A DNA stretch of 60,508 bases from a virus, in IMG/VR virus record IMGVR_UViG_3300026473_000272, positions 1 through 60,508 of that record, one strand, 5' to 3'. Of the stretch, positions 1-60,508 are shown piece after piece (position 1 is the stretch's first letter; every line of letters starts with the position of its first letter). Made by a program: the position numbers and the translations under genes. The notes below the pieces were generated by a model. The model did no database searches, had not been told where the DNA came from, and saw only the letters and a program-made list of their open reading frames with translations.

Positions 1-358
1 GAAAGCCAGATTATGGGGCTAAAACAATCTCTAGAAGGCTTCGATCAAAACAGTGTATTAGATCTAGAAGATGCTATTGACGAGTCAGTACAGGCTATAC
101 GCCAGGCTAACGGTAGCGTATATAATAGAAAAAACAATAAAGAGTCTTATCAAATATGCCAACGACGAGATCGACGATATAGTCGACAGTGAAGAATGGG
201 AAAGACGCTACGGCAATAAAGAAGAAACCACAGAAGGTATGAAGTTTCCAATGGCAGGATCATACAAGCAAGGCCCTGCAGGACAATGGAGTAACCGCGG
301 TTCTAAAAAAAATCGTCCAGCGAAGAGAGGTGATCTAGTTGGAGGTGCAGGACTATAA
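1..358 (+). pseudogene. Hypothetical phage protein, 5'-partial, with apparent frameshift
   Basis: The first frame is open from base 1 and stops at 190-192; a second frame carries on to the TAA at 356-358. Frame 1 gives an acidic, helical sequence ending ...RQANGSVYNRK. If one A is removed from the A6 run at 129-134 it joins smoothly to TIKSLIKYANDEIDDIVD and to a basic, glycine-rich tail ending [10 protein letters not shown]. The join is so natural that I read this as one gene with a +1 A assembly error or a genuine lesion, not two genes. The ATG at 71 in the second frame has no spaced ribosome binding site. The stop overlaps the next start (TAATG at 356-360). The family is not recognised. 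Confidence 0.6.
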
Positions 359-681
359 TGGTAGAAGTTACTCCATCGGCTAAAGTAAAGATACAAGATC
401 TTTTAGATGAGGAAAACAATCCTAATCTAAAGTTGCGCACCTTTGTACAAGGCGGTGGATGTTCTGGATTCCAATACGGTTTTACCTTTGATGACGAGCA
501 GAATGAAGATGATTTTGAAATATCAGTAGGACGTTGGAAAATACTTATAGATTCGATGAGTATGACCTATATGACTGGTGCTGTTATTGATTATAAAGAA
601 GATTTGATGGGCAGTCAGTTTACTATAAAAAATCCTAATGCCACTACTACATGTGGCTGTGGCAGTAGCTTTGGAGTTTAA
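358..681 (+). CDS. IscA/ErpA/HesB-type iron-sulfur cluster carrier
   Basis: This 107-residue protein has the length and the three conserved cysteines of A-type Fe-S carriers: C35 in GGGCSGF and C99/C101 in the C-terminal TCGCGSSF. In bacteria this family accepts or delivers Fe-S clusters in the cytoplasm. HesB/IscA-like genes are known from marine T4-like phages. The start is the ATG overlapping the previous stop. The window also encodes four radical SAM proteins that need [4Fe-4S] clusters, so a role in loading phage-encoded or host Fe-S enzymes is a reasonable inference, not shown by the sequence. Confidence 0.93.
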
Positions 682-682
682 A

Positions 683-1018
683 ATGAGATACAAAGATATT
701 ATAAAAAGTGATTTAGATGAGGCAGGCTACTTCGGTGGTGGCGGAAGCTACGATAGAGATTACAATAGTAGCGTAAGCGGGTTCGGTCGCAGAAATAGAG
801 CTGACGATTGGGACGAGGGTAATACTGAACCACCAAATAACTTTGCCATCTATATCAATGGTAGGAAATGGAAGGTATTACACGGTCAAGGAACATACGC
901 TGACGATCACAGAGAAATGGCCCAGCTTCGTCGTTTACAAGACATGTGCCGCAGAAAAACTGAGCAGACTGGTAAAAAATGGGAAGTATCTCGTACAGGT
1001 GAAAAGGCCACAGACTAA
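683..1018 (+). CDS. Conserved phage protein of unknown function
   Basis: A 111-residue protein starting MRYKDIIKSD; the ATG at 683 lies two bases after the IscA-like stop, so I prefer it to an in-frame ATG at 638 that would run deep into the upstream gene. Residues about 15-50 are rich in Gly, Asp, Arg and Asn and look disordered. The C-terminal half (NNFAIYINGRKWKV ... TGKKWEVSRTG) is compact and basic, with a repeated K-W-[EK]-V pattern. No family recognised. Its stop overlaps the next gene start. Confidence 0.7.
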   Translation: MRYKDIIKSDLDEAGYFGGGGSYDRDYNSSVSGFGRRNRADDWDEGNTEPPNNFAIYINGRKWKVLHGQGTYADDHREMAQLRRLQDMCRRKTEQTGKKWEVSRTGEKATD

Positions 1019-1164
1019 TGGACAAAACTCTTAAAGACTATATCGAAAGAACGACAAAACGTCTAGAAGAAGAAAATAAGTCACCGGAGCCTCAACAATA
1101 TCCGGTATACCCAGAAAATAATAACGAAGAAGATACTCCTAAAAATCCTTACGGACAACACTAA
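1018..1164 (+). CDS. Small acidic/proline-rich phage protein (48 aa)
   Basis: A short gene of 48 codons bounded on both sides by TAATG overlaps (1016-1020 and 1162-1166), which is the spacing used throughout this operon. The product begins MDKTLKDYIERTTKRLEEE, a predicted amphipathic helix, followed by a Pro/Gln/Asn-rich tail ending KNPYGQH. Function unknown. The support is positional: without it there would be a 145-bp gap in an operon that otherwise has none. Confidence 0.65.
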   Translation: MDKTLKDYIERTTKRLEEENKSPEPQQYPVYPENNNEEDTPKNPYGQH

Positions 1165-2336
1165 TGAAAGCAGCAGATCTACACTTACCAGAAGGAATGG
1201 AAGTCTATGTAGACATGGACGGTGTGATCGCGGACTTCTTTACAGAATATGCTAAACTTGCAGGAGTAAAAAGCGGTAACTACAGAGACATTCCTCCCGC
1301 CAAGGCAGATCCTACATTAGATAAGATGGTCGGTACTGATTTCTTTTTTAGGCTTCCTAAGTTTCCAACAGCAGATAAACTTTTAGATATAGTAGTCGAT
1401 GCTGCCGGAAGTTATAAGATCTGTTCAAGTCCTCTTAGAGGAGATCACGAGAACTCAGGTGTACAAAAGCGTAGATGGATTCAAAAGAATCTACATGTAC
1501 AACCTAAAGAAATCATTATAACTCCTAACAAGGCCAAATATGCTAAAAGTCCCAATGGACTTCCTAACGTATTAATCGACGATCGAGGAAGCAATATAAC
1601 ATCATGGGAAGCTGCTGGCGGCATCGGTATCAAATATCAAGCAGACGAAGACAGTCTTAGAGTTATCTTAGACGGGCTTAAACGTGCCAGACGTGTAGCC
1701 AAAGGCGAACAAGATCACGAGCCTCAACAACTTGTTAGCAAAGATAGAGGTGGTAGTAACGCTATTGCTACAGCAAAAGATGAAAGCATCAGAGAAGACT
1801 ATCATCCACATCAGAAAAAAGTAGAACACTTTATAAAATGGGTTTACAAAAAGCTAAACCTACACGATCCCCTACCAGAGATTATTTTTAGTAACAATAC
1901 TAAGTTAGCAAAAAGCAAACATAGAACTGGTTATTTTAATAAAGAGAAAAATGTAATATATGTCTATACAGGACATAGAAATCTAGTAGATATCTTTAGA
2001 ACCCTAGCGCATGAAATGACTCATGAAAAACAGGGTGAAGAGGGTCGTATACATGGACATAGTCCTCCCGGGAGTCCCAATGAAATGGATGCAGATTCCA
2101 AAGCAGGATATCTGATGAAACTTTATACCAAGTCGCATCCTGAAATAATCGACGGTTCGTTAACTAAAGAAAACTTCGCGGACGGTAAAGGTCCTGGTCG
2201 TCCGGGTGATAGCCAACGTCACGGAATACCCAAAAAAGCTACTATGGCTGAACTAGAAAAGGCTTCACATGCAAAAGGGCGTAAAGGACAACTGGCCCGC
2301 TGGCAGATAAATATGCGTAGAGGGCATAAAAAATGA
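1164..2336 (+). CDS. HAD-type nucleotidase fused to HExxH metallopeptidase-like domain
   Basis: A 390-residue protein. Residues about 12-175 look like a 5'(3')-deoxyribonucleotidase of the HAD superfamily: VDMDGV at 16-21 carries the two catalytic aspartates (D17, D19), CSSPLRGD near 87-94 gives the motif II serine, and LIDD at 137-140 gives the motif IV acids. Residues about 215-330 form a second domain with HEMTH at 283-287 and a likely third zinc ligand at E307 (NEMDADSKAG), as in gluzincin-type metalloproteases. The basic tail (KGPGRPGDSQRHGI onward) looks DNA- or nucleic-acid-binding. Either activity might be lost; the motifs look intact. The nucleotidase could trim dNMP pools; the target of the peptidase half is unknown. 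Confidence 0.75.
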   Translation: MKAADLHLPEGMEVYVDMDGVIADFFTEYAKLAGVKSGNYRDIPPAKADPTLDKMVGTDFFFRLPKFPTADKLLDIVVDAAGSYKICSSPLRGDHENSGVQKRRWIQKNLHVQPKEIIITPNKAKYAKSPNGLPNVLIDDRGSNITSWEAAGGIGIKYQADEDSLRVILDGLKRARRVAKGEQDHEPQQLVSKDRGGSNAIATAKDESIREDYHPHQKKVEHFIKWVYKKLNLHDPLPEIIFSNNTKLAKSKHRTGYFNKEKNVIYVYTGHRNLVDIFRTLAHEMTHEKQGEEGRIHGHSPPGSPNEMDADSKAGYLMKLYTKSHPEIIDGSLTKENFADGKGPGRPGDSQRHGIPKKATMAELEKASHAKGRKGQLARWQINMRRGHKK

Positions 2337-2518
2337 GACTAGCAGAAATATTAAGGAAACCTGTAAAAGAGTCCGCTTCAGCGGGTGCTACAGGCGCAGG
2401 AGCTATAGCTAGTACATCTGCTACAGGAGCAGGCCCTAATGTAGGAACGCTGTTTGGGGGCAGTTACGGGCAGAAACGTAAGAGCAAGAAGAAAAGCGAA
2501 TCTATTATCAAAAGATAA
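2333..2518 (+). CDS. Small Ala/Gly-rich basic phage protein
   Basis: 61 residues starting 4 bp inside the end of the previous gene. The N-terminus MRLAEILRKPVKES is followed by an Ala/Gly/Ser/Thr low-complexity stretch (residues 15-45, containing GATGAG and SATGAG repeats) and a Lys/Arg/Ser tail. No family recognised. The gene's end overlaps the late-promoter-like octamer at 2514-2521 that serves the next gene. Confidence 0.6.
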   Translation: MRLAEILRKPVKESASAGATGAGAIASTSATGAGPNVGTLFGGSYGQKRKSKKKSESIIKR

Positions 2519-2521
2519 ATA
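2514..2521 (+). promoter_or_regulatory. T4-type late promoter octamer (GATAAATA)
   Basis: GATAAATA differs by one base from the T4 late consensus TATAAATA. If transcription begins six bases after the octamer, the leader to the ATG at 2554 is about 27 nt and contains the AAGGA ribosome binding site. A terminator follows the gene, so this would be a one-gene late unit. Confidence 0.55.
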
Positions 2522-2553
2522 CATTATGAACCTTAAAACGCAAGGACACTAAC

Positions 2554-3396
2554 ATGGATTTTAAAGCACTCATTAACAAGATCGGAGAACTAGATGACAA
2601 GATCAGCTCAGTTCCTGCACCACAGCTACCTAAAGCTGTACAGCTAAACGAAGACGCCCAGCTTCGTGTACTAGCTGGCACTTCTTCATATATTTCAGAA
2701 GCTAAGAAAAAAGCTGAAGAAAAGAAAGAAGATAAAGAAGAAGTCAAAGAAGAAATGAAAGTCGGCGATAAGAAGCCAAGCTCAACTGGCGGAACTATCG
2801 AAAAGACTAAAACAGGTATCAAACACCACGCAGGCAAGAACTACGGCGGTGATAAAGCTCCTAATGTTAGTGACGACGAAGACGCACCAAAGAAGAAAGC
2901 TAAGAAAGAATCCATCGATCCAGTGGCATTTAAATCTAAGTTCAGCAAGATGGTAGAAGCCAAGAAAGCTGACGACAAGAAGAAAGCCAAGAAGGAAAAG
3001 ATGGAAGAAGGTTCTAAGCCAGATTTCCTAGATCTAGACAAAGACGGCAACAAGAAAGAACCAATGAAGAGTGCTGCTAAATCCAAGGGCGGAGACAAGA
3101 AGGACGATAAAAAGGGCATGAGTGCTAAACAAGCCAAGTTCTTCGGTAAAAAGAAAGCAGTTAAAGAAAGCATAGAACAAAAACTAACTTTCAAACAAAT
3201 GATCCAACTAGTCCGTGAAAGCGGTGGCCAACAACAAATCGATCCAGTTGATCGTGAACTGTTTGCTTGGGCAACTAGAATCGCTCAAAGAAAGTTTAAC
3301 GAATCAGCCAAACAAGAAGTTTATGCTGGTTTAGTATACGAGCGTATGGGCGGTGTATTTGAAATGTACGACGTTCTATCCGAAGCACAAAAATAA
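2554..3396 (+). CDS. Lysine-rich late phage protein, possibly head-core or DNA-associated
   Basis: A 280-residue protein with an exceptionally high Lys/Glu/Asp content between residues about 45 and 210 (many KKK, KKA and DKK runs). It is bounded by more ordinary sequence at both ends: an N-terminal helix beginning MDFKALINKIGELDDKISS and a C-terminal helical domain near 215-280 (ELFAWATRIAQRKF, VYAGLVYERMGGVFEMYDVL). The PDFLDLDKDGNKKEPM segment (about 156-171) resembles an EF-hand-like DxDxDG loop. AAGGA precedes the ATG, and the gene sits between a late octamer and a strong terminator, so high late expression is likely. The composition fits a scaffold/core or internal protein, but the family is not identified. 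Confidence 0.6.
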   Translation: MDFKALINKIGELDDKISSVPAPQLPKAVQLNEDAQLRVLAGTSSYISEAKKKAEEKKEDKEEVKEEMKVGDKKPSSTGGTIEKTKTGIKHHAGKNYGGDKAPNVSDDEDAPKKKAKKESIDPVAFKSKFSKMVEAKKADDKKKAKKEKMEEGSKPDFLDLDKDGNKKEPMKSAAKSKGGDKKDDKKGMSAKQAKFFGKKKAVKESIEQKLTFKQMIQLVRESGGQQQIDPVDRELFAWATRIAQRKFNESAKQEVYAGLVYERMGGVFEMYDVLSEAQK

Positions 3397-3416
3397 TTTT
3401 TGTTTTTGGTAATATA

Positions 3417-3446
3417 AAGCCAGTCATAGGTTGACTGGCTTTTTTT
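3417..3446 (+). terminator. Rho-independent terminator after the Lys-rich gene
   Basis: AAGCCAGTC (3417-3425) pairs perfectly with GACTGGCTT (3433-3441) around a 7-nt loop and is followed by an unbroken T run to 3446. It sits 20 bp after the TAA of the Lys-rich gene. Its right arm overlaps the -35 region of the next promoter. Confidence 0.9.
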
Positions 3447-3459
3447 ATGACTATATACT
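3431..3459 (+). promoter_or_regulatory. Sigma70-type promoter for the dsbA-like/polymerase segment
   Basis: TTGACT (3431-3436) and TATACT (3454-3459) are separated by 17 bp, near-consensus for a host sigma70 promoter. The -35 lies inside the right arm of the terminator and the spacer contains its T run. The predicted start near 3466 leaves a short leader with AGGAG before the ATG at 3483. Confidence 0.75.
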
Positions 3460-3482
3460 TGTCTTATAGTCAGGAGAAACTA

Positions 3483-3743
3483 ATGGCAAAAATCTATGGT
3501 CCGGAAGAAAAAGCAAAACTAGAAAGATTGATCAACGAAGGATCAAATGTCCTACGCGAAGTAGAAGATCTGCAAGAAGGTCTTAAAGAAACAGTCAAGG
3601 CAGTAGCAGAAGAACTACAACTTAAACCAAGTATTATCAATAAAGCTATTCGCATCGCACATAAAGACAACTGGAAAGATCACGAAAACGAATGGGAAGA
3701 AATCGAAGGTATTCTTGGTGTTACTAAACGCTTACCAGAATGA
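3483..3743 (+). CDS. DsbA-like small DNA-binding protein (late transcription accessory)
   Basis: 86 residues, highly charged and helical: MAKIYGPEEKAKLERLINEG followed by helices with LKETVKAVAEELQLKPSIINKAIRIAHKDN and a Trp/Glu-rich end. Size, charge pattern and the central helix-turn-helix-like 'VAEEL.LKPSIINKAIRIAHKDN' resemble T4 DsbA (89 aa), a dsDNA-binding protein that acts at late promoters. The start at 3483 is chosen over an in-frame ATG at 3447 because AGGAG lies just before 3483 and the -10 box of the promoter covers the 3447 region. The family assignment rests on pattern similarity only. Confidence 0.6.
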   Translation: MAKIYGPEEKAKLERLINEGSNVLREVEDLQEGLKETVKAVAEELQLKPSIINKAIRIAHKDNWKDHENEWEEIEGILGVTKRLPE

Positions 3744-4030
3744 TAGACTTATTAAAACCAACCTTTGATTGGATACGAGATGACTGGAACAGTAATCCTT
3801 TCCGTTTTATTGTTGAGCTTGTCGCTTGGGCTGTCAGTATTGGGTGCAGTATTACTATGGCTGTTACTGTCCCCAACCCACCACTTCTCGCTCTTTATCC
3901 TGTTTGGATCTCTGGCTGCGCCATGTATGCTTGGGCTGCTTATACTAGGAAATCATTTGGCATGTTGGCTAACTACATCTTGTTGACCAGTATTGATACA
4001 TACGGTCTGATAAGAATGCTAACTAATTAA
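3740..4030 (+). CDS. Small phage membrane protein with three predicted TM helices
   Basis: 96 residues, overlapping the previous stop by 4 bp. A charged N-terminus (MIDLLKPTFDWIRDDWNSN) is followed by hydrophobic segments at about 22-44, 48-69 and 74-94, broken by a PNPP turn near 45-48 and YTRK near 68-71. It most likely sits in the inner membrane. No family is recognised and no function can be assigned; its place just before the polymerase gene may only reflect operon packing. Confidence 0.7.
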   Translation: MIDLLKPTFDWIRDDWNSNPFRFIVELVAWAVSIGCSITMAVTVPNPPLLALYPVWISGCAMYAWAAYTRKSFGMLANYILLTSIDTYGLIRMLTN

Positions 4031-4040
4031 TATAAGGTTC

Positions 4041-4058
4041 GATCAGCCATAAATGATC
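4041..4058 (+). promoter_or_regulatory. Upstream hairpin of the polymerase leader, loop GCCATAAA
   Basis: GATCA (4041-4045) pairs with TGATC (4054-4058) around an 8-nt loop GCCATAAA. The loop resembles that of the next hairpin (GCCGAAAA; six of eight bases match). Together they may form a two-part RNA-binding site in the leader of the polymerase mRNA. Confidence 0.4.
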
Positions 4059-4068
4059 AGTTGGGTAT

Positions 4069-4088
4069 TTGCGAGCCGAAAATCGCAA
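4069..4088 (+). promoter_or_regulatory. Hairpin overlapping the polymerase ribosome binding site, possible translational operator
   Basis: TTGCGA (4069-4074) pairs with TCGCAA (4083-4088) around an 8-nt loop GCCGAAAA; a T-G wobble can extend the stem into 4089. The right arm runs into the AAGGAG at 4087-4092. In T4 and RB69 a hairpin with an 8-nt loop in this position is bound by gp43, which represses its own translation. The same arrangement here suggests autogenous control. Confidence 0.55.
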
Positions 4089-4098
4089 GGAGAAAAAT

Positions 4099-6768
4099 AT
4101 GAGTTACGTTGACGCATTCTATGATCGCGAAGACGACATTATTCGTGTCGTTGAGCGCAATGAAAAAGGTGAAAGGCATTTTAAAGATTATCCTGCCAAG
4201 CATCTTTTCTATTATTACGATCCCAAGGGCAAGTATCAAAGTATCAAAGGTGAACCACTCACCCGTGTAGTCTGTAAAAATATCAAAGAACTACGAAAAG
4301 AACTTGCTATACATTCAAACAAAAAGCTATACGAATCAGACATCAATCCTATCTTTAGATGTCTAGAAGACCATTATATCAACATTGACGCTCCAAAACT
4401 AAATGTAGCATTTTTCGATATTGAGGTCGATTTCGACCCTGCTAGAGGATATGCTAGCCCAGACGATGCATTTATGCCTATCACATCTATCGCTGTGCAT
4501 CTACAATGGGTTGACACATTAGTTTGTTTAGCTATGCCACCTAAGACGCTATCTATGGCTGAAGCAACCAAGGCTGTAGAAGATTTTCCTAATACCATGC
4601 TATTCGACAACGAAGCAGATATGTTAGATGCTTTTCTAGATCTGATACAAGATGCTGATGTTTTAAGCGGGTGGAACAGTGAAGGGTTTGATATTCCCTA
4701 TACGGTCAATCGTGTTACCAAAGTCCTAAGCAAAGAAGATACACGTCGTTTCTGCCTTTGGAACCAATATCCTAAGAAAAGAGAGTATGAAAAGTTTGGT
4801 AAGACAGCGGTCACATATGATCTAATCGGTCGTGTTCACTTAGATAGTCTTGAGCTATATCGCAAATATACCTATGAAGAGCGTCACACTTATCGACTAG
4901 ATGCGATCGGTGAGATGGAGATTGGCGAAAACAAAACAGTCTACGAAGGCACACTCGATGCGTTGTATAACAATGACTTTAAAAAGTTTATTGAATACAA
5001 CAGACAAGATACAAGCCTACTTGATAAGTTAGATAAAAAACTAAAGTTCTTAGATCTGTCAAACAAGATCGCACACGAAAATACTGTATTGCTACAGACA
5101 ACTATGGGTGCGGTAGCTGTTACTGAACAGGCTATTATCAATGAAGCACATCGCAGAGGTATGATCGTTCCTAATCGTAAGAAGATGGAAGAACACGGTG
5201 ATACACAGGCCGCAGGTGCGTATGTTGCATATCCTAAGAAAGGCATCCACGAGTGGATTGGTTCTTTAGATATTAACTCATTGTATCCTAGTGCCATTCG
5301 TGCATTAAACATGGGGCCCGAAACTATCGTAGGACAACTGCGCCAAGATGGGACCAAAGCACACCTCGAAGCTGAAATGGCCAAAGGTAAGAGTTTTGCG
5401 GCCGCTTGGGAAGGCATCTTTGGAAGTCTAGAATACACTTCAGTGATGGAAAGAGAAGTAGGACGAGACATAACTATCGACTGGGAAGGTGGCGGCAGCG
5501 ATACCCTTAGTGCCGCTCAAGTTTATGATCTTATATTTGAAAGTAATCAACCATGGATGATCAGTGCCAACGGTACTATCTTCACATATGAAACTGAAGG
5601 AATCATTCCTGGTCTGCTAGCTCGTTGGTATAAAGAGCGTAAAGAGATGCAGGCCAAACTTAAAGAATCTATCGCGGCAGGTAACAAGATTGAAGAAGAA
5701 TATTGGGACAAGCGTCAACTGGTTAAAAAGATTAATCTTAATAGCCTTTATGGTGCAATCCTTAATCCTGGTTGTCGCTTTTTCGATAATAGGATCGGGC
5801 AATCTACCACGCTTACGGGCAGAGCTATTGCAAAACATATGGCCAGTAAAGTAAACGAAATCATTACCGGAGAGTATGACCATATCGGTCGAGCTATCAT
5901 CTACGGTGACACAGACTCTTGTTACTTCTCTGCGTATACTACGCTAAAGAAGGACATTGAGAAAGGATTGATTCCTTGGACTAGAGAATCAGTCGTAGAA
6001 CTTTATGACACCATAGGAGAAACTGTAAATGGAACCTTCGTCAAGTTCATGTCAGACGCTTTCCACGTGCCAAAATCTAGAGGAGAGGTCATCAAGGCAG
6101 GTCGCGAGATTGTTGCAAGCAAAGGACTCTTTATTACAAAGAAACGATATGCAGTCCTCTACTACGACAAAGAAGGCAAGCGATCAGACGTCGACGGCAA
6201 ACCAGGCAAGATTAAAGCCATGGGGCTCGACCTCAAGCGGTCAGATACCCCGGTTGTTATCCAAGACTTTCTCAGTGAAGTCTTGACCCGAGTACTAAAT
6301 GGCGTACCTAAAGAAGAAGTGTTAGAATATATCACTGACTTCCGAACCGATTTTAAAACTAGACCAGGTTGGGAAAAAGGTTCACCTAAACGTGCCAACA
6401 ACATTACAGAGTATGCAGCCAAAGAAAAGAAAGCAGGCAAGGCCAATATGCCAGGTCATGTTAGAGCTTCCTTAAACTGGAATACTTTGAAACGTATGTT
6501 TGACGACAAGTATTCTATGACTATCGTAGACGGTGCCAAGGTCATCGTCTGCAAGCTCAAAGAAAATCCTATGGGCTATACATCTGTGGCTTACCCAGTC
6601 GACGAACTGAGATTGCCGCAGTGGTTTAAAGATCTTCCATTTGACGATCATCAGATGGAAAATACCGTTATCGATGAAAAGCTAGAAAACTTGATCGGGG
6701 TCCTTGAATGGGACATCAGTCAAACTAGAAGCGATAATACCTTTAACAAGTTATTTGATTTTGAGTGA
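4099..6768 (+). CDS. 43: DNA polymerase, family B, T4 gp43 type
   Basis: An 889-residue replicative DNA polymerase, close to the 898 of T4 gp43. The N-terminal half has the 3'-5' exonuclease: FFDIEVDF (D107, E109) for Exo I, NSEGFDIP for Exo II and YNRQDTSLLD for Exo III. The polymerase domain has motif A SLDINSLYPSA (D391), motif B KKINLNSLYGAI and motif C YGDTDSCYF (D604, D606). It would copy the phage genome with the clamp encoded next. I chose ATG 4099, not the in-frame 4069, because AAGGAG stands seven bases before it and the 4069 start would lie in the leader hairpin. The order here is polymerase then clamp, unlike T4 (45-44-62-regA-43); the clamp-loader genes are not in the window. Confidence 0.97.
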   Translation: MSYVDAFYDREDDIIRVVERNEKGERHFKDYPAKHLFYYYDPKGKYQSIKGEPLTRVVCKNIKELRKELAIHSNKKLYESDINPIFRCLEDHYINIDAPKLNVAFFDIEVDFDPARGYASPDDAFMPITSIAVHLQWVDTLVCLAMPPKTLSMAEATKAVEDFPNTMLFDNEADMLDAFLDLIQDADVLSGWNSEGFDIPYTVNRVTKVLSKEDTRRFCLWNQYPKKREYEKFGKTAVTYDLIGRVHLDSLELYRKYTYEERHTYRLDAIGEMEIGENKTVYEGTLDALYNNDFKKFIEYNRQDTSLLDKLDKKLKFLDLSNKIAHENTVLLQTTMGAVAVTEQAIINEAHRRGMIVPNRKKMEEHGDTQAAGAYVAYPKKGIHEWIGSLDINSLYPSAIRALNMGPETIVGQLRQDGTKAHLEAEMAKGKSFAAAWEGIFGSLEYTSVMEREVGRDITIDWEGGGSDTLSAAQVYDLIFESNQPWMISANGTIFTYETEGIIPGLLARWYKERKEMQAKLKESIAAGNKIEEEYWDKRQLVKKINLNSLYGAILNPGCRFFDNRIGQSTTLTGRAIAKHMASKVNEIITGEYDHIGRAIIYGDTDSCYFSAYTTLKKDIEKGLIPWTRESVVELYDTIGETVNGTFVKFMSDAFHVPKSRGEVIKAGREIVASKGLFITKKRYAVLYYDKEGKRSDVDGKPGKIKAMGLDLKRSDTPVVIQDFLSEVLTRVLNGVPKEEVLEYITDFRTDFKTRPGWEKGSPKRANNITEYAAKEKKAGKANMPGHVRASLNWNTLKRMFDDKYSMTIVDGAKVIVCKLKENPMGYTSVAYPVDELRLPQWFKDLPFDDHQMENTVIDEKLENLIGVLEWDISQTRSDNTFNKLFDFE

Positions 6769-6776
6769 TTTGACAC

Positions 6777-6805
6777 TTGTTTTTTTCTCAAGATCTAAAT
6801 ATAAT
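6777..6805 (+). promoter_or_regulatory. Sigma70-type promoter for the clamp operon
   Basis: In the 60-bp gap after the polymerase gene, TTGTTT (6777-6782) lies 17 bp before a perfect TATAAT (6800-6805). A better -35 match, TTGACA at 6770-6775, is 24 bp away and so too far. The clamp has a clear GGAG and its ATG is at 6829. Confidence 0.5.
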
Positions 6806-6828
6806 CAGATTATAACTGGAGAACTCTA

Positions 6829-7566
6829 ATGAAAGACATTTTACAAGATATCGTGGGTCATACACAGAACCTCGGTTTTCTAACTACCGTCAAGGTAACA
6901 GGTACAGAAGAAAAGACAACTATTAACTCAATGGCAGATGACCGTTCAGTTATCATGGAAGCTGAAACTTCTGCTCCATATGCAGACATGATTGGCGTAT
7001 TCGGTATGCCGCAACTGCAAAAGCTAAAGTATCTGCTAGATGGTGCAGAATACAAAGATGATGCTAAAATCACTATCACTACAGCAGAACGCAATGGCGA
7101 AACTATTCCTGTAGGCATCCACTTTGAAAACAAAGACGGTGACTTCAAGAACGACTATCGTTTTATGAACTCAGAAATCATCAACGAAAAGATGAAGACT
7201 GTCAAGTTCCGTGGTGTTAAGTGGGACGTAGAAGTAGAACCTACTGTTGCTGCTGTACAGCGTTTTAACTTCCAAGCAGGTGCTAACAACGAGCATCCAA
7301 CATTCCTTGCCAAGACAGAAGGTGGAAATCTAAAGTTTATCTTCGGTGATGCATCAACACACGGCGGAGAGTTTATCTTTGCACAGAATGTACCAGGTAA
7401 ACTTGATCGTGGTTGGACTTGGCCTGTGTTGCCTATCTTGAGTATTCTTAAGATTTCAGATGTCAACAACACCAAGATGTCATTGAGCAATGAAGGCGCT
7501 ATCCAGATCACGCTAGACAGCGGATTGGCAACTTACAAATACATTATTCCAGCACAGGCGGCCTAA
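6829..7566 (+). CDS. 45: Sliding clamp DNA polymerase accessory protein, gp45 type
   Basis: 245 residues, slightly longer than T4 gp45 (228). It follows the polymerase and has the alternating hydrophobic beta pattern and internal two-domain form expected of the trimeric clamp, starting MKDILQDIVGHTQNLGFLTTVKV and ending ATYKYIIPAQ. In T4 the clamp tethers gp43 to DNA and, on late promoters, contacts the gp55/gp33 RNA polymerase; the TATAAATA octamers in this window fit with that use. GGAG lies at good distance from the ATG. The stop overlaps the next start (TAATG). Confidence 0.87.
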   Translation: MKDILQDIVGHTQNLGFLTTVKVTGTEEKTTINSMADDRSVIMEAETSAPYADMIGVFGMPQLQKLKYLLDGAEYKDDAKITITTAERNGETIPVGIHFENKDGDFKNDYRFMNSEIINEKMKTVKFRGVKWDVEVEPTVAAVQRFNFQAGANNEHPTFLAKTEGGNLKFIFGDASTHGGEFIFAQNVPGKLDRGWTWPVLPILSILKISDVNNTKMSLSNEGAIQITLDSGLATYKYIIPAQAA

Positions 7567-7964
7567 TGATTAGTACTATTATGCCCACAGGTAGATATGT
7601 GCAGGTGTCAGGAGGCGGCGCCAGCACATACGTCAATAACTATTCTGGTTCACAGGGTGTCGGCAACATGCGATACAATACCAGTATGCAATGCATGGAA
7701 GTCTTTGACGGTCAGAACTGGCAAAAGATAAACATGGCAACCGCTTCAGTTGGCCTAAATCACGAAGCAGAGTCATTGCTAGACTGGGCCCGTGATAAAC
7801 GTGCCGAAGAACTACAGTGGAAATCATTGGCTGAAACTAACTCCGCTGTTAAAATAGCATTAGAAAATCTAGAAAAAGCAAAACAACAACTAAAAATAAC
7901 TGCGACATTGGCACAAGAAACATCACGTGACTATGGAGAAGTTATGGAACAGGCAAGCCCATAA
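7566..7964 (+). CDS. Phage protein with fibre-like N-terminus and coiled-coil end
   Basis: 132 residues. Residues 1-55 contain MRYNTSMQCMEVFDGQNWQKI, a pattern like the 'YDG..W' repeats of tail-fibre proteins, including those at the right end of this window. Residues 60-130 are helical and probably coiled coil (AESLLDWARDKRAEELQWK, ALENLEKAKQQLKI). It lies between the clamp and the DpdA-like gene with 1-2 bp joins, so it belongs to the same transcript. Function unknown. Confidence 0.65.
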   Translation: MISTIMPTGRYVQVSGGGASTYVNNYSGSQGVGNMRYNTSMQCMEVFDGQNWQKINMATASVGLNHEAESLLDWARDKRAEELQWKSLAETNSAVKIALENLEKAKQQLKITATLAQETSRDYGEVMEQASP

Positions 7965-7965
7965 T

Positions 7966-9507
7966 ATGAAAAGACAAATACACCTTACACCATTGCAGAA
8001 AGATTATGCTGTATATCTACCTGCTATCAGTAGTTTTTACAGCACCTATGTAGCTAAACAACGACTCGAAGAGTTTGTGCCTAACGACCGTATTCCTAAA
8101 GGAATGGATCGAGGTATCGAAGGAATGAACTTTCTTAACGAAGAAGAAGGTTACTTTACCTATACCTATGCGCTGTATTCTGCAGGACATGCTCAGTTAG
8201 ATCTCCAGAAAAGCCTTGAGCAAGAATCAATGATACAGCAACGTAATAGAGGTCGTACCGTTATCGTAGGAGATTCCGGCGGATATCAGATTGGTAAAGG
8301 TGTTCTTAAGTTTGATTGGTTGAACTTCGAAGGTGCAGAAGCTAACAAGACTCGTAAAAAGATTCTTGAGTGGTTAGAACTAACTGCTGACTGGTCTATG
8401 ATGCTGGACGTTCCGACTTGGGCGTGTGACCACATTCACAGTCCAAAGACTGGGCTAAAGACTTTTGAAGACTGTCTAGAAAAGACTCGCTTCAATAACA
8501 AATATTTCCTTGATAATCGCCTAGGGCAAACTAAATGGCTTAATGTGCTTCAAGGTGGTGACTGGGATACTGCACAACAATGGTACGAAGGTGTTAAAGA
8601 GTTTAGCGATCCTAATGGCCCCTATGCTGGTAAAGAAGCAGAAGGATGGGCCTTTGGTGGTGCCAACATGTGCAAGATGGACATTACCCTCAAACGTTTG
8701 ATGGTGATGCGTGACGAAGGAATGTTAACCGGTAAGAACTGGATCCACTTCCTGGGTACAGCACAGTTAGACTGGAGTTGTTACCTAACACAGATCCAAC
8801 GTCAAATCCGTAAGCACATCAATCCAGAACTGACTATTAGCTTTGACTGCGCTAGTCCATTTATTGCTACAGCTCACGGCCTTGTTTACACTAATGCACA
8901 ACATCTTAACAAGCGTTGGTCAGTAATCATGGACAAGGCTCCTGATAATAAGGCACTAGCAGGCAGCGATATTCCGTTTCCTTTTGAAAGCGAGTTTGGT
9001 AGCAGATTAACAATGGGGGATATCTGCTATATGGCTCCCGGTATGCTAAACAAACTTGGCAAAGAAGGTAAGACTAGTTGGGATAGTTTTGCATATGCTC
9101 TAATGATGGGTCATAATGTAGAATGTCATATCAAGGCAGTACAACGTGCTCAACAGTTAATGGATATCGAATGCACTAGATTCAAACCAGATTGGCGTAA
9201 CTGGGGTCTCGAAGGCAAGAAAGAGATCGAGTTAAGCGAATGGGTTCCTAGAAAGATCCTTTATTTCGGCACATTCATCGAAGAACTGTTTAATACTAAA
9301 GATAAAACAGAAGCATTTGATCTTATCAATAATGCCGGTGGATTCTTAAAGAGTCTCGAAGGTGCTCGACTACAAGGTGGTCCTGCTGATAACGAGTTTA
9401 ATAACTTGTTTGATTGGGGTGATGCCAAAAAAACTGATCCTGAAAACTTTGATCAACAGGATGATGACGATTTACGTGCTTTAGAAACCGAACTTACACA
9501 GGAGTAA
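7966..9507 (+). CDS. dpdA: DpdA-type 7-deazaguanine DNA transglycosylase (TGT superfamily)
   Basis: 513 residues with the signatures of the tRNA-guanine transglycosylase fold: GDSGGYQIG at 102-110 (D103 matches the general-base Asp of TGT's DSGGFQ), LDVPTWACD near 148-155, WAFGG near 228-232, and ISFDCASPF at 291-299, where D294 matches the nucleophile of TGT's FDC motif. The CxCxxC zinc site of tRNA TGTs is not visible and the protein is longer, as in phage DpdA enzymes that swap guanine in DNA for preQ0 or its derivatives. FolE and QueE in the same operon supply that pathway. The start is the ATG at 7966, one base after the previous stop; an in-frame 7927 would lie inside the previous gene. 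The alternative is a TGT paralog of other substrate. Confidence 0.8.
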   Translation: MKRQIHLTPLQKDYAVYLPAISSFYSTYVAKQRLEEFVPNDRIPKGMDRGIEGMNFLNEEEGYFTYTYALYSAGHAQLDLQKSLEQESMIQQRNRGRTVIVGDSGGYQIGKGVLKFDWLNFEGAEANKTRKKILEWLELTADWSMMLDVPTWACDHIHSPKTGLKTFEDCLEKTRFNNKYFLDNRLGQTKWLNVLQGGDWDTAQQWYEGVKEFSDPNGPYAGKEAEGWAFGGANMCKMDITLKRLMVMRDEGMLTGKNWIHFLGTAQLDWSCYLTQIQRQIRKHINPELTISFDCASPFIATAHGLVYTNAQHLNKRWSVIMDKAPDNKALAGSDIPFPFESEFGSRLTMGDICYMAPGMLNKLGKEGKTSWDSFAYALMMGHNVECHIKAVQRAQQLMDIECTRFKPDWRNWGLEGKKEIELSEWVPRKILYFGTFIEELFNTKDKTEAFDLINNAGGFLKSLEGARLQGGPADNEFNNLFDWGDAKKTDPENFDQQDDDDLRALETELTQE

Positions 9508-9510
9508 CAC

Positions 9511-9702
9511 ATGTATGAACTCAGAATCAAACATCTCGAAGAAACACACAGTATGCTCAACAAAAAGATCGACAATTTGGAAAGAACAGGCGTCTTTAAC
9601 GACCTAGAACTTGAAACTTTGAAGAAACAGAGGTTGCATTTAAAGGATGAAATCTCTATAATGAAAGATAAGCAAAAACGTTATCAGGAAGATAATGACT
9701 GA
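9511..9702 (+). CDS. DUF465/YdcH-like small coiled-coil protein
   Basis: 63 residues, helical throughout. The pattern LEETHSMLNKKIDNLE ... DLELETLKKQRLHLKDEI matches the DUF465 (YdcH/SlyX-like) layout: a conserved His/leucine heptad, a turn, then L..LKK..L.LKDEI. Members are small coiled coils of unclear role. AGGAG precedes the ATG. The stop overlaps the next start region by 8 bp. Confidence 0.65.
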   Translation: MYELRIKHLEETHSMLNKKIDNLERTGVFNDLELETLKKQRLHLKDEISIMKDKQKRYQEDND

Positions 9703-9850
9703 CAAATGCACAACCTGCGGTAAAACATACAGCATAACTTGTGATTGGAATCAAGGACGCTGTCCAAACCATCCACCTTATTTCAATCCACATTCATTGC
9801 GATTCTATAATCTTCTAAAATCAATCAAAAATCTCTTTAAGAAAGACTAA
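9695..9850 (+). CDS. Small zinc-finger-like phage protein (51 aa)
   Basis: A 51-codon gene, ATG at 9695 to TAA at 9848-9850, filling the space between two annotated neighbours. The product has CTTCG, then C16, CPNHPP and a basic hydrophobic C-terminus (SLRFYNLLKSIKNLFKKD). The C-x2-C...C...C-x2-H set could bind one zinc ion. Similar 'CPNHPP' mini-proteins are, to my recollection, frequent in marine T4-like phages. Function unknown. Confidence 0.7.
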   Translation: MTDKCTTCGKTYSITCDWNQGRCPNHPPYFNPHSLRFYNLLKSIKNLFKKD

Positions 9851-9851
9851 A

Positions 9852-10406
9852 ATGGATCAAGTATATCTGATCAAACCACTCGAAAAGAAAAGCATTGTCT
9901 ATCACGTCGAGATGTTTCGTGAAAACTCAGATGGAACTATAAGCTGGTTCAATATGGACGAAACTTTCCGTTGGGGGCAAGGATTCGTCGAGGGAGACAT
10001 GGACGTCAATCTTCCCCGATCTGATGATCCGGTTGCATATGCCAAAACACAACCAGGATGGGGCTGCGAGTTCGATGACAGTATCAGCATAGATTTTGAG
10101 TTCAGCGAAGATATCACCGTTGAAGAACAAGAAGCTATCCGAGAAGAATACTATAACGGTGGTGCTGGATGGTTGTTTGATGGTGAACACGATTGGCAAG
10201 AAGAAGATAGTGCCGTCCATATTTACGCACCGTTTGAAGTTACCCTCTGCAGCGAAAATGGTGATTTTATTCGAGAAGTGGTCTTGCGTTCTAGAGAAGA
10301 AATCAATAAAATATACGAAGAACAGAAAGTTTTTGCGTCAGCTGACTCAGGACTTCCTATTCAAACCGAAAATCAACTAGCCAGAGAAAACGGATTCGAA
10401 CTATGA
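9852..10406 (+). CDS. Conserved acidic phage protein, unknown
   Basis: 184 residues, acidic, with many Trp and Asp/Glu residues (TFRWGQGFVEGDMDV, GWGCEFDDSISIDFEFSEDI, GGAGWLFDGEHDWQEEDS). The alternating pattern suggests a mostly beta fold. The start follows the previous TAA by one base; its end overlaps the next ATG (ATGA). No family recognised, and no catalytic motif visible. Confidence 0.7.
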   Translation: MDQVYLIKPLEKKSIVYHVEMFRENSDGTISWFNMDETFRWGQGFVEGDMDVNLPRSDDPVAYAKTQPGWGCEFDDSISIDFEFSEDITVEEQEAIREEYYNGGAGWLFDGEHDWQEEDSAVHIYAPFEVTLCSENGDFIREVVLRSREEINKIYEEQKVFASADSGLPIQTENQLARENGFEL

Positions 10407-10954
10407 AGCGCGATTACTCAACAGGTATCACTGACACCGCCTCCTTCTTTGTAGGTGTAGAAGTAGAACATACTCCTGCATATAAAATGAAGACTCTGTT
10501 TGTAGTAGGAGTTCAAGATCCAGCGATTATTTTGCACATCGCTAACGACACACAACCCCTTCTCGACGAGTCTAGGCGCATTAAACATATCTATTTCGGT
10601 GCTAACCAGAGTTTTCCTAAGTTAGCTGTCAACGATGCTGACGGTTGGGGTGAATGGGAATACATGATCGAAGAATGCCTCGATGCAGGTTACTGGTGTA
10701 CCTTAGACTTAGACGTTGCTCAGGTCGAAGGTCTATTAGAAAGCGGCCTTGTTGAGAATAGAAAGTTTATTCCTCAGATCAGTGTAAAGATTCCCTATCT
10801 CTCACAGCTAGGATATAATGCTACACTAAAGATTGACGACAAGGATTTTGATGCAACTAATCATGGGGTTTGGTGCCATAACCTGCATGACCTACTCGGA
10901 AGAGATCGCTTCACAAGTTGGGATCAATATGGCAAAGACGAAATAATCAAATGA
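10403..10954 (+). CDS. Conserved phage protein with FVGVEVEHTPAY motif
   Basis: 183 residues. The N-terminal segment SFFVGVEVEHTPAYKMKTLFVVG is followed by an alternating beta/alpha pattern (HIYFGANQSF, GYWCTLDLDVAQVEGLL, QISVKIPYLSQLGYNATLKI) and a His-rich turn NHGVWCHNLHDLLGRDRF. This could be a small alpha/beta barrel-like fold. I have no secure family. It lies in the DpdA/QueD-like/FolE operon, so a part in base modification is possible but not shown. Confidence 0.65.
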   Translation: MKRDYSTGITDTASFFVGVEVEHTPAYKMKTLFVVGVQDPAIILHIANDTQPLLDESRRIKHIYFGANQSFPKLAVNDADGWGEWEYMIEECLDAGYWCTLDLDVAQVEGLLESGLVENRKFIPQISVKIPYLSQLGYNATLKIDDKDFDATNHGVWCHNLHDLLGRDRFTSWDQYGKDEIIK

Positions 10955-11286
10955 ATATTTTTGATAAATGGTTGTACGGCAAAGTCCGTGACATGTGGGA
11001 AAATAAGGATAGGTACGAAGAAGCTGTCAACTATAAAGAATCAAGGAACATAAAAATGGGCACTGGTATGATTGGCGCACAAGCGATGGTAGAAGTTGGC
11101 AGGTCTGTCGATGCAAACGGATTTAACTTAAAAGTCTACAAAGCAAACGGCGGAACGATTATCGAAACACGAAAGTATGATAATAAGCGTGATACGAGTA
11201 GCAACGGGCTTTACATTGTTACCGATGATAAAGACCTTGGGGAAGAAATAGGTAAGATCATTACTATGGAAGGACTTAAATCATGA
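10951..11286 (+). CDS. Small conserved phage protein
   Basis: 111 residues from ATG 10951 (overlapping the previous TGA) in preference to the in-frame 10918, which lies inside the upstream gene. Helical N-terminus (MNIFDKWLYGKVRDMWENKDRYEEA) then a beta-rich region (NLKVYKANGGTIIETRKYD ... LYIVTDDKDLGEEIGKII). Unknown function; the downstream overlap (11283-11286) ties it into the operon. Confidence 0.65.
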   Translation: MNIFDKWLYGKVRDMWENKDRYEEAVNYKESRNIKMGTGMIGAQAMVEVGRSVDANGFNLKVYKANGGTIIETRKYDNKRDTSSNGLYIVTDDKDLGEEIGKIITMEGLKS

Positions 11287-11495
11287 GAGTAACTAAAGAG
11301 TTTATAGTAAAAGAAAACGAAGGTTTTCGAGTTCGTGTAAAAGCTGTGCCTTGTCTTTCTCCTAAAGAACTAATCGCACTAGATTTTATCCAAGAAAGCC
11401 TAAATAAAGGCAAGGTAGTAGATTCTAGCACTTATAACTTCTTTATGACCAAAGAAGAAATCAACGATCTAGTAGAAGGACTACAACAGATATGA
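11283..11495 (+). CDS. Small phage protein, unknown (70 aa)
   Basis: 70 residues, overlapping both neighbours by 4 bp. The N-terminus MRVTKEFIVKENEGFRVRVKAV is beta-like and the C-terminus (PKELIALDFIQESL, MTKEEINDLVEGLQQI) helical. No family recognised. Confidence 0.6.
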   Translation: MRVTKEFIVKENEGFRVRVKAVPCLSPKELIALDFIQESLNKGKVVDSSTYNFFMTKEEINDLVEGLQQI

Positions 11496-11887
11496 TTATC
11501 CGACAGGACATTCGTCCTAACAAAATGATCTGGGTCACTTTCCGTAAAGAAGGTATTCACTGCTTTCCGGCGGCGGCCACAGATCCTAACCTAGCTACAG
11601 GAGATGAATACGATGTATCGTTTCTTGCCACTCCTCATCGCCATATCTTTCACTTCAGGGTGTGGATCAGTGTGCAGCACAATGACAGGGACATCGAGTT
11701 CATCCAGTTCAAACGATGGCTCGAGTCGTTGTATAATGGTCAAGATTCCGTTTTGAAGCTTGACTACAAGAGTTGCGAAATGATGTCAGATGATTTATAT
11801 GACATGATTTCACAAAAGTATCCAAATCGTGAGATTTGGATTGAGGTCTCCGAAGACGGAGAAAATGGTTCATTCATCAAATACTAA
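11492..11887 (+). CDS. QueD/6-pyruvoyl-tetrahydropterin synthase-like protein with degenerate active site
   Basis: 131 residues, the usual size of this T-fold family. PHRHIFHFRVWISV (48-61) matches the zinc-binding HxH strand of QueD, DIEFIQFKRWLESL (67-80) matches its 'vvDF..lk' segment, LDYKSCE (90-96) sits where QueD has LDHxxLN, and IEVSEDGENGSFIKY (117-131) matches the 'V.V.ET....A.Y' pterin-binding end with E121. Compared with active enzymes, the first zinc histidine, the catalytic cysteine (Ser43 at that place) and the catalytic histidine (Tyr92) appear lost. It may be a repurposed or structural relative. The operon context with FolE, QueE and DpdA supports the link. Confidence 0.5.
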   Translation: MIIRQDIRPNKMIWVTFRKEGIHCFPAAATDPNLATGDEYDVSFLATPHRHIFHFRVWISVQHNDRDIEFIQFKRWLESLYNGQDSVLKLDYKSCEMMSDDLYDMISQKYPNREIWIEVSEDGENGSFIKY

Positions 11888-11896
11888 GGAACAATG

Positions 11897-12151
11897 ATGA
11901 GTAAAAACTACAAGGATTTCAAATATTTTGAAAGACGTCCTGACATCGTCAAAATCTTTGACGATCTAGATGCGTACCTCGACTTCTGCAGGTTTGAGTT
12001 ACGTGAGTTCAATCCCGCAGATCTTTACAAGAAAGATTCTGCAAACTATCAGGCTTATCTAGCAAGTAAGCGTCCACGTAGACCTTGGGTCGATCGTGGT
12101 GAACGTTCTCATAATGGTCAAAGACCACATTACAACCGCAGGGGCAACTAA
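11897..12151 (+). CDS. Conserved small basic phage protein
   Basis: 84 residues. ATG 11897 is preferred to ATG 11894 because AAGGA at 11886-11890 then stands six bases away. MSKNYKDFKYFERRPDIVKIFDDLDAYLDFCRFELREFNPADLY is well-ordered; the tail (KRPRRPWVDRGERSHNGQRPHYNRRGN) is strongly basic and likely flexible, possibly nucleic-acid-binding. No family recognised. Overlaps the next gene by TAATG. Confidence 0.6.
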   Translation: MSKNYKDFKYFERRPDIVKIFDDLDAYLDFCRFELREFNPADLYKKDSANYQAYLASKRPRRPWVDRGERSHNGQRPHYNRRGN

Positions 12152-13248
12152 TGGCAAGGGTTTTCCTAGTAGATTTGGAATCAGTTGAAACTCGTTACAC
12201 TTGCGAATGGAAAACCCATTTCCCTGCACTTCTCAAAAAGGAGGGGCATGATGTTCAAGTTATCGATGGCCCTACGGATATTCCTGCGGCCACTACTCCT
12301 GGTGCTTTTCTTAATTTTGGTGGCACCAATATATACAAGTCTAGTCAAGTTGAGAAAATTGGCAGACTATTTTGCTCCGGATCAGTGGGCCCTGGTGATC
12401 ATTTTATTTTTGCAGATGCTTGGCATCCTGGGATCATTAACCTCAAATACATGAGCGAACTTCTTGGCATTCCTGTCAAGATTCATGCTCTATGGCATGC
12501 TGGCAGTTATGATCCTCAAGACTTCTTAGGACGCCTTATTGGTAATGCTCCTTGGGTTAGAAACGCTGAGAAGAGTTTCTATCATTCAATCGATTATAAC
12601 TACTTTGCCACAGAGTTCCATGTAAGACTGTTCTTCGATGAACTCTTACATGGAGGAATCCCTAGCGAGAATCCTTGGTACTACGAAGACTGGGAAGAGC
12701 GTTACGATAGCGGTAAAATCGTTCGCTCTGGATGGCCCATGGAATATATGAAAGATACTTTGGTCATGTATAAGAATATGCCAAAGCGCGATCTTATCTT
12801 ATTTCCACATCGTATCGCTCCGGAGAAACAGATAGAGATATTTCAAGATCTAAAAGAACATCTTCCTCAATACGAGTTTGTAGTCTGTCAAGAACAACAG
12901 CTCACTAAAAGAGAATATCATAACATGCTCGGAGAGGCCAAACTAGTGTTTAGTGCAAACCTGCAAGAAACATTGGGTATTAGTTGGTACGAAGGTGCTA
13001 TCGTAGATGCTATTCCTATGGTTCCAGATCGTTTAAGCTACAGCGAAATGGCAATGGAAGATTTCAAATATCCTAGTGAATGGACTGAGTCGTTTGATGC
13101 CTATACCAAGCATAGAAACGCAGTCGTAGACAGAGTCCAACACTACATGGAAAATTATAAATCTTACCTCCCCCGCCTAAATAAACAGGTAGATCGATTA
13201 ACAGAAAACTTTTTTAGTTGCAATAAGTTACTAGAGAAGTTAAAATAA
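12151..13248 (+). CDS. GT-B fold glycosyltransferase (GT4-like)
   Basis: 365 residues with two Rossmann-like halves. The C-terminal half has LILFPHRIAPEKQIEIF (215-231) and ETLGISWYEGAIVDAIPMV (273-291), the E-x7-E donor-binding motif of retaining GT-B enzymes (E273, E281). The donor and acceptor are unknown. It sits inside the nucleotide/base-modification operon and far from the sugar island at 23-41 kb, so a nucleic-acid acceptor, as with the T4 DNA glucosyltransferases, is worth considering; this is inference. The gene is followed by a 43-bp gap before FolE. Confidence 0.7.
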   Translation: MARVFLVDLESVETRYTCEWKTHFPALLKKEGHDVQVIDGPTDIPAATTPGAFLNFGGTNIYKSSQVEKIGRLFCSGSVGPGDHFIFADAWHPGIINLKYMSELLGIPVKIHALWHAGSYDPQDFLGRLIGNAPWVRNAEKSFYHSIDYNYFATEFHVRLFFDELLHGGIPSENPWYYEDWEERYDSGKIVRSGWPMEYMKDTLVMYKNMPKRDLILFPHRIAPEKQIEIFQDLKEHLPQYEFVVCQEQQLTKREYHNMLGEAKLVFSANLQETLGISWYEGAIVDAIPMVPDRLSYSEMAMEDFKYPSEWTESFDAYTKHRNAVVDRVQHYMENYKSYLPRLNKQVDRLTENFFSCNKLLEKLK

Positions 13249-13291
13249 TATACATTATGTCATCCACGACATTAACTCGGAGAAAATCAAC

Positions 13292-14035
13292 TTGGAAAAT
13301 AAAGAAACAGCATTAGACGTCATGTTCGGCGACGGCGGATATGAAGAAGCTTATCTTGGCGATCATATTCGCTTTAAGATGAAGCGTGAAGGCAAACGCT
13401 TTTGGGCCGGTGACAACATCAGCGACTACTTACACGAAGGCGATAAAGAACAACTAATCGACGAAGCGACAGAAGCATTTGAACTAGTGCTTGACCGTTT
13501 ACTGATCGATCGTGAAAGCGATCCTAACAGCAAGGGCACCGCTCGCCGACTAGCTAAAATGTATTTTAACGAAATAATGGCAGGAAGATATGACCCAGCA
13601 CCAGACGCAACAGCTTTCCCAAATGACACGCAGGATCGTTACGAAGGTATGCTGGTTGTTCGCAGTGAGCTTCGCAGTATGTGTAGCCATCATCACCAAC
13701 CTGTGGTTGGTGTTGCTTATATTGGTCTTATTGCTGCCGAGAAGCTCATTGGACTCTCAAAGTACACCCGCATCGCCCAGTGGTGTGCCCGACGTGGAAC
13801 TCTCCAGGAGGAACTTGCTAATGACATTGCTAGGGAAATCCAGAAAGCAACCGGAGCCAAAGACCTAGGAGTTTACATCCAGGCTACACATGGTTGCTGT
13901 GAGAATCGTGGCATCATGGCACACTCTAGTCTTACACAGACTACTGTCTTAAAGGGCGCCTTTAAAGATGATGCTGGAACGAAGAAAGAATTCTTTGACA
14001 ACATCAAAATGCAACAGGAGTTTGCACCTCGATGA
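13292..14035 (+). CDS. folE: GTP cyclohydrolase I
   Basis: 247 residues. It opens GTP to 7,8-dihydroneopterin triphosphate, the first step of both folate and 7-deazaguanine (preQ0) synthesis. The zinc site is visible: [10 protein letters not shown] (C131, H134) and HGCCENRG (C202 or C203). The segment [20 protein letters not shown] (156-175) matches the family's substrate-binding helix. The start is TTG at 13292 with GGAG nine bases upstream; the first in-frame ATG (13322) would remove only ten residues, so the exact N-terminus is uncertain. The stop overlaps guaC by 4 bp. Confidence 0.93.
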
Positions 14036-15051
14036 GAATCGAAGACGAAATCAAACTTGACTTCAAAGATGTTCTTATAAGGCCTAAAAGATCTACACTT
14101 TCTAGCAGAAAAGAAGTAGACCTGAATAGAACTTATAAGTTCAAATACAGCGGATGGGAATGGTCAGGTATTCCCATTATGGCATCAAACATGGATGGTG
14201 TCGGAACTATGGAAATGGCCGATGCACTATACTCTCAGAGAATGTTTACGTGCCTTGTAAAATCTTATACCGAAGATCAGTTTGAAGATCTTGTTGCTAA
14301 TGTCGGCGGAAACTATTTTGCAGTTAGCACAGGAACTAGTGATGCTGATTTTCAAAGACTTACTAGGATTATAAACAGCTATCCAGAAATTCATTTTATC
14401 TGTGTAGATGTTGCTAACGGGTATAGTGAACACTTTGGTGATTTTATTTCTAAAGTCCGTAAGACATTTCCTAAATGCACGATCATTGCCGGTAATGTTG
14501 TAACCGCAGACATGACACAGGAGTTAGTTTTACGTGGAGCAGATATTATTAAAGTGGGCATCGGTCCTGGGAGCGTTTGCACTACTCGTGTACAAACTGG
14601 CGTTGGTTATCCTCAGCTTAGTGCTATTATGGAGTGCGCTGATGCTGCTCATGGTCTTGGCGCTCATATCATCGCAGACGGCGGTTGTACCTGTCCAGGT
14701 GACGTGGCAAAAGCCTTTGGCGCTGGTGCTGACTTCGTTATGCTAGGCGGTATGCTAGCAGGACACGATGAAGGCGGAGGCCATATCGATAATGATAAGG
14801 TTATATTTTACGGAATGAGTTCAGAGACTGCTATGAATAAGCATAGCGGCGGTGTTGCAGAATATCGAAGCTCAGAAGGTCGTACTGTAGAAATCCCCTA
14901 TCGTGGTCCTGTACAGAAAACTGTACAAGATATACTAGGCGGCTTGCGTAGCACCTGCACGTATGTTGGTGCTCCTAGTCTTAAGCAGTTGAGTAAGTGT
15001 ACCACATTTATCCGTGTCAACAGACAGATCAACGATGTGTTCTTAAAATGA
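14032..15051 (+). CDS. guaC: GMP reductase
   Basis: 339 residues, collinear with E. coli GuaC from [20 protein letters not shown] to the C-terminus. It reduces GMP to IMP with NADPH. The catalytic cysteine is C183 in [11 protein letters not shown]; the flap and nucleotide-binding segments ([34 protein letters not shown]) are intact. In a phage that makes 7-deazaguanine from GTP this enzyme would drain GMP toward adenine nucleotides and could lower competition from normal guanine nucleotides. It overlaps folE upstream and the glycosylase gene downstream by 4 bp each, so all three should be made together. Confidence 0.96.
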
Positions 15052-15482
15052 TACAACCACTTAAAGATGAACTAATGGTTCAACAACAGTTGCCTGCAAA
15101 GAACAAAAGAAATCGAGCTTGGCAACATATGGTCGGTGTGATCATGCTGAACCAAACTGGACGCAAACCAGTAAAATATGTACTGCCGTTATTCTTACAA
15201 AAATGGCCTACTCCCAAAAAGTTCTTATGGGCTCCGATAGACGAAGTCAAGGAGGTTATTTGGCCATTAGGAATGTACAATATTCGTTTCCAAAGACTCA
15301 AACTTATGACTGCTGATTTCTTGACTTGGGACGGAAATGATGCTACAATGTTATATGGAATAGGAAAATATGGTAGCGATAGTTATGAAATCTTTTTTAA
15401 GAAAAACTATACCGTACAACCTAAAGACAAAGAGTTGATTAGATATCTAAAGGAAGAAGTGAATGTTCCTGAAACTGCTTGA
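15048..15482 (+). CDS. MBD4-like HhH-GPD DNA glycosylase
   Basis: 144 residues, the size of the isolated catalytic domain of vertebrate MBD4. [14 protein letters not shown] (29-42) matches its 'LIATIFLNRT' helix, [16 protein letters not shown] (102-117) matches the helix-hairpin-helix LHGIGKYGNDSYRIFC, and QPKDKEL (124-130) places an aspartate, D127, exactly where MBD4 has its catalytic Asp (HPEDHKL). MBD4 removes T or U from mismatches with G. The phage enzyme may repair deaminated bases or excise a host or phage modified base. ATG 15048 (overlapping the guaC stop) is used, not an in-frame 14997. Confidence 0.8.
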
Positions 15483-15933
15483 TAAGCTAGGAAGAAAACG
15501 CATCATTTATGATCGCGTACACAACGAACCGTATCTCGAACGATACTATCTTTTCTTAAAAGATAGAGATCGTTTTCCCTTTAATGTATTCTTGCACAAG
15601 TTCTTGAAAGGTGATCCAGACGATGTGCATGATCACCCATGGCCTTATGCTACGCTAATCTTGAAAGGTGGCTACTATGAATGGGTACCTGAGTTTGATA
15701 GTAACGGTACTATGTTGGGTCAGCGCCGTCATTGGCGTGGCCCTGGTCACTTTAGGATCTGTAGTCCTAATTCTTATCATAGGATCGAACTGAAAGAAGG
15801 TGTTACTGCCTGGACATTGTTTATGCCAGGACCTCATAAGCGTGAATGGGGATTCTTAGTTAAGAACAAATGGATTCAACACGAACAATATCTTAAGGAG
15901 AGATATGAACAAGCTCATAATCGACCAGCATAA
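15463..15933 (+). CDS. Cupin-fold protein
   Basis: 156 residues. VHDHPWPYATLILKGGYYEW (about 55-74) is a cupin motif 1 with two histidines, and the region GPGHFRICSPNSYHRIEL (about 93-110) carries the motif 2 histidine. Small cupins bind a metal and are often sugar epimerases/isomerases or oxygenases; nothing in the sequence fixes a reaction. It overlaps the glycosylase by 20 bp and the next gene by 29 bp, tight translational coupling. Confidence 0.75.
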   Translation: MFLKLLDKLGRKRIIYDRVHNEPYLERYYLFLKDRDRFPFNVFLHKFLKGDPDDVHDHPWPYATLILKGGYYEWVPEFDSNGTMLGQRRHWRGPGHFRICSPNSYHRIELKEGVTAWTLFMPGPHKREWGFLVKNKWIQHEQYLKERYEQAHNRPA

Positions 15934-16417
15934 CATGACTGGTCTAGTCAGCAAAATCGGTAGGAATATTGCTACCGGAGGTTGGCGTCCTGATTATATC
16001 GTAGGGCTCACTAGAGGTGGGCTTGTTCCCGCTGTTATGCTCAGTCATTATCTTAATGTACCGTTGAATACATTGAATGTAAGTCTTAGAGACGGTGGCG
16101 AATGCGATAGTAATCTATGGATGGCTGAAGATGCATTTGGGCACAATCAAGAGTTTCCTAAAAACATACTCATCGTAGATGATATTAATGACACTGGTGC
16201 TACCTTTAACTGGATCATGGAAGACTGGCCTAGTGGATGTTTTCCTAATGACGATCACTGGAACTATGTGTGGAATAAGAATGTTAAGTTTGCTGTTCTA
16301 GTAGATAATCTAGCCAGCAAGTGTAATGTAAAAATGGACTACGTTGGCATGGAAATCAACAAAGCCGAAGATGATGTCTGGGTTGATTTCCCCTGGGAAG
16401 ATTGGTGGTCAAAATGA
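15905..16417 (+). CDS. Purine phosphoribosyltransferase (Gpt/HPRT-like)
   Basis: 170 residues with the type I phosphoribosyltransferase PRPP loop ILIVDDINDTGATF (88-101), an N-terminal PDYIVGLTRGGLVPA (29-43) and a C-terminal WVDFPWE, which is typical of xanthine/hypoxanthine-guanine enzymes. It would attach ribose-5-phosphate from PRPP to a free purine. Next to GuaC and FolE it fits purine salvage for the deazaguanine pathway. AAGGAG precedes the ATG, inside the end of the cupin gene. Confidence 0.85.
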   Translation: MNKLIIDQHNMTGLVSKIGRNIATGGWRPDYIVGLTRGGLVPAVMLSHYLNVPLNTLNVSLRDGGECDSNLWMAEDAFGHNQEFPKNILIVDDINDTGATFNWIMEDWPSGCFPNDDHWNYVWNKNVKFAVLVDNLASKCNVKMDYVGMEINKAEDDVWVDFPWEDWWSK

Positions 16418-16641
16418 TCGATTCTAAAATAAAAATACATTGTACAGACAACGGAAAAGACTTCGAAGGTCATGTACTGAACTATAAACCTAAGGCTATT
16501 TTAGAAGTAGCGGTGCAAACACTAAAGATCCGCATGGCCTATCAAGATAGGACCAAGGTGTTTGTTGGTAGTGTCGGGGGACGAGAGTTCACTATCAAAG
16601 AAGATGCGTTGCCTCAGGAAAGGAGGGAGTTTACTCGATGA
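16414..16641 (+). CDS. Small conserved phage protein (75 aa)
   Basis: 75 residues from the ATG that overlaps the upstream TGA; an in-frame ATG at 16402 also exists but is inside the upstream gene. Alternating hydrophobic pattern (IKIHCTDNGKDFEGHVL, AILEVAVQTLKIRMAY, TKVFVGSVGGREFTI) suggests a small beta barrel. Function unknown. Confidence 0.65.
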   Translation: MIDSKIKIHCTDNGKDFEGHVLNYKPKAILEVAVQTLKIRMAYQDRTKVFVGSVGGREFTIKEDALPQERREFTR

Positions 16642-17036
16642 AAGAATATAAAGAAGAACTGATGAAAGGTCAGCCGATGTTTATAGAAGAAAGCACGGCA
16701 CCTTGGGATAATCTCTTAGAAGAAGATTTCCATATAAAAGTTTTCTATGACAAATATCCAGTGACTGAAGGTCATTTGTTATTCGTGCCTAAATACAACA
16801 CCATACATGTGCTTATGGATGCGTTTGAAAGTGCCGTAGCCGATGGTATGCGTATGATCGAAAGAGGCGAGTGCGATGGGTTCAATGTTGGATTTAACTA
16901 CGGCAAGTCTGCAGGCCAAACTGTTGGCTGGCCACATGTACATCTTATTCCAAGACGTACAGGAGATATGGATGACCCCACCGGAGGTGTGAGACATGTC
17001 ATTCCAGAAAAAGGTAACTACAAAAAGGAAAAATAA
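16638..17036 (+). CDS. HIT-family nucleotide-binding protein
   Basis: 132 residues of the histidine-triad fold: YPVTEGHLLFVPK (40-52) and GQTVGWPHVHLIPRR (93-107). H100 and H102 match the second and third histidines (the second is the catalytic nucleophile), but the first position of HxHxH is Trp98. HIT proteins hydrolyse or transfer nucleoside monophosphates from phosphoramidates or dinucleoside polyphosphates. GGAGG precedes the gene. The exact substrate is not inferable. Confidence 0.82.
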   Translation: MKEYKEELMKGQPMFIEESTAPWDNLLEEDFHIKVFYDKYPVTEGHLLFVPKYNTIHVLMDAFESAVADGMRMIERGECDGFNVGFNYGKSAGQTVGWPHVHLIPRRTGDMDDPTGGVRHVIPEKGNYKKEK

Positions 17037-17236
17037 TGCAGATAAGAGCAACAGAAGGTGATGATGTTTTTGGAAAGTGTGGCTGCGGCCGTTCTCCCAC
17101 TGGTGTGTGTGTTGGTTGGCATTCACTTACTGAGACGCAACTAGCAGAAGCACGTAGAAAGTGGGAACTATCTGAATATTCTAAGCAGGCCCAAGAACTG
17201 TGGTCAGATAGTTGCACAACTCCACGGTCAAAATGA
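17036..17236 (+). CDS. Small Cys-rich protein with CDGSH-like motif
   Basis: 66 residues. KCGCGRSPTGVCVGWHSL (14-31) has the order C-x-C-x7-C-x2-x-H, close to the CDGSH [2Fe-2S] signature (C-x-C-x2-S/T-x3-P-x-C-D-G-S/A/T-H): S19 and G27 are kept, but Asp and Ser are Val and Trp, and the spacing is one shorter. It could bind an Fe-S cluster or zinc. The rest is a charged helix. Joined to its neighbours by TAATG and ATGA overlaps. Confidence 0.6.
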   Translation: MQIRATEGDDVFGKCGCGRSPTGVCVGWHSLTETQLAEARRKWELSEYSKQAQELWSDSCTTPRSK

Positions 17237-17427
17237 ATCTAATAACTGTTCCGTGGAAAAACCAGAGTAACACATGGTGGAATGAAACATGTGCTCAAAT
17301 CATTTTACATTTTGGATTGCCTGGTGATAAGTATACCACAGAAGTCGGTGCAGACGAGATGAAGTTCTTTTTTAAAGATGAAAAAGAAGCTCTCATGTGT
17401 AGGATTCTTATAAGCGATCAGATATGA
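17233..17427 (+). CDS. Small conserved phage protein (64 aa)
   Basis: 64 residues from ATG 17233, which overlaps the previous TGA; an in-frame 17212 is inside the upstream gene. MNLITVPWKNQSNTWWNETC is followed by GADEMKFFFKDEKEALMCRIL, a beta-alpha pattern. No family recognised. It overlaps the next start by 4 bp. Confidence 0.6.
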   Translation: MNLITVPWKNQSNTWWNETCAQIILHFGLPGDKYTTEVGADEMKFFFKDEKEALMCRILISDQI

Positions 17428-17657
17428 AACAGATAGCCAAGCTGGGTTTTCTAGTAGTATGTATATTCATACTTTTGGGAATATATGTCATTAATGCTCC
17501 TCGAGGAAGAGTTTATGACTGCGGCATGGCTGAATGGCATCCTGATATTCCGCCTTCTGTTAAAGAAGAATGCCGCAGACTTCACTACGAGTATTGGAAA
17601 GAGCAACAAGAAAAAAGAGAACAAGAACAATCTGGACGTAAGTTGATACGGACATGA
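17424..17657 (+). CDS. Single-pass membrane or secreted small protein
   Basis: 77 residues. A positively charged start (MKQIAK) precedes a hydrophobic stretch LGFLVVCIFILLGIYVI (7-23), then VYDCGMAEWHPDIPPSVKEECRRL and a charged helix EYWKEQQEKREQEQSGRK. The two cysteines (about residues 33 and 49) could form a disulfide outside the cytoplasm. No lipobox is evident. Function unknown. Confidence 0.65.
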   Translation: MKQIAKLGFLVVCIFILLGIYVINAPRGRVYDCGMAEWHPDIPPSVKEECRRLHYEYWKEQQEKREQEQSGRKLIRT

Positions 17658-17863
17658 AAAGATCTTGGGAAGTTACTGTAGAACATGATGAAACCACTGG
17701 AAACTATTATATACAACTTCCAGAAGAGGCTATAAAGGCCAGTGGTCTTGAAATCGGAGATTCTTTTTATTGGAGTGATAATGGCGATGGGTCTTACACC
17801 TTGATAAAAGAGGACTTGACAACTTTTATAAAAAAAGGTATAATAAAGAATGAGCAAGATTAA
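17654..17863 (+). CDS. AbrB/MazE-like swapped-hairpin protein
   Basis: 69 residues. WEVTVEHDETTGNYYIQLPEEAIKASGLEIGDSFYWSDNGDGSYTLIK follows the AbrB/MazE pattern: a strand, 'lP.e....gl..GD.....d..dG.....'. Such proteins bind DNA as dimers, as transition regulators or antitoxins. No toxin gene adjoins it. Its last codons contain the consensus promoter at 17816-17844 and overlap queE by 14 bp. Confidence 0.6.
   Translation: MKRSWEVTVEHDETTGNYYIQLPEEAIKASGLEIGDSFYWSDNGDGSYTLIKEDLTTFIKKGIIKNEQD
17816..17844 (+). promoter_or_regulatory. Consensus sigma70 promoter TTGACA-17-TATAAT
   Basis: TTGACA (17816-17821) and TATAAT (17839-17844) are both perfect and 17 bp apart. Transcription should start near 17850-17852, that is at the ATG of queE (17850), which would make a leaderless queE message or a transcript that serves only the genes after it. 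The promoter is inside the preceding gene. Confidence 0.8.
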
Positions 17864-18704
17864 GATAGCAGAACTATTCTATTCAATCCAAGGCGAAGGA
17901 CGATATATGGGTGTACCGTCCGTCTTCTTACGTACATTTGGCTGTAACTTTAAGTGTGCCGGCTTTGGTATGCCTAAAGGAGAACTAAGCAATGAAGTTG
18001 AATCCATTGCAGAACGTATTACAGAGTTTAAGTCGTACCAAGAACTACCGCTTGTTAGCACAGGTTGTGATAGTTACGCTAGTTGGGATCCTCGTTTTAA
18101 AGATCTCAGCCCAATGCTTACAAGCGATGGTATTGCAGAACGTATCTGTGAAATCCTTCCGTTTGGAGAGTGGCGGGATGAACACTTGGTAATCACCGGT
18201 GGCGAACCTTTGTTAGGTTGGCAACGTGCATATCCGGATTTACTGCGTCATCCTAAGATGGCAGGTCTTAAAGAAATCACTTTTGAAACTAATGGTACTC
18301 AACCTATCAGTGAAGATTTTAAAGAGTACTTGCTAGAATGGCTCATGCCTCATCCAGATTACACAAGAGAAATCACTTTTAGTGTAAGTGCTAAACTCAG
18401 TTGTTCAGGTGAAAGCAGGGACGAAGCCATCCGTCCAGAGATCGTTTGCGAATATGAAAACTGGGGTTATACATATCTTAAGTTTGTAGTGGCCACAGAA
18501 GAAGATGCAGAAGAAGCGATTGAAACAGCAGACATCTATCGTGCAGAAGGGTTTACTGGTCCTATATATTTGATGCCTGTAGGTGGTGTGGAAAGCGTTT
18601 ATACATTAAATAATCGCCGAGTAGCGGAACTAGCAATGAAGAACGGACTTCGCTATTCAGATCGCCTACAGGTACCTTTGTTTAAAAATGAATGGGGTAC
18701 TTAA
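17850..18704 (+). CDS. queE: 7-carboxy-7-deazaguanine synthase with split radical SAM motif
   Basis: 284 residues. The N-terminus IAELFYSIQGEGRYMGVPSVFLRTFGC is the QueE signature; QueE is a radical SAM enzyme that turns 6-carboxytetrahydropterin into 7-carboxy-7-deazaguanine. The first two cluster cysteines are C32 and C36, but the third is displaced to C73 (TGCDSYASWD, matching the usual WCDT..W) by a 36-residue insertion. LVITGGEP (113-120) binds SAM. With FolE and DpdA it supports a preQ0-type DNA modification. No Shine-Dalgarno sequence is obvious; the ATG is needed to keep the IQGEG motif. The stop overlaps the next start (TAATG). Confidence 0.92.
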   Translation: MSKIKIAELFYSIQGEGRYMGVPSVFLRTFGCNFKCAGFGMPKGELSNEVESIAERITEFKSYQELPLVSTGCDSYASWDPRFKDLSPMLTSDGIAERICEILPFGEWRDEHLVITGGEPLLGWQRAYPDLLRHPKMAGLKEITFETNGTQPISEDFKEYLLEWLMPHPDYTREITFSVSAKLSCSGESRDEAIRPEIVCEYENWGYTYLKFVVATEEDAEEAIETADIYRAEGFTGPIYLMPVGGVESVYTLNNRRVAELAMKNGLRYSDRLQVPLFKNEWGT

Positions 18705-19144
18705 TGAAAAAATTTATAAAGAAAATGATGGGTTTGGACAAACTAGAAGAGTCCATAGCCAAAGCAGAAAAAGATCTAGCTGAAGCCAATAAAAGATTGG
18801 AAGAATCAGAAAAAGCACAGAAGGCCGCTCTAGAACAAGAAGAACTGGCCAAACTCAACCCAAAAGACCGTGCTACTCGTAAGAAAGAACCATGGGTCGG
18901 TGTATTAAATACACATATAAATAAGGATAATATCCGTAATGGATTCTTTGAACTTGACTGGAACGAGTACTTTGTGCTAAAATTAAAGCAAGAAGGTTAC
19001 GGTGCAGACGGTGACAAAGAAGAAGAAATCGTCGATCGTTGGTTCCGTGAGCTTTGTGCTAACGTCGTAGTAGACGGTGATTACGGTGGTCCTTTGGAAA
19101 CTGGGACTTTGGACATACAGACGGTGATTAAGAACAACAAATGA
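18704..19144 (+). CDS. Conserved phage protein with N-terminal coiled coil
   Basis: 146 residues from ATG 18704 (TAATG with queE). Residues 1-50 are a basic start followed by a predicted coiled coil (LEESIAKAEKDLAEANKRLE ... EKAQKAALEQEELAK). The C-terminal part (EPWVGVLNTHINKDNIRNG, FFELDWNEYFVLKLKQEGYG, VDRWFRELCANVVVDGDYGG) is compact and acidic. An exact TATAAATA octamer occurs inside the gene at 18916. No family recognised. Confidence 0.7.
   Translation: MKKFIKKMMGLDKLEESIAKAEKDLAEANKRLEESEKAQKAALEQEELAKLNPKDRATRKKEPWVGVLNTHINKDNIRNGFFELDWNEYFVLKLKQEGYGADGDKEEEIVDRWFRELCANVVVDGDYGGPLETGTLDIQTVIKNNK
18916..18923 (+). promoter_or_regulatory. Intragenic exact TATAAATA octamer
   Basis: A perfect match to the T4 late octamer inside the coiled-coil gene, 218 bp before the exonuclease start. 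It could add late expression of the exonuclease and downstream genes, or be chance in AT-rich codons. Confidence 0.3.
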
Positions 19145-20148
19145 CCTACATTCTAGTAGATACTGCTAACACGTTCTTTCGTGCAAGGCACGTAATCAAC
19201 GGTGATGCCGATATTAAGCTCGGTATGGCCTTCCATATAACCCTAAACTCTATTAGAAAAGCATGGAGAGACTTCGGTGGCTCACATGTTATCTTCTGTT
19301 TAGAAGGTCGTAGCTGGCGTAAAGACTACTACGAGCCGTATAAACGCAATCGTGCAGAAGCTCGTGCCGCACATACTGTGAAAGAAGCAGAAGAAGATAC
19401 TATCTTTTGGGAAGCCTTTGATAAGTTTAAAGAGTTTGTGTCTGCTAATACTAACTGTACCGTGATACAAAATCCTAGATTAGAAGCTGACGATCTTATC
19501 GCTGGCTGGATTCAGAATCATCCGCATGATAATCATGTCATTATTTCTACAGACAGCGATTTTGAACAACTTATCGCCCCTAATGTCAAGCAATACAATG
19601 GCATCACTGAAACAACCATAACACACGAGGGCTATTTTGATTCCAAAGGTAGTAAGGTCAAGGATAAAAAGACAGGCCAAGACAAGGCCGCTCCTGATCC
19701 GCAATGGTTACTTTTCGAGAAGTGTATACGAGGTGACACATCCGACAATGTGTTTAGTGCTTACCCAGGTGTGCGTACAAAGGGGACCAAAAATAAAGTT
19801 GGTCTCATGGAAGCGTTTGAAGACCGTAAGGCCAAGGGATTCGCTTGGAACAACCTTATGCTCCAACGATGGACCGACCACGAAGGCAAAGAACACAGAG
19901 TCTTAGAAGACTATGAGCGTAATCGTCGTCTGATCGACTTGAGTTATCAACCAGAAGACATTAAAGAGATTATCAATGAGACAATCCATAATGCTGTAAC
20001 TGCAAATAAGAATGTCAGCCAGGTTGGTATTAGGCTGATGAAGTTTTGCAGTCTATATGATTTAAAAAAGATCGCAGATCAGGCACAGAGCTACGCCGAT
20101 CCGTTAAATGCGAGGTACAACTATGAAACTAATGCCATGCCAGTATGA
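19141..20148 (+). CDS. rnh: 5'-3' exonuclease / RNase H of T4 Rnh (FEN) type
   Basis: 335 residues, close to T4 RNase H (305). It removes RNA primers and flaps from lagging strands. Acidic metal ligands are visible in family order: D7 (ILVDTANTF), EGRSWRKDYYEPYKRNR (55-71), LEADDLIAG (114-122), STDSDFEQL (136-144) and RGDTSDNV (197-204). The helix-hairpin region follows near 205-225 (YPGVRTKGTKNKVGL). It overlaps the previous gene by 4 bp. Confidence 0.9.
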   Translation: MTYILVDTANTFFRARHVINGDADIKLGMAFHITLNSIRKAWRDFGGSHVIFCLEGRSWRKDYYEPYKRNRAEARAAHTVKEAEEDTIFWEAFDKFKEFVSANTNCTVIQNPRLEADDLIAGWIQNHPHDNHVIISTDSDFEQLIAPNVKQYNGITETTITHEGYFDSKGSKVKDKKTGQDKAAPDPQWLLFEKCIRGDTSDNVFSAYPGVRTKGTKNKVGLMEAFEDRKAKGFAWNNLMLQRWTDHEGKEHRVLEDYERNRRLIDLSYQPEDIKEIINETIHNAVTANKNVSQVGIRLMKFCSLYDLKKIADQAQSYADPLNARYNYETNAMPV

Positions 20149-20665
20149 TAACACATGCCAGGATAGCAAAACTTGTGGAGGACCGACTGTGAAAGATTTA
20201 TATGCAAAACCAATCATTAAAGATAAATTCTGGATCATCGAGAAAGATGGAAGTCGTTATGCCACTCTAAGAAAGAACGAAGACAATCGTTTTGTTATGA
20301 GTAACGAAACAGGTGTTCAAATCTACGACAATAAAGAAAGTCTAACACGCCAGTTCGGTAAAAACTTTTTTGTGGCGAAGATAGTTAAGGAATCCGAGAC
20401 TGCCAAGCCATTAGAGGTGCATGGCTATCCTAGTAGCACATCACCTCACAATGCCATGTTCGATATTAAAAAGAAACTTCCTTTGTTTACCAAGAGCGAA
20501 GACAGTAAAAGTCTTTACTGTGCCGGCTATTATGTGATTCGATTCGACAAAGGATGGGTTAAGAGCTTCTGTCCTAAAATGATTACCTTACAAAGGTACG
20601 AGTTCCGAGGACCTTATAAAACCGACATTGAAATGAAACAGGTACTGTCAAGTGTCTCAAAATAA
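20123..20665 (+). CDS. Conserved phage protein with Cys-rich N-terminus
   Basis: 180 residues from ATG 20123, with GAGG nine bases upstream; ATG 20108, in frame, is weaker, and GTG 20190 (VKDLYAKP) is possible. The first 20 residues hold three cysteines (MPCQYDNTCQDSKTC). The body alternates strands and turns (KDKFWIIEKDGSRYATLRK, SLYCAGYYVIRFDKGWVKSF, LQRYEFRGPYKT). It starts inside the exonuclease gene. Family not recognised. Confidence 0.65.
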   Translation: MKLMPCQYDNTCQDSKTCGGPTVKDLYAKPIIKDKFWIIEKDGSRYATLRKNEDNRFVMSNETGVQIYDNKESLTRQFGKNFFVAKIVKESETAKPLEVHGYPSSTSPHNAMFDIKKKLPLFTKSEDSKSLYCAGYYVIRFDKGWVKSFCPKMITLQRYEFRGPYKTDIEMKQVLSSVSK

Positions 20666-20900
20666 ACTACCAACTACTCTTCCTACTATAGAAAAGCTAA
20701 TACAGCGTGTAGTATCTGCTGAAAAGACACAACAAAAAGACATACGCATATCTATAGATGAGGCTAGACTACTAACAGCTGAATTGGCTATACTAACCTC
20801 TAGATTAGGTTCTACTGTTACCGAAATACACCAAATATTAGGTGAAATAAAAGAAACTACCGCATTAATCGACGTAAAGTTCGACGGCGGTAGCTTCTAA
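20652..20900 (+). CDS. Small helical phage protein (82 aa)
   Basis: 82 residues, overlapping the previous gene by 14 bp. Helices KLIQRVVSAEKTQQK, SIDEARLLTAELAILTSRLG and STVTEIHQILGEIKETTALI suggest a small bundle or coiled coil. The C-terminus VKFDGGSF resembles a clamp- or protein-binding tail. No family recognised. Confidence 0.6.
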   Translation: MSQNKLPTTLPTIEKLIQRVVSAEKTQQKDIRISIDEARLLTAELAILTSRLGSTVTEIHQILGEIKETTALIDVKFDGGSF

Positions 20901-20904
20901 AAGG

Positions 20905-20912
20905 TATAAATA
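20905..20912 (+). promoter_or_regulatory. T4-type late promoter, exact TATAAATA
   Basis: An exact octamer in the 42-bp gap between two genes. The predicted start near 20918 gives a leader of about 25 nt with AGGA before the ATG at 20943, and lies inside the left arm of the hairpin at 20912-20941. Confidence 0.75.
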
Positions 20913-20941
20913 TATACGTGGTTTATTAGGAACACGTATAT
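20912..20941 (+). promoter_or_regulatory. Leader hairpin with RBS in loop, next to late promoter
   Basis: ATATACGTG (20912-20920) is a perfect complement of CACGTATAT (20933-20941); the 12-nt loop holds the AGGA ribosome binding site and the right arm abuts the ATG at 20943. Read-through RNA can form it. RNA started at the late promoter lacks most of the left arm. T4 genes e, soc and 49 use this early/late switch. Confidence 0.55.
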
Positions 20942-20942
20942 T

Positions 20943-21227
20943 ATGAGCAGACCAAAACCTAAGATACTCTTAGAGTACGCTAACAAGGAAACATATAAAA
21001 TAGAGCAGATCCTTGACAGCGAAGCTATCTGGGCAGTATTCTATAAAGGCCAACCATTCAACCTTAAGAGTGGTAGCTTGGTCGCAAGTTATCCCGGACC
21101 CAAATATAAAAAGGTTTCATTTAGTAATCCAGGACATGCGATCAACTTGGCTAAAAAACTTAATCGACTTTTTAAGACTAAAGATTTCGAAGTCTTTAAG
21201 TTAACATCTGGTGAAAAGGTAGGATAA
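20943..21227 (+). CDS. Small late phage protein, unknown (94 aa)
   Basis: 94 basic residues: MSRPKPKILLEYANKETYKIEQILDSEAIWAVFYKGQPFNL is beta-rich; GHAINLAKKLNRLFKTKDFEVFKL is an amphipathic helix and strand. It has its own late promoter and hairpin leader, so it is probably needed late, for example in the virion or in assembly. No family recognised. Confidence 0.65.
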   Translation: MSRPKPKILLEYANKETYKIEQILDSEAIWAVFYKGQPFNLKSGSLVASYPGPKYKKVSFSNPGHAINLAKKLNRLFKTKDFEVFKLTSGEKVG

Positions 21228-21228
21228 G

Positions 21229-21630
21229 ATGGATCTCAAGGATGCCTACACCAAGGTGTTCTTACAGGCAGCAGATCAAGAGGCTACAGAAGAAAAAATA
21301 AAAGCCTTCAAACCCATTTGGTGGTGGAACATCCGACAAAAAAATCAAGGCGGACTACGTCTAACAGATCAGGCCTTGCATTTCATTGAAGAAGAAGCTA
21401 AAATAAAAACATACAGTATAGAACTTCCCAAGGATTTTTCAGTAACTCCGCAAGTTCTAGTTTGGCTGGACAAGTTTATCGATTCACCGTTTTACATAAC
21501 TAAAAGGAAGATCATAGTGTTAAAAGAAAAAGCAGCATTTGAGCTTTATCTCTTTAGTGGTGATATAAGAAAAATGGGCTACAATAAAGCACTATCATCT
21601 CGTCTAAGCCAAGATTCAGTACCTCAATAA
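21229..21630 (+). CDS. Conserved phage protein, unknown (133 aa)
   Basis: 133 residues, one base after the previous stop, so in the same late transcript. It has a Trp-rich element KPIWWWNIRQKNQGGLRLTDQALHF and a winged-helix-like stretch (SVTPQVLVWLDKFIDSPFYITKRKIIVLKEKAAFELYLF). The pattern 'GGLRLTDQALHFIEEEA' recalls small DNA-binding or assembly proteins, but I cannot name a family. Confidence 0.65.
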   Translation: MDLKDAYTKVFLQAADQEATEEKIKAFKPIWWWNIRQKNQGGLRLTDQALHFIEEEAKIKTYSIELPKDFSVTPQVLVWLDKFIDSPFYITKRKIIVLKEKAAFELYLFSGDIRKMGYNKALSSRLSQDSVPQ

Positions 21631-21638
21631 ACTGACCA

Positions 21639-21646
21639 TATAAATA
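21639..21646 (+). promoter_or_regulatory. T4-type late promoter, exact TATAAATA
   Basis: An exact octamer in the 24-bp gap before the next gene. The predicted start near 21652 would leave only three bases before the ATG at 21655; there is no Shine-Dalgarno sequence there. It may feed the next genes (21927 onward), or the gene may start at the GTG at 21679. Confidence 0.65.
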
Positions 21647-21654
21647 TTCACGTT

Positions 21655-21930
21655 ATGTTCGATCTTAATCCTATCGATGTGTTAAAGAAAAGAAAGCTAA
21701 ACTTTCTTCCACTCCATTTTTCTAAACTAAAGATCAATGAAGGTGACCTGTTTGAAGGAAACATTCAAGAATGGATCCAAAACAAACTAAAAGGAAGATA
21801 CGCTATCACTAGAACACCATCATTAGATAAAGATGGAAATATGAAAACAGCCACTTTTGTGGCGTTTGAAGACCAGAAAGAGCTAACATACTTTATGTTG
21901 GCATGCCCACACTTAAGGAGAAACCAATGA
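21655..21930 (+). CDS. Small phage protein, unknown (91 aa)
   Basis: 91 residues from ATG 21655; GTG 21679 (VLKKRKLNF) is an alternative that would fit the late promoter better. It has a basic stretch DVLKKRKLNFLPLHFSKLKI and a beta-like middle (GRYAITRTPSLDKDGNMKTATFVAFED). It overlaps the next gene by 4 bp. No family recognised. Confidence 0.55.
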   Translation: MFDLNPIDVLKKRKLNFLPLHFSKLKINEGDLFEGNIQEWIQNKLKGRYAITRTPSLDKDGNMKTATFVAFEDQKELTYFMLACPHLRRNQ

Positions 21931-22154
21931 CAGAAGAAGTACAAAACCCAGAAGTTCCTGCAGGCTCACAGCCCGAGGCACCTCAACAACCAGCTGGTCC
22001 TGACCTTAACGTCAGCGATCTAGTAGCAGTAAAGAGTATCATCGAAATAGCATCACAAAGAGGAGCGTTCAAAGCAAATGAACTAGAAGCAGTCGGTAAA
22101 ACTTTCAATAAGCTGAATACCTTTCTAGAATCAGTTGCTAAAAAGGAGGCTTAA
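21927..22154 (+). CDS. Small Pro-rich phage protein, possibly head related
   Basis: 75 residues from ATG 21927, which has AAGGAG upstream; an in-frame ATG at 21903 is inside the previous gene. The Pro/Gln/Glu-rich start (EVQNPEVPAGSQPEAPQQP) is followed by DLVAVKSIIEIASQRGAFKANELEAVGKTF, a helical domain of a type I associate with cyanophage and pelagiphage late genes. The role is uncertain; a part in head or tail assembly would fit. Confidence 0.65.
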   Translation: MTEEVQNPEVPAGSQPEAPQQPAGPDLNVSDLVAVKSIIEIASQRGAFKANELEAVGKTFNKLNTFLESVAKKEA

Positions 22155-22155
22155 A

Positions 22156-22797
22156 ATGGCTGCAAGTTTAAAACACATCGGAAAGATCAAGAACACAGGA
22201 ATGAAAGTTCTTGTTGCTTTCCGTACTATCCCAGGTGATTCTCACATGTCCCTGGTTATTCCTACAGCAACGTTACCTGATGCCTATCATGACAGCATCA
22301 TGACTCTTGTCGAAACAGATCAAGCACAAGAATCGTTCGAGTTTGGTGAAATCTTACACATCCGTAGATTTCCAGACGGGCGTCCTATGTTGCAGGCTCT
22401 GAGTCAAGACGGTCGTATGCAACGTGTCACTACTGATAATGTTATTATGACCCCTACTATCAATGCCGAAGTAGCATTGGACGAATTAAACAATCTTATC
22501 GCAGAGCAGAAAAACTGTACTATCGATGACTTGTGTAACTTTGTCGCAGGAGCTCCTAACGCCAAAGCTAAAGAAGAAGTTCAAGAAGTAGCAAAGGTCA
22601 AGGATATGTCGGAGCCAACGACATCGGCTCCATTAAAGGCCAAGGATAATGAAGTATTGTCAGACGGTGATCTAGCTAAGAGTTATCGCAGCCAAGCTGA
22701 TGCACTATACAAAGAAGCAGCTCGACTACGTAAGCAAGCAGATGAACTTGATCCGCCAAAGAAAAAAGTTAAAGCAGCTGAAGTAGAAAGTGCCTAA
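22156..22797 (+). CDS. Conserved late phage protein with charged C-terminal tail
   Basis: 213 residues from ATG 22156, preceded by the strong AAAGGAGG; ATG 22135 in frame is less likely. Residues 1-110 (LKHIGKIKNTGMKVLVAFRT, GDSHMSLVIPTATLPDAYHD, SFEFGEILHIRRFPDGRPML) form an ordered beta-rich domain. Residues 120-213 are helical and charged, ending ADALYKEAARLRKQADEL and a Lys-rich tail. It appears conserved in T4-like marine phages, but I cannot name the function. Confidence 0.7.
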   Translation: MAASLKHIGKIKNTGMKVLVAFRTIPGDSHMSLVIPTATLPDAYHDSIMTLVETDQAQESFEFGEILHIRRFPDGRPMLQALSQDGRMQRVTTDNVIMTPTINAEVALDELNNLIAEQKNCTIDDLCNFVAGAPNAKAKEEVQEVAKVKDMSEPTTSAPLKAKDNEVLSDGDLAKSYRSQADALYKEAARLRKQADELDPPKKKVKAAEVESA

Positions 22798-23095
22798 ACC
22801 TTTGTTTAAACCGCCAAGACATCTCGTTAAAGAGTGGCCGGAGGTATTCGAAGACCTTTATATGAATACTATGCCGGTTGCATATCTAGAAATGATGCAC
22901 ATCGAGTTCCACGATGGACGGATATGGCGTATAGATATAAAAGAACAGCTCAGGGACAGTGATGCCGATTCTATAGCTTCTCAACTTCTCGAAACCATGC
23001 AAGAATATAAAGATGATATCAAGAAGTTAGATTTTAAAATCGATGTCACAAAACTAAAAGAAGATATTAGGAATTCTACTAAAGATATTTTCTAG
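22790..23095 (+). CDS. Conserved phage protein with GTG start (101 aa)
   Basis: 101 residues starting with GTG at 22790, inside the end of the previous gene: VPKPLFKPPRHLVKEWPEVFEDLYMNTMPVAYLEMMHIEFHDGRIWRIDI, then acidic helices. An ATG at 22862 (MNTMPVAYLEM) is possible but would drop the conserved-looking KEWPEVFEDL. It is the last gene of the rightward block and overlaps the opposing gene by 17 bp. Family not recognised. Confidence 0.65.
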   Translation: MPKPLFKPPRHLVKEWPEVFEDLYMNTMPVAYLEMMHIEFHDGRIWRIDIKEQLRDSDADSIASQLLETMQEYKDDIKKLDFKIDVTKLKEDIRNSTKDIF

Positions 23096-24302
23096 TATTT
23101 CCGTAATGTATCACTGTGTGGGCCGGTGACTCATACGTTCTCCAAGGATCGATAACAATCGATCCTTTTTCTATTTTACAATAGAGATTTTGATTTTCTT
23201 CGAAACCTCTATAGTCATAGGTAATCTTTCTATTATGTGCTAATAGCACAACACCATAACAGCCTTGTATGTCATCGCCTGTTAGAGGATCGATGTACGT
23301 AGGCTTATGCCCCAGTTCTTCGCAGTAGTGACCAATCAATAAACTATAGCTTCCATCACAATACGGAACATCTGGCTTATAGGCCTTACCGTGTATAAAG
23401 ATGCTCATCTTATTTTTTTCAGCATGTCTCACAAGCTCTTGGGCTAGATTTTTAGCCTGTATTTCTCTAGCATTCATTATGGCATCAAATAAATCGTATC
23501 CTAAATCTAGGTTCTTTGCCATATATCTTAGAGCTATATTATCTCTCGGATGACAGGCACCGCCGTCTCCCATGCCTGCCTTCATATATTGTGGTCCCAT
23601 GATACGCATAGTGCTCTTTGCCAATGCGTCAGTTACTACATCTACATTGATATTTCCCTGCTTGACGGCAACATCTTGTATCATGTTGACTAGGCCAATC
23701 TTGGCACTAATAAATGTGTTATAGAATACTTTGATACATTCACATTCATCCCATGTACCGATAACATACCGAGGATCATTTTCCATGACTGTTTTGTAAA
23801 ACTCGACCAACTCTTTTGCATCTCCTGTTTCGGTACCGTCCTCGGTTCCAATCATGACCATTTCAGGATTAACCATATCCCATGCTACACTGCCCATAGC
23901 GATTAGATATGGGTTATAAACAAACCGTGTATTGGTAATATGTTGGATGAACTCTCTACGTGTGGTGCCCGGAAGTACCGTAGATATAAGAACCAACAAC
24001 TGATTTTTATTCATGTACTTGTTGGCTTCTTTAAGACATTCTATAACTGTGTCATATCTAAAATCTTTTGGTTCGAGATGCGCTGTAGGACTACGGCCAT
24101 CATAGTCAGGATCATGCGGAGTAGGAACTGCGATAAAAACTATATCTGCATTTTTAACACATTCTTCAATACTAGGTACTACCTTGATTAACTCACTAGA
24201 TCTTTCAGATATATCATAGCCAAAAACTGTATAACCTTTTTTGGCAACTTCCTCTGCGCAAGGCAAACCTAACTTGCCTATACCAATAAAACCAATTTGC
24301 AT
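23079..24302 (-). CDS. UDP-glucose/GDP-mannose-type sugar-nucleotide dehydrogenase
   Basis: 407 residues. MQIGFIGIGKLGLPCAEEVAKKGYTVFGYD is the N-terminal NAD-binding Rossmann motif; GDGGACHPRDNIAL (246-258) carries the active-site cysteine C250; ECECIKVFYNTFISAKIGLVNM (187-208) is the conserved lysine/asparagine helix. Such enzymes oxidise a UDP-hexose to the uronate, and UDP-glucuronate is the commonest product. The start is the ATG at 24302, with GAGGTG upstream; an upstream extension would cross the divergent promoter region. It opens the sugar island. A rightward terminator lies inside its 3' end. Confidence 0.88.
   Translation of the reverse strand: MQIGFIGIGKLGLPCAEEVAKKGYTVFGYDISERSSELIKVVPSIEECVKNADIVFIAVPTPHDPDYDGRSPTAHLEPKDFRYDTVIECLKEANKYMNKNQLLVLISTVLPGTTRREFIQHITNTRFVYNPYLIAMGSVAWDMVNPEMVMIGTEDGTETGDAKELVEFYKTVMENDPRYVIGTWDECECIKVFYNTFISAKIGLVNMIQDVAVKQGNINVDVVTDALAKSTMRIMGPQYMKAGMGDGGACHPRDNIALRYMAKNLDLGYDLFDAIMNAREIQAKNLAQELVRHAEKNKMSIFIHGKAYKPDVPYCDGSYSLLIGHYCEELGHKPTYIDPLTGDDIQGCYGVVLLAHNRKITYDYRGFEENQNLYCKIEKGSIVIDPWRTYESPAHTVIHYGNTRKYL
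23144..23170 (+). terminator. Rho-independent terminator for the rightward block, inside the opposing gene
   Basis: AAGGATCGAT (23144-23153) pairs perfectly with ATCGATCCTT (23158-23167) around the 4-nt loop AACA and is followed by TTTCTATTTT. It lies 49 bp after the last rightward stop. On the other strand the same bases encode residues KGSIVIDPW of the dehydrogenase. Confidence 0.88.
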
Positions 24303-24311
24303 TTTCACCTC

Positions 24312-24319
24312 GATAAATA
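24312..24319 (+). promoter_or_regulatory. T4-type late promoter octamer (GATAAATA) before the oxygenase-like gene
   Basis: One base from TATAAATA. In the 48-bp divergent gap it would give a leader of about 26 nt containing GTGGAG to the TTG start at 24351. On the other strand CTAAATAA near 24329-24336 is a weaker candidate for the dehydrogenase. Confidence 0.5.
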
Positions 24320-24350
24320 ATAGCAGCACATTATTTAGTGGAGTATTTTT

Positions 24351-24854
24351 TTGTATAAGCAAGGTTTGATAGAACCGTTTTGGGGTACGCATCATAGATA
24401 TTTGGATTATCAAAGAGAACCATTTAACTGCTATGAAGACATCCAACTGTGGCGTTCTCAAGGATATTCTCAAAATCATTTCACTGGTCTTTTGTATGAC
24501 ATGAAATCAGTCATGCCTACATGGACTGAAAAGTTTTTAACACTATTCGAAGGACAGAATCAAGGCTTGAGTTTCTACAAGATGGAGACCTGCAATGTAC
24601 TTCCAACACATAAAGATACCTATAGCCTATACAAAAAAATATTCAACATAACAGATAATAACTCAATATGGCGAGCAATAATTTTCTTAGAGGACTGGAA
24701 ACCAGGCCATGTATTTGAGATTGAAGGTGATCCTATTACCAAATGGAAAGCAGGAGAATATGTCTTATGGCAATACGATGCAGCACATATGGCTGCTAAT
24801 CTCGGATTAGAACCTCGATACACAGCACAGATAACATTCACTCATGTTCAATAA
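24351..24854 (+). CDS. Fe(II)/2-oxoglutarate oxygenase-like (Asp beta-hydroxylase/cupin fold) protein
   Basis: 167 residues, starting at TTG 24351 with GTGGAG upstream. The jelly-roll metal site is plausible: LPTHKDTY gives H87 and D89 (HxD), DAAHMAANLGLEPRYTAQIT gives the distal H146 and a 2OG-binding R156. WRAIIFLEDWKPGHVFEIEGD is the central strand pair. It would hydroxylate a small molecule or protein residue. It overlaps the aminotransferase gene by 11 bp, so they are probably one pathway. Loss of activity cannot be excluded. Confidence 0.6.
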   Translation: MYKQGLIEPFWGTHHRYLDYQREPFNCYEDIQLWRSQGYSQNHFTGLLYDMKSVMPTWTEKFLTLFEGQNQGLSFYKMETCNVLPTHKDTYSLYKKIFNITDNNSIWRAIIFLEDWKPGHVFEIEGDPITKWKAGEYVLWQYDAAHMAANLGLEPRYTAQITFTHVQ

Positions 24855-25434
24855 GATCGCAGACTTTGAAAACGCTTTATCGGAGTTTACTGGTGCTCCG
24901 TTTGTAATCACTACTGATTGCTGTACACATGCTATCGAACTATGCTTTAGATATAAAAAAGTAAAAACGACCGAGTTTACCTGTTTTACATATCTCTCTA
25001 TACCTATGACCATGAAAAAACTTAATATAGAGTATAAACAGATTCCAGAAAAATGGGCAGGCGAATATAGATTTTATGGTACAGACATATGGGATAGTGC
25101 CAGAAGGTTGCAACCCGGAATGTACATGCCTGGTATGATGCAATGCCTTAGTTTTGGTTACTCTAAACCTTTAGACATCGGCAGAGGCGGAGCGATATTA
25201 TTAGACAACTATGATGATTATAAGTCATTGTCTATGATGAGATATGATGGGAGAGATTTATCTATCTCTCCATGGCAGTCACAAAAAGAGTTTACTTTAG
25301 GATTTCATTATAAACTCAATCCAGAAGAATGCATAAAAGGTATTGAAAAACTGGAAGAATATAAGAATAATAAAAACTTCAACATAGCATTTGTAGAATA
25401 TCCAGATTGCAGAGATATAAAAATAAATGATTAG
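24844..25434 (+). CDS. Shortened DegT/DnrJ/EryC1-type aminotransferase
   Basis: 196 residues, about half of the ~370 usual for sugar aminotransferases. PFVITTDCCTHAIELCFR (19-36) matches the family's 'V.SGT.AL.L.LR' segment; DIWDSARRL (81-89) matches the conserved acid that contacts PLP; CLSFGYSKPLDIGRGGAILL (101-120) matches the Schiff-base segment with K108 as the PLP lysine and a Gly-rich turn. The C-terminal small domain is largely missing. It may be a minimal or partner-dependent enzyme that adds an amino group to a keto-sugar. Overlaps both neighbours. Confidence 0.7.
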   Translation: MFNKIADFENALSEFTGAPFVITTDCCTHAIELCFRYKKVKTTEFTCFTYLSIPMTMKKLNIEYKQIPEKWAGEYRFYGTDIWDSARRLQPGMYMPGMMQCLSFGYSKPLDIGRGGAILLDNYDDYKSLSMMRYDGRDLSISPWQSQKEFTLGFHYKLNPEECIKGIEKLEEYKNNKNFNIAFVEYPDCRDIKIND

Positions 25435-26335
25435 ATCTTACAACGAATGGGACCCGTTACAGGAAGTAATACTTGGAACGGCAACAAATGCACACTGGCC
25501 AGTAAGTTGTCCTGCATTTAGAAATCTAGAAAATATCACTGCATGGAAAGAAACTCCCGTTCCGTCTGGTTGTGTAGAACAAAGAATAGTAGACGAAACT
25601 AACGAAGATCTAGAAAATTTTAAACAAACATTAGAGTCTCTTTCTGTGAAAGTACATAGGCCCAAGGATTTAGATTTCCAATCATTTGACGGTATGTATA
25701 ACTATTGCCCAAGAGACAGAGTGTTAATAATAGGCGATAAAGCAATAGATGCTCCAATGTTATATCCCACGAGAACAAAAGAAATAGATGCCATTGATCA
25801 TTTGTTAGATAACGTTTTACATGTAGATGATGATACCGCAAAGTTTGATGCAGCTAACATATGTAGACTAAACGATGATATTTTATATCTAATCAGTGAA
25901 AGCGGTAATAGAAATGGTGCTGTATGGTTAGAAAAAATATTTCCAACTCATAGAATACATATACTAGATAACATATACAGCGGAGTACACATCGACAGTA
26001 CCATATCTCCTATAAGAGAAGGACTAGTCGTCCTTAATGCTGATCGAATAAATGAAAGTAATCTTCCGTCAGTTTTTAAATCCTGGGATAAAATATGGGT
26101 CAGCGGAGATGATATAGTTCCGCAAGGATTTGAAGGTTATCCTTACGCCAGCAAATACATAGCTTTAAATTTTTTAACTATAAATCCTTATTTGATAATC
26201 TGCGATCCTAAACAGAGTTATCTCAGAAGACTGCTTTCTAAATATAATGTTGAAAGCATAGGTGTCGAACTTAGACACAGTCGTACACTAGGGGGAGGTC
26301 ATCATTGTGTTACACTTGATTTGGTCCGAGGATGA
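25427..26335 (+). CDS. Amidinotransferase of the AGAT/StrB family
   Basis: 302 residues with the start IRSYNEWDPLQEVILGTA typical of arginine:glycine and inosamine-phosphate amidinotransferases. The triad matches human AGAT: D141 in KFDAANICR, H188 in GVHIDSTI and C294 in GGGHHCVTLDLVR. The family moves the amidino group of arginine onto an amine, making a guanidine. The preceding aminotransferase gene could supply the amine. The codons for GGG in the catalytic motif double as the ribosome binding site of the next gene. Acceptor unknown. Confidence 0.88.
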   Translation: MIRSYNEWDPLQEVILGTATNAHWPVSCPAFRNLENITAWKETPVPSGCVEQRIVDETNEDLENFKQTLESLSVKVHRPKDLDFQSFDGMYNYCPRDRVLIIGDKAIDAPMLYPTRTKEIDAIDHLLDNVLHVDDDTAKFDAANICRLNDDILYLISESGNRNGAVWLEKIFPTHRIHILDNIYSGVHIDSTISPIREGLVVLNADRINESNLPSVFKSWDKIWVSGDDIVPQGFEGYPYASKYIALNFLTINPYLIICDPKQSYLRRLLSKYNVESIGVELRHSRTLGGGHHCVTLDLVRG

Positions 26336-27521
26336 TTCCTACAAACACGATATCTTTTGGAATAACATTCCTGGATACCAAAAAAGATTAGGATATCTAA
26401 AAGAAAATCTCGTAGACGAATCTTTTCTTAGAAACATAAAGAATCCTTATTTTATATACACAGGCAATGGAAGGATCAAATCTTTAGAATCTATTATATT
26501 AGATAAAGATACTGTCGATAAACTTAACTCAACAGAACTGTATTTTTATCTATACGAACCTAGTTGTTTTAGGATAGGGGAACATAATAGAAGTTTTTAT
26601 AGCGAAATGCGATCAGACGAAAATATCAAAGATATCATAGTCGATGAGCTAGAAAGTATAAAAATATTTGTTCATCAAAATAATCTAAAAAGATTTCGTG
26701 TATTCACATCCGATTATAGGATACAGATACTACAAGACAACTATCCAGATATAAAAATAGATTGTTTAGATTTATTCCTAAGAGAAATAGCAAAATGCTA
26801 TAAATCATTTCCAAAATATTTTGTAAAACATAAAATAGAAAAAAAGTTTTGGTGTGGTAACTGGCGATACACTACCCACAGACATCTAATGACCAGTTAT
26901 CTTTCTCAACTCAATGGAACTTATACATGGAATCTAAAATGTTCTTACAACGAACTTAAAAATAATAACTGGTTTGATCTAGATCAGTTTCAAAAAGAAA
27001 GACCACAACAACATGAACAACTCAGAAAAGGTGTAGATTTTCTAGAAAAAAATATACTGGCTATAGATCAAAAAATAGATTCAGTTAATGTTGTCAACTC
27101 CGATCAAGTATACATACCTGGACACAAGGCACCCGAATGGACTCAAGAGTTTTTAAAGAGCTACGAATCTAACTTCTGTGCTATCATCAATGAAACAAGA
27201 TATGCACAACCGTTCGGTTACTTCAGCGAAAAAACTTTAACAGCTATTGGTAGCAGTATGCCAATAATACTAGTAGCTCCGCCACGCAGTTTAGAATATC
27301 TCAAAACTTTTGGATTTACAACATTCGGTAAATGGTGGAATGAAAGTTATGATCAAGAAGAGGATCATTATAAAAGAATGATTATGATTTTTGATATTAT
27401 AGATTCTATCAACTCTAAATCTCTAGAAGAGTTACAGAAAATATATCAAGACATGCGACCTGTATTAAAGCACAATAGAAGAATACTAGACACTATTACC
27501 TTTAACGATAAAATTGTATAG
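26307..27521 (+). CDS. Glycosyltransferase-like protein with FxSEK motif
   Basis: 404 residues, starting at GTG 26307 with the strong GGGAGG about ten bases before. The C-terminal third has YFSEKTLTAIGSSMPIILVA ... LKTFGFTTF ... NESYD, shared with the proteins at 29609-30781 and 31526-32797. This layout (acidic-aromatic stretch, S/T-E-K, then P-x-[IL]-x-V) recalls the donor-binding region of fucosyltransferase-like (GT10) enzymes. The N-terminal part is AT-rich and divergent. It likely transfers a sugar; the family call is by pattern only. Converges on and overlaps the radical SAM gene by 20 bp. Confidence 0.55.
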   Translation: MLHLIWSEDDSYKHDIFWNNIPGYQKRLGYLKENLVDESFLRNIKNPYFIYTGNGRIKSLESIILDKDTVDKLNSTELYFYLYEPSCFRIGEHNRSFYSEMRSDENIKDIIVDELESIKIFVHQNNLKRFRVFTSDYRIQILQDNYPDIKIDCLDLFLREIAKCYKSFPKYFVKHKIEKKFWCGNWRYTTHRHLMTSYLSQLNGTYTWNLKCSYNELKNNNWFDLDQFQKERPQQHEQLRKGVDFLEKNILAIDQKIDSVNVVNSDQVYIPGHKAPEWTQEFLKSYESNFCAIINETRYAQPFGYFSEKTLTAIGSSMPIILVAPPRSLEYLKTFGFTTFGKWWNESYDQEEDHYKRMIMIFDIIDSINSKSLEELQKIYQDMRPVLKHNRRILDTITFNDKIV

Positions 27522-29607
27522 GTTGTTCTATTACAATCTGATTAGAAACTTCTGTAGAGTAATCAGAGTAATCGCTCCAGTCCCCGGTACCGGTCCAGGA
27601 ATGATCAAAGGACCAATCGATATTGTTATTGAGATGTTTTTCTTCTTCGATCATAGCTACATATTCCGGCCAGTCTCTACCATCTATACCCCACCAAGGT
27701 TTAGCCAAACGCCTTGCTCTCACAGCAGCATTGCTGGTCATTCGACTAAAGTCTTGTGCAAAGAACGGTCCTTGTCTTTCTGGCTCAGCATATTCGTTGT
27801 ATTCATAGGTTTGTTTAAACTTCCATTTGAAATCAGCTGACCATTTTCCGTCTTCTGTTATTTCAAACTTAAAGTCAGCATGATACGTACCTGAGCCATA
27901 CTGATTACCAAACTCAGCAGAATCTAGATCGGGACTAAATCGAAGATTAAATCTATAACCACCCTTTGCCCTCCATAGAGTTCTTAGCAATGGCCAGATC
28001 TCATTAACCAGACCATCGGCATAAGGATTGATGGTTGTTTTTATGATGTTATAATCAAACTGCTCATAACTGACTTCTCTGTCCTGCTCATTATCATAGA
28101 TAATATCATAATGATATTTCTTAAGATTTGGCCTTACAGGATAGGTGATTTTCTTGCTGCCAATGATTTGATCTAGATATATGCTAATACATTTTACACG
28201 CATCAAAGTGTGTGTTCCGCCTAATCTAAAATCTTTTGTGATCCAATGTCCGAGATATTTGTGATAAGAAAGATTAAACTTATCAGGATTTTGACCTGTA
28301 ATAGTTTCAGGACCCTGCCCAAATCCTATACCTGTACTCATGTTCCTAATATTCATGTCTCTGTTACGCCAGAGAAACGTCATAGTGTCTGCATAGTCTT
28401 GATATGACTCTGTCGGAAATGCCACTATCCAGTTAGTGGCTGCTTCAATACCAACAGTCTTTCCGTCTCTAAAGTTTTGTTCCATTTCTGCAATAGTGAC
28501 ACCTTTGGCCATATCATCTAGAACTTTTTGACTGCCAGATTCACAACCATAGTTTAGATAAACACAGCCGCTATCAGCTAGATCCTTCATATACTCTAGA
28601 TCCATACGACCGTCACATCTCGCATATCCTGTCCACTTAATGTCAAGTCCTTTAGCAATAACTCCTTTAGCGAACGCCCGAAGCTCTTTTAAGTTGCCGT
28701 TGACAAGGCTGTCAATAAACCAAAAGACTCTAGTTCCTTTTTCGTGATAGAGGTAATCTACTTCTTCAAGAGCATCAATGGCCATGCGTTGGCGATATTT
28801 CCAAAAATGTGTTTCTTCACAGAATGTGCATTTAGCTATACAACCTCGACTAAGTTCTGTAGTAACGCCATTTGGAATCCTATAGAGATTAAAATCAATA
28901 TTAGAATAATCTGGCATAGGAAACTTGTTAAGATTTAATCGTTGATCTTCGGGCTGAACTATGTACTGTTGTTCAGGATGTTCGATGCTATGTTCTATCT
29001 CGTCTAGTATTTTTAATATAGCTTCTTCGCCTTCGCCGTTTACTACATAATCATAGTATTCTTCTTTGACAAAAAATCCCTTCTGTACATTAGGACCACC
29101 AACTGCGATCTTAACTGTTGGTAACTTCTTTTTTAACTCTTGAATCATCCATTTAGTAGGTTCTTCATTCATCTGGTAGACGCTGAAGCCAACAAGAGTA
29201 GGATTGTAATCAACTATTTCATCTAATACAGTTTTAAGATAAGGTTCTAGATATTGATGTATCTCTTGGTAGTTATCGCCGCACCAGCGCCATATGGTTG
29301 TAGGATCCCAAAGTTTATAATCTAGTTTAGATTTGATTTCTTTTTCATAGAATCTAAAAGATTTAATGTTGGCATCTAATACCTTGCTTGCATAACCTGC
29401 TTGCCGAGAAACTGCCGATAGCCTGCACAGATTAAAAGGAGGAAACTCTGCTGCCCACTGTGGTAGCAGTACTAACATCAGCTTAGTCTTGCGCTCAGCC
29501 TGCTGTATAACAACCGTAGTCGTATTTCTTTGTTCTACAGGTTTAGCATATTGAGCTATAGCCTTGAGAGTCGTTATATGTTTATCATTGCCTTCTTCGT
29601 AGGGCAT
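27502..29607 (-). CDS. B12-binding-domain radical SAM enzyme
   Basis: 701 residues. Residues about 42-200 resemble a cobalamin-binding domain (LMLVLLPQWAAEFPPFNLCRL, VGFSVYQMNEEPTK, VGGPNVQ, VVNGEGEEAI) without the DxHxxG histidine. The radical SAM core begins at SRGCIAKCTFC (C256, C260, C263) and continues through a typical barrel (GCESGSQKVLDDMAKG, IVAFPTESYQDY). The ~200-residue C-terminus is aromatic and acidic (YSDYSTEV). Such enzymes often do methylation, ring or C-C chemistry on unactivated carbons. Substrate unknown; the island context suggests a sugar or sugar-linked peptide. Confidence 0.85.
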   Translation of the reverse strand: MPYEEGNDKHITTLKAIAQYAKPVEQRNTTTVVIQQAERKTKLMLVLLPQWAAEFPPFNLCRLSAVSRQAGYASKVLDANIKSFRFYEKEIKSKLDYKLWDPTTIWRWCGDNYQEIHQYLEPYLKTVLDEIVDYNPTLVGFSVYQMNEEPTKWMIQELKKKLPTVKIAVGGPNVQKGFFVKEEYYDYVVNGEGEEAILKILDEIEHSIEHPEQQYIVQPEDQRLNLNKFPMPDYSNIDFNLYRIPNGVTTELSRGCIAKCTFCEETHFWKYRQRMAIDALEEVDYLYHEKGTRVFWFIDSLVNGNLKELRAFAKGVIAKGLDIKWTGYARCDGRMDLEYMKDLADSGCVYLNYGCESGSQKVLDDMAKGVTIAEMEQNFRDGKTVGIEAATNWIVAFPTESYQDYADTMTFLWRNRDMNIRNMSTGIGFGQGPETITGQNPDKFNLSYHKYLGHWITKDFRLGGTHTLMRVKCISIYLDQIIGSKKITYPVRPNLKKYHYDIIYDNEQDREVSYEQFDYNIIKTTINPYADGLVNEIWPLLRTLWRAKGGYRFNLRFSPDLDSAEFGNQYGSGTYHADFKFEITEDGKWSADFKWKFKQTYEYNEYAEPERQGPFFAQDFSRMTSNAAVRARRLAKPWWGIDGRDWPEYVAMIEEEKHLNNNIDWSFDHSWTGTGDWSDYSDYSTEVSNQIVIEQPIQFYR

Positions 29608-29608
29608 A

Positions 29609-30781
29609 TCACAACTCCGTAATAAATCGTTTCTTAGACATCAACATGTTATAGTTATAATCACATATTTCACGAGCAGATTTAAGAAAGTTTTCTAGTT
29701 CTGTTTCTGAAAGATTACATAGTCTTTCAATCTCGTCTAAAATCTTTAGCATACGTTTTCCGTCGTCTGTTTCAAGATCATAACTCTCATCGATAATAGA
29801 GGAAAAGGTTTTGTAACCCATTATTCTGTATATGTCTAAACTGTTAGGCACAGATACTAGAATAAATGGATGCTTCATAGCGATTGGCTTCCATGCTTTC
29901 TCACTTAAAAATCTCGCACTGTGGTACCACTCTTTTGTAAAATAAGTAGTTTCAGCTACAACACTAAAATAGGTATCTTCATAATATCTATTAGTGTCTA
30001 TAGTCGACTCAGCCCTGTTAATATGTAGCTCTTCGGTATCTAGATACATAGGAGGCAGATTCTTTACTCCCTCAGCACGTTTAAGAATATCTAATATATC
30101 CTTGTCGTTGCGGAAGTAATGCATGAGCTCTGGCCATTTATGGTTCCATGTATCTCTCTGATCACATGGTCCGAAGCTGATGAACGCTTGTTCGATCAGA
30201 TTCTTTCCATAGAGCAATGCTGTTAGAAAAGGTCTATGCAATCTCCAACGTCTATTAAGGTTTAGAAACTTTTTGTTATACTTTTTATTTTCTAATGTTC
30301 TTGGAAGTTGTTTTTTGTAAAGATGCAGTACGGCATTCTGCAGATCCTGTTCAAAAACTGTATACCAGAATATTCTTATAGGATCTAGATTTAATTTCTT
30401 AGCGATATAACGACTGTATTCGCCAGCGTCATACATATTAGTCAACAATATTATCTGAGATGCCGGAATACCATCTCTCATGACTATATTTTGATATATC
30501 GAATCTATAGCCCTCTCAAACGGCTCTAAGGTATTGTCTAATATCAAGAACGCTTGCTTGTTTACGATCCTACCTAACGACTCTTTGTCGATTAGATCTT
30601 TCATGTTATAGATTTTAAAACTATTCTCGCACGAGAATAAAGCATACCATGCTTCAAAATCAAAACCCGGTTGCTGCGAAAGTGTATCGATCGCTGCTGT
30701 TTTATTATCAGTCCATGTGATTTTAGGATCACTAGGATTATAGGTATTGATAAGAGGAATAGATTTATTGAGTAAGATCAT
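29609..30781 (-). CDS. Glycosyltransferase-like protein with FxSEK motif
   Basis: 390 residues. The C-terminus has SARFLSEKAWKPIAMKHPFILVSVP, IMGYKTFSSIIDESYDLETDDGKRM, the same block as in the proteins at 26307 and 31526. The N-terminal half differs and is AT-rich. I read this as a soluble sugar transferase of the GT10-like type, with the block as donor site. It ends 1 bp before the radical SAM gene and overlaps the next SGNH hydrolase by 4 bp, so they are co-transcribed. Confidence 0.55.
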   Translation of the reverse strand: MILLNKSIPLINTYNPSDPKITWTDNKTAAIDTLSQQPGFDFEAWYALFSCENSFKIYNMKDLIDKESLGRIVNKQAFLILDNTLEPFERAIDSIYQNIVMRDGIPASQIILLTNMYDAGEYSRYIAKKLNLDPIRIFWYTVFEQDLQNAVLHLYKKQLPRTLENKKYNKKFLNLNRRWRLHRPFLTALLYGKNLIEQAFISFGPCDQRDTWNHKWPELMHYFRNDKDILDILKRAEGVKNLPPMYLDTEELHINRAESTIDTNRYYEDTYFSVVAETTYFTKEWYHSARFLSEKAWKPIAMKHPFILVSVPNSLDIYRIMGYKTFSSIIDESYDLETDDGKRMLKILDEIERLCNLSETELENFLKSAREICDYNYNMLMSKKRFITEL

Positions 30782-31533
30782 AATCGATCATTCGGAGGTT
30801 GTCGAAAATGCATATCATCAAAGTTACGCAGAGCTTCCATTTTAGTTTGCTGTACATTTAACCAAGAGAATGTGTTAATGGACCATTCTTGATCAGGAAA
30901 TAGTTTACTGAGATATCCAAAATGCTGCTTAGGGCTTGGATGATAGTCTGCACTTTGATGTCCTTCTTTGCTTATAGGATGTTGTGGCCAAACACCGTTA
31001 CATTCTAAAGTTAAAATGTCAGGAAGTATAGCATCTAAGGTATCCTTATAATATTGTCTTAGCTGCGTTAGTTTATTTCTTTCTGTTGTTGTCTTGGCCT
31101 CTATCGTCAACGGAGACATGTTTAACATATAGTAATCGATTCCCAGATTATCTAAAAGATTTTTACTGAGTGTTATCATATTGATATCACGTAACAAATA
31201 ACCGAAATCATCTGAAAACTTCATCACAAACTGTTCATCGTAATAGTTTTGTGTATAGATATTTCCGGGGGTAAGCCATGTACCATTAATATACCTATCT
31301 TCTCTAGATACTGAACTCCACATTACCATTACGAGATCGTCTTTGTTAAACTTATGTCTCTGATGTGCTTCTGTAAGCTGGCAAGCTATAAAAAGATTAC
31401 CGCCACCGCTCTGTGCATAGTTTCTGTATTCAGGTATCTCTCTTCCTATAATGTCTGCCCAAGTCGGCCAGCCATAAGCAGTCATACTACATCCAAAAGC
31501 AAAAAATCTCTTATACTTTTTAAAATCAATCAT
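30778..31533 (-). CDS. SGNH/GDSL-like hydrolase or acyltransferase
   Basis: 251 residues. FFAFGCSMTAYGWPTW (10-25) provides block I with S16; YAQSGGGNLFIA (39-50) gives the block III Gly-Asn; SADYHPSPKQHFGYL (194-208) gives the block V Asp-His. SGNH enzymes deacylate or acylate sugars and lipids. Placed between two FxSEK glycosyltransferase-like genes it may modify the glycan. A CATAAATA octamer lies upstream at 31552-31559. Confidence 0.75.
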   Translation of the reverse strand: MIDFKKYKRFFAFGCSMTAYGWPTWADIIGREIPEYRNYAQSGGGNLFIACQLTEAHQRHKFNKDDLVMVMWSSVSREDRYINGTWLTPGNIYTQNYYDEQFVMKFSDDFGYLLRDINMITLSKNLLDNLGIDYYMLNMSPLTIEAKTTTERNKLTQLRQYYKDTLDAILPDILTLECNGVWPQHPISKEGHQSADYHPSPKQHFGYLSKLFPDQEWSINTFSWLNVQQTKMEALRNFDDMHFRQPPNDRL

Positions 31534-32797
31534 TAAAATATTTTCCTGCGATATTTATGGTATCTACTAGATCTTCATGATAGAAATCTCTGCTGGCAGA
31601 AAGTTTAAGATTATGTTCTATAATAGGCATAGAATCGATAATGCGTCTTATTTTTTCTTCTCTAGGTAATGATATCCAATCTTGCAACACTTGGTGTGTA
31701 GCATAAAATCTTTCTGTATGATCTTCAATATCATTATATGAGGGATCGATACCATTGAAATGTATATTAAAACCAAGCTCCTCGAGAGCTCGAAGAGTTC
31801 CTGCAGCAGCAAGTACAATCATCGGATGACCGTACGCCAAAGCCTTATATACTTTTTCTGTAAGAAACACAACATCTTCGTCAAACTTAGTTTCTGTAAT
31901 AAAACTCATGAGACTATTTTTAAAAATGTCAGGGTTCACAGAGTTTGCGGCATTGTTTACAGACCAATCACCATCAACAAATATAGGATAGTTCTTTGAT
32001 AATACCCTTTCAAAGGATTTCAAGTCTACAGAATCACCTAATATTTTAAGAGGTTGGTGTTCTTTAAATTTTATCTCATTGGCACTAACTATGCCGCTTG
32101 ACAGCATTCCGGACACTGCTAAATGATATAGATGCGCACTGCGATGATGTTTATATGTTCTGTTAAGACTATTGTAATCTTTAGCCAATGGGTTATGTAT
32201 TGACTCGTATACTATTGGAACCGCAGGAGGTTGATGACCTCTATCTATGAAAATCCTACTGAAATGATTTGAATATTTTACATCAAATATTTTCGGAAGC
32301 CCCGTGTCTATCAACCATGATTCATATTGTTGTTCAATCTTTTTATTTCCCTGTATTATCATTACAGAACCTGCAGGCAAACCTTGTTTTTTCATAGCCT
32401 TGTAGGTAGAGAGAAATCCATCTTTTTTTGCAAAAAATGACCCGTCGTTAACAAACATGGATCCGCCTTCTCTATCTGCTGATATGATTATCTTAATCTG
32501 TTTTGTTCTAGCTAAATCTAAAATATTTTGTGGCAGGCATCTCAGGACATGTTTCTTTGGAACATCCGGGCCTTGAGCCATACCTGCCCACCAAACTGGA
32601 TCACCGTTGACTTCTATAAAATACAGTCCGGGTTCTCTGATATGATTGATACCGAAATATGGTATCCTAAGATTTCCCAGTTCTGTTTTAAGTCTAGATC
32701 CAGGTGATGTCAACCAAAAATCGTTATCGCCGTTCTTTGAAAGGCTAACACAGTTAGGACTTGTAGGATGAAAGACATCGTCAAAATATATTTTCAT
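31526..32797 (-). CDS. Glycosyltransferase-like protein with FxTEK motif
   Basis: 423 residues from ATG 32797; an in-frame GTG at 32806 would add three residues. The C-terminal block VVFLTEKVYKALAYGHPMIVLA ... LEELGFNIHF is the third copy of the motif in this window. Middle segments such as KHVLRCLPQNILDLARTKQIKIIISADREGG suggest a Rossmann half. Likely sugar transferase of unknown donor. The downstream SGNH gene starts within its last codons and the upstream radical SAM gene overlaps it by 17 bp. Confidence 0.55.
   Translation of the reverse strand: MKIYFDDVFHPTSPNCVSLSKNGDNDFWLTSPGSRLKTELGNLRIPYFGINHIREPGLYFIEVNGDPVWWAGMAQGPDVPKKHVLRCLPQNILDLARTKQIKIIISADREGGSMFVNDGSFFAKKDGFLSTYKAMKKQGLPAGSVMIIQGNKKIEQQYESWLIDTGLPKIFDVKYSNHFSRIFIDRGHQPPAVPIVYESIHNPLAKDYNSLNRTYKHHRSAHLYHLAVSGMLSSGIVSANEIKFKEHQPLKILGDSVDLKSFERVLSKNYPIFVDGDWSVNNAANSVNPDIFKNSLMSFITETKFDEDVVFLTEKVYKALAYGHPMIVLAAAGTLRALEELGFNIHFNGIDPSYNDIEDHTERFYATHQVLQDWISLPREEKIRRIIDSMPIIEHNLKLSASRDFYHEDLVDTINIAGKYFND
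31552..31559 (-). promoter_or_regulatory. Late promoter-like octamer CATAAATA
   Basis: Read leftward it is one base from TATAAATA. The predicted start near 31546 leaves 13 bp containing AGGAAA before the ATG of the SGNH gene at 31533. It lies inside the end of the upstream gene. Confidence 0.4.
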
Positions 32798-33971
32798 AGA
32801 ATCCACTTAACTCAGGAAATGTTTCTACAAACTTCCTATTCCTAATGGAATCATAGTAATCTGTATGATGCTTAAACTGTTTCTGTAGATCAACATTTAC
32901 CACAGAAGATTTTAAGTGTCTAATAACATTTTCTATCTGAGACTTTATATGCCCATTATACTGTCTATCTGAAAGTTTTTCAATAGCCAGCATCCTAGTT
33001 TTATCATCAAAAATGCTGAAACTATAGAAATCTGGATTGATCAAAGAATAAAAGCTGGCTGTGGTTTTTGAATCTACAAGTTTATTTTGAAATAGGTAAT
33101 CAATAAACTCCGGTAATGTCAATACATTAAAAATAGAAACTACTGATGCTATACCAAAATAAATGTGAGGACATTCAGATTTGACTGTTAAAATATTTTC
33201 TTCTATCTTCTTCCAGTCTGTTCCTTCCCTAATATATTCTGCTCTATCACTCCAGCTGTCTAAGCTAACATTGAGATGTACATTAGAAAACTTCTTCCAC
33301 ATTTCTAACACTGATTTATTTTTAAAATGCAATGAACTTAGATTTGTGTTGTATCTTATTTTTATGTCAGTATTATTTGTTTCAATGAGATACTCTAGCA
33401 TATCATAATGCTTATCCATCAACAAAGGTTCGCCACCTGCAAAATATATTTCCTTAACTCCGGTTATATGAGGTTTAAGTTCTTCATAAAGTTTATCGTT
33501 GTTATCTCCTCCGGCAAAGATATAAACTGGTTTTTTGTTTCCATTCTTGTTATCTTCTGTGGCCCAACTAGAACTATAGGTGCTAGAACAGCTTCTGCAT
33601 TTAAAGTTGCAGATATTACTCCACCGTATATCCAAATATTTTAAATCCATTTCGTCAAGAGATCCGTCTACATTAGTCTTATTAACCAACGGTATGTATT
33701 CTGCATAATCTCTATTGACTGATTGTCTAAAACTATTAACTCCTGAATCTTCTGCATGATAACAAGACTGACACTCGTCACATCTTTTACCAGATAGCAT
33801 ATTCAACCGCATGGTTCGATATTTTTCACTATTCCAAACATTCAGAATAGATTCTTTTTGCACATTGCCTAAAGGCTTTCTATGATTACCGATGCAGCAA
33901 GGCAAAACGTTTCCATCAGGGTTGGCATAAAAATGTATCCACGGCAATATGCAGAATGTATTAGAGGTCAT
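32781..33971 (-). CDS. Radical SAM protein with N-terminal twitch/SPASM-like cysteines
   Basis: 396 residues. The N-terminus FCILPWIHFYANPDGNVLPCC (6-26) and CDECQSC (64-70) form a twitch/SPASM-like auxiliary cluster region placed before the core; the core motif is NICNFKCRSCSS with C121, C125 and C128, and IYFAGGEPLLM binds SAM. SPASM/twitch enzymes often modify peptides or sugars. The order of domains matches a family I recall from marine phages and bacteria. Overlaps both neighbours. Confidence 0.85.
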   Translation of the reverse strand: MTSNTFCILPWIHFYANPDGNVLPCCIGNHRKPLGNVQKESILNVWNSEKYRTMRLNMLSGKRCDECQSCYHAEDSGVNSFRQSVNRDYAEYIPLVNKTNVDGSLDEMDLKYLDIRWSNICNFKCRSCSSTYSSSWATEDNKNGNKKPVYIFAGGDNNDKLYEELKPHITGVKEIYFAGGEPLLMDKHYDMLEYLIETNNTDIKIRYNTNLSSLHFKNKSVLEMWKKFSNVHLNVSLDSWSDRAEYIREGTDWKKIEENILTVKSECPHIYFGIASVVSIFNVLTLPEFIDYLFQNKLVDSKTTASFYSLINPDFYSFSIFDDKTRMLAIEKLSDRQYNGHIKSQIENVIRHLKSSVVNVDLQKQFKHHTDYYDSIRNRKFVETFPELSGFYENIF

Positions 33972-34908
33972 TTATCCACTCCGCTTTGCGTAAAATATAT
34001 TGAGACCACATTAAATGCGCATACTCATTAGGATGATGTGAATGTAAAAAGTTTCCGTGAATAAAATTATTAGATTTTTCTATTAGATCAACTTCTCTCT
34101 TTATATAAGGAAGCTCAAACTTAATGAACTTATACAAAGATGATTTCATAATATCGTCTAACCATCCTATAGAATAAAATGACGGAGAAAAAATTCGATT
34201 TCCTAATATCTTAGATGAATACTCTATCCAAGTAGTATCAATAATCTTAAACTTATTATTCTTGAAGGTCGTGTTTATCCTACAGAAGTTTTTCCAAAGA
34301 ACGGCATCGATATATACATTCTTATATTTTGACAATATATCATTGTATTGAGTAAAAAATATTTCATCATATTTTTCTAACCAACACTCAAAAGTCATGG
34401 TCTTATCTGATTTCATTAAGTATTTTAAAGGATGATCGGTTTGCTGAACTTTATTATTGATGGCGTTTTCTCTAGAGGGCTCAGTCATCTGCATAGAAAC
34501 ATATATCTTAGAATAACCGAGCGTAGTTACATAATCCATGACCCTTTCTAGCTCAGAAAACATATAAAAGTTGCAGTTGCCCGGAACCGCATATTGATAA
34601 AGATCACAGTTAAGAGCGATGGCCATCCTAGGACCATAACAGTATTTTAGTTGAGCAGGAAGATTATATCTTTCTATACCTGTGGCAATTCCTTTCAATG
34701 TTTCACCATAGGTCCAACTTTCACCTATTACAACCAACAGTTCGGTTTTATTTCTTTTAATAAAAAACTCTGTATTTTTAGCAGGCTTTTCGACCCAGTC
34801 AGGTTTTAAATTTTCATCATTATAGATGATAGAATCAACCCCATCTAATATATCGCAGTCACTTTTAAAAGATAGGTCGTCATGTATGTATTTTTTTCTA
34901 AGCTGCAC
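33961..34908 (-). CDS. SGNH-like hydrolase, second copy
   Basis: 315 residues, GTG start at 34908 with GGAG seven bases upstream. LLVVIGESWTYGETL (57-71) gives the block I Ser64, YAVPGNCNFYM (106-116) the block III Asn, and HSHHPNEYAHLMW (289-301) the block V histidine. It is unlike the 251-residue SGNH copy in sequence but placed in the same way between two radical SAM genes. Probably acts on an acylated sugar; uncertain. Confidence 0.65.
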   Translation of the reverse strand: MQLRKKYIHDDLSFKSDCDILDGVDSIIYNDENLKPDWVEKPAKNTEFFIKRNKTELLVVIGESWTYGETLKGIATGIERYNLPAQLKYCYGPRMAIALNCDLYQYAVPGNCNFYMFSELERVMDYVTTLGYSKIYVSMQMTEPSRENAINNKVQQTDHPLKYLMKSDKTMTFECWLEKYDEIFFTQYNDILSKYKNVYIDAVLWKNFCRINTTFKNNKFKIIDTTWIEYSSKILGNRIFSPSFYSIGWLDDIMKSSLYKFIKFELPYIKREVDLIEKSNNFIHGNFLHSHHPNEYAHLMWSQYILRKAEWINDL

Positions 34909-36265
34909 TACATAACTCCATAAAATCTATAAGCAAAGGAAATGTAGATCTAAAATCTGTTCCTCTGCGCAGATCGTATTCTTTAAACCAGTTGTAAAAG
35001 TCTCTACGACCTTCGTTAATTTTTTCTTCGCTATATTTTGCAGTTTCCATGTAATGGACCACACGCTTAAACTTTTCTAGTTCATAATCGCTAAACTTAG
35101 TACGATCATTATTATCTAGATTATTTTCGATAAACTTTAAATGATTGTACATAAAAGGCATAAACTGATCTTTGGGCAATATATTCATGTCATATTGTAA
35201 AGGTTCTTTTAAGAACGGTGTATCAAATCTAACACGTTGCCATTTATTTTGATCTGTTCCATTATACTTAATGCGCCATTCAATGATCTTTTCTAACAAC
35301 GATTGAAAGTTTGTAACTGTTAGTATGTTAAAAGTTATCATGAAAGTGATAGGCAAAGAAGTTCTAGTTAGATATTCATTTAGATTTCTTTCCCAAACAG
35401 TTAGATCTAGACCAGTACGTATATATTCGGCCTGAGGTCCCCATGTATCAATGCTTGTGAATATTTTAAAATCTTTGATTTTTTTATTTTCAACTAGGTT
35501 GTTAACTTTTTCTATTAAACGATCTATCAAAATAGGTTTGACACCAAAGTTGGTGTTGATGTTTAGTTCCAGATTAGGCAAAGGATTTTTTTCAAGATCC
35601 TCTAACAACCTCCATGTACTCTGCTGTATTAGAGGTTCGCCGCCTGTGATACGCAAGATAGTTAATGTCTTGCGTACTTCGGGCCACCAACGCCACCATG
35701 CTTCCACATAAGGATTATCCTCTTCTTCATAGATCTTAAACCAATCAATGTCATTTCTATGATTCTTTACCATAGTATAAGGACCGTGATCTTTGATCTC
35801 TTTATAATAACTACTACTGTGTTTAGGATGGCAATACCCGCATTTAAAGTTACATTCGTTGCCAAATGATATTTCAATATACTGTGGATTTATATTTTGA
35901 TCCCAATCCCCGTCCTTGATTTGTGCAAATCTTTCGGGCGTGTAGATAGTAGAGTTTCGTTCTTTACGATCACTAATATAGTCCTCGCCCATTGCTTCGA
36001 TATTCCAGCAATAGTTACAACCGCTAGGTTTTCCTCCATTGAGCATTTCAAGACGTTCATGTTTCTTTTGATTTGTGTTATGCAGAGCACCTGGATCTAT
36101 AATGATTTCTTCTAAAGAGATCTTGTGTGGCGGCGGATGATAACAACTATGGGTTTCTCCGGTCTGCAAATAGATAGTGGTATGGTGCCATTTAGCTAGA
36201 CAAAAGGTAGGCGATATTTCATTCATTATAGGAATGAATTTTTTAATCCTCGATATGTCGTTCAT
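34898..36265 (-). CDS. Radical SAM protein, second twitch type
   Basis: 455 residues. N-terminal TFCLAKWHHTTIYLQTGETHSCYHPP (20-45) and SGCNYCWNIE (81-90) hold the auxiliary cysteines; the core cluster motif is NECNFKCGYCHP with C138, C142 and C145, and ILRITGGEPLIQ is the SAM motif. It is a paralogous relative of the enzyme at 32781-33971, with the same domain order but about 60 residues longer. Its stop region overlaps the SGNH gene by 11 bp. Confidence 0.85.
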   Translation of the reverse strand: MNDISRIKKFIPIMNEISPTFCLAKWHHTTIYLQTGETHSCYHPPPHKISLEEIIIDPGALHNTNQKKHERLEMLNGGKPSGCNYCWNIEAMGEDYISDRKERNSTIYTPERFAQIKDGDWDQNINPQYIEISFGNECNFKCGYCHPKHSSSYYKEIKDHGPYTMVKNHRNDIDWFKIYEEEDNPYVEAWWRWWPEVRKTLTILRITGGEPLIQQSTWRLLEDLEKNPLPNLELNINTNFGVKPILIDRLIEKVNNLVENKKIKDFKIFTSIDTWGPQAEYIRTGLDLTVWERNLNEYLTRTSLPITFMITFNILTVTNFQSLLEKIIEWRIKYNGTDQNKWQRVRFDTPFLKEPLQYDMNILPKDQFMPFMYNHLKFIENNLDNNDRTKFSDYELEKFKRVVHYMETAKYSEEKINEGRRDFYNWFKEYDLRRGTDFRSTFPLLIDFMELCSAA

Positions 36266-37856
36266 TGAACTTTTCCTCTAGCCATGCAAAATCATTTATC
36301 TTTTTAAGAGCTTCTATATTATTTCTATTTTCATAACCATAGTCTCGGCCTTGTCTAGCACCGTCTAAAGCATATTTGTCTATGGTTTCTGTGCACCATA
36401 CATCTAATCTCTGTTGTGTTTCTTCGTCAACTTGTCCTGTAATAATCCTGCTCGATAACTTAGAACATTCTCTAAATGCCGATTTCCAACTATTGAATGG
36501 ATCTGTATTAAACTTGTTGATGTTTGATACTTCTGGCATGGCTCTAAACCTACCAGAAATACTAGTGGTCATATCTGGATTGTCAACCTTCATATCTAGT
36601 GTTAACTTCGTCGGGAGGAGTTTGACACCACCGTTTCCGTATTCAAGACCGTTGACTTCGTTACGACTACGCCATACAAAAACAATATCTTGATCTACTT
36701 TTAAGGGTCGATGATCAAAGTTAAAAGATTCTAATACCTCTGCATCAGCATCAACTACCCAAAACATAGGTGTAGAAACCTGCTTCGCAGCTTCTATGTG
36801 TGCGTTGTGTATCCCTTTAACACCGTCAATACGTTTTATATCTCTCTTAACTTTTTCCTGCAGCTTCTGATAATGTTTATCGGCATACGGTTCGTGATAT
36901 GAGATAAAAACTATATCAAAGTCTTTAGGTTGACTGGCAACTATGTCTACTTCTTTCTTTGTATGAAAGAATCGTTTTTCAATCTCTCGACGTGCATACA
37001 CATTCCTTTTAGGAAACAAACATATTCCATCAAAGTTATTTCCGTTTTTGAAAATATGTACTATCGTTTGATTATACTTGGGTACCTGATAGCTAAAATC
37101 AAAGTCGTTAGGTTTGACATCATTCCATACAGCATAAAACATGTCTGTCTCAGAAGTTTTTAATGCATTCTGATAATCTTCGTAACTTGAAATATTAAAA
37201 ACTTCAAAAGACCTCGGAGTGCTGGCTAAGATGTCTACTTCTTTTTTATTTGTGAAAAATCTATTATCAAACTCACGCTTGGTTATCTTTTCATTCCTAG
37301 AAAATAAACATATGCCGTCATAATACTCTCCGTTCTTAAAAACATGAGTAATGTTTCTGTGAAAGCTATCGTAAGCAGGAACATAATAATCAAAATCAAA
37401 ATCTACATCGATGTCATTCCAAACCGCCCAAAACATTTCAAGATTTGAATGTTCGACAGCATACAGATAATCATCGTATGACTTAATATAGAAAACTTCA
37501 AAAGGAATAGGATTACTGGCCACAATATCTATTTCTTTTTTATTCATAAAGAATCTGTTTTTAAACTCTCTATTAGAAATGGATATTGTTTTGTTTATAA
37601 GACATATACCATCATAGGTATTTTTATTTTTAAAAACATGGGTGTATTCTTCATCCCATTTTGTTGCTCGATAACTGTTCAGATTAAAATCAGAAAGTAT
37701 AAGATCATCCCATATTAACCAAAACATCTTAGTAAAAGATTTTTTCTGTATCTGATCTATAGACATATTTTTGTCAAGGCGTTGAGCATTAGGATATCTC
37801 CTCTTTAGAGTTTCCCATTGTTCACCCAGACCACCAAAGAAAAATATATCATACAT
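36243..37856 (-). CDS. GT-A glycosyltransferase with three degenerate repeats of its own N-terminal half
   Basis: 537 residues. Residues about 313-537 are a GT-A domain collinear with the next gene upstream (37849-38760): DFDIVFISYHEPYADKHY, AHIEAA, FWVVDADAEV (DAD at 369-371), RSRNEVNGLEYGNGGVKL. Residues 44-312 are three tandem units of 97-98 residues (starts 44, 141, 239) with MFW.VW[ND]D, T/VHVFKNG..YDGICL and RFF..KKE[IV]DI.AS. Each aligns with the first half of the GT-A domain, but the DAD metal motif is replaced by WDD/WND. These repeats may be binding modules or degenerate duplicates. The DxD domain at the end appears active. Confidence 0.75.
   Translation of the reverse strand: MYDIFFFGGLGEQWETLKRRYPNAQRLDKNMSIDQIQKKSFTKMFWLIWDDLILSDFNLNSYRATKWDEEYTHVFKNKNTYDGICLINKTISISNREFKNRFFMNKKEIDIVASNPIPFEVFYIKSYDDYLYAVEHSNLEMFWAVWNDIDVDFDFDYYVPAYDSFHRNITHVFKNGEYYDGICLFSRNEKITKREFDNRFFTNKKEVDILASTPRSFEVFNISSYEDYQNALKTSETDMFYAVWNDVKPNDFDFSYQVPKYNQTIVHIFKNGNNFDGICLFPKRNVYARREIEKRFFHTKKEVDIVASQPKDFDIVFISYHEPYADKHYQKLQEKVKRDIKRIDGVKGIHNAHIEAAKQVSTPMFWVVDADAEVLESFNFDHRPLKVDQDIVFVWRSRNEVNGLEYGNGGVKLLPTKLTLDMKVDNPDMTTSISGRFRAMPEVSNINKFNTDPFNSWKSAFRECSKLSSRIITGQVDEETQQRLDVWCTETIDKYALDGARQGRDYGYENRNNIEALKKINDFAWLEEKFNERHIED
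36921..37727 (-). repeat. Three tandem ~97-residue coding repeats
   Basis: Encodes residues 44-312 of the 537-residue glycosyltransferase. Unit starts at codons 44, 141 and 239, each opening MFW or MFY followed by A/L-[VI]-W-[ND]-D and ending before KK[EV]-type linkers. Confidence 0.75.
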
Positions 37857-38760
37857 TTTCGTTCATCTGATAATATGTTAGACCCAGATTAATAGTTTCG
37901 TCATATAGATCTAGCGTATATTTGCTCTGCGCCGCATCAAGCCAAGGCCAATCGAGACCAAGTTCATGCTTGATTTGTTCTCCTAAATCTTTGATAGCTT
38001 CTACGAGACCTTCACCATTTACTTCTTCATATGGTCGGCCATACTGATTCCATATTCCTCTTAGTATTTCAAAATCTCTAACATCTACATAGTTCCACTG
38101 AGTGCAGTTGGTCATCCATGTTCCCAATCTAGCTCCATAGACTGCATAGATACCATTTTCTTCATGTGCTCCTACGGTTGACCACATACGGAGTCTATGT
38201 ATGTTATGCCACCATATCTGCTGCTTGATTTCCTGTGGAGGAACTTTTACTCCATCGAGCAAGGTCATCTTGACACCTTCACGAAATCCTGCTCGCCAGG
38301 CTTGAAAAGGTGAACCTGTAATAACGCTTTCAGAATACACTCTAGGAAAATTACGATATCCATCTTCCCAACAAAAATCTACCTGTGCTCGTTCGCTTTC
38401 TGCGTTTTCATGAGTACGCATGTTTAGAACAAAATCTTTACGCCAGATTTTTAAACCACCATTGCCATATCGTAGTCCATTGATAGAGTTCCTTCCGCAC
38501 CAGCCGTAGACCTGTATCTTAGGATCATCCATCTTAAGATCGAGATTGAAGAAGTCAGGATTTACGATGTTATCTGCATCTACAGTTATAAACCAATCAG
38601 TTTCTGATAACTCTGCTGCGGCTTTATGTGCATGATCACTGCCTTTCACACCATGTATTCTTTTTGCCCAGGGCACTTTATTACACAAATCTGCATAATG
38701 AAGATCTGCATTCGGTTCGTCATAACTTAGAAACACTACGTCAAACTCAATGACTTTCAT
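37849..38760 (-). CDS. GT-A fold glycosyltransferase
   Basis: 303 residues. FDVVFLSYDEPNADLHY (6-22) starts the nucleotide-binding half; WFITVDADNIVNPDFF carries the DAD metal motif near residue 58; NSINGLRYGNGGLKIW and ITGSPFQAWRAGFREG are shared with the GT-A domain of the next gene. It has none of the repeats. It is the first gene of the leftward sugar transcript after a 71-bp gap. Donor and acceptor unknown. Confidence 0.75.
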   Translation of the reverse strand: MKVIEFDVVFLSYDEPNADLHYADLCNKVPWAKRIHGVKGSDHAHKAAAELSETDWFITVDADNIVNPDFFNLDLKMDDPKIQVYGWCGRNSINGLRYGNGGLKIWRKDFVLNMRTHENAESERAQVDFCWEDGYRNFPRVYSESVITGSPFQAWRAGFREGVKMTLLDGVKVPPQEIKQQIWWHNIHRLRMWSTVGAHEENGIYAVYGARLGTWMTNCTQWNYVDVRDFEILRGIWNQYGRPYEEVNGEGLVEAIKDLGEQIKHELGLDWPWLDAAQSKYTLDLYDETINLGLTYYQMNENV

Positions 38761-38831
38761 AATATCTCCAATACATAACTCTTAAATATTCTTCTAGTAT
38801 ACACACTGAACTTTTCAGGAAGATTAATATT
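38761..38831. other. Intergenic gap in the leftward sugar block
   Basis: 71 bp between the GT-A gene and the 184-residue protein. Read leftward it has TATACT near 38797-38802 with no good -35 at 17 bp, no TATAAATA, and GGAG near the ATG at 38760. I see no confident promoter or terminator. Confidence 0.4.
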
Positions 38832-39386
38832 TTAAAATATCTTTGCCTGACCTACTAGTTCATCTAATCTCACAGACAGCATCTTGATTAATACATTAGG
38901 ATCGTTATAATCAGTCAATAAGAAATTCATCAATGTGTCTCCGCCCCAATGTACTGAACGCTTTGGTCGTGGTTGGAACTCTTCAGCCTGTATATACGTT
39001 CCATTTAAATCTTCAGTCAACTCAATCTTTAATGTTTTAGAAGTAGTATCATAGGTAATATAGATATCGGGTATTTCTACACCAGACCATCTTTTATCTA
39101 TTACTCTATGGACAACATCGTCTATCTTGAAAACAGATTTCATTTCTGTTATTTCAAGACTATCACCCATCGGATCAACAAAACAAGAATGTATGCTAAT
39201 AGTACCCTTTAAGATTAACTCAGCGATTTCTGTGTCAACAAATACTTTAAACTTCTCATCTGGAAATGCAGACTTAGGCCCAACGCTGATAACTTTGCCA
39301 GTATCCTTGTCATAGACTGCGACATATCTTACTTCAGGAACTTCGTATTCTGAAAGCCATTTATCAAAATCGATCATTTCTTCCAT
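38832..39386 (-). CDS. Conserved phage protein, unknown (184 aa)
   Basis: 184 residues from ATG 39386, which has GAGG six bases upstream; M4 (39377) is possible. MIDFDKWLSEYEVPEVRYVAVYDKDTGKVISVGP begins a beta-rich acidic protein (IHSCFVDPMGDSLEITEMKSVFK, VEIPDIYITYDTTSKTLKIEL). It might be a structural or chaperone protein, since similar ones occur near fibre genes in T4-like marine phages. Followed by a 71-bp gap to the GT-A gene. Confidence 0.6.
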   Translation of the reverse strand: MEEMIDFDKWLSEYEVPEVRYVAVYDKDTGKVISVGPKSAFPDEKFKVFVDTEIAELILKGTISIHSCFVDPMGDSLEITEMKSVFKIDDVVHRVIDKRWSGVEIPDIYITYDTTSKTLKIELTEDLNGTYIQAEEFQPRPKRSVHWGGDTLMNFLLTDYNDPNVLIKMLSVRLDELVGQAKIF

Positions 39387-40213
39387 GCTATTTCCTCAAG
39401 TATATTGATAAGCTCAGGAGTAATAGTATCCTTTTCAACATAGTGAACTATATCGTGCTGTTGATAGTTTCCTATTTTTAACTGTCCTTTTCTATTAAGA
39501 TAAAACCCTACATGGTCTGTTACTGTGTCAGCAGGCCAAGGCCAGTTTTGTACCATCGGTTTCATATGCACTACTCTAGGAAACTCTAGGTCATAGGCGA
39601 TCTCATCCGCAATATCTAGTATCTTAGCTGCCAATGAGAAAGCTTCATCTGTTCCTAAAACTTTAGGTTTTAGTTTTGATAGATATACATTTGAAAATTG
39701 TAAAGGATTTTTTATGATATGTCTACCTAAAGAAAAGAATTCTTTAGCCATCTCACTATCACGTTTAAAAAAAGTATAAAAGCTATAAAGATTTGGCAGT
39801 TCGTTTTTTGTAAAAGTTCTTCTATACTCATCAGAAGTTATTTTTTCACCTCTATAAGTAAACCCTTTATTGGCTACATATAACTCAGTGTTTTCTAAAA
39901 AATAATCAATCCAATGACTGTAATCTCTTAAAAATAACATATCAGCGTCTAGACAAACCGTTGCGTCAAAAGGACTTAATCGATCCATCCAAGAACGCCC
40001 ATCCCAAAATGTTTCTTCATTCCATTCAATAATATGATCAAAAACCCATTTAGATTCGAATCTATCGAGATACATCTTGTCATCGATCACCAGTGCTACT
40101 TTATCATACCCTTCTTTTTGAGTGTTCTTTATACTCAGGGCAAGAGCATATGCCATCTGAGAATAATCTGCTTTATCTGACGTTGACACGATTATAAGAT
40201 AACCAAAGTTCAT
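39374..40213 (-). CDS. GT8-like glycosyltransferase
   Basis: 279 residues. It begins with MNFGYLIIVSTSDKADYSQMAYALALSIK, the start typical of GT8 enzymes, and has DATVCLDADMLFLRDY with the DxD metal motif near residues 87-89, plus a histidine in VVHMKPMVQNWPW. It probably uses a UDP sugar. The next gene is a relative. Overlaps its neighbours by 13 and 4 bp. Confidence 0.72.
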   Translation of the reverse strand: MNFGYLIIVSTSDKADYSQMAYALALSIKNTQKEGYDKVALVIDDKMYLDRFESKWVFDHIIEWNEETFWDGRSWMDRLSPFDATVCLDADMLFLRDYSHWIDYFLENTELYVANKGFTYRGEKITSDEYRRTFTKNELPNLYSFYTFFKRDSEMAKEFFSLGRHIIKNPLQFSNVYLSKLKPKVLGTDEAFSLAAKILDIADEIAYDLEFPRVVHMKPMVQNWPWPADTVTDHVGFYLNRKGQLKIGNYQQHDIVHYVEKDTITPELINILEEIAWKK

Positions 40214-41073
40214 ATCAACCTCATAAGATTTTCTGCATTTCTAACTATACTTTTTTTATTCATTACATGCACATCTGTATCTTTTATAGTCGCAGGGCAA
40301 TAGTTAGCATCTACTTTACCGGACAATAAAAAAGTTAGTTTTCCGTTATCATCTACAGAATGTAGTATATCCTTATCTATGGTCGTTAGTACCGGAGGCA
40401 ATGACATTACCGGTTCCTCAAAGCCATACAATAAATGATTTGCTACACTAAAGCTGATATCATTTCTGTATTGCCTCGGATCAAATCTAAAAAGATCTCC
40501 ATAATAAGAATAATGAGTCCTAACAAAATCTACTGTTTCAAAAAACATTTTTGAGACATCGTCTTTAGTAAACATTACTGTTGTTGCCCAGAACAGTTTT
40601 ACTCCTGTATCAGAAATGTAGTTGTCATGATATCCGTTCCTAGAAGGAACAACCATATCATTCATAGAATCAGAAACTAATATAGATTCGTCTACATCCC
40701 AATATTCAGACAATCTATCAGAAAAAATTAAAAAATCGCTGTCTATTAATAATGTTCTATCGTAGGGAGTTAGATCCCAAGCACTTGCTCTGTTAGCATT
40801 AACAAACGGAACTAATACATCAGAAAATTTTCCATCATGTAATCGACGTTGATTATCAGTTAAAGGTTTTTCAACGATAATAAACGCTTCAAAGACTTCT
40901 TTGGCTTTTTCTACTATTTCCGATTTTGCCATCCATTCTAATGTAGAAGCATCTGTCACTAGTGTTGCAGGAACATTAAGATGTTTACGTGCTAGACCCC
41001 CGGCTATCACTGCCATAAGGGCATAGTCTATTTCTCTATTGTTATGAGCAAATATTAGAATACCGTTGGTCAT
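40210..41073 (-). CDS. GT8-like glycosyltransferase, second copy
   Basis: 287 residues. MTNGILIFAHNNREIDYALMAVIAG resembles the start of the 279-residue neighbour; TLLIDSDFLIFSD has DSD as the metal motif, near residues 133-135. VLTTIDKDILHSVDDNGKLTF leads to a C-terminal VHVMNKKSIVRNAENL. The two may add successive sugars. Overlaps neighbours by 4 bp each. Confidence 0.68.
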   Translation of the reverse strand: MTNGILIFAHNNREIDYALMAVIAGGLARKHLNVPATLVTDASTLEWMAKSEIVEKAKEVFEAFIIVEKPLTDNQRRLHDGKFSDVLVPFVNANRASAWDLTPYDRTLLIDSDFLIFSDRLSEYWDVDESILVSDSMNDMVVPSRNGYHDNYISDTGVKLFWATTVMFTKDDVSKMFFETVDFVRTHYSYYGDLFRFDPRQYRNDISFSVANHLLYGFEEPVMSLPPVLTTIDKDILHSVDDNGKLTFLLSGKVDANYCPATIKDTDVHVMNKKSIVRNAENLMRLI

Positions 41074-41420
41074 AGGTCTAATAACTTTTCTACAGATCTA
41101 CTCTTTCTAAGATTTTGATATTGCTCGTGATATTCGTAGACCGATGTGAAATATCTATCTAATATTTCATTCATAAAAATATTAAGGTCGGGGATTAAGA
41201 CAGGATTTCCGTTAGCGTCGATCAACGGAACATTTTGCGTTCTTTCTTGGTCGATCAAAAACTTAACAAATGCTATGAGTGTTTGATCAATCTTAAAGAT
41301 TCCACCAGATGCGCCATAGGTGAGTTTGGCTTCGATCTTTTCTTTGAGGGTTTTTCTTTGGATAGAAAAGCTCTGACGATAGTTCGAAAAGTCAAGAGCC
41401 TGCTTGAGTTGTTCTTCCAT
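41070..41420 (-). CDS. Conserved late phage protein (116 aa)
   Basis: 116 residues, helical: MEEQLKQALDFSNYRQSFSIQRKTLKEKIEAKLTYGASGGIFKIDQTLIAFVKFLI, then a small beta segment (VPLIDANGNPVLIPDLNIFMNEILDRYF) and a charged end. It has its own late promoter and hairpin leader, AGGAG before the ATG, so likely a virion or assembly protein expressed late. It resembles a type found next to fibre genes in marine T4-like phages. Confidence 0.65.
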   Translation of the reverse strand: MEEQLKQALDFSNYRQSFSIQRKTLKEKIEAKLTYGASGGIFKIDQTLIAFVKFLIDQERTQNVPLIDANGNPVLIPDLNIFMNEILDRYFTSVYEYHEQYQNLRKSRSVEKLLDL

Positions 41421-41436
41421 TGTTTCTCCTGATTAA

Positions 41437-41462
41437 CATAGCAGTTTATTTATTATGCTATG
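41437..41462 (-). promoter_or_regulatory. Late promoter inside a hairpin loop
   Basis: CATAGCA (41437-41443) and TGCTATG (41456-41462) are perfect complements; the 12-nt loop holds, on the minus strand, AATAAATA (41454-41447). A start six bases after the octamer (near 41441) yields a 21-nt leader with AGGAG to the ATG at 41420 and removes the hairpin, while read-through RNA from the fibre genes can form it. Confidence 0.55.
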
Positions 41463-41476
41463 ATAACCAGGAAAAT

Positions 41477-42430
41477 TTATGTTGTTATAGCGTTGATTGT
41501 TATAACTGGAGTCGAAACAGTGAAGTTACCTGCACCAACAGGAACTAATGTTCCCGAGGCAGCTAGTGTCGAAACGTTTAGACTAAAAGTTCCATCAACA
41601 AAGTCAGGACCTCCAGAATCGCCTACGTGAGCATCGTTCCAGGTAATCTGAAACTCAATGCTGCTGGCTGTTCCTGAGCTATTGTTGGCTATTCCAGGAG
41701 TCCTAGCTGCCAGAATATAAGAGTTAGAACCATAGGGAGTGCTTGCACTCGCCGAATAGAAGTTGCTAAAAATATTACTGCATCTATAATAGTTTAGATT
41801 ATCGTTAGGAGATGTTCCAGTACCGGGCTTGTTTCCGCCCCAAGCGACTGTGCCCACCGAACTTAATAGATTAGTCCAAGATGTATTTTGCGGAATATTT
41901 TGACCTCCGCTGCGACTAGAGGTAAATCTTATTTCTCCGCCAGAGTTGAAGAAGTATCTAGCTTGATCTGCATTGGAAAATGTAACTGTGACTGTACACT
42001 GAATACGCACTGACCAAGTATTTCCGTATACCCCCGGCCATGTTTGTGTAACCGTGCCAACATTGGTCGTATAAGACTGGCTAGGGGCTATCGTAAACTT
42101 ATTTGAAACAACGGTGTTAGCCCACGAATCAAGCTGTGTAACTGGAGAGTCGGTGGCAGCTGGAGTAAATGTAGTGCTGTAACGTATTGTATTTCCTTCA
42201 GCCACGACCGCTACTGCAGGATTGGTTCCTTGTTGATGTTTATAACAGTTTATGATGTCATATCCAAGCTTCATCCAATCGTTGTATGAAACTTTCTGCC
42301 CTTCTGCGACAGCAGAACTGACAACAAACTGACCATACCCAGAGTTACTAGAACCTGTTCCTATTATAGGAACTACTTTGTTTCGGATGCTATTGTAGTC
42401 TGCTTGACTGATTTTATCATTAACTGCCAT
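41477..42430 (-). CDS. Virion fibre-like protein, copy A
   Basis: 317 residues, related along its length to the next upstream gene. Shared elements: ADYNSIRNKVVPIIGTGSSNSGYGQ, a WxxLxYDIINCYKHQ helix, then long beta-rich Ser/Thr/Gly-rich stretches with RYFFNSGGEIRFTSSRSGG and a C-terminal DGTFSLNVSTLAASGTL. The copy at 42447 has RYFFNSGGSIRLTSTRTGG and DGTLSLTVEEAKAAGTLF at these places. Probable tail-associated adhesin or decoration protein. Confidence 0.7.
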   Translation of the reverse strand: MAVNDKISQADYNSIRNKVVPIIGTGSSNSGYGQFVVSSAVAEGQKVSYNDWMKLGYDIINCYKHQQGTNPAVAVVAEGNTIRYSTTFTPAATDSPVTQLDSWANTVVSNKFTIAPSQSYTTNVGTVTQTWPGVYGNTWSVRIQCTVTVTFSNADQARYFFNSGGEIRFTSSRSGGQNIPQNTSWTNLLSSVGTVAWGGNKPGTGTSPNDNLNYYRCSNIFSNFYSASASTPYGSNSYILAARTPGIANNSSGTASSIEFQITWNDAHVGDSGGPDFVDGTFSLNVSTLAASGTLVPVGAGNFTVSTPVITINAITT

Positions 42431-42446
42431 GGTAATATTTACTTTA

Positions 42447-43361
42447 TCAGGTAGCGGTAATCGAAGATAGCGAATATGTAGGACTTACGATACTAAATGT
42501 TCCTGTAGGAAATAGTGTTCCAGCAGCTTTGGCTTCCTCTACTGTTAAAGATAGTGTACCATCTACACCATCGCCCGGAGGATTCACATAACCAGTGAGC
42601 ACGTCAGGATCGACGTATGCATCAACCCACCTGATTTTGAATATTATCTGTGTGGCAGTTCCGTTGATATTATTAGCAACATCACATTTTGCCTCTACCT
42701 GATAATAGCTATTAGAATAAGGAGCACTAGAAGCTAGATATTTAAACAGCTGATAGTTATTTGTTAAAGTATAATAGCTTAGTTGTTTTGTTTTGTCTGC
42801 ATCAAAAGCTATCGTTCCTACTGAAGAAAGTATGCTAGTCCATGCTGCATTTTGTAGTGTTGCTACACCGCCGGTCCTTGTTGATGTTAAACGTATACTT
42901 CCGCCGCTATTGAAAAAATATCTTCCTTGATTTGCATTGGCAAATGTCACTGTTAGCGTTGCTGTTGCCTCAATCGACCATAAACTTGTATAAGTGGCAT
43001 TGGCTTTGCTAGTTACCGCGAACTGTCCAAGTCCGACATTGAATCTAGTAAGTGTGGCCTGATCTGCGAGATTATCATAATCAGTATTTGGATTACCTGC
43101 ACCGTATCTTATTGGATCAGTCTTCTGTATTTCCACTATAGATGGCATCACACCATCTTGGTGAAACTTGATAGACATGAGATCATATCTTAAGGCATCC
43201 CACTGTGCTTTGGTTGCGGTTTGGCCGCTGGTTACATCAGCACTGTAAACAGTCTGTCCATACCCTTTATCTGCTGATCCGGTGCCTAAAAGAGCTATAA
43301 TCTTAGCACGAATGCTAGTATAGTCTACCGCAGCAATCTGTGATCCAACTGCTCCGCTCAT
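42447..43361 (-). CDS. Virion fibre-like protein, copy B
   Basis: 304 residues, the relative of copy A. VDYTSIRAKIIALLGTGSADKGYGQTVYSADVTSGQTATKAQWDALRYDL at the start; RYFFNSGGSIRLTSTRTGG and WVDAYVDPDVLTGYVNPPGDGVDGTLSLTV further on. Few cysteines and much Ser/Thr/Asn fit an extracellular fibre. Its start overlaps the stop of the next gene (TAATG on the minus strand). Confidence 0.7.
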   Translation of the reverse strand: MSGAVGSQIAAVDYTSIRAKIIALLGTGSADKGYGQTVYSADVTSGQTATKAQWDALRYDLMSIKFHQDGVMPSIVEIQKTDPIRYGAGNPNTDYDNLADQATLTRFNVGLGQFAVTSKANATYTSLWSIEATATLTVTFANANQGRYFFNSGGSIRLTSTRTGGVATLQNAAWTSILSSVGTIAFDADKTKQLSYYTLTNNYQLFKYLASSAPYSNSYYQVEAKCDVANNINGTATQIIFKIRWVDAYVDPDVLTGYVNPPGDGVDGTLSLTVEEAKAAGTLFPTGTFSIVSPTYSLSSITAT

Positions 43362-45145
43362 TATAACACCAATACTTCAATGATTTTTTCGCCTTCATCA
43401 TCGCTCGATTCTAAGGCGACCCCAAACACTTTTTTATCTCCAAATCTATCTGAAACTGCTACACCATTTGGTCCCGGGCACATGTCATCGCCCTTGGAAA
43501 CTGGGCCTAACACTCTGCAAGGTACACGACCTTTTAGTGCGACATAAACACCACCCTCGAGGTCTTTATTCATCATATAGGCTGGGTTTGTACTAATAAC
43601 ACCAATGGCTCTATCCCCACCGCTGGCTTGTGTAATCTCTGCATCGCCGCCGATTGTAACTACTGTGCCAGGTGCATATTCTTGGTCTGGCAAATATTTT
43701 TCTGCAAGGTCAGCGTAACGTGCTGCTGTTGCAGTACCATCAAATAACACAGCTACTAGATTACCGCCGGATGTTCTAGCTGCAATGGTACTTCCTGTTG
43801 CTGTTGTTTTTGCTGTTTTGTAGTTAGGATCAGAATCGATAGCTGTGTCATCGATCTTGATACGATCTGCTTTATCAGCAGTTCCAACAAACTGATTAGC
43901 TATGATATTTCCGCTGCTATTTCTAACAGGAATCGATGTTTTATCAATACTACTAGGTAACGAAGTGCTAGGAACAAAGTTTGTAAGAGTTGTTGCGTTA
44001 GTAGCTGTACCTGTAACGTTACCAGATACAGTTCCAACAAGATTACCACGTATAGTAGCACCGGTATATCCTATTTCTTTAGTAGAACCATTAACTAAAA
44101 TAGTCGCGTCAACAGCCGCTACTGTTCCTGTATGTGTTCCAGTACTATTGCCTGTGACATTTCCTGTTAGATTGCCATGGAAAGTAGTGGCATAAACATC
44201 GGACCATCTATACCCAGTATTACCGATTGTATAAGCATTATCTGCACCTGGAATCATTCCAGTATTATCAAAGATAGCAACGTCTTCTGCAGAGTTGTTA
44301 TAGTTGATACGAATAGTTACTGGATTTCCATTATTGATACTTTCTAGTAGCGAACTGGTATTACCTTGTACGTTAGTACCAATATGTACATATAGGTCTT
44401 TACTGTTACCTACATAGTATCCGGCATTCTGAAAAGTAACATCTTGATCAAATGTAATGCTACCTTTTCTAATATATTCTGTCGCTTCAACACCACCTAA
44501 GCTAACTGCATTACTAGCGGTACCCCAGAAATATGCTGTACCGGTTGTAGTAATACCATTAGAGTTAGTATTAACTAAAGTAATGCCTTTCTTGATTAGA
44601 GAAAATCCTGTAATCGGATTAACATTGTTTAACACAAACTCAGATTCGCTAACGACGGCCATTACTTTGCCGCCTGCAATGATCTTTAATATCGTTTGGT
44701 TAGCGTTTGTGTCGTCTTTGACAACCTGAGAAGTTACTGAGCTTGTTCCTAGTTCTGGACTAGCCTGCGGACCAATCAATACATATTCAGTTCCGGACCA
44801 TGTGTATAGCTGTTTAGCACTAGTATCAAACCAAAACTCGCCTGTTGCTAGTCCGGATGGAGCAGATGATCCGGTTTCAGCACCGCCGGCAACTTTAAAC
44901 TTGCTACCGTCATAGTACTTCAGCTTCTTATTTCCGCTGTCATACCATATTTGTCCAGTTAGTGCCTTTGGAGGGGGACTGGTGTTTGAAAAGTTTTCTA
45001 GAAGATAAACAAGATTTTCGTTTTCAATAGCACCGTAACCGGCGTAGTTTTTACCTACGAGATTAAGATCTGTGCTAGTATCTACGGTTCCGTCTTGTAC
45101 GGTTACTAAAAAAGAACCGTTAAATTTGTTAATTGTATATGCCAT
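43361..45145 (-). CDS. Tail fibre protein with shared N-terminal module and GNxTG repeats
   Basis: 594 residues. The N-terminus (MAYTINKFNGSFLVTVQDGTVD ... LVGKNYAGYGAIENENLVYLLENF ... LTGQIWYDSGNKKLKYYDG) is the module shared with the three fibre genes that follow on the strand. Middle: GNLTGNVTGNSTGTHTG-type repeats typical of fibre shafts. The C-terminal 120 residues (ARYADLAEKYLPDQEYAPGTV, DRAIGVISTNPAYMM) match a terminal domain seen in cyanophage fibres. AAGGTGGAG precedes the ATG and a late octamer stands 25 bases upstream. Confidence 0.85.
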   Translation of the reverse strand: MAYTINKFNGSFLVTVQDGTVDTSTDLNLVGKNYAGYGAIENENLVYLLENFSNTSPPPKALTGQIWYDSGNKKLKYYDGSKFKVAGGAETGSSAPSGLATGEFWFDTSAKQLYTWSGTEYVLIGPQASPELGTSSVTSQVVKDDTNANQTILKIIAGGKVMAVVSESEFVLNNVNPITGFSLIKKGITLVNTNSNGITTTGTAYFWGTASNAVSLGGVEATEYIRKGSITFDQDVTFQNAGYYVGNSKDLYVHIGTNVQGNTSSLLESINNGNPVTIRINYNNSAEDVAIFDNTGMIPGADNAYTIGNTGYRWSDVYATTFHGNLTGNVTGNSTGTHTGTVAAVDATILVNGSTKEIGYTGATIRGNLVGTVSGNVTGTATNATTLTNFVPSTSLPSSIDKTSIPVRNSSGNIIANQFVGTADKADRIKIDDTAIDSDPNYKTAKTTATGSTIAARTSGGNLVAVLFDGTATAARYADLAEKYLPDQEYAPGTVVTIGGDAEITQASGGDRAIGVISTNPAYMMNKDLEGGVYVALKGRVPCRVLGPVSKGDDMCPGPNGVAVSDRFGDKKVFGVALESSDDEGEKIIEVLVL

Positions 45146-45170
45146 TGGGCTGCTCCACCTTTATTCGTTA

Positions 45171-45178
45171 TATTTATT
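45171..45178 (-). promoter_or_regulatory. T4-type late promoter octamer AATAAATA
   Basis: Read leftward: AATAAATA, overlapping the stop codon of the upstream fibre gene. The predicted start near 45165 gives a 20-nt leader with AAGGTGGAG to the ATG at 45145. Confidence 0.6.
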
Positions 45179-47393
45179 AGAGTTTCATTATGTAAAACAA
45201 TGCTACATAGGGCGGTAATGTTTGTACCACAATATCTCCGCTGTTTGCTGTTACTGTTATACTGTGATTGTGATTTCCGTCAGTGCTAAGGCTGTGATTG
45301 TGCGGAGCTCCTGTTGGCCCGCCACCTGCTGTATCAGTTCTGCTTGGAAACCCATAATATCCGTTGTCTCGATCTCCGTCACTAGCGTTTCCAGCGTAAA
45401 AGCTAGGATAGATGTATGTTCCATTTCTATCATATGCCGAGGCTGTACTGCCTCCAAGACCGTAGTCACCGACGATCGCGTAAACGTCTGTAAAGTTATG
45501 ATAGTGTTCGGGCATCATAGCAGCACTTAGCGCAGTACTGCCAGTAGAACCACCGTGACTGTGAGCTCCTGCTGCCGATGTTGTACCTGTAAAAGTAAGA
45601 TTTACATTGTTAGTTGATGATGTAGAACCACCTGTAGTACCCATTGTATAAGTGCTTCCTGCACCAACAACAAACTTGTTTCGTAAATCTGGGGTTCCGT
45701 TTGTACCATCGCACAAGCCCCATCCACTAGGTACGGCATTAGATGCTCCATACCATTGCATGATCATACCACGAACAAAAGCTGCTCCCCAAAATGGAGG
45801 ATTTCCTGTACCTGCGGTCTGCAATACCTGACCCGGTTGTCCTGGCGGCAGCATCGTTGTGGTGCCTGGTCCAGACTGATATGGCAATGAACCGATTTGG
45901 CCGCTATCAAGATTCGTTGCGTTTATAGCGTGATCAGCTGTAGGAGCATTTCCTGTAATATCACCATGGAAAACTGTACCGTATACATCGGCAGTGTACA
46001 AGTCTCCAAACTTTTTATTAGGTGTTCCTAGCAACCAACCACCATCTGTATCAGGAATAATCGCAGGTAAAGATGCACCCCCTTCGGTAATAGTCACTGC
46101 ACTAGGAGTTAATCTCAATGTAGGATAGCTGCCTGAAATCGTTATGTCTTGTATCGATAGATTAAACTCTGTGTTTGCTTTAATTTTACCAATAGATCCA
46201 TCAACTAATAGGCTAAAGTTGGTTGTGCTGCCGTTACCTAGTTTAATGCCCCCAAATCCCTGAACTGACAACTCATTTAGATACCCAACCTTGGTAAGAT
46301 TTGAGTTGATTATGCCTGTATTTAGATCAGTACCGATTAAATTTTCTGCATCAACAGTTACATCAATATTAGCTGAACCGTCAAAGAGGACTCCGTTTAT
46401 AGTCCTCGCGGTTTGTAATCTAGTTGCAGTATAGCTATTACCAGTTAATACTGCACCTCTAAACTCATTGGCTGTAATGATATTAAAATCGCTGATGCCG
46501 GTTGATGTAACATCACCAGTGACGTTACCTGTTAAATCTGCTGTGATTCTGTTTGCAGAAAAGTTTCCTGCGGTATCACGTGCAACAACTTTGCCTATAA
46601 CATTATTTGGACTAGCATCTACACCCCAGGTAATATCAGTACTACCATTAAAGTTGCTACCTGTAATATAACTACCTTTCTTTAGTATGCCAGGTGTTGA
46701 TGCTGTAATAGTTATATCAGACTGCCCGTCAAAAAATACTCCGTTGATTTTTCTTGGTGTTTCTAATCTTGAAGCTCTGTCGGCAAGACCTACTATATCC
46801 CCTTTAAGTTTAACAAACTCTGCTAGATTGATACCTTTAATGAGATTGTTAAAACCTAAAATACCAACATCAGGTCTAATAGTAAAGGCCGCACCGGATA
46901 CTATAGCAATAACTTCGCCCGCTATTAACAGCTCTATTACAGGATGAGGGTTATTATTAGAGTCAAATAATACTGTAGATATGGCTCTGGTCATTGCGCC
47001 AAAGCCTTCAACGTTTTCAGGACCTATTAATGCCCATTCATCGCCGTTGAATACATAAAGTTGATTGATAGGAGTCTTTAACCATAGAGCTCCTGGAGCT
47101 GGATTTTCTGGTTCTGTATCCTGCACTGACCCGCCAATAGGGTGCCATTCAGTACCATTGTACACATTCATGGTATTATTTGATGTATCAAACCATGTTT
47201 GTCCGCTAATAGGTCTCAGTGGCGGTTTATCATTGGCAAAGTTTTCTAACAGATATAAGAAGTTTTCATTCTGTTGTGTGCCATAGCCAATATAATTTTT
47301 ACCTACTAGCCCAATGCTAGTAGTTGTATCTAACGTTCCATCTTGTAGAACAACAAGCTGCTGGCCGTTATATCTGTTAATAATGTAAGACAT
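45177..47393 (-). CDS. Tail fibre with collar domain
   Basis: 738 residues. Shared N-terminal module: MSYIINRYNGQQLVVLQDGTLD, LVGKNYIGYGTQQNENFLYLLENFANDKPPLRPISGQTWFDTS. A long repeated middle (GDITGNAPTADHA, LTGNVTGDVTSTG) is followed by a phage tail-collar domain near 560-640 (GMIMQWYGASNAVPSGWGLC, GTPDLRNKFVVGAG). The end contains histidine-rich turns (HNHSLS, GNHNHSIT) before a final YVALFYIMKL, as in T4 gp12-type fibres. Probable receptor-binding fibre. Confidence 0.88.
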   Translation of the reverse strand: MSYIINRYNGQQLVVLQDGTLDTTTSIGLVGKNYIGYGTQQNENFLYLLENFANDKPPLRPISGQTWFDTSNNTMNVYNGTEWHPIGGSVQDTEPENPAPGALWLKTPINQLYVFNGDEWALIGPENVEGFGAMTRAISTVLFDSNNNPHPVIELLIAGEVIAIVSGAAFTIRPDVGILGFNNLIKGINLAEFVKLKGDIVGLADRASRLETPRKINGVFFDGQSDITITASTPGILKKGSYITGSNFNGSTDITWGVDASPNNVIGKVVARDTAGNFSANRITADLTGNVTGDVTSTGISDFNIITANEFRGAVLTGNSYTATRLQTARTINGVLFDGSANIDVTVDAENLIGTDLNTGIINSNLTKVGYLNELSVQGFGGIKLGNGSTTNFSLLVDGSIGKIKANTEFNLSIQDITISGSYPTLRLTPSAVTITEGGASLPAIIPDTDGGWLLGTPNKKFGDLYTADVYGTVFHGDITGNAPTADHAINATNLDSGQIGSLPYQSGPGTTTMLPPGQPGQVLQTAGTGNPPFWGAAFVRGMIMQWYGASNAVPSGWGLCDGTNGTPDLRNKFVVGAGSTYTMGTTGGSTSSTNNVNLTFTGTTSAAGAHSHGGSTGSTALSAAMMPEHYHNFTDVYAIVGDYGLGGSTASAYDRNGTYIYPSFYAGNASDGDRDNGYYGFPSRTDTAGGGPTGAPHNHSLSTDGNHNHSITVTANSGDIVVQTLPPYVALFYIMKL

Positions 47394-47414
47394 GTTCTAT
47401 GCGCTCCGATCTCA

Positions 47415-49298
47415 TTATGGTGGTAATACTGTGTCGCCTACAAACTGCCAGTTATTTGCGATAATCTGGAATATCTTAACGATACGTGTAACTGAAATTG
47501 TGCTAGGCGGAATGATTGCTGTGTTAATAGCAACGTTTGTAACTGCTGGAGCTGTACCTGTCGGAGTATTAAATGTAGCCGTACTCTGATTGAGCAAGGG
47601 ATTTATATCTAATGTAGTAGACTGAGGACTTAGAATATTACATAAGACTCTAGCAACGGCTCCATTTCTAAAATCAGCAGGTGGCGCAACGTTATTCAAA
47701 ATATTTGTGATGATGTAAGAGTTATCTTTACCATCTGAAAGATCAATACTTAATGCTACCGGACGTGTTTCTAATCTATTATCTGTATATTCTTTAGTCG
47801 CAGCATCTTGGGCACTGACCGGATCTCCCATACCTGTGATTCTTGGATAACCTTGAAGGGCTATATTTCCATTCCCATTAGGTGCTATCTCTAAATCTTG
47901 GTCGGTTTGAAGTGTAGAAATCCTATTATCTTCCAACTTCATATAAGGTACAGGTGGAACACCTGGGCCAATATTAACTACAGACTGTGTACCAAATGAT
48001 GTAACCCCAGGAATACTAGTAATATTAGCTCCCAACGAGTTTCCTGTTAAAACTGGAACTCCGTCGATAGCAAAATATTTTCCTGCTGCGAGATTGATAT
48101 GTTCTGAACTATTCCATGCTTTACTGTATAAAGCAGGCAACGCATCAATATATCCTCCAGCAATAGCTTCTGAACTATTTGAACCCGCGGCTGCTCCGCC
48201 ATCTGACCAAACAAAGACATGTGCTGTAGCACCTTGTACTATCATGCCACCTGTATCAGCATTTGCATCAGTAGGTAAGACTCCCGTAGTTTTTGCCAAT
48301 ACAATATTTTTATCTTCAACCGTTACTGTGGAAACGTTGACTGTAGTAGTGTCACCATTTACTGTTAGATTGCCAGCGATAGTTAGATTACCTGCAAGAT
48401 TAACTTGGCTTTCTGGTTGATTAGGATATATGTCAATCGTCCTTGTCGATCCTGATATCCTAATGCCTGTTTCGGCTGTAATGTCTTTACGTACATTAAT
48501 AAACAAATCTCTATTAGATGCAGAGTTAGCTAATATCACATCACCATTGGTAACTCGCAATGTCGCTTGGTCAGCACTACCGATAATAATACCAAGGTCT
48601 GTGGTAATCTTCAACTGCCCTTGCATCGAGTTCGCAGTATCTGTTCGAACATAGTTAGCGGCTGGAACTGCATTTAAGTTTTCAGCATTAGTGGCCGTTA
48701 CATTAAACTTTAATCCGGTTAGTGTACCTGCATTGAAACCAGGAATAATGCTGCCTGAAAACCCTGTGATAGCATTCTTTGGAGTAAATGAATCTTTAGC
48801 AAATATTCCAAGTAAAATTCCGTTATTATACAATGATGTAATAACTCTAGTTTGATTTAATGTATCTAATATACTTTCAATCTTTAGACCACTTACACCT
48901 TGAGTCACTGAATAAGCAGGCGCTAACAATATCGTGCTAGTACCGTCATAGAAAAATAGTTGTTTGTCTACATCATTGAACCAAAGATCACCAACACCCA
49001 ACGTCGAAGGTTGGGTACTCGAAATAGTAGCAGAGCTCACGGGAACAAAACTAGTTCCTGTATAAACCTTTAGTTTTCCTTCTGCGGTATCAAACCATAT
49101 CTGTCCTCGTATAGGATGTGATGGTTTTGTACTTCCTGAAAAATGTTCTAGAAGTTTTATTAAATTTTCATTAAGGGCTTCTCCAAAGCCGCTGTAGTTT
49201 TTTCCGATCAAAGTAAGATCAGTCGATAATGTATCGATTTGACCGTCTGCAACTACAGCTACTATTGATCCGTCTGTTCTGTTAACTTGATACGCCAT
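47415..49298 (-). CDS. Tail fibre protein with shared N-terminal module
   Basis: 627 residues. The module is MAYQVNRTDGSIVAVVADGQID, LIGKNYSGFGEALNENLIKLLEHFSG, IRGQIWFDTAEGKLKVYTG. The middle has TLAGNLTIAGNLTVNGDTTTVNVSTVTVEDKN, a beta-shaft repeat seen in many phage fibres, then a helical-neck-like PVSAQDAATKEYTDNRL. The end (NPLLNQSTATFNTPTG, NNWQFVGDTVLPP) is a short beta domain without a collar motif. Distal receptor domain not identified. Confidence 0.85.
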   Translation of the reverse strand: MAYQVNRTDGSIVAVVADGQIDTLSTDLTLIGKNYSGFGEALNENLIKLLEHFSGSTKPSHPIRGQIWFDTAEGKLKVYTGTSFVPVSSATISSTQPSTLGVGDLWFNDVDKQLFFYDGTSTILLAPAYSVTQGVSGLKIESILDTLNQTRVITSLYNNGILLGIFAKDSFTPKNAITGFSGSIIPGFNAGTLTGLKFNVTATNAENLNAVPAANYVRTDTANSMQGQLKITTDLGIIIGSADQATLRVTNGDVILANSASNRDLFINVRKDITAETGIRISGSTRTIDIYPNQPESQVNLAGNLTIAGNLTVNGDTTTVNVSTVTVEDKNIVLAKTTGVLPTDANADTGGMIVQGATAHVFVWSDGGAAAGSNSSEAIAGGYIDALPALYSKAWNSSEHINLAAGKYFAIDGVPVLTGNSLGANITSIPGVTSFGTQSVVNIGPGVPPVPYMKLEDNRISTLQTDQDLEIAPNGNGNIALQGYPRITGMGDPVSAQDAATKEYTDNRLETRPVALSIDLSDGKDNSYIITNILNNVAPPADFRNGAVARVLCNILSPQSTTLDINPLLNQSTATFNTPTGTAPAVTNVAINTAIIPPSTISVTRIVKIFQIIANNWQFVGDTVLPP

Positions 49299-49310
49299 GT
49301 TCTTGCCCTA

Positions 49311-51455
49311 TTAGGTTGTAGTTGTTGTAAATGCCGGAGGACCAGATCTAATAATGTAGTTCACGGTTAGATATGGATTCATTATACCAACTGCCTGTTT
49401 TAATGTATAATCAACTGTTGGTTTCTTAATGCCTCCTGTAGTATTAAGATACTGTGCGCCACCAGGTACGTTCGGTCCAAGGCCAGTTGTTGCAGGAGAG
49501 TTAATAGCAGTATCCACTCTGACTGCAGAATATTGTATTCCATTTACTAACATAGAATGTTCGTGATCTGGAAGATTTGACAGGTCTAATGTAACTGAAC
49601 TCTGACCAGCAGAGCCGCCGATGCTTTGTGCCTTGATGTCAGGTACTCGACCAGCCGTGCCGCCGCCTGCATCAGTAAACCCGCCCAATGAGTTTGGAAC
49701 ACTCTGAGCATTATCCATATTGTCTCTGCCAAGAGCAAAGCGTCCTCGCATATCCGGAAGTCTAAATGTTCCTACACCAACTAGTGCTGTGGATCCATTA
49801 TAAGTCGTTCCAATGATGTCATAAAGATCTGGATATTTTACACGCTCTACTTCTGATCCATCGCAGAACAAATATCCGTATGGTGGAAGTTGTCCTGCAT
49901 AAGGGAACATAGTCCCTATAGGAACACCTAGATCTCCGATAAAAGTATTTCTAGTCTGTTTGAGAAGACCGCTAGCTCCACCTTGTCCTGCCAAGCTAGG
50001 TCTATAGGTTAATACTAAATCCTCAGCGTTAGAATAGTTAGGATTAGGAAAATCTTTACTACTGATAATATTTGATGTCAGCGATGTAACAAATATTTTT
50101 GTAGAACCCCCCACTTGCCCATCAAAAGAGATCGAAGGACTAATGACGTCTCCTTCAAGTTTAAAAGTTGTTGCTGTTCTCAAACTGGTTGCTGTGTTGG
50201 CGTTACCACTAATGTTACCATTCAAGATACCTTGTATTTCATCAGCAACGATAGTTTTTGCTCTCACAGTTTTCCAACGCTTGCTTGTCGAGCCCAGGTC
50301 AAATGTTTCTGTTGCCGATGGAACTACTCCACCTAACTGGGATGTTCCTGATACTGTTAGATCAGTACCGATCAGTACATTCTTTGTAACAGAAATGCCA
50401 CCAAGTGTTCTTAAACTTCCGTTTGAAAGATTAGTACTCTGTGTGGTATTATTAATAATAACTGAACCGGTTATTTGTAGGTTACCGTCAATATCAAGAG
50501 CTTCTTCTGGCGCTAAAACATTAACACCTACAGACGTTCCTTTAACTCGAAGGACTGTGTTTGGTATTCCGTCTTTGTTAGTTTGTAAATCTAAAGAGCT
50601 TCCCGATTTAGAGTTGTAAATCGATGCTGATGTATTGTCATTAGATATACGGAAATCACTGTTAACACCTAGAGTTAAACCTTCATTGCTTCGAATAATG
50701 ATCCCATAATCTGTTGTATTAGAAATATCCGATCTTAAAAACTTACCGGCGGCAACTTCTGTACCACCGACATTTAGTGCGTCCGCATTTTTTGCTGTTC
50801 CAAAAAGTTTAGGAATGTACCCGCCTTGAAATTTATCTTGTGTTGTTGCATCTGGGATATGGATGTTGATACCAGAATGTATAGGTACGGGATTTATTGC
50901 TGTCGGACTAAACCCTGGAATGTTTACTTTTGGTGTAAAACTATCTTTACTTACAATGATGATAGGTACATCAGCGATATAGAAAACTAAAATATTTCTT
51001 GTTACGTTGTCGCTATCTGATATAGCTTCTACAGCCGGTCCGTATCTTAGACCATCAACTGAACTTTCTGCAGGACCTACAAGAATCCATCTAGCACCTG
51101 TGAAGATTCTTAACTGTTGATTGGTTGTGTCAATCCATAACTCACCAACTTTGGCTGTTTCTACACTTGGTTCAGAAGGACCTTTTTGTATTCCTGAAGC
51201 TGCTTTCCAATCACCATCGTAAAGTTTGAGCTGTGCATTTACTGTATCGTACCAAACCTGACCCACTGTAGGGTTAACTGGTTCGGTTCCAGCGGCAAAA
51301 TTTTCTAGTAGATGTAGAAAGTTTTCTGCTATAGTTTGACCGTATCCTGTTACATTTCTACCAGGAAATGTTAGACTGGTGCTAGAAGTGTCTGACGTAT
51401 TGTCATAGACAGTGATAATCTTTGTTTTATCAGTACTGGTTACATTATATGGCAT
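49311..51455 (-). CDS. Tail fibre with collar domain, second
   Basis: 714 residues. Module: MPYNVTSTDKTKIITVYDNT, FPGRNVTGYGQTIAENFLHLLENFAAGTEPVNPTVGQVWYDTVNAQLKLYDG. The collar domain is clear: PIGTMFPYAGQLPPYGYLFCDG, GTFRLPDMRGRFALGRDNMD; LPDHEHSMLVNG and NPYLTVNYIIRSG close it. It differs from the 738-residue fibre in the middle. Together the four genes give an array of paralogous fibres. Confidence 0.88.
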   Translation of the reverse strand: MPYNVTSTDKTKIITVYDNTSDTSSTSLTFPGRNVTGYGQTIAENFLHLLENFAAGTEPVNPTVGQVWYDTVNAQLKLYDGDWKAASGIQKGPSEPSVETAKVGELWIDTTNQQLRIFTGARWILVGPAESSVDGLRYGPAVEAISDSDNVTRNILVFYIADVPIIIVSKDSFTPKVNIPGFSPTAINPVPIHSGINIHIPDATTQDKFQGGYIPKLFGTAKNADALNVGGTEVAAGKFLRSDISNTTDYGIIIRSNEGLTLGVNSDFRISNDNTSASIYNSKSGSSLDLQTNKDGIPNTVLRVKGTSVGVNVLAPEEALDIDGNLQITGSVIINNTTQSTNLSNGSLRTLGGISVTKNVLIGTDLTVSGTSQLGGVVPSATETFDLGSTSKRWKTVRAKTIVADEIQGILNGNISGNANTATSLRTATTFKLEGDVISPSISFDGQVGGSTKIFVTSLTSNIISSKDFPNPNYSNAEDLVLTYRPSLAGQGGASGLLKQTRNTFIGDLGVPIGTMFPYAGQLPPYGYLFCDGSEVERVKYPDLYDIIGTTYNGSTALVGVGTFRLPDMRGRFALGRDNMDNAQSVPNSLGGFTDAGGGTAGRVPDIKAQSIGGSAGQSSVTLDLSNLPDHEHSMLVNGIQYSAVRVDTAINSPATTGLGPNVPGGAQYLNTTGGIKKPTVDYTLKQAVGIMNPYLTVNYIIRSGPPAFTTTTT

Positions 51456-51458
51456 TTA

Positions 51459-52097
51459 TTAAGCTCCAGTGAATCCAGTTAGACTCTGAATACGTATTGT
51501 ATAATCAATCTGTAATAACCTATTCAAAGATTTTTGTACGGGGTGAAATACCACGTGTGTAAGAAGTTTACCTGTTCCGCTAGGATCGTAACTTCTTAGA
51601 CCAAGTTCGTCAAAAACAAAGTTTCCGCTTAAATCCACAGAGTTGTCAAATGCTTCCTGATCAGTAGGTTCGCCGTAATCTAATAAACAACTAACAACAA
51701 TATCCGAGTAAGTGGCTCCACTAATATGACGTATTTCCATCTTATTACGAACAGGATCTGAGTTGATTGCTGCTTGCTGATCTACTATTTTTTGATAGGT
51801 TTTGCTGTATAAACTAGAGTTTACACCGATAGTATTCGGAGTAAGATAAGTTATGAGTCCTGTAGGATCGACGGTTGTTCCGCCGTTACCAAAATCCATT
51901 TGATAGATAGTACCCAATCCCTGGTTTGATAAACTCTGTACCATCGCTACAGACATATTTTCATAATGAATAGCATTACGCTTATCTACGAATATCTCGC
52001 CGTTTTGCGGATCATAGATCTTGATATGCCCTTCAAAATGGAAACCTCCAATTTCGTTGGGCTGAGCATCAGTTTTTTGCTGTTGGTTTTCGGTCAT
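51459..52097 (-). CDS. Structural phage protein, short fibre/baseplate associated
   Basis: 212 residues if the ATG at 52097 is used; the ATG at 52118 would add MEPQETN. I prefer 52097 because the late octamer at 52124-52131 predicts transcription from 52118, which leaves a 21-nt leader, like the 20-21 nt leaders of the other leftward late genes. GGFHFEGHIKIYDPQNGEIFVDKRNAIHYENMSVAMVQSL and YQMDFGNGGTTVDPTGLITYL indicate a beta-rich structural protein with 'DIVVSCLLDYGEPTDQEAFDN' and 'TYTIRIQSLTGFTGA'-like ends. It is probably a tail-fibre-attachment or baseplate protein. Confidence 0.65.
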   Translation of the reverse strand: MTENQQQKTDAQPNEIGGFHFEGHIKIYDPQNGEIFVDKRNAIHYENMSVAMVQSLSNQGLGTIYQMDFGNGGTTVDPTGLITYLTPNTIGVNSSLYSKTYQKIVDQQAAINSDPVRNKMEIRHISGATYSDIVVSCLLDYGEPTDQEAFDNSVDLSGNFVFDELGLRSYDPSGTGKLLTHVVFHPVQKSLNRLLQIDYTIRIQSLTGFTGA

Positions 52098-52123
52098 GTT
52101 AGTCTCTTGTGGTTCCATATCAG

Positions 52124-52131
52124 TATTTATT
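52124..52131 (-). promoter_or_regulatory. T4-type late promoter octamer AATAAATA
   Basis: Read leftward, AATAAATA overlaps the stop codon of the giant upstream gene. With a start six bases on (52118), the upstream candidate ATG at 52118 would be leaderless, so the ATG at 52097 is more likely used. Confidence 0.55.
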
Positions 52132-55100
52132 CAGGTATTTTAGTAGTCTTTTCTGCTATGAATCTAGCGATCGGAGTTGTGTTTTCTAGCAGCGTAACGC
52201 CTCTAGTAACGGTATTTTCGCCTCGATCATACCAAGTTCTACCTAGTTTCCTGATGACAGTTATCAGCGTATTTGCTGGAACTGTTTCGGTTAGTCTTAT
52301 GTAAGGGGTGGTTCCGTCAACACTAAACTCTGCTTCAAGAGTCTTGTATTTTCCGGATCCTTCGGCTCCTAGAGTTTCATCAAATACCTGTAAGGGATCT
52401 TTACGCAGTCTGCGGCCGCCTACAAATACTTCTATCTGATCACAAGGCCCAAAATCTGATGGGATGGTATTTTTATACCATATTGATCTAGTTCCTTTGC
52501 TAGGTGTAAACTCTAACGGTCCGATTGTTTGAGCTGTTCCTATAGTAGAATCGTCTGATTTCCCATCGCTGGTAAAATCTGTACGATCTTGCGTTTCGTT
52601 ATAAGGAACTGTTTCCTTGATACCTACATCAACGACATAGCTGCCCTTGGCATGCAATGTAGCTATCGATGTTCCTAGGCTTCCTCTTCTGAGTTTAGAA
52701 AGAACATTTCCAACCTTAGATAGATACTCAATACGCTCGTTGTTTATGGTTATTATTCCAGGAATATTTCTAGAAGGAATAGGATCTGAAAGTTCAGTAG
52801 AATCTGTAACTTCTAGTGAGGTGTCAAAATAGTTCAAATCTTTTGCCAGTACAACATCCATTCCTTGTGAATACCTCTTGAAGTGGTAGACATTTAACAT
52901 GTCTTTATAGATTTCATATCCACTAGGTAATCTATAGATCTGAGACCCAAATAAAAGAATTTTTATATTATCATCTTCAGTAGTCTTGTTCTTGAGATAT
53001 ATCAATGATCGATCTTGATCTACATAATAATCAACATCTTGTGACAATCTATCTCCATTTTTATAAACCCATACATAGCTTACTGATATAGGGCTGTGAG
53101 AGAGTCGGTATTGTACCTTACCACCAGTATATTCGTCTGAGATTAGATCCATCGAAGTATATTCGTTGAACCATGTAACACCAATAGTGTCACCGTCAAC
53201 TAATGATATTGTATCTAATAAAACTAGACTATTGTTTTCTATTTTATAATCAGATATAAAATTTGTTTCTATTTTAATAACATCACCTTTAGTCAATGAT
53301 TTTGTGATAGTAATAGTTTTAGAAGTACCATCATAGACATAATCTTGAATAAAAGTCTTAAGTTCATCGTTAATATAAACAGAAATGTTGCTAGTTAGTA
53401 CAGCACCCGGGCCGGTGTAAGGATCTTCTCCTAGAACAAAATCTTTAGTTACTCCATCATAGACAAAATAAACACTATCGGGTCCCTTTAATGCTTTTCC
53501 GTTAACTTCGACTATCATCGATGACGCGGCCGATGCGTTAAGAACATTATTAAAGTTGGCACCGATCTGAGATACTAGTTTAGGATCTTCAGTTACAGAA
53601 TGATTTAAACTAAAGGTTCTTGTACTTCCTTCATAGTTAAACACTTGTTGATTGATCCTTACTACACCGTATCCGTCTAATACATTACCGTTTTCAGAAC
53701 CTAAAACAAGTATAGATATTACATCACCTAGAGTTGGTTTTATACCAAACTGGACCAATGTTCTATTTTGAGAATCAACAACTCCTGTACTGTTGACGAA
53801 TGCTGTTTCCTTATAGATTCCATTTACTGTTACAAATATTGAAGTAGTATCTGTATAGTTTGCATCAGTTAAAAATAAACTAGTATCACCATCAGCTACA
53901 AACTCTTGATAATCTAAAAGATTGTGGCCGCCAATACCTAAAGAAATAATTTCAATAATATTTCCCGCAGGTGCTAGGCTGTTTAAAGTTATTTCTTGAT
54001 CTTTATAATCGATAGAATAATCTATAGTTTCTGTTTTCTTAATCTTATTGATATAGACTAACAAAGAGCTATTTTCGATTATTTTTTGTCCTATCTTATA
54101 AGTTAAAGTTATTCCATCTGAATAGATAGTCCTGTGGTTAAGAGGAGTGGCTCCCGACCTTGTGTTATTAAACACTTTTATAGAAAGACTATCTAGTACC
54201 TGTCCAGGAACATTTTCTTCAGGTGCAGGAACTTGTTCAGGACTTATAAATTTACCACCCTCTAGAACTATTTCTTCTGCGGCAGTACCTGAAGCAGTTG
54301 AATATGCTCCGCTCATAGCAGCTAATGTGCCACCACTTATCTTTGTGTCTAAAATGTTGGAATCATTAATAGTAACAGAACCATCACTTTCGATTTGTCT
54401 GAATACCAATGTATCACCTGCATTTAAACTCAAATAAGGAGTTAGCATTATCACAGAAGTCGATCCATCCCCTATAAAGGTAGGTATTTCTGCATGAGGA
54501 TTAGTCTGCATAGAACTATCTTGCGCAGGGTTAAAATATGGATCGTCTATTCTTATAAACTGTGTGTCACCATTTCTCTTAATATAGATGTTATAAATTT
54601 GGCCAGCAGCAGGAGGTGCATCAAAAGTATACGATGCCGTACTTCCATCTGCCCTAAAATAAATGTCATTTGATGATTCTACACTGTCCCAGCTGTCAGA
54701 AAACCAAGGTAGAGCATCCCAACCACCAGTGACTTCAAATGTTGTTCCTTGTACTTGGACGCCACCAAAGTCTAGACCGGTCATTAACTGATTAAGTTCT
54801 TTTCCTAGCATTCCAGAAGCAGTAGGCGATGATGATTCTGTTAGATAATATTTGTTTATCCTGTCAACAGCATACAATAACTCATCGTTCTTTTCGTAGG
54901 TAATAACGATATTGTCACCTTTGTTTGGAGCTGAAACAAAGATTACCGATCCTTTTAATAAAGAGTAGTTGTCTATACCTTCTTTATAAATCTTTACAGA
55001 ATATTCATCTTTATAAACAACATTACCATTTCTTAAAATGTTGATCTTATTCTTATTGTTAGATGGTGCATAGCTGAGTTTAAAAACAGCATTGTTTCCT

Positions 55101-58100
55101 TCAGCAACAAAAGTATCTGTCTTTGTAAAAGTAGAATAAGAAGATTCTTTATTAACTCGATCAAATCTCAATGAAAGATTAAATGTCCTAGTTTTAGAAT
55201 CACCAAGTACCGGTATTGCTGTTGCTATATCGGTGCTGTTTCCGTTGCCGCCAACTAGTTTTATAGAAGCTCTTGTGTATCCTGAGCCAGCAGTTAACAA
55301 CTCAACACCAGACACAGATCCGTTTGAGATGTAGGCTTTTGCAGTTGCGCCGGTTCCGTCGCCGTCAATAATAACTGTAGGCGGTGAATTATATTCTGAT
55401 CCCGGATTAGACAACCTAATCTCAGTTATAGAATATCTATGATTATCGAGCCACCATTTCCATGGATATCTCTGAATCGTTTCTTGGGTTTCTGTTACTG
55501 ATGTTATTTTTCCTTCAGATACATTATATGCAGGTGGAAGGTCAAAATCAGAAGTAGATAGTCCTGTTGTTTCTAGGGTATTATACCTACTAATGTATTC
55601 TCTCACTGTTGTTCTATATGGTTTAACTTCGTTGATATAATCTTGGAAGCTCGCAAGGTTATCATTTTTATAGTTTAACTTCTGCTCAAAAGCTCCAACA
55701 TTATGTGTGGCAGTAACAAGACTAGTCTTGAACATCCAATCAACATATTTCTGTTCTGTTAATACATATCGAACTGCTACAAAGAACAAACTACTCCATT
55801 GGTCGCCGAAACCTAGATTATAGGCATTATCTTTTACTGCACGTAGAATATTTCTTAGTTCTTTAGCGTTTTCAAGATCATAAAATGCAGTATCGTATGA
55901 CTTGTTATTATCATAACCTATTCCGCCAACTGTTGGATCGTATAGAGAAGGTTCTAATAAAACTGTTCCTTTTTCTCTTCCTACTAGCATCCAGTCATCT
56001 GACGGATTCGAGCTACCTTCAGAAGTTTTTAACAATACAGCCCAACCGCCAGATGCGTATTCTTTTATACGTACCATATCGCCTACATAGGTGGTAACAA
56101 ACCCTAGATATGAAATATTAGGAATCTCTTTGACTATTCTGTCAACTGATGAATAACCGGTCAACCACCAGTCTTGTAAACTCCAATATCTAGTTGTATC
56201 ATAAGCCTGAGTTCTTGTGCGATAGAATGTCTTCTTATCACTGTTGTAGGCATATATGCCCCAGAAGTTATTGGCTGTAGCATCTTTGTTAACCAACACT
56301 GAGAAAGGTCTAATGGATGCAGAAGCATAACTGTACTTTCTACCTTTAGTTGTAACCGTAACAGATATTATTCTGCCTTGTGAATCTATAGTTGCTTCGG
56401 CTGCTGCTAGTTCACCATCTCCGTCAATGATTACTGGTGGAACTACTTTGTAACCAAAACCTTTGCTTACTATATCAATAGTATCTACCTGTCCGTTTAT
56501 GATATTCACTTGCAAAATCGCAGGTTCTACACGAGTAGTGCTTACGGTTTCAAGATCGATATCTGTGTCAACTGCTACATCATAGAGATTTAGTTGGCTG
56601 TTAGGGGCAGGATCGACTAGATTTAGGTACGTAAAGTCCAATGAATCTGTCAACGGATACGTTGACAAGAATGCATTCAGATTATCGACTGTTAATCTTA
56701 GTGCAGTTAATCGGTTAATAAACATACCTTGTCTAGGTCTAAACTCGATTCCGTATCTTAATTTCGCAGGCAGTCCCGGATCAGGAACTCTATTACCAAC
56801 AGAATCGTATCCTACAAGACTGTCGATCCATTTGGTTTCAAGTTTATAAGACGGAACACCTTGAGTTGACCCTTCTCTAATCAACTGGTATTCGTTGTGT
56901 ACAGGGTTTAACGAACTAGTATCTTTCTTATACTCTATATTCAACAAAGCATAATCAGTTGAAATAATCGATTTGAAGTTATACAACAAAAGAGTATTTT
57001 CTGCTGCTATGCCTACAAATGCTGTTCCCGAACCAATAGGGTTATTAATATATGAAGCCACTGTTGATGCTGATATATTTCTGCCTATAACATTAGTAGG
57101 TAAAATAGTTTTATTTTTTACCCAGTAATAGTAGTACGTTTCTGTTGCCGCACCAGTCGACGCATTATATAGAATACGTTGAGAATAGACATCGTCGTTA
57201 GGATATAAAGGTTGTCCTGAGATACCGTTGGCTATTCCGTTGTTTGTATCTGCTAATGCGGCCCACTCACTAGGCAACAGTTTGGTCTTTACCCATTCAT
57301 AAACATCGATGCTAGAACCAGGAACTTGTCTACTCCAGTTTCCTACTCTATAAGATGTATCACCTTGTTCGTAGTACATCCACTTAGCTGTAGATGTATT
57401 CCACCATAGTTTTCCTACATGATGATCAGTCCATTCTTGCGATGGTATAACTGTTTGTAAGTCTGTACCAATAGAATACACAGCAGGATCGTAAGGAACT
57501 TTGAAAGTTAACTCTTGTTCTGCTTCGTTTAATATTTTACCCTTAGCTGGATCGATTATATCCAGATCTTGTATTTTTTTATTGTTTACATCATCGTAAA
57601 GAGAAATGCTCTTTAACTTTTCTATATCAACGACTAAGCTTCTTTGCGATAGGATCTCCCAAGAATTTACATTTTCTAGTTTCTTGAACAGTCTCACATG
57701 ACCGGTCTTTTGATTTAATACGTTAGAATAATAATCAGGAGAACCAACTAAAATGTTATCTGGTGTACAATACACGCTGTAACCAAAAGATTCGTTCGAT
57801 GACAGATCAGCAGATAGTTTTTCAGCTAAGAAATAAACATCTGCTTTTCTCTCGAATACGTAAACTGCTCCGGCAAAACCATAATCTTTACTAAATCTTG
57901 TAGCTCCGTGATCGAAGGTAGTAGTTCCTTCATCCTTGCTAAAGAATGTAACCGACTCATGATAAGGAGTATTCTTTGCTCCAATAACAATTTTTTCTGT
58001 ATTTCCACTTATACAGATGCTCTGTCCAAAATATTCATTAGGATAATCTTCAAAACTTTCTAGTTTTTGTTTTACTCTAAAAATATTGTTTGTTAATCTT

Positions 58101-60508
58101 AATACATAGGCCGAACCTTGATTCTGTAGATTTATATCTCCCAGCGGACTAGCGATAACCAATGTAGTTCCTGACCAATCTAAATCCAATGATGCACCGA
58201 ACTGATCGCCTACATTTATTGTTTCTACTTTAGAAAGATCGCTGTACTCAGAAAGATTATCTGCACCAATAGTCTGCACTAATCTGTAACCGGTTGATTC
58301 TTTTTTGTAAACAAAAACTTTTCCAGATGGATTCATCGTACTATCGCCAATAGACACCCACGGCAATGTTGTCGGATTGGTTCCGGTATTAGTATATGTG
58401 GAATCTGATGTGTCTGGAGCTAACTTATAGTACAATCCTTCATACTGTACTACTTCACCTTCGAAGTATTCTGTAGTAGAATTCCACACACCTCTGTACT
58501 GATCAAAAACCTGTCCATCACTAAACGGAGCGCCAACTGCAATAATATCACCTGTATAGCTCATGGCTATCGCCGAGCCATACTGGTCTCCTATCTTTAG
58601 CATTTCAACATCACTGTTAAGTATACCGTGAGCCATAGTAGATCTATCTTGAACTAGTGAGTTGTTCAATGCTAGTTCAGATGGAAGAATCTCGCCAATC
58701 TCCCATCCAGTTCCGTTATGACTGTATACGTAAACTCGACCGATGCCATCTAAAGATCCAGGAGCTGACACTATCATCGAATATGATGTACCGCTCTTGG
58801 CCATCTTAATAGATGAACCAAATAGTTCCCCGGCTGCCGGTCTTGGGCTTGCAAAAGTTTTATAATAATCCCAACCTTGAGATGTCCTTGTATAAAGAAC
58901 AATCATTCCCTGTTCTGAGAATCCATCTCCCCTGGCTTCTCCATAGGCTTCAATGTTTGTTGCTCGGTCCCAATCTTCTGTGTTAAATGTTAAAGTGCTG
59001 CCATCAGGTGACACAAACTTGTTAGGTGTCCATAAAATATCATCATAAAGGACAACATCCTCAAGAGCATAACTCTTTGTAGAACTAAATGGTCCTAGAT
59101 ATGTATTTTTAACACCACTGGCTAAGGGAACGCCAATAGCCAACCATTGACCGTCTGGACTTACTGTAATGGCCTGACCGAATGATCCTATTGATAATGT
59201 TCTAAACTCGATCAGCGGTGATAATATCTGCTTAGGAGTCAATGCACCGTTAATATCAGAATAAACAACGGCATAGCCCGATCCCGGAATACCAACTATA
59301 GATTCTTTTGATCTATTATCATAAAAGACTGCTGCACCAGTTCTCAGTGGTGATGTTAAACCATATTCACTGATTTCTCCAAAAGAATATTGTTTGGTTT
59401 TTCTAATAACTTCCCACAGCCCGCTACCATTATCGTCAACCCATAGAGTAGATCCTTCTTTCCACAAAGCTACTTTTTCAGGATCAACCATGTCGTAGGT
59501 ATCAAATCTAACTTCAGTAAACAATCCTACATTGGTAACTGTGCTGCCGTCAATAACCGGATCCTGTGCTGCAGGAGTAACAGTAACGCTAATAGTCATA
59601 TCACTGACTTCAGTAATCTTATAAAATCCTGTTAGGTTAGGAATCGATCTAAAGCCTACAATGTCGCCCACAGTCAACCCATGGCGGCGATTCATTGTAA
59701 CAGTAACAGTTAACCCAGATTTTACAGCATCAACGACCTTGAGGTTTGCAGCTTCTGAGAATCTCCATACGGTCCAATCAGGTGAATAAAATGTAAGCCA
59801 AAAATGTGCGCCTTCAGAAACTGTAGAAATGTCTATACCTAATATAGCGTCTGCATTATATAGAGCAAAATCAACTTGAGATGTTGCTACATATCCTGCT
59901 GTGTTTTCAGGTTCTGCCTCTAGACTTAAAGGATTTATGTTTGTAGTATAAGGTGTTGGGGAGATAGTAAAATCACTGCCAATAACTCTATAATAACGAT
60001 CGCTAGAAACAGACGGAATAGAATTTACAAACAGCAGAGGCTGAGGATTTAATGGAAACTCGGATTTTTCTATCTTTATTTCATATTCTTTAAGTTGATC
60101 AACACCACCAAAGCGTCCAACTCTAAATGCCCACTCTTCATCAAGAACTAATGCCGATTCCGATGAGCGACTTATTTTATCAAAAACTTTCTTGACAGAG
60201 TTTATAGTTCCTTTTTCTCTAATGAATCCTTGATACAACTGGAACTGGGTCACTGGATCTTCTGCGAGATTCTGTAGATATTCTCTAGACTGATATCCCA
60301 CAGTATGACGTGCAAGCTCTCGCTGAGTTTCTCCAATGCCTTGTGATTCAACATTAAAATAATCATCAAACTGTTTGATCTTGTAATCAAAGTTTGATAA
60401 CAGTTGTTTTTCTGGAACTGTATCTAGTTTAGTCCATAGATTAGTATTGAAAGATTCTGATCCTTCTTGATTAACTTGGCTTACCCAATAGTATTGCTGA
60501 TAAGCAAC
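52127..60508 (-). CDS. Giant virion adhesin/baseplate protein, 5'-truncated by the window edge
   Basis: At least 2,793 residues; the frame is open through 60508, so the GTG at 60301 is not the real start. The order on the protein: an N-terminal helical segment (QTQRELARHTVGYQSREYL, DPVTQFQLYQGF, TINSVKKVFDKIS); FG-GAP-like beta-propeller blades encoded near 57,700-59,250 (GQAITVSPDGQWLAIGVP, FGSSIKM, YGSAIAMSYTGDIIAVGAP, FGASLDLDW, FGQSICISG, FGYSVYC); two 'VxxxGxGY..PPxVxIDGDG' repeats near 56,390 and 55,340; and a C-terminal third of beta modules with 'ADG.T..F.L....VYVNG' repeats. It is like the very large tail proteins of cyanophages and pelagiphages. Probably a tail-spanning baseplate or side-fibre protein. 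Confidence 0.82.
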   Translation of the reverse strand, partial: VAYQQYYWVSQVNQEGSESFNTNLWTKLDTVPEKQLLSNFDYKIKQFDDYFNVESQGIGETQRELARHTVGYQSREYLQNLAEDPVTQFQLYQGFIREKGTINSVKKVFDKISRSSESALVLDEEWAFRVGRFGGVDQLKEYEIKIEKSEFPLNPQPLLFVNSIPSVSSDRYYRVIGSDFTISPTPYTTNINPLSLEAEPENTAGYVATSQVDFALYNADAILGIDISTVSEGAHFWLTFYSPDWTVWRFSEAANLKVVDAVKSGLTVTVTMNRRHGLTVGDIVGFRSIPNLTGFYKITEVSDMTISVTVTPAAQDPVIDGSTVTNVGLFTEVRFDTYDMVDPEKVALWKEGSTLWVDDNGSGLWEVIRKTKQYSFGEISEYGLTSPLRTGAAVFYDNRSKESIVGIPGSGYAVVYSDINGALTPKQILSPLIEFRTLSIGSFGQAITVSPDGQWLAIGVPLASGVKNTYLGPFSSTKSYALEDVVLYDDILWTPNKFVSPDGSTLTFNTEDWDRATNIEAYGEARGDGFSEQGMIVLYTRTSQGWDYYKTFASPRPAAGELFGSSIKMAKSGTSYSMIVSAPGSLDGIGRVYVYSHNGTGWEIGEILPSELALNNSLVQDRSTMAHGILNSDVEMLKIGDQYGSAIAMSYTGDIIAVGAPFSDGQVFDQYRGVWNSTTEYFEGEVVQYEGLYYKLAPDTSDSTYTNTGTNPTTLPWVSIGDSTMNPSGKVFVYKKESTGYRLVQTIGADNLSEYSDLSKVETINVGDQFGASLDLDWSGTTLVIASPLGDINLQNQGSAYVLRLTNNIFRVKQKLESFEDYPNEYFGQSICISGNTEKIVIGAKNTPYHESVTFFSKDEGTTTFDHGATRFSKDYGFAGAVYVFERKADVYFLAEKLSADLSSNESFGYSVYCTPDNILVGSPDYYSNVLNQKTGHVRLFKKLENVNSWEILSQRSLVVDIEKLKSISLYDDVNNKKIQDLDIIDPAKGKILNEAEQELTFKVPYDPAVYSIGTDLQTVIPSQEWTDHHVGKLWWNTSTAKWMYYEQGDTSYRVGNWSRQVPGSSIDVYEWVKTKLLPSEWAALADTNNGIANGISGQPLYPNDDVYSQRILYNASTGAATETYYYYWVKNKTILPTNVIGRNISASTVASYINNPIGSGTAFVGIAAENTLLLYNFKSIISTDYALLNIEYKKDTSSLNPVHNEYQLIREGSTQGVPSYKLETKWIDSLVGYDSVGNRVPDPGLPAKLRYGIEFRPRQGMFINRLTALRLTVDNLNAFLSTYPLTDSLDFTYLNLVDPAPNSQLNLYDVAVDTDIDLETVSTTRVEPAILQVNIINGQVDTIDIVSKGFGYKVVPPVIIDGDGELAAAEATIDSQGRIISVTVTTKGRKYSYASASIRPFSVLVNKDATANNFWGIYAYNSDKKTFYRTRTQAYDTTRYWSLQDWWLTGYSSVDRIVKEIPNISYLGFVTTYVGDMVRIKEYASGGWAVLLKTSEGSSNPSDDWMLVGREKGTVLLEPSLYDPTVGGIGYDNNKSYDTAFYDLENAKELRNILRAVKDNAYNLGFGDQWSSLFFVAVRYVLTEQKYVDWMFKTSLVTATHNVGAFEQKLNYKNDNLASFQDYINEVKPYRTTVREYISRYNTLETTGLSTSDFDLPPAYNVSEGKITSVTETQETIQRYPWKWWLDNHRYSITEIRLSNPGSEYNSPPTVIIDGDGTGATAKAYISNGSVSGVELLTAGSGYTRASIKLVGGNGNSTDIATAIPVLGDSKTRTFNLSLRFDRVNKESSYSTFTKTDTFVAEGNNAVFKLSYAPSNNKNKINILRNGNVVYKDEYSVKIYKEGIDNYSLLKGSVIFVSAPNKGDNIVITYEKNDELLYAVDRINKYYLTESSSPTASGMLGKELNQLMTGLDFGGVQVQGTTFEVTGGWDALPWFSDSWDSVESSNDIYFRADGSTASYTFDAPPAAGQIYNIYIKRNGDTQFIRIDDPYFNPAQDSSMQTNPHAEIPTFIGDGSTSVIMLTPYLSLNAGDTLVFRQIESDGSVTINDSNILDTKISGGTLAAMSGAYSTASGTAAEEIVLEGGKFISPEQVPAPEENVPGQVLDSLSIKVFNNTRSGATPLNHRTIYSDGITLTYKIGQKIIENSSLLVYINKIKKTETIDYSIDYKDQEITLNSLAPAGNIIEIISLGIGGHNLLDYQEFVADGDTSLFLTDANYTDTTSIFVTVNGIYKETAFVNSTGVVDSQNRTLVQFGIKPTLGDVISILVLGSENGNVLDGYGVVRINQQVFNYEGSTRTFSLNHSVTEDPKLVSQIGANFNNVLNASAASSMIVEVNGKALKGPDSVYFVYDGVTKDFVLGEDPYTGPGAVLTSNISVYINDELKTFIQDYVYDGTSKTITITKSLTKGDVIKIETNFISDYKIENNSLVLLDTISLVDGDTIGVTWFNEYTSMDLISDEYTGGKVQYRLSHSPISVSYVWVYKNGDRLSQDVDYYVDQDRSLIYLKNKTTEDDNIKILLFGSQIYRLPSGYEIYKDMLNVYHFKRYSQGMDVVLAKDLNYFDTSLEVTDSTELSDPIPSRNIPGIITINNERIEYLSKVGNVLSKLRRGSLGTSIATLHAKGSYVVDVGIKETVPYNETQDRTDFTSDGKSDDSTIGTAQTIGPLEFTPSKGTRSIWYKNTIPSDFGPCDQIEVFVGGRRLRKDPLQVFDETLGAEGSGKYKTLEAEFSVDGTTPYIRLTETVPANTLITVIRKLGRTWYDRGENTVTRGVTLLENTTPIARFIAEKTTKIPE

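Follow-up and report, generated by a model that had tools for sequence, protein, structure and literature searches.

The P gene and its surroundings

The window analyzed here, by which we mean the whole stretch of a 60.5-kb virus record, carries a short open reading frame at positions 11492–11887 among genes for a DpdA-like transglycosylase, a glycosyltransferase (GT)-like protein, FolE and a QueE-like enzyme (Table 1). The product of this frame and its homologs are called P throughout. The original prediction had placed the frame at these positions, and re-examination upheld both the frame and its boundaries. The start of the P gene overlaps the upstream open reading frame by 4 bases; downstream, a small open reading frame follows after 6 bases and is itself followed by the GT-like gene.

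Table 1. Genes of the window that are discussed in the text.
Feature	Position	Strand	Evidence
DpdA-like transglycosylase, 526 aa, TGT fold, DSGG motif	7927..9507	+	Predicted structure, hhalign
T-fold protein P, phrog_17812, 131 aa	11492..11887	+	Profile match, alignment, AlphaFold2 model
Glycosyltransferase-like protein, conserved P neighbor	12151..13248	+	Homolog in 95/111 full-flank loci
FolE, GTP cyclohydrolase I	13292..14035	+	Pfam E 5.9e-39
IMPDH/GMP reductase family protein	14032..15051	+	Pfam E 4.8e-71; overlaps folE by 4 bases
Purine phosphoribosyltransferase-like protein	15905..16417	+	NF006613 E 1.9e-10, below curated cut-off
QueE-like radical SAM protein, CDG synthase	17850..18704	+	TIGR03365 E 1.5e-12, below curated cut-off

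P matches phrog_17812 (E = 1.7e-31), a group annotated as "function unknown". A Pfam search with the P protein of the window returns no match at all, PF01242 included, and weak matches to PF01242 occur in 12 of 68 members of the P family (best E = 0.0024). Relatives of P are encoded in at least 599 viral contig stretches; a phiST query against viral contigs found nothing. In addition, 26 phage records match P, each with "hypothetical protein" listed under the match, and 26 further P loci lie in bacterial or archaeal assemblies. Isolated phages with P include ACP17, phiST, PA5oct and Paride. Ten pairwise comparisons of P give pN values of 0.05–0.12 versus pS values of 0.43–0.78. P is a real gene under strong purifying selection and belongs to a widespread phage family.

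P also occurs as part of longer proteins. In MA9V-3 (L084:7395-8276) it forms the C-terminal part of a longer open reading frame whose N-terminal part resembles an HNH endonuclease by eye, and a longer frame in the Bakedbeans phage (L086:9212-10363) likewise ends in P. Two predicted viral proteins in BFVD, A0A8S5V119 and A0A6J5LEZ6 (300 and 459 residues, named "AAA domain protein" and "Alcohol dehydrogenase, N-terminal", respectively), contain a P-like domain and are possible fusions.

Sequence family libraries return no match for the DpdA-like protein of the window, which was therefore identified by its fold. Its AlphaFold2 model has a pLDDT of 84.9, all 35 Foldseek matches in the PDB at E ≤ 0.001 are TGTs, and hhalign relates it to an ACP17-type TGT (E = 1.9e-7). 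Within the GT family, one member (L200) matches Glycos_transf_1 (E = 7e-5, below the cut-off) as well as GT PHROGs.

Fold and conserved residues of P

An AlphaFold2 model of P built from 68 sequences has a mean pLDDT of 92.2 and a pTM of 0.83. The best Foldseek matches in the PDB are Escherichia coli QueD (E = 7e-6, TM 0.67/0.72) and then other PTPS proteins, VIA-align gives Z scores of 12.8 to Pyrococcus horikoshii PTPS and 11.8 to QueD, and hhalign, run with P against a profile built from 21 QueD-type proteins encoded at related loci, returns a probability of 92 (E = 6.5e-7). These analyses all point to QueD/PTPS, bearing out the QueD-type T-fold that had been proposed from the sequence. Bacterioferritin was considered as a relative and set aside: its PDB profile matches span 52 residues with E values no better than 0.02 and were taken as chance.

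In the profile alignment, H23, H49 and H51 of P fall on the three zinc His residues of QueD, E96 and E121 on two Glu residues invariant in the QueD set, and E69-F70 on the DF of QueD. Fourteen residues, H23, A28, L45, H49, R50, H51, H63, R66, E69, F70, S94, E96, D122 and E124, are invariant in all 68 P sequences, while C95 is kept in 63 (Val in the other five) and E121 in 67 (Ile in one). The HxH motif (H49 and H51) and the terminal Glu of the T-fold (E121, near the C-terminus) are thus retained, as predicted. The first zinc His had been thought to be replaced, and this proved incorrect: H23 aligns with it and never varies. Of the DF motif the position is kept and the Asp is not. The LD pair that had been read as a QueD motif corresponds to L90-D91, directly before S94-C95-E96; since QueD has its Asp-His a good distance upstream of the corresponding Glu, L90-D91 is not the LDH motif of QueD.

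The predicted loss of catalytic residues holds. The position of the catalytic Cys, four residues before HxH, is Leu45 in 68/68 sequences, and the Cys of PTPS-I or PTPS-II is found in none. The Asp-His dyad, D67-H68, is invariant in the 21 QueD-type rows and has no counterpart in P in the profile alignment, so that its catalytic His is lost as well; ten P sequences have DH in the stretch before SCE, and in those inspected it stands right before SCE, where it is not equivalent to the QueD dyad. P also reads HRH in place of the HGH of QueD; 17 sequences have a Glu where PTPS-III has that of ExxHGH, again with HRH rather than HGH. The family therefore lacks the PTPS-I signature, given as CxxxHGH in passages of PMC5041015, and those of PTPS-II (CxxxxxHGH) and PTPS-III (ExxHGH). 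Retention of the zinc-triad His and ring-binding Glu residues, with the QueD Cys and Asp-His gone, suggests at the level of sequence that the reaction part of P has been rebuilt, and there is good support for the proposal that P is an altered enzyme with the fold of QueD.

P is accordingly both like and unlike QueD/PTPS-I (COG0720, PF01242). The two share the T-fold, the three zinc His, both ring-anchoring Glu residues and the company of FolE and QueE. However, P lacks the Cys of CxxxHGH and the Asp-His dyad, has HRH for HGH and new invariant His, Arg and Glu residues, lies below Pfam detection in the window, and coexists with real QueD proteins.

Gene company of P and its exchange with QueC

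According to passages of two papers, FolE, QueD and QueE lead to 7-carboxy-7-deazaguanine (CDG) (PMC6884629, PMC13329287). Gene content was compared across 111 full-flank loci, which have at least 4.5 kb on either side of P. Homologs of the GT lie near P in 95 of these loci, of DpdA in 94, of FolE in 91, of the purine phosphoribosyltransferase in 64, of QueE in 61 and of QueD in 28. Homologs of the GMP reductase/IMPDH gene are near P in only three.

A separate PTPS above the Pfam cut-off is present in 12 of the 13 isolated phage records with P, and a separate PTPS/QueD in 18 of 31 larger IMG/VR records with P; at the Amycolatopsis loci L202 and L207, QueD directly follows P. Given these separate genes, P was rejected as a replacement for QueD. 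They also leave the suggestion that the host supplies QueD without support as a general rule. In the clade of the window QueD is possibly host-supplied or undetected: a PTPS search of the window and of the nine large records closest to it (G001–G009, 62–153 kb, perhaps fragments) found none. A search for divergent QueD in 13 records, run with a single QueD protein as query and without a positive control, likewise found none.

One could suppose that P works as a CPH4 synthase, being a QueD that has diverged, or that it is an additional enzyme of PTPS type: QueD is its closest fold, the search of the window and of the nine related records turned up no other PTPS, and a quarter of the aligned sequences (17/68) have a Glu at the PTPS-III place. 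The separate QueD of nearly every isolated phage, the universal loss of the PTPS-I/II Cys, the unaligned Asp-His dyad and the poor conservation of that Glu nevertheless make this very unlikely.

Many of the phage QueDs encoded near P are themselves unusual and read FRQW..HC..LHGY (L081:5487-5978, L082:5778-6251, L083:4262-4726, L172:9408-9872 and others). By a simple pattern count of 32 distinct QueDs near P, 14 are without the first and third zinc His and keep the Cys and Asp-His, five more are HGY, and 13 are canonical HGH. PA5oct (NC_071039.1; L094, L106) has two PTPS genes, one of HGH type and one of HGY type. The notion that P and a zinc-poor QueD form one split enzyme was rejected, as P is also found with canonical HGH QueD.

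P and QueC exclude each other. Among 14 QueE phages without P, hand-chosen as controls for lineage spread, all have a full-length QueC (E = 4e-20 or better), whereas none of the 13 P phages does; P is present in 0/14 of the first set versus 13/13 of the second. A QueC-like match above the cut-off occurs in one of the 13 P phages, covering 69 of 210 positions, with one more below the cut-off; such matches occur in three of the 31 IMG/VR records with P, all of them partial, and a QueC search of the window found none. The association has a Fisher p of 5e-8; counting the partial match as QueC and dropping two near-duplicates raises it to 3e-6. In passages of Hutinet et al. 2019 on groups of QueC type, QueC is described as missing from only two named phages (PMC6884629), and these passages agree with the exchange of P for QueC. 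With QueC missing, CDG needs another fate, and P therefore probably acts at the next step, on CDG. The retooled T-fold family to which P belongs is widespread and sits in the slot of QueC, which gives this unannotated phage family a place in the pathway as an alternative to QueC.

It is conceivable, if unlikely, that P fills this slot without catalysis, as a zinc protein that captures either CDG or 7-deazaguanine and passes it to DpdA or shields it. The absence of the QueD catalytic residues from every P sequence and the retention of the ring-binding Glu and zinc ligands would suit such a role, but the invariance of H63, R66, R50, E69, D122 and E124 is more in keeping with an active site that was rebuilt than with one that decayed, and so strict an exchange for QueC suggests that P carries out a chemical step.

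A candidate reaction after QueE

The evidence tips, on balance, toward P being a zinc T-fold enzyme that acts after QueE and most likely decarboxylates CDG to 7-deazaguanine for DpdA. P would have descended from the QueD/PTPS family and taken over the post-QueE step in phages without QueC. E96 and E121 would grip the 2-amino-4-oxopyrimidine ring of CDG, while a zinc on H23, H49 and H51, chelated by the carboxylate and O6 of CDG, together with the new invariant R50, R66 and H63, would handle the carboxylate; CO2 would leave and C7 would be protonated to yield 7-deazaguanine. Iso-orotate decarboxylase is a metal-dependent decarboxylase to which the proposed zinc chelation can be likened. The DpdA-like transglycosylase would then exchange guanine in phage DNA for 7-deazaguanine. 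Zinc binding, CDG as the substrate, decarboxylation and DNA as the target are all steps that we infer.

Cui et al. in 2023 reportedly found phage DNA to contain dCDG and dDG, and for phages with dDG predicted a CDG decarboxylase, DpdL. P is expected at the same place in the pathway, after QueE, with DpdA and without QueC, and the P family shows the gene context that would be expected of DpdL, namely DpdA and QueE with no QueC. P may be DpdL, which we consider somewhat more likely than not. The name in the sense of a CDG decarboxylase was not found in the open literature searched, among the matches listed.

Several observations speak against decarboxylation by P. The QueC-like matches in one of 13 and three of 31 P records, although partial, do so, as do the substitutions of C95 and E121 in a few sequences. 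Moreover, the strongest positional partner of P is the GT, which is needless for plain 7-deazaguanine. P might instead turn CDG, or a base already in the DNA, into an acceptor for the GT, so that the final DNA base would be a glycosylated 7-deazaguanine. A GT homolog is present in 158 of 194 loci examined, no more than 300 nt from P in 121 of these 158, as well as at most of the full-flank loci (95/111), and the GT, P, DpdA and QueD genes form one overlapping or abutting run in Magnetospirillum chromosomes (L193:6847-10746, L194:6868-10569). However, a GT homolog is near P in only six of 13 INPHARED loci, a kinase-like gene takes its place after P in phiST, and the GT could target another base or molecule; we consider this reading rather unlikely. 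To our knowledge, no glycosylated 7-deazaguanine is known in DNA. The module of GT, P and DpdA recurs in many phages, and in Magnetospirillum the tight run that also includes QueD is near an integrase-like gene; it is doubtful that GT, P and the TGT-like DpdA constitute a self-contained module in which P converts CDG into the acceptor and whose product is a glycosylated 7-deazaguanine written into DNA. The integrase-like frame lies a few kb from the Magnetospirillum run, and a clear relative is near P in Aurantimonas (L190).

Two known enzymes offer further comparisons. QueC (PF06508) consumes CDG at the step where P is placed, but its fold, described as Rossmann-type in passages of PMC13329287, is unrelated to that of P, and in the phages tested one stands in for the other. 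TubF of the tubercidin pathway is, in passages of PMC6112128, the proposed decarboxylase of a CDG-derived compound, acting after phosphoribosylation; unlike P, it belongs to the UbiD family, uses prenylated FMN, has a nucleotide as its proposed substrate and has no T-fold. The proposed assignment of this CDG-route decarboxylation to a UbiD-family protein is a further argument against decarboxylation by P. The possibility that the Amycolatopsis loci represent a tubercidin-type cluster was rejected, since L202, L206 and L207 appear in raw lists of open reading frames as phage-like regions rather than clusters for a nucleoside antibiotic, and the proposed tubercidin decarboxylase is of UbiD type.

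If P does decarboxylate CDG, this would explain how a usable DNA base is obtained by phages that encode FolE, QueD and QueE while lacking QueC, would show the T-fold put to use on a carboxylate, and would allow phages with deazaguanine genes to be sorted by their content of QueC versus P. Exchange by DpdA would also free guanine, which the phosphoribosyltransferase or the GMP-reductase-family gene could return to GTP for FolE. This idea of guanine recycling comes from the frequency of the phosphoribosyltransferase near P, its fusion to FolE in one locus, and the overlap of the GMP-reductase-family gene with folE. In the fusion (L203:6445-7371), a single open reading frame joins a purine phosphoribosyltransferase domain (residues 3–130) to FolE (residues 133–309), hinting at guanine salvage that feeds FolE.
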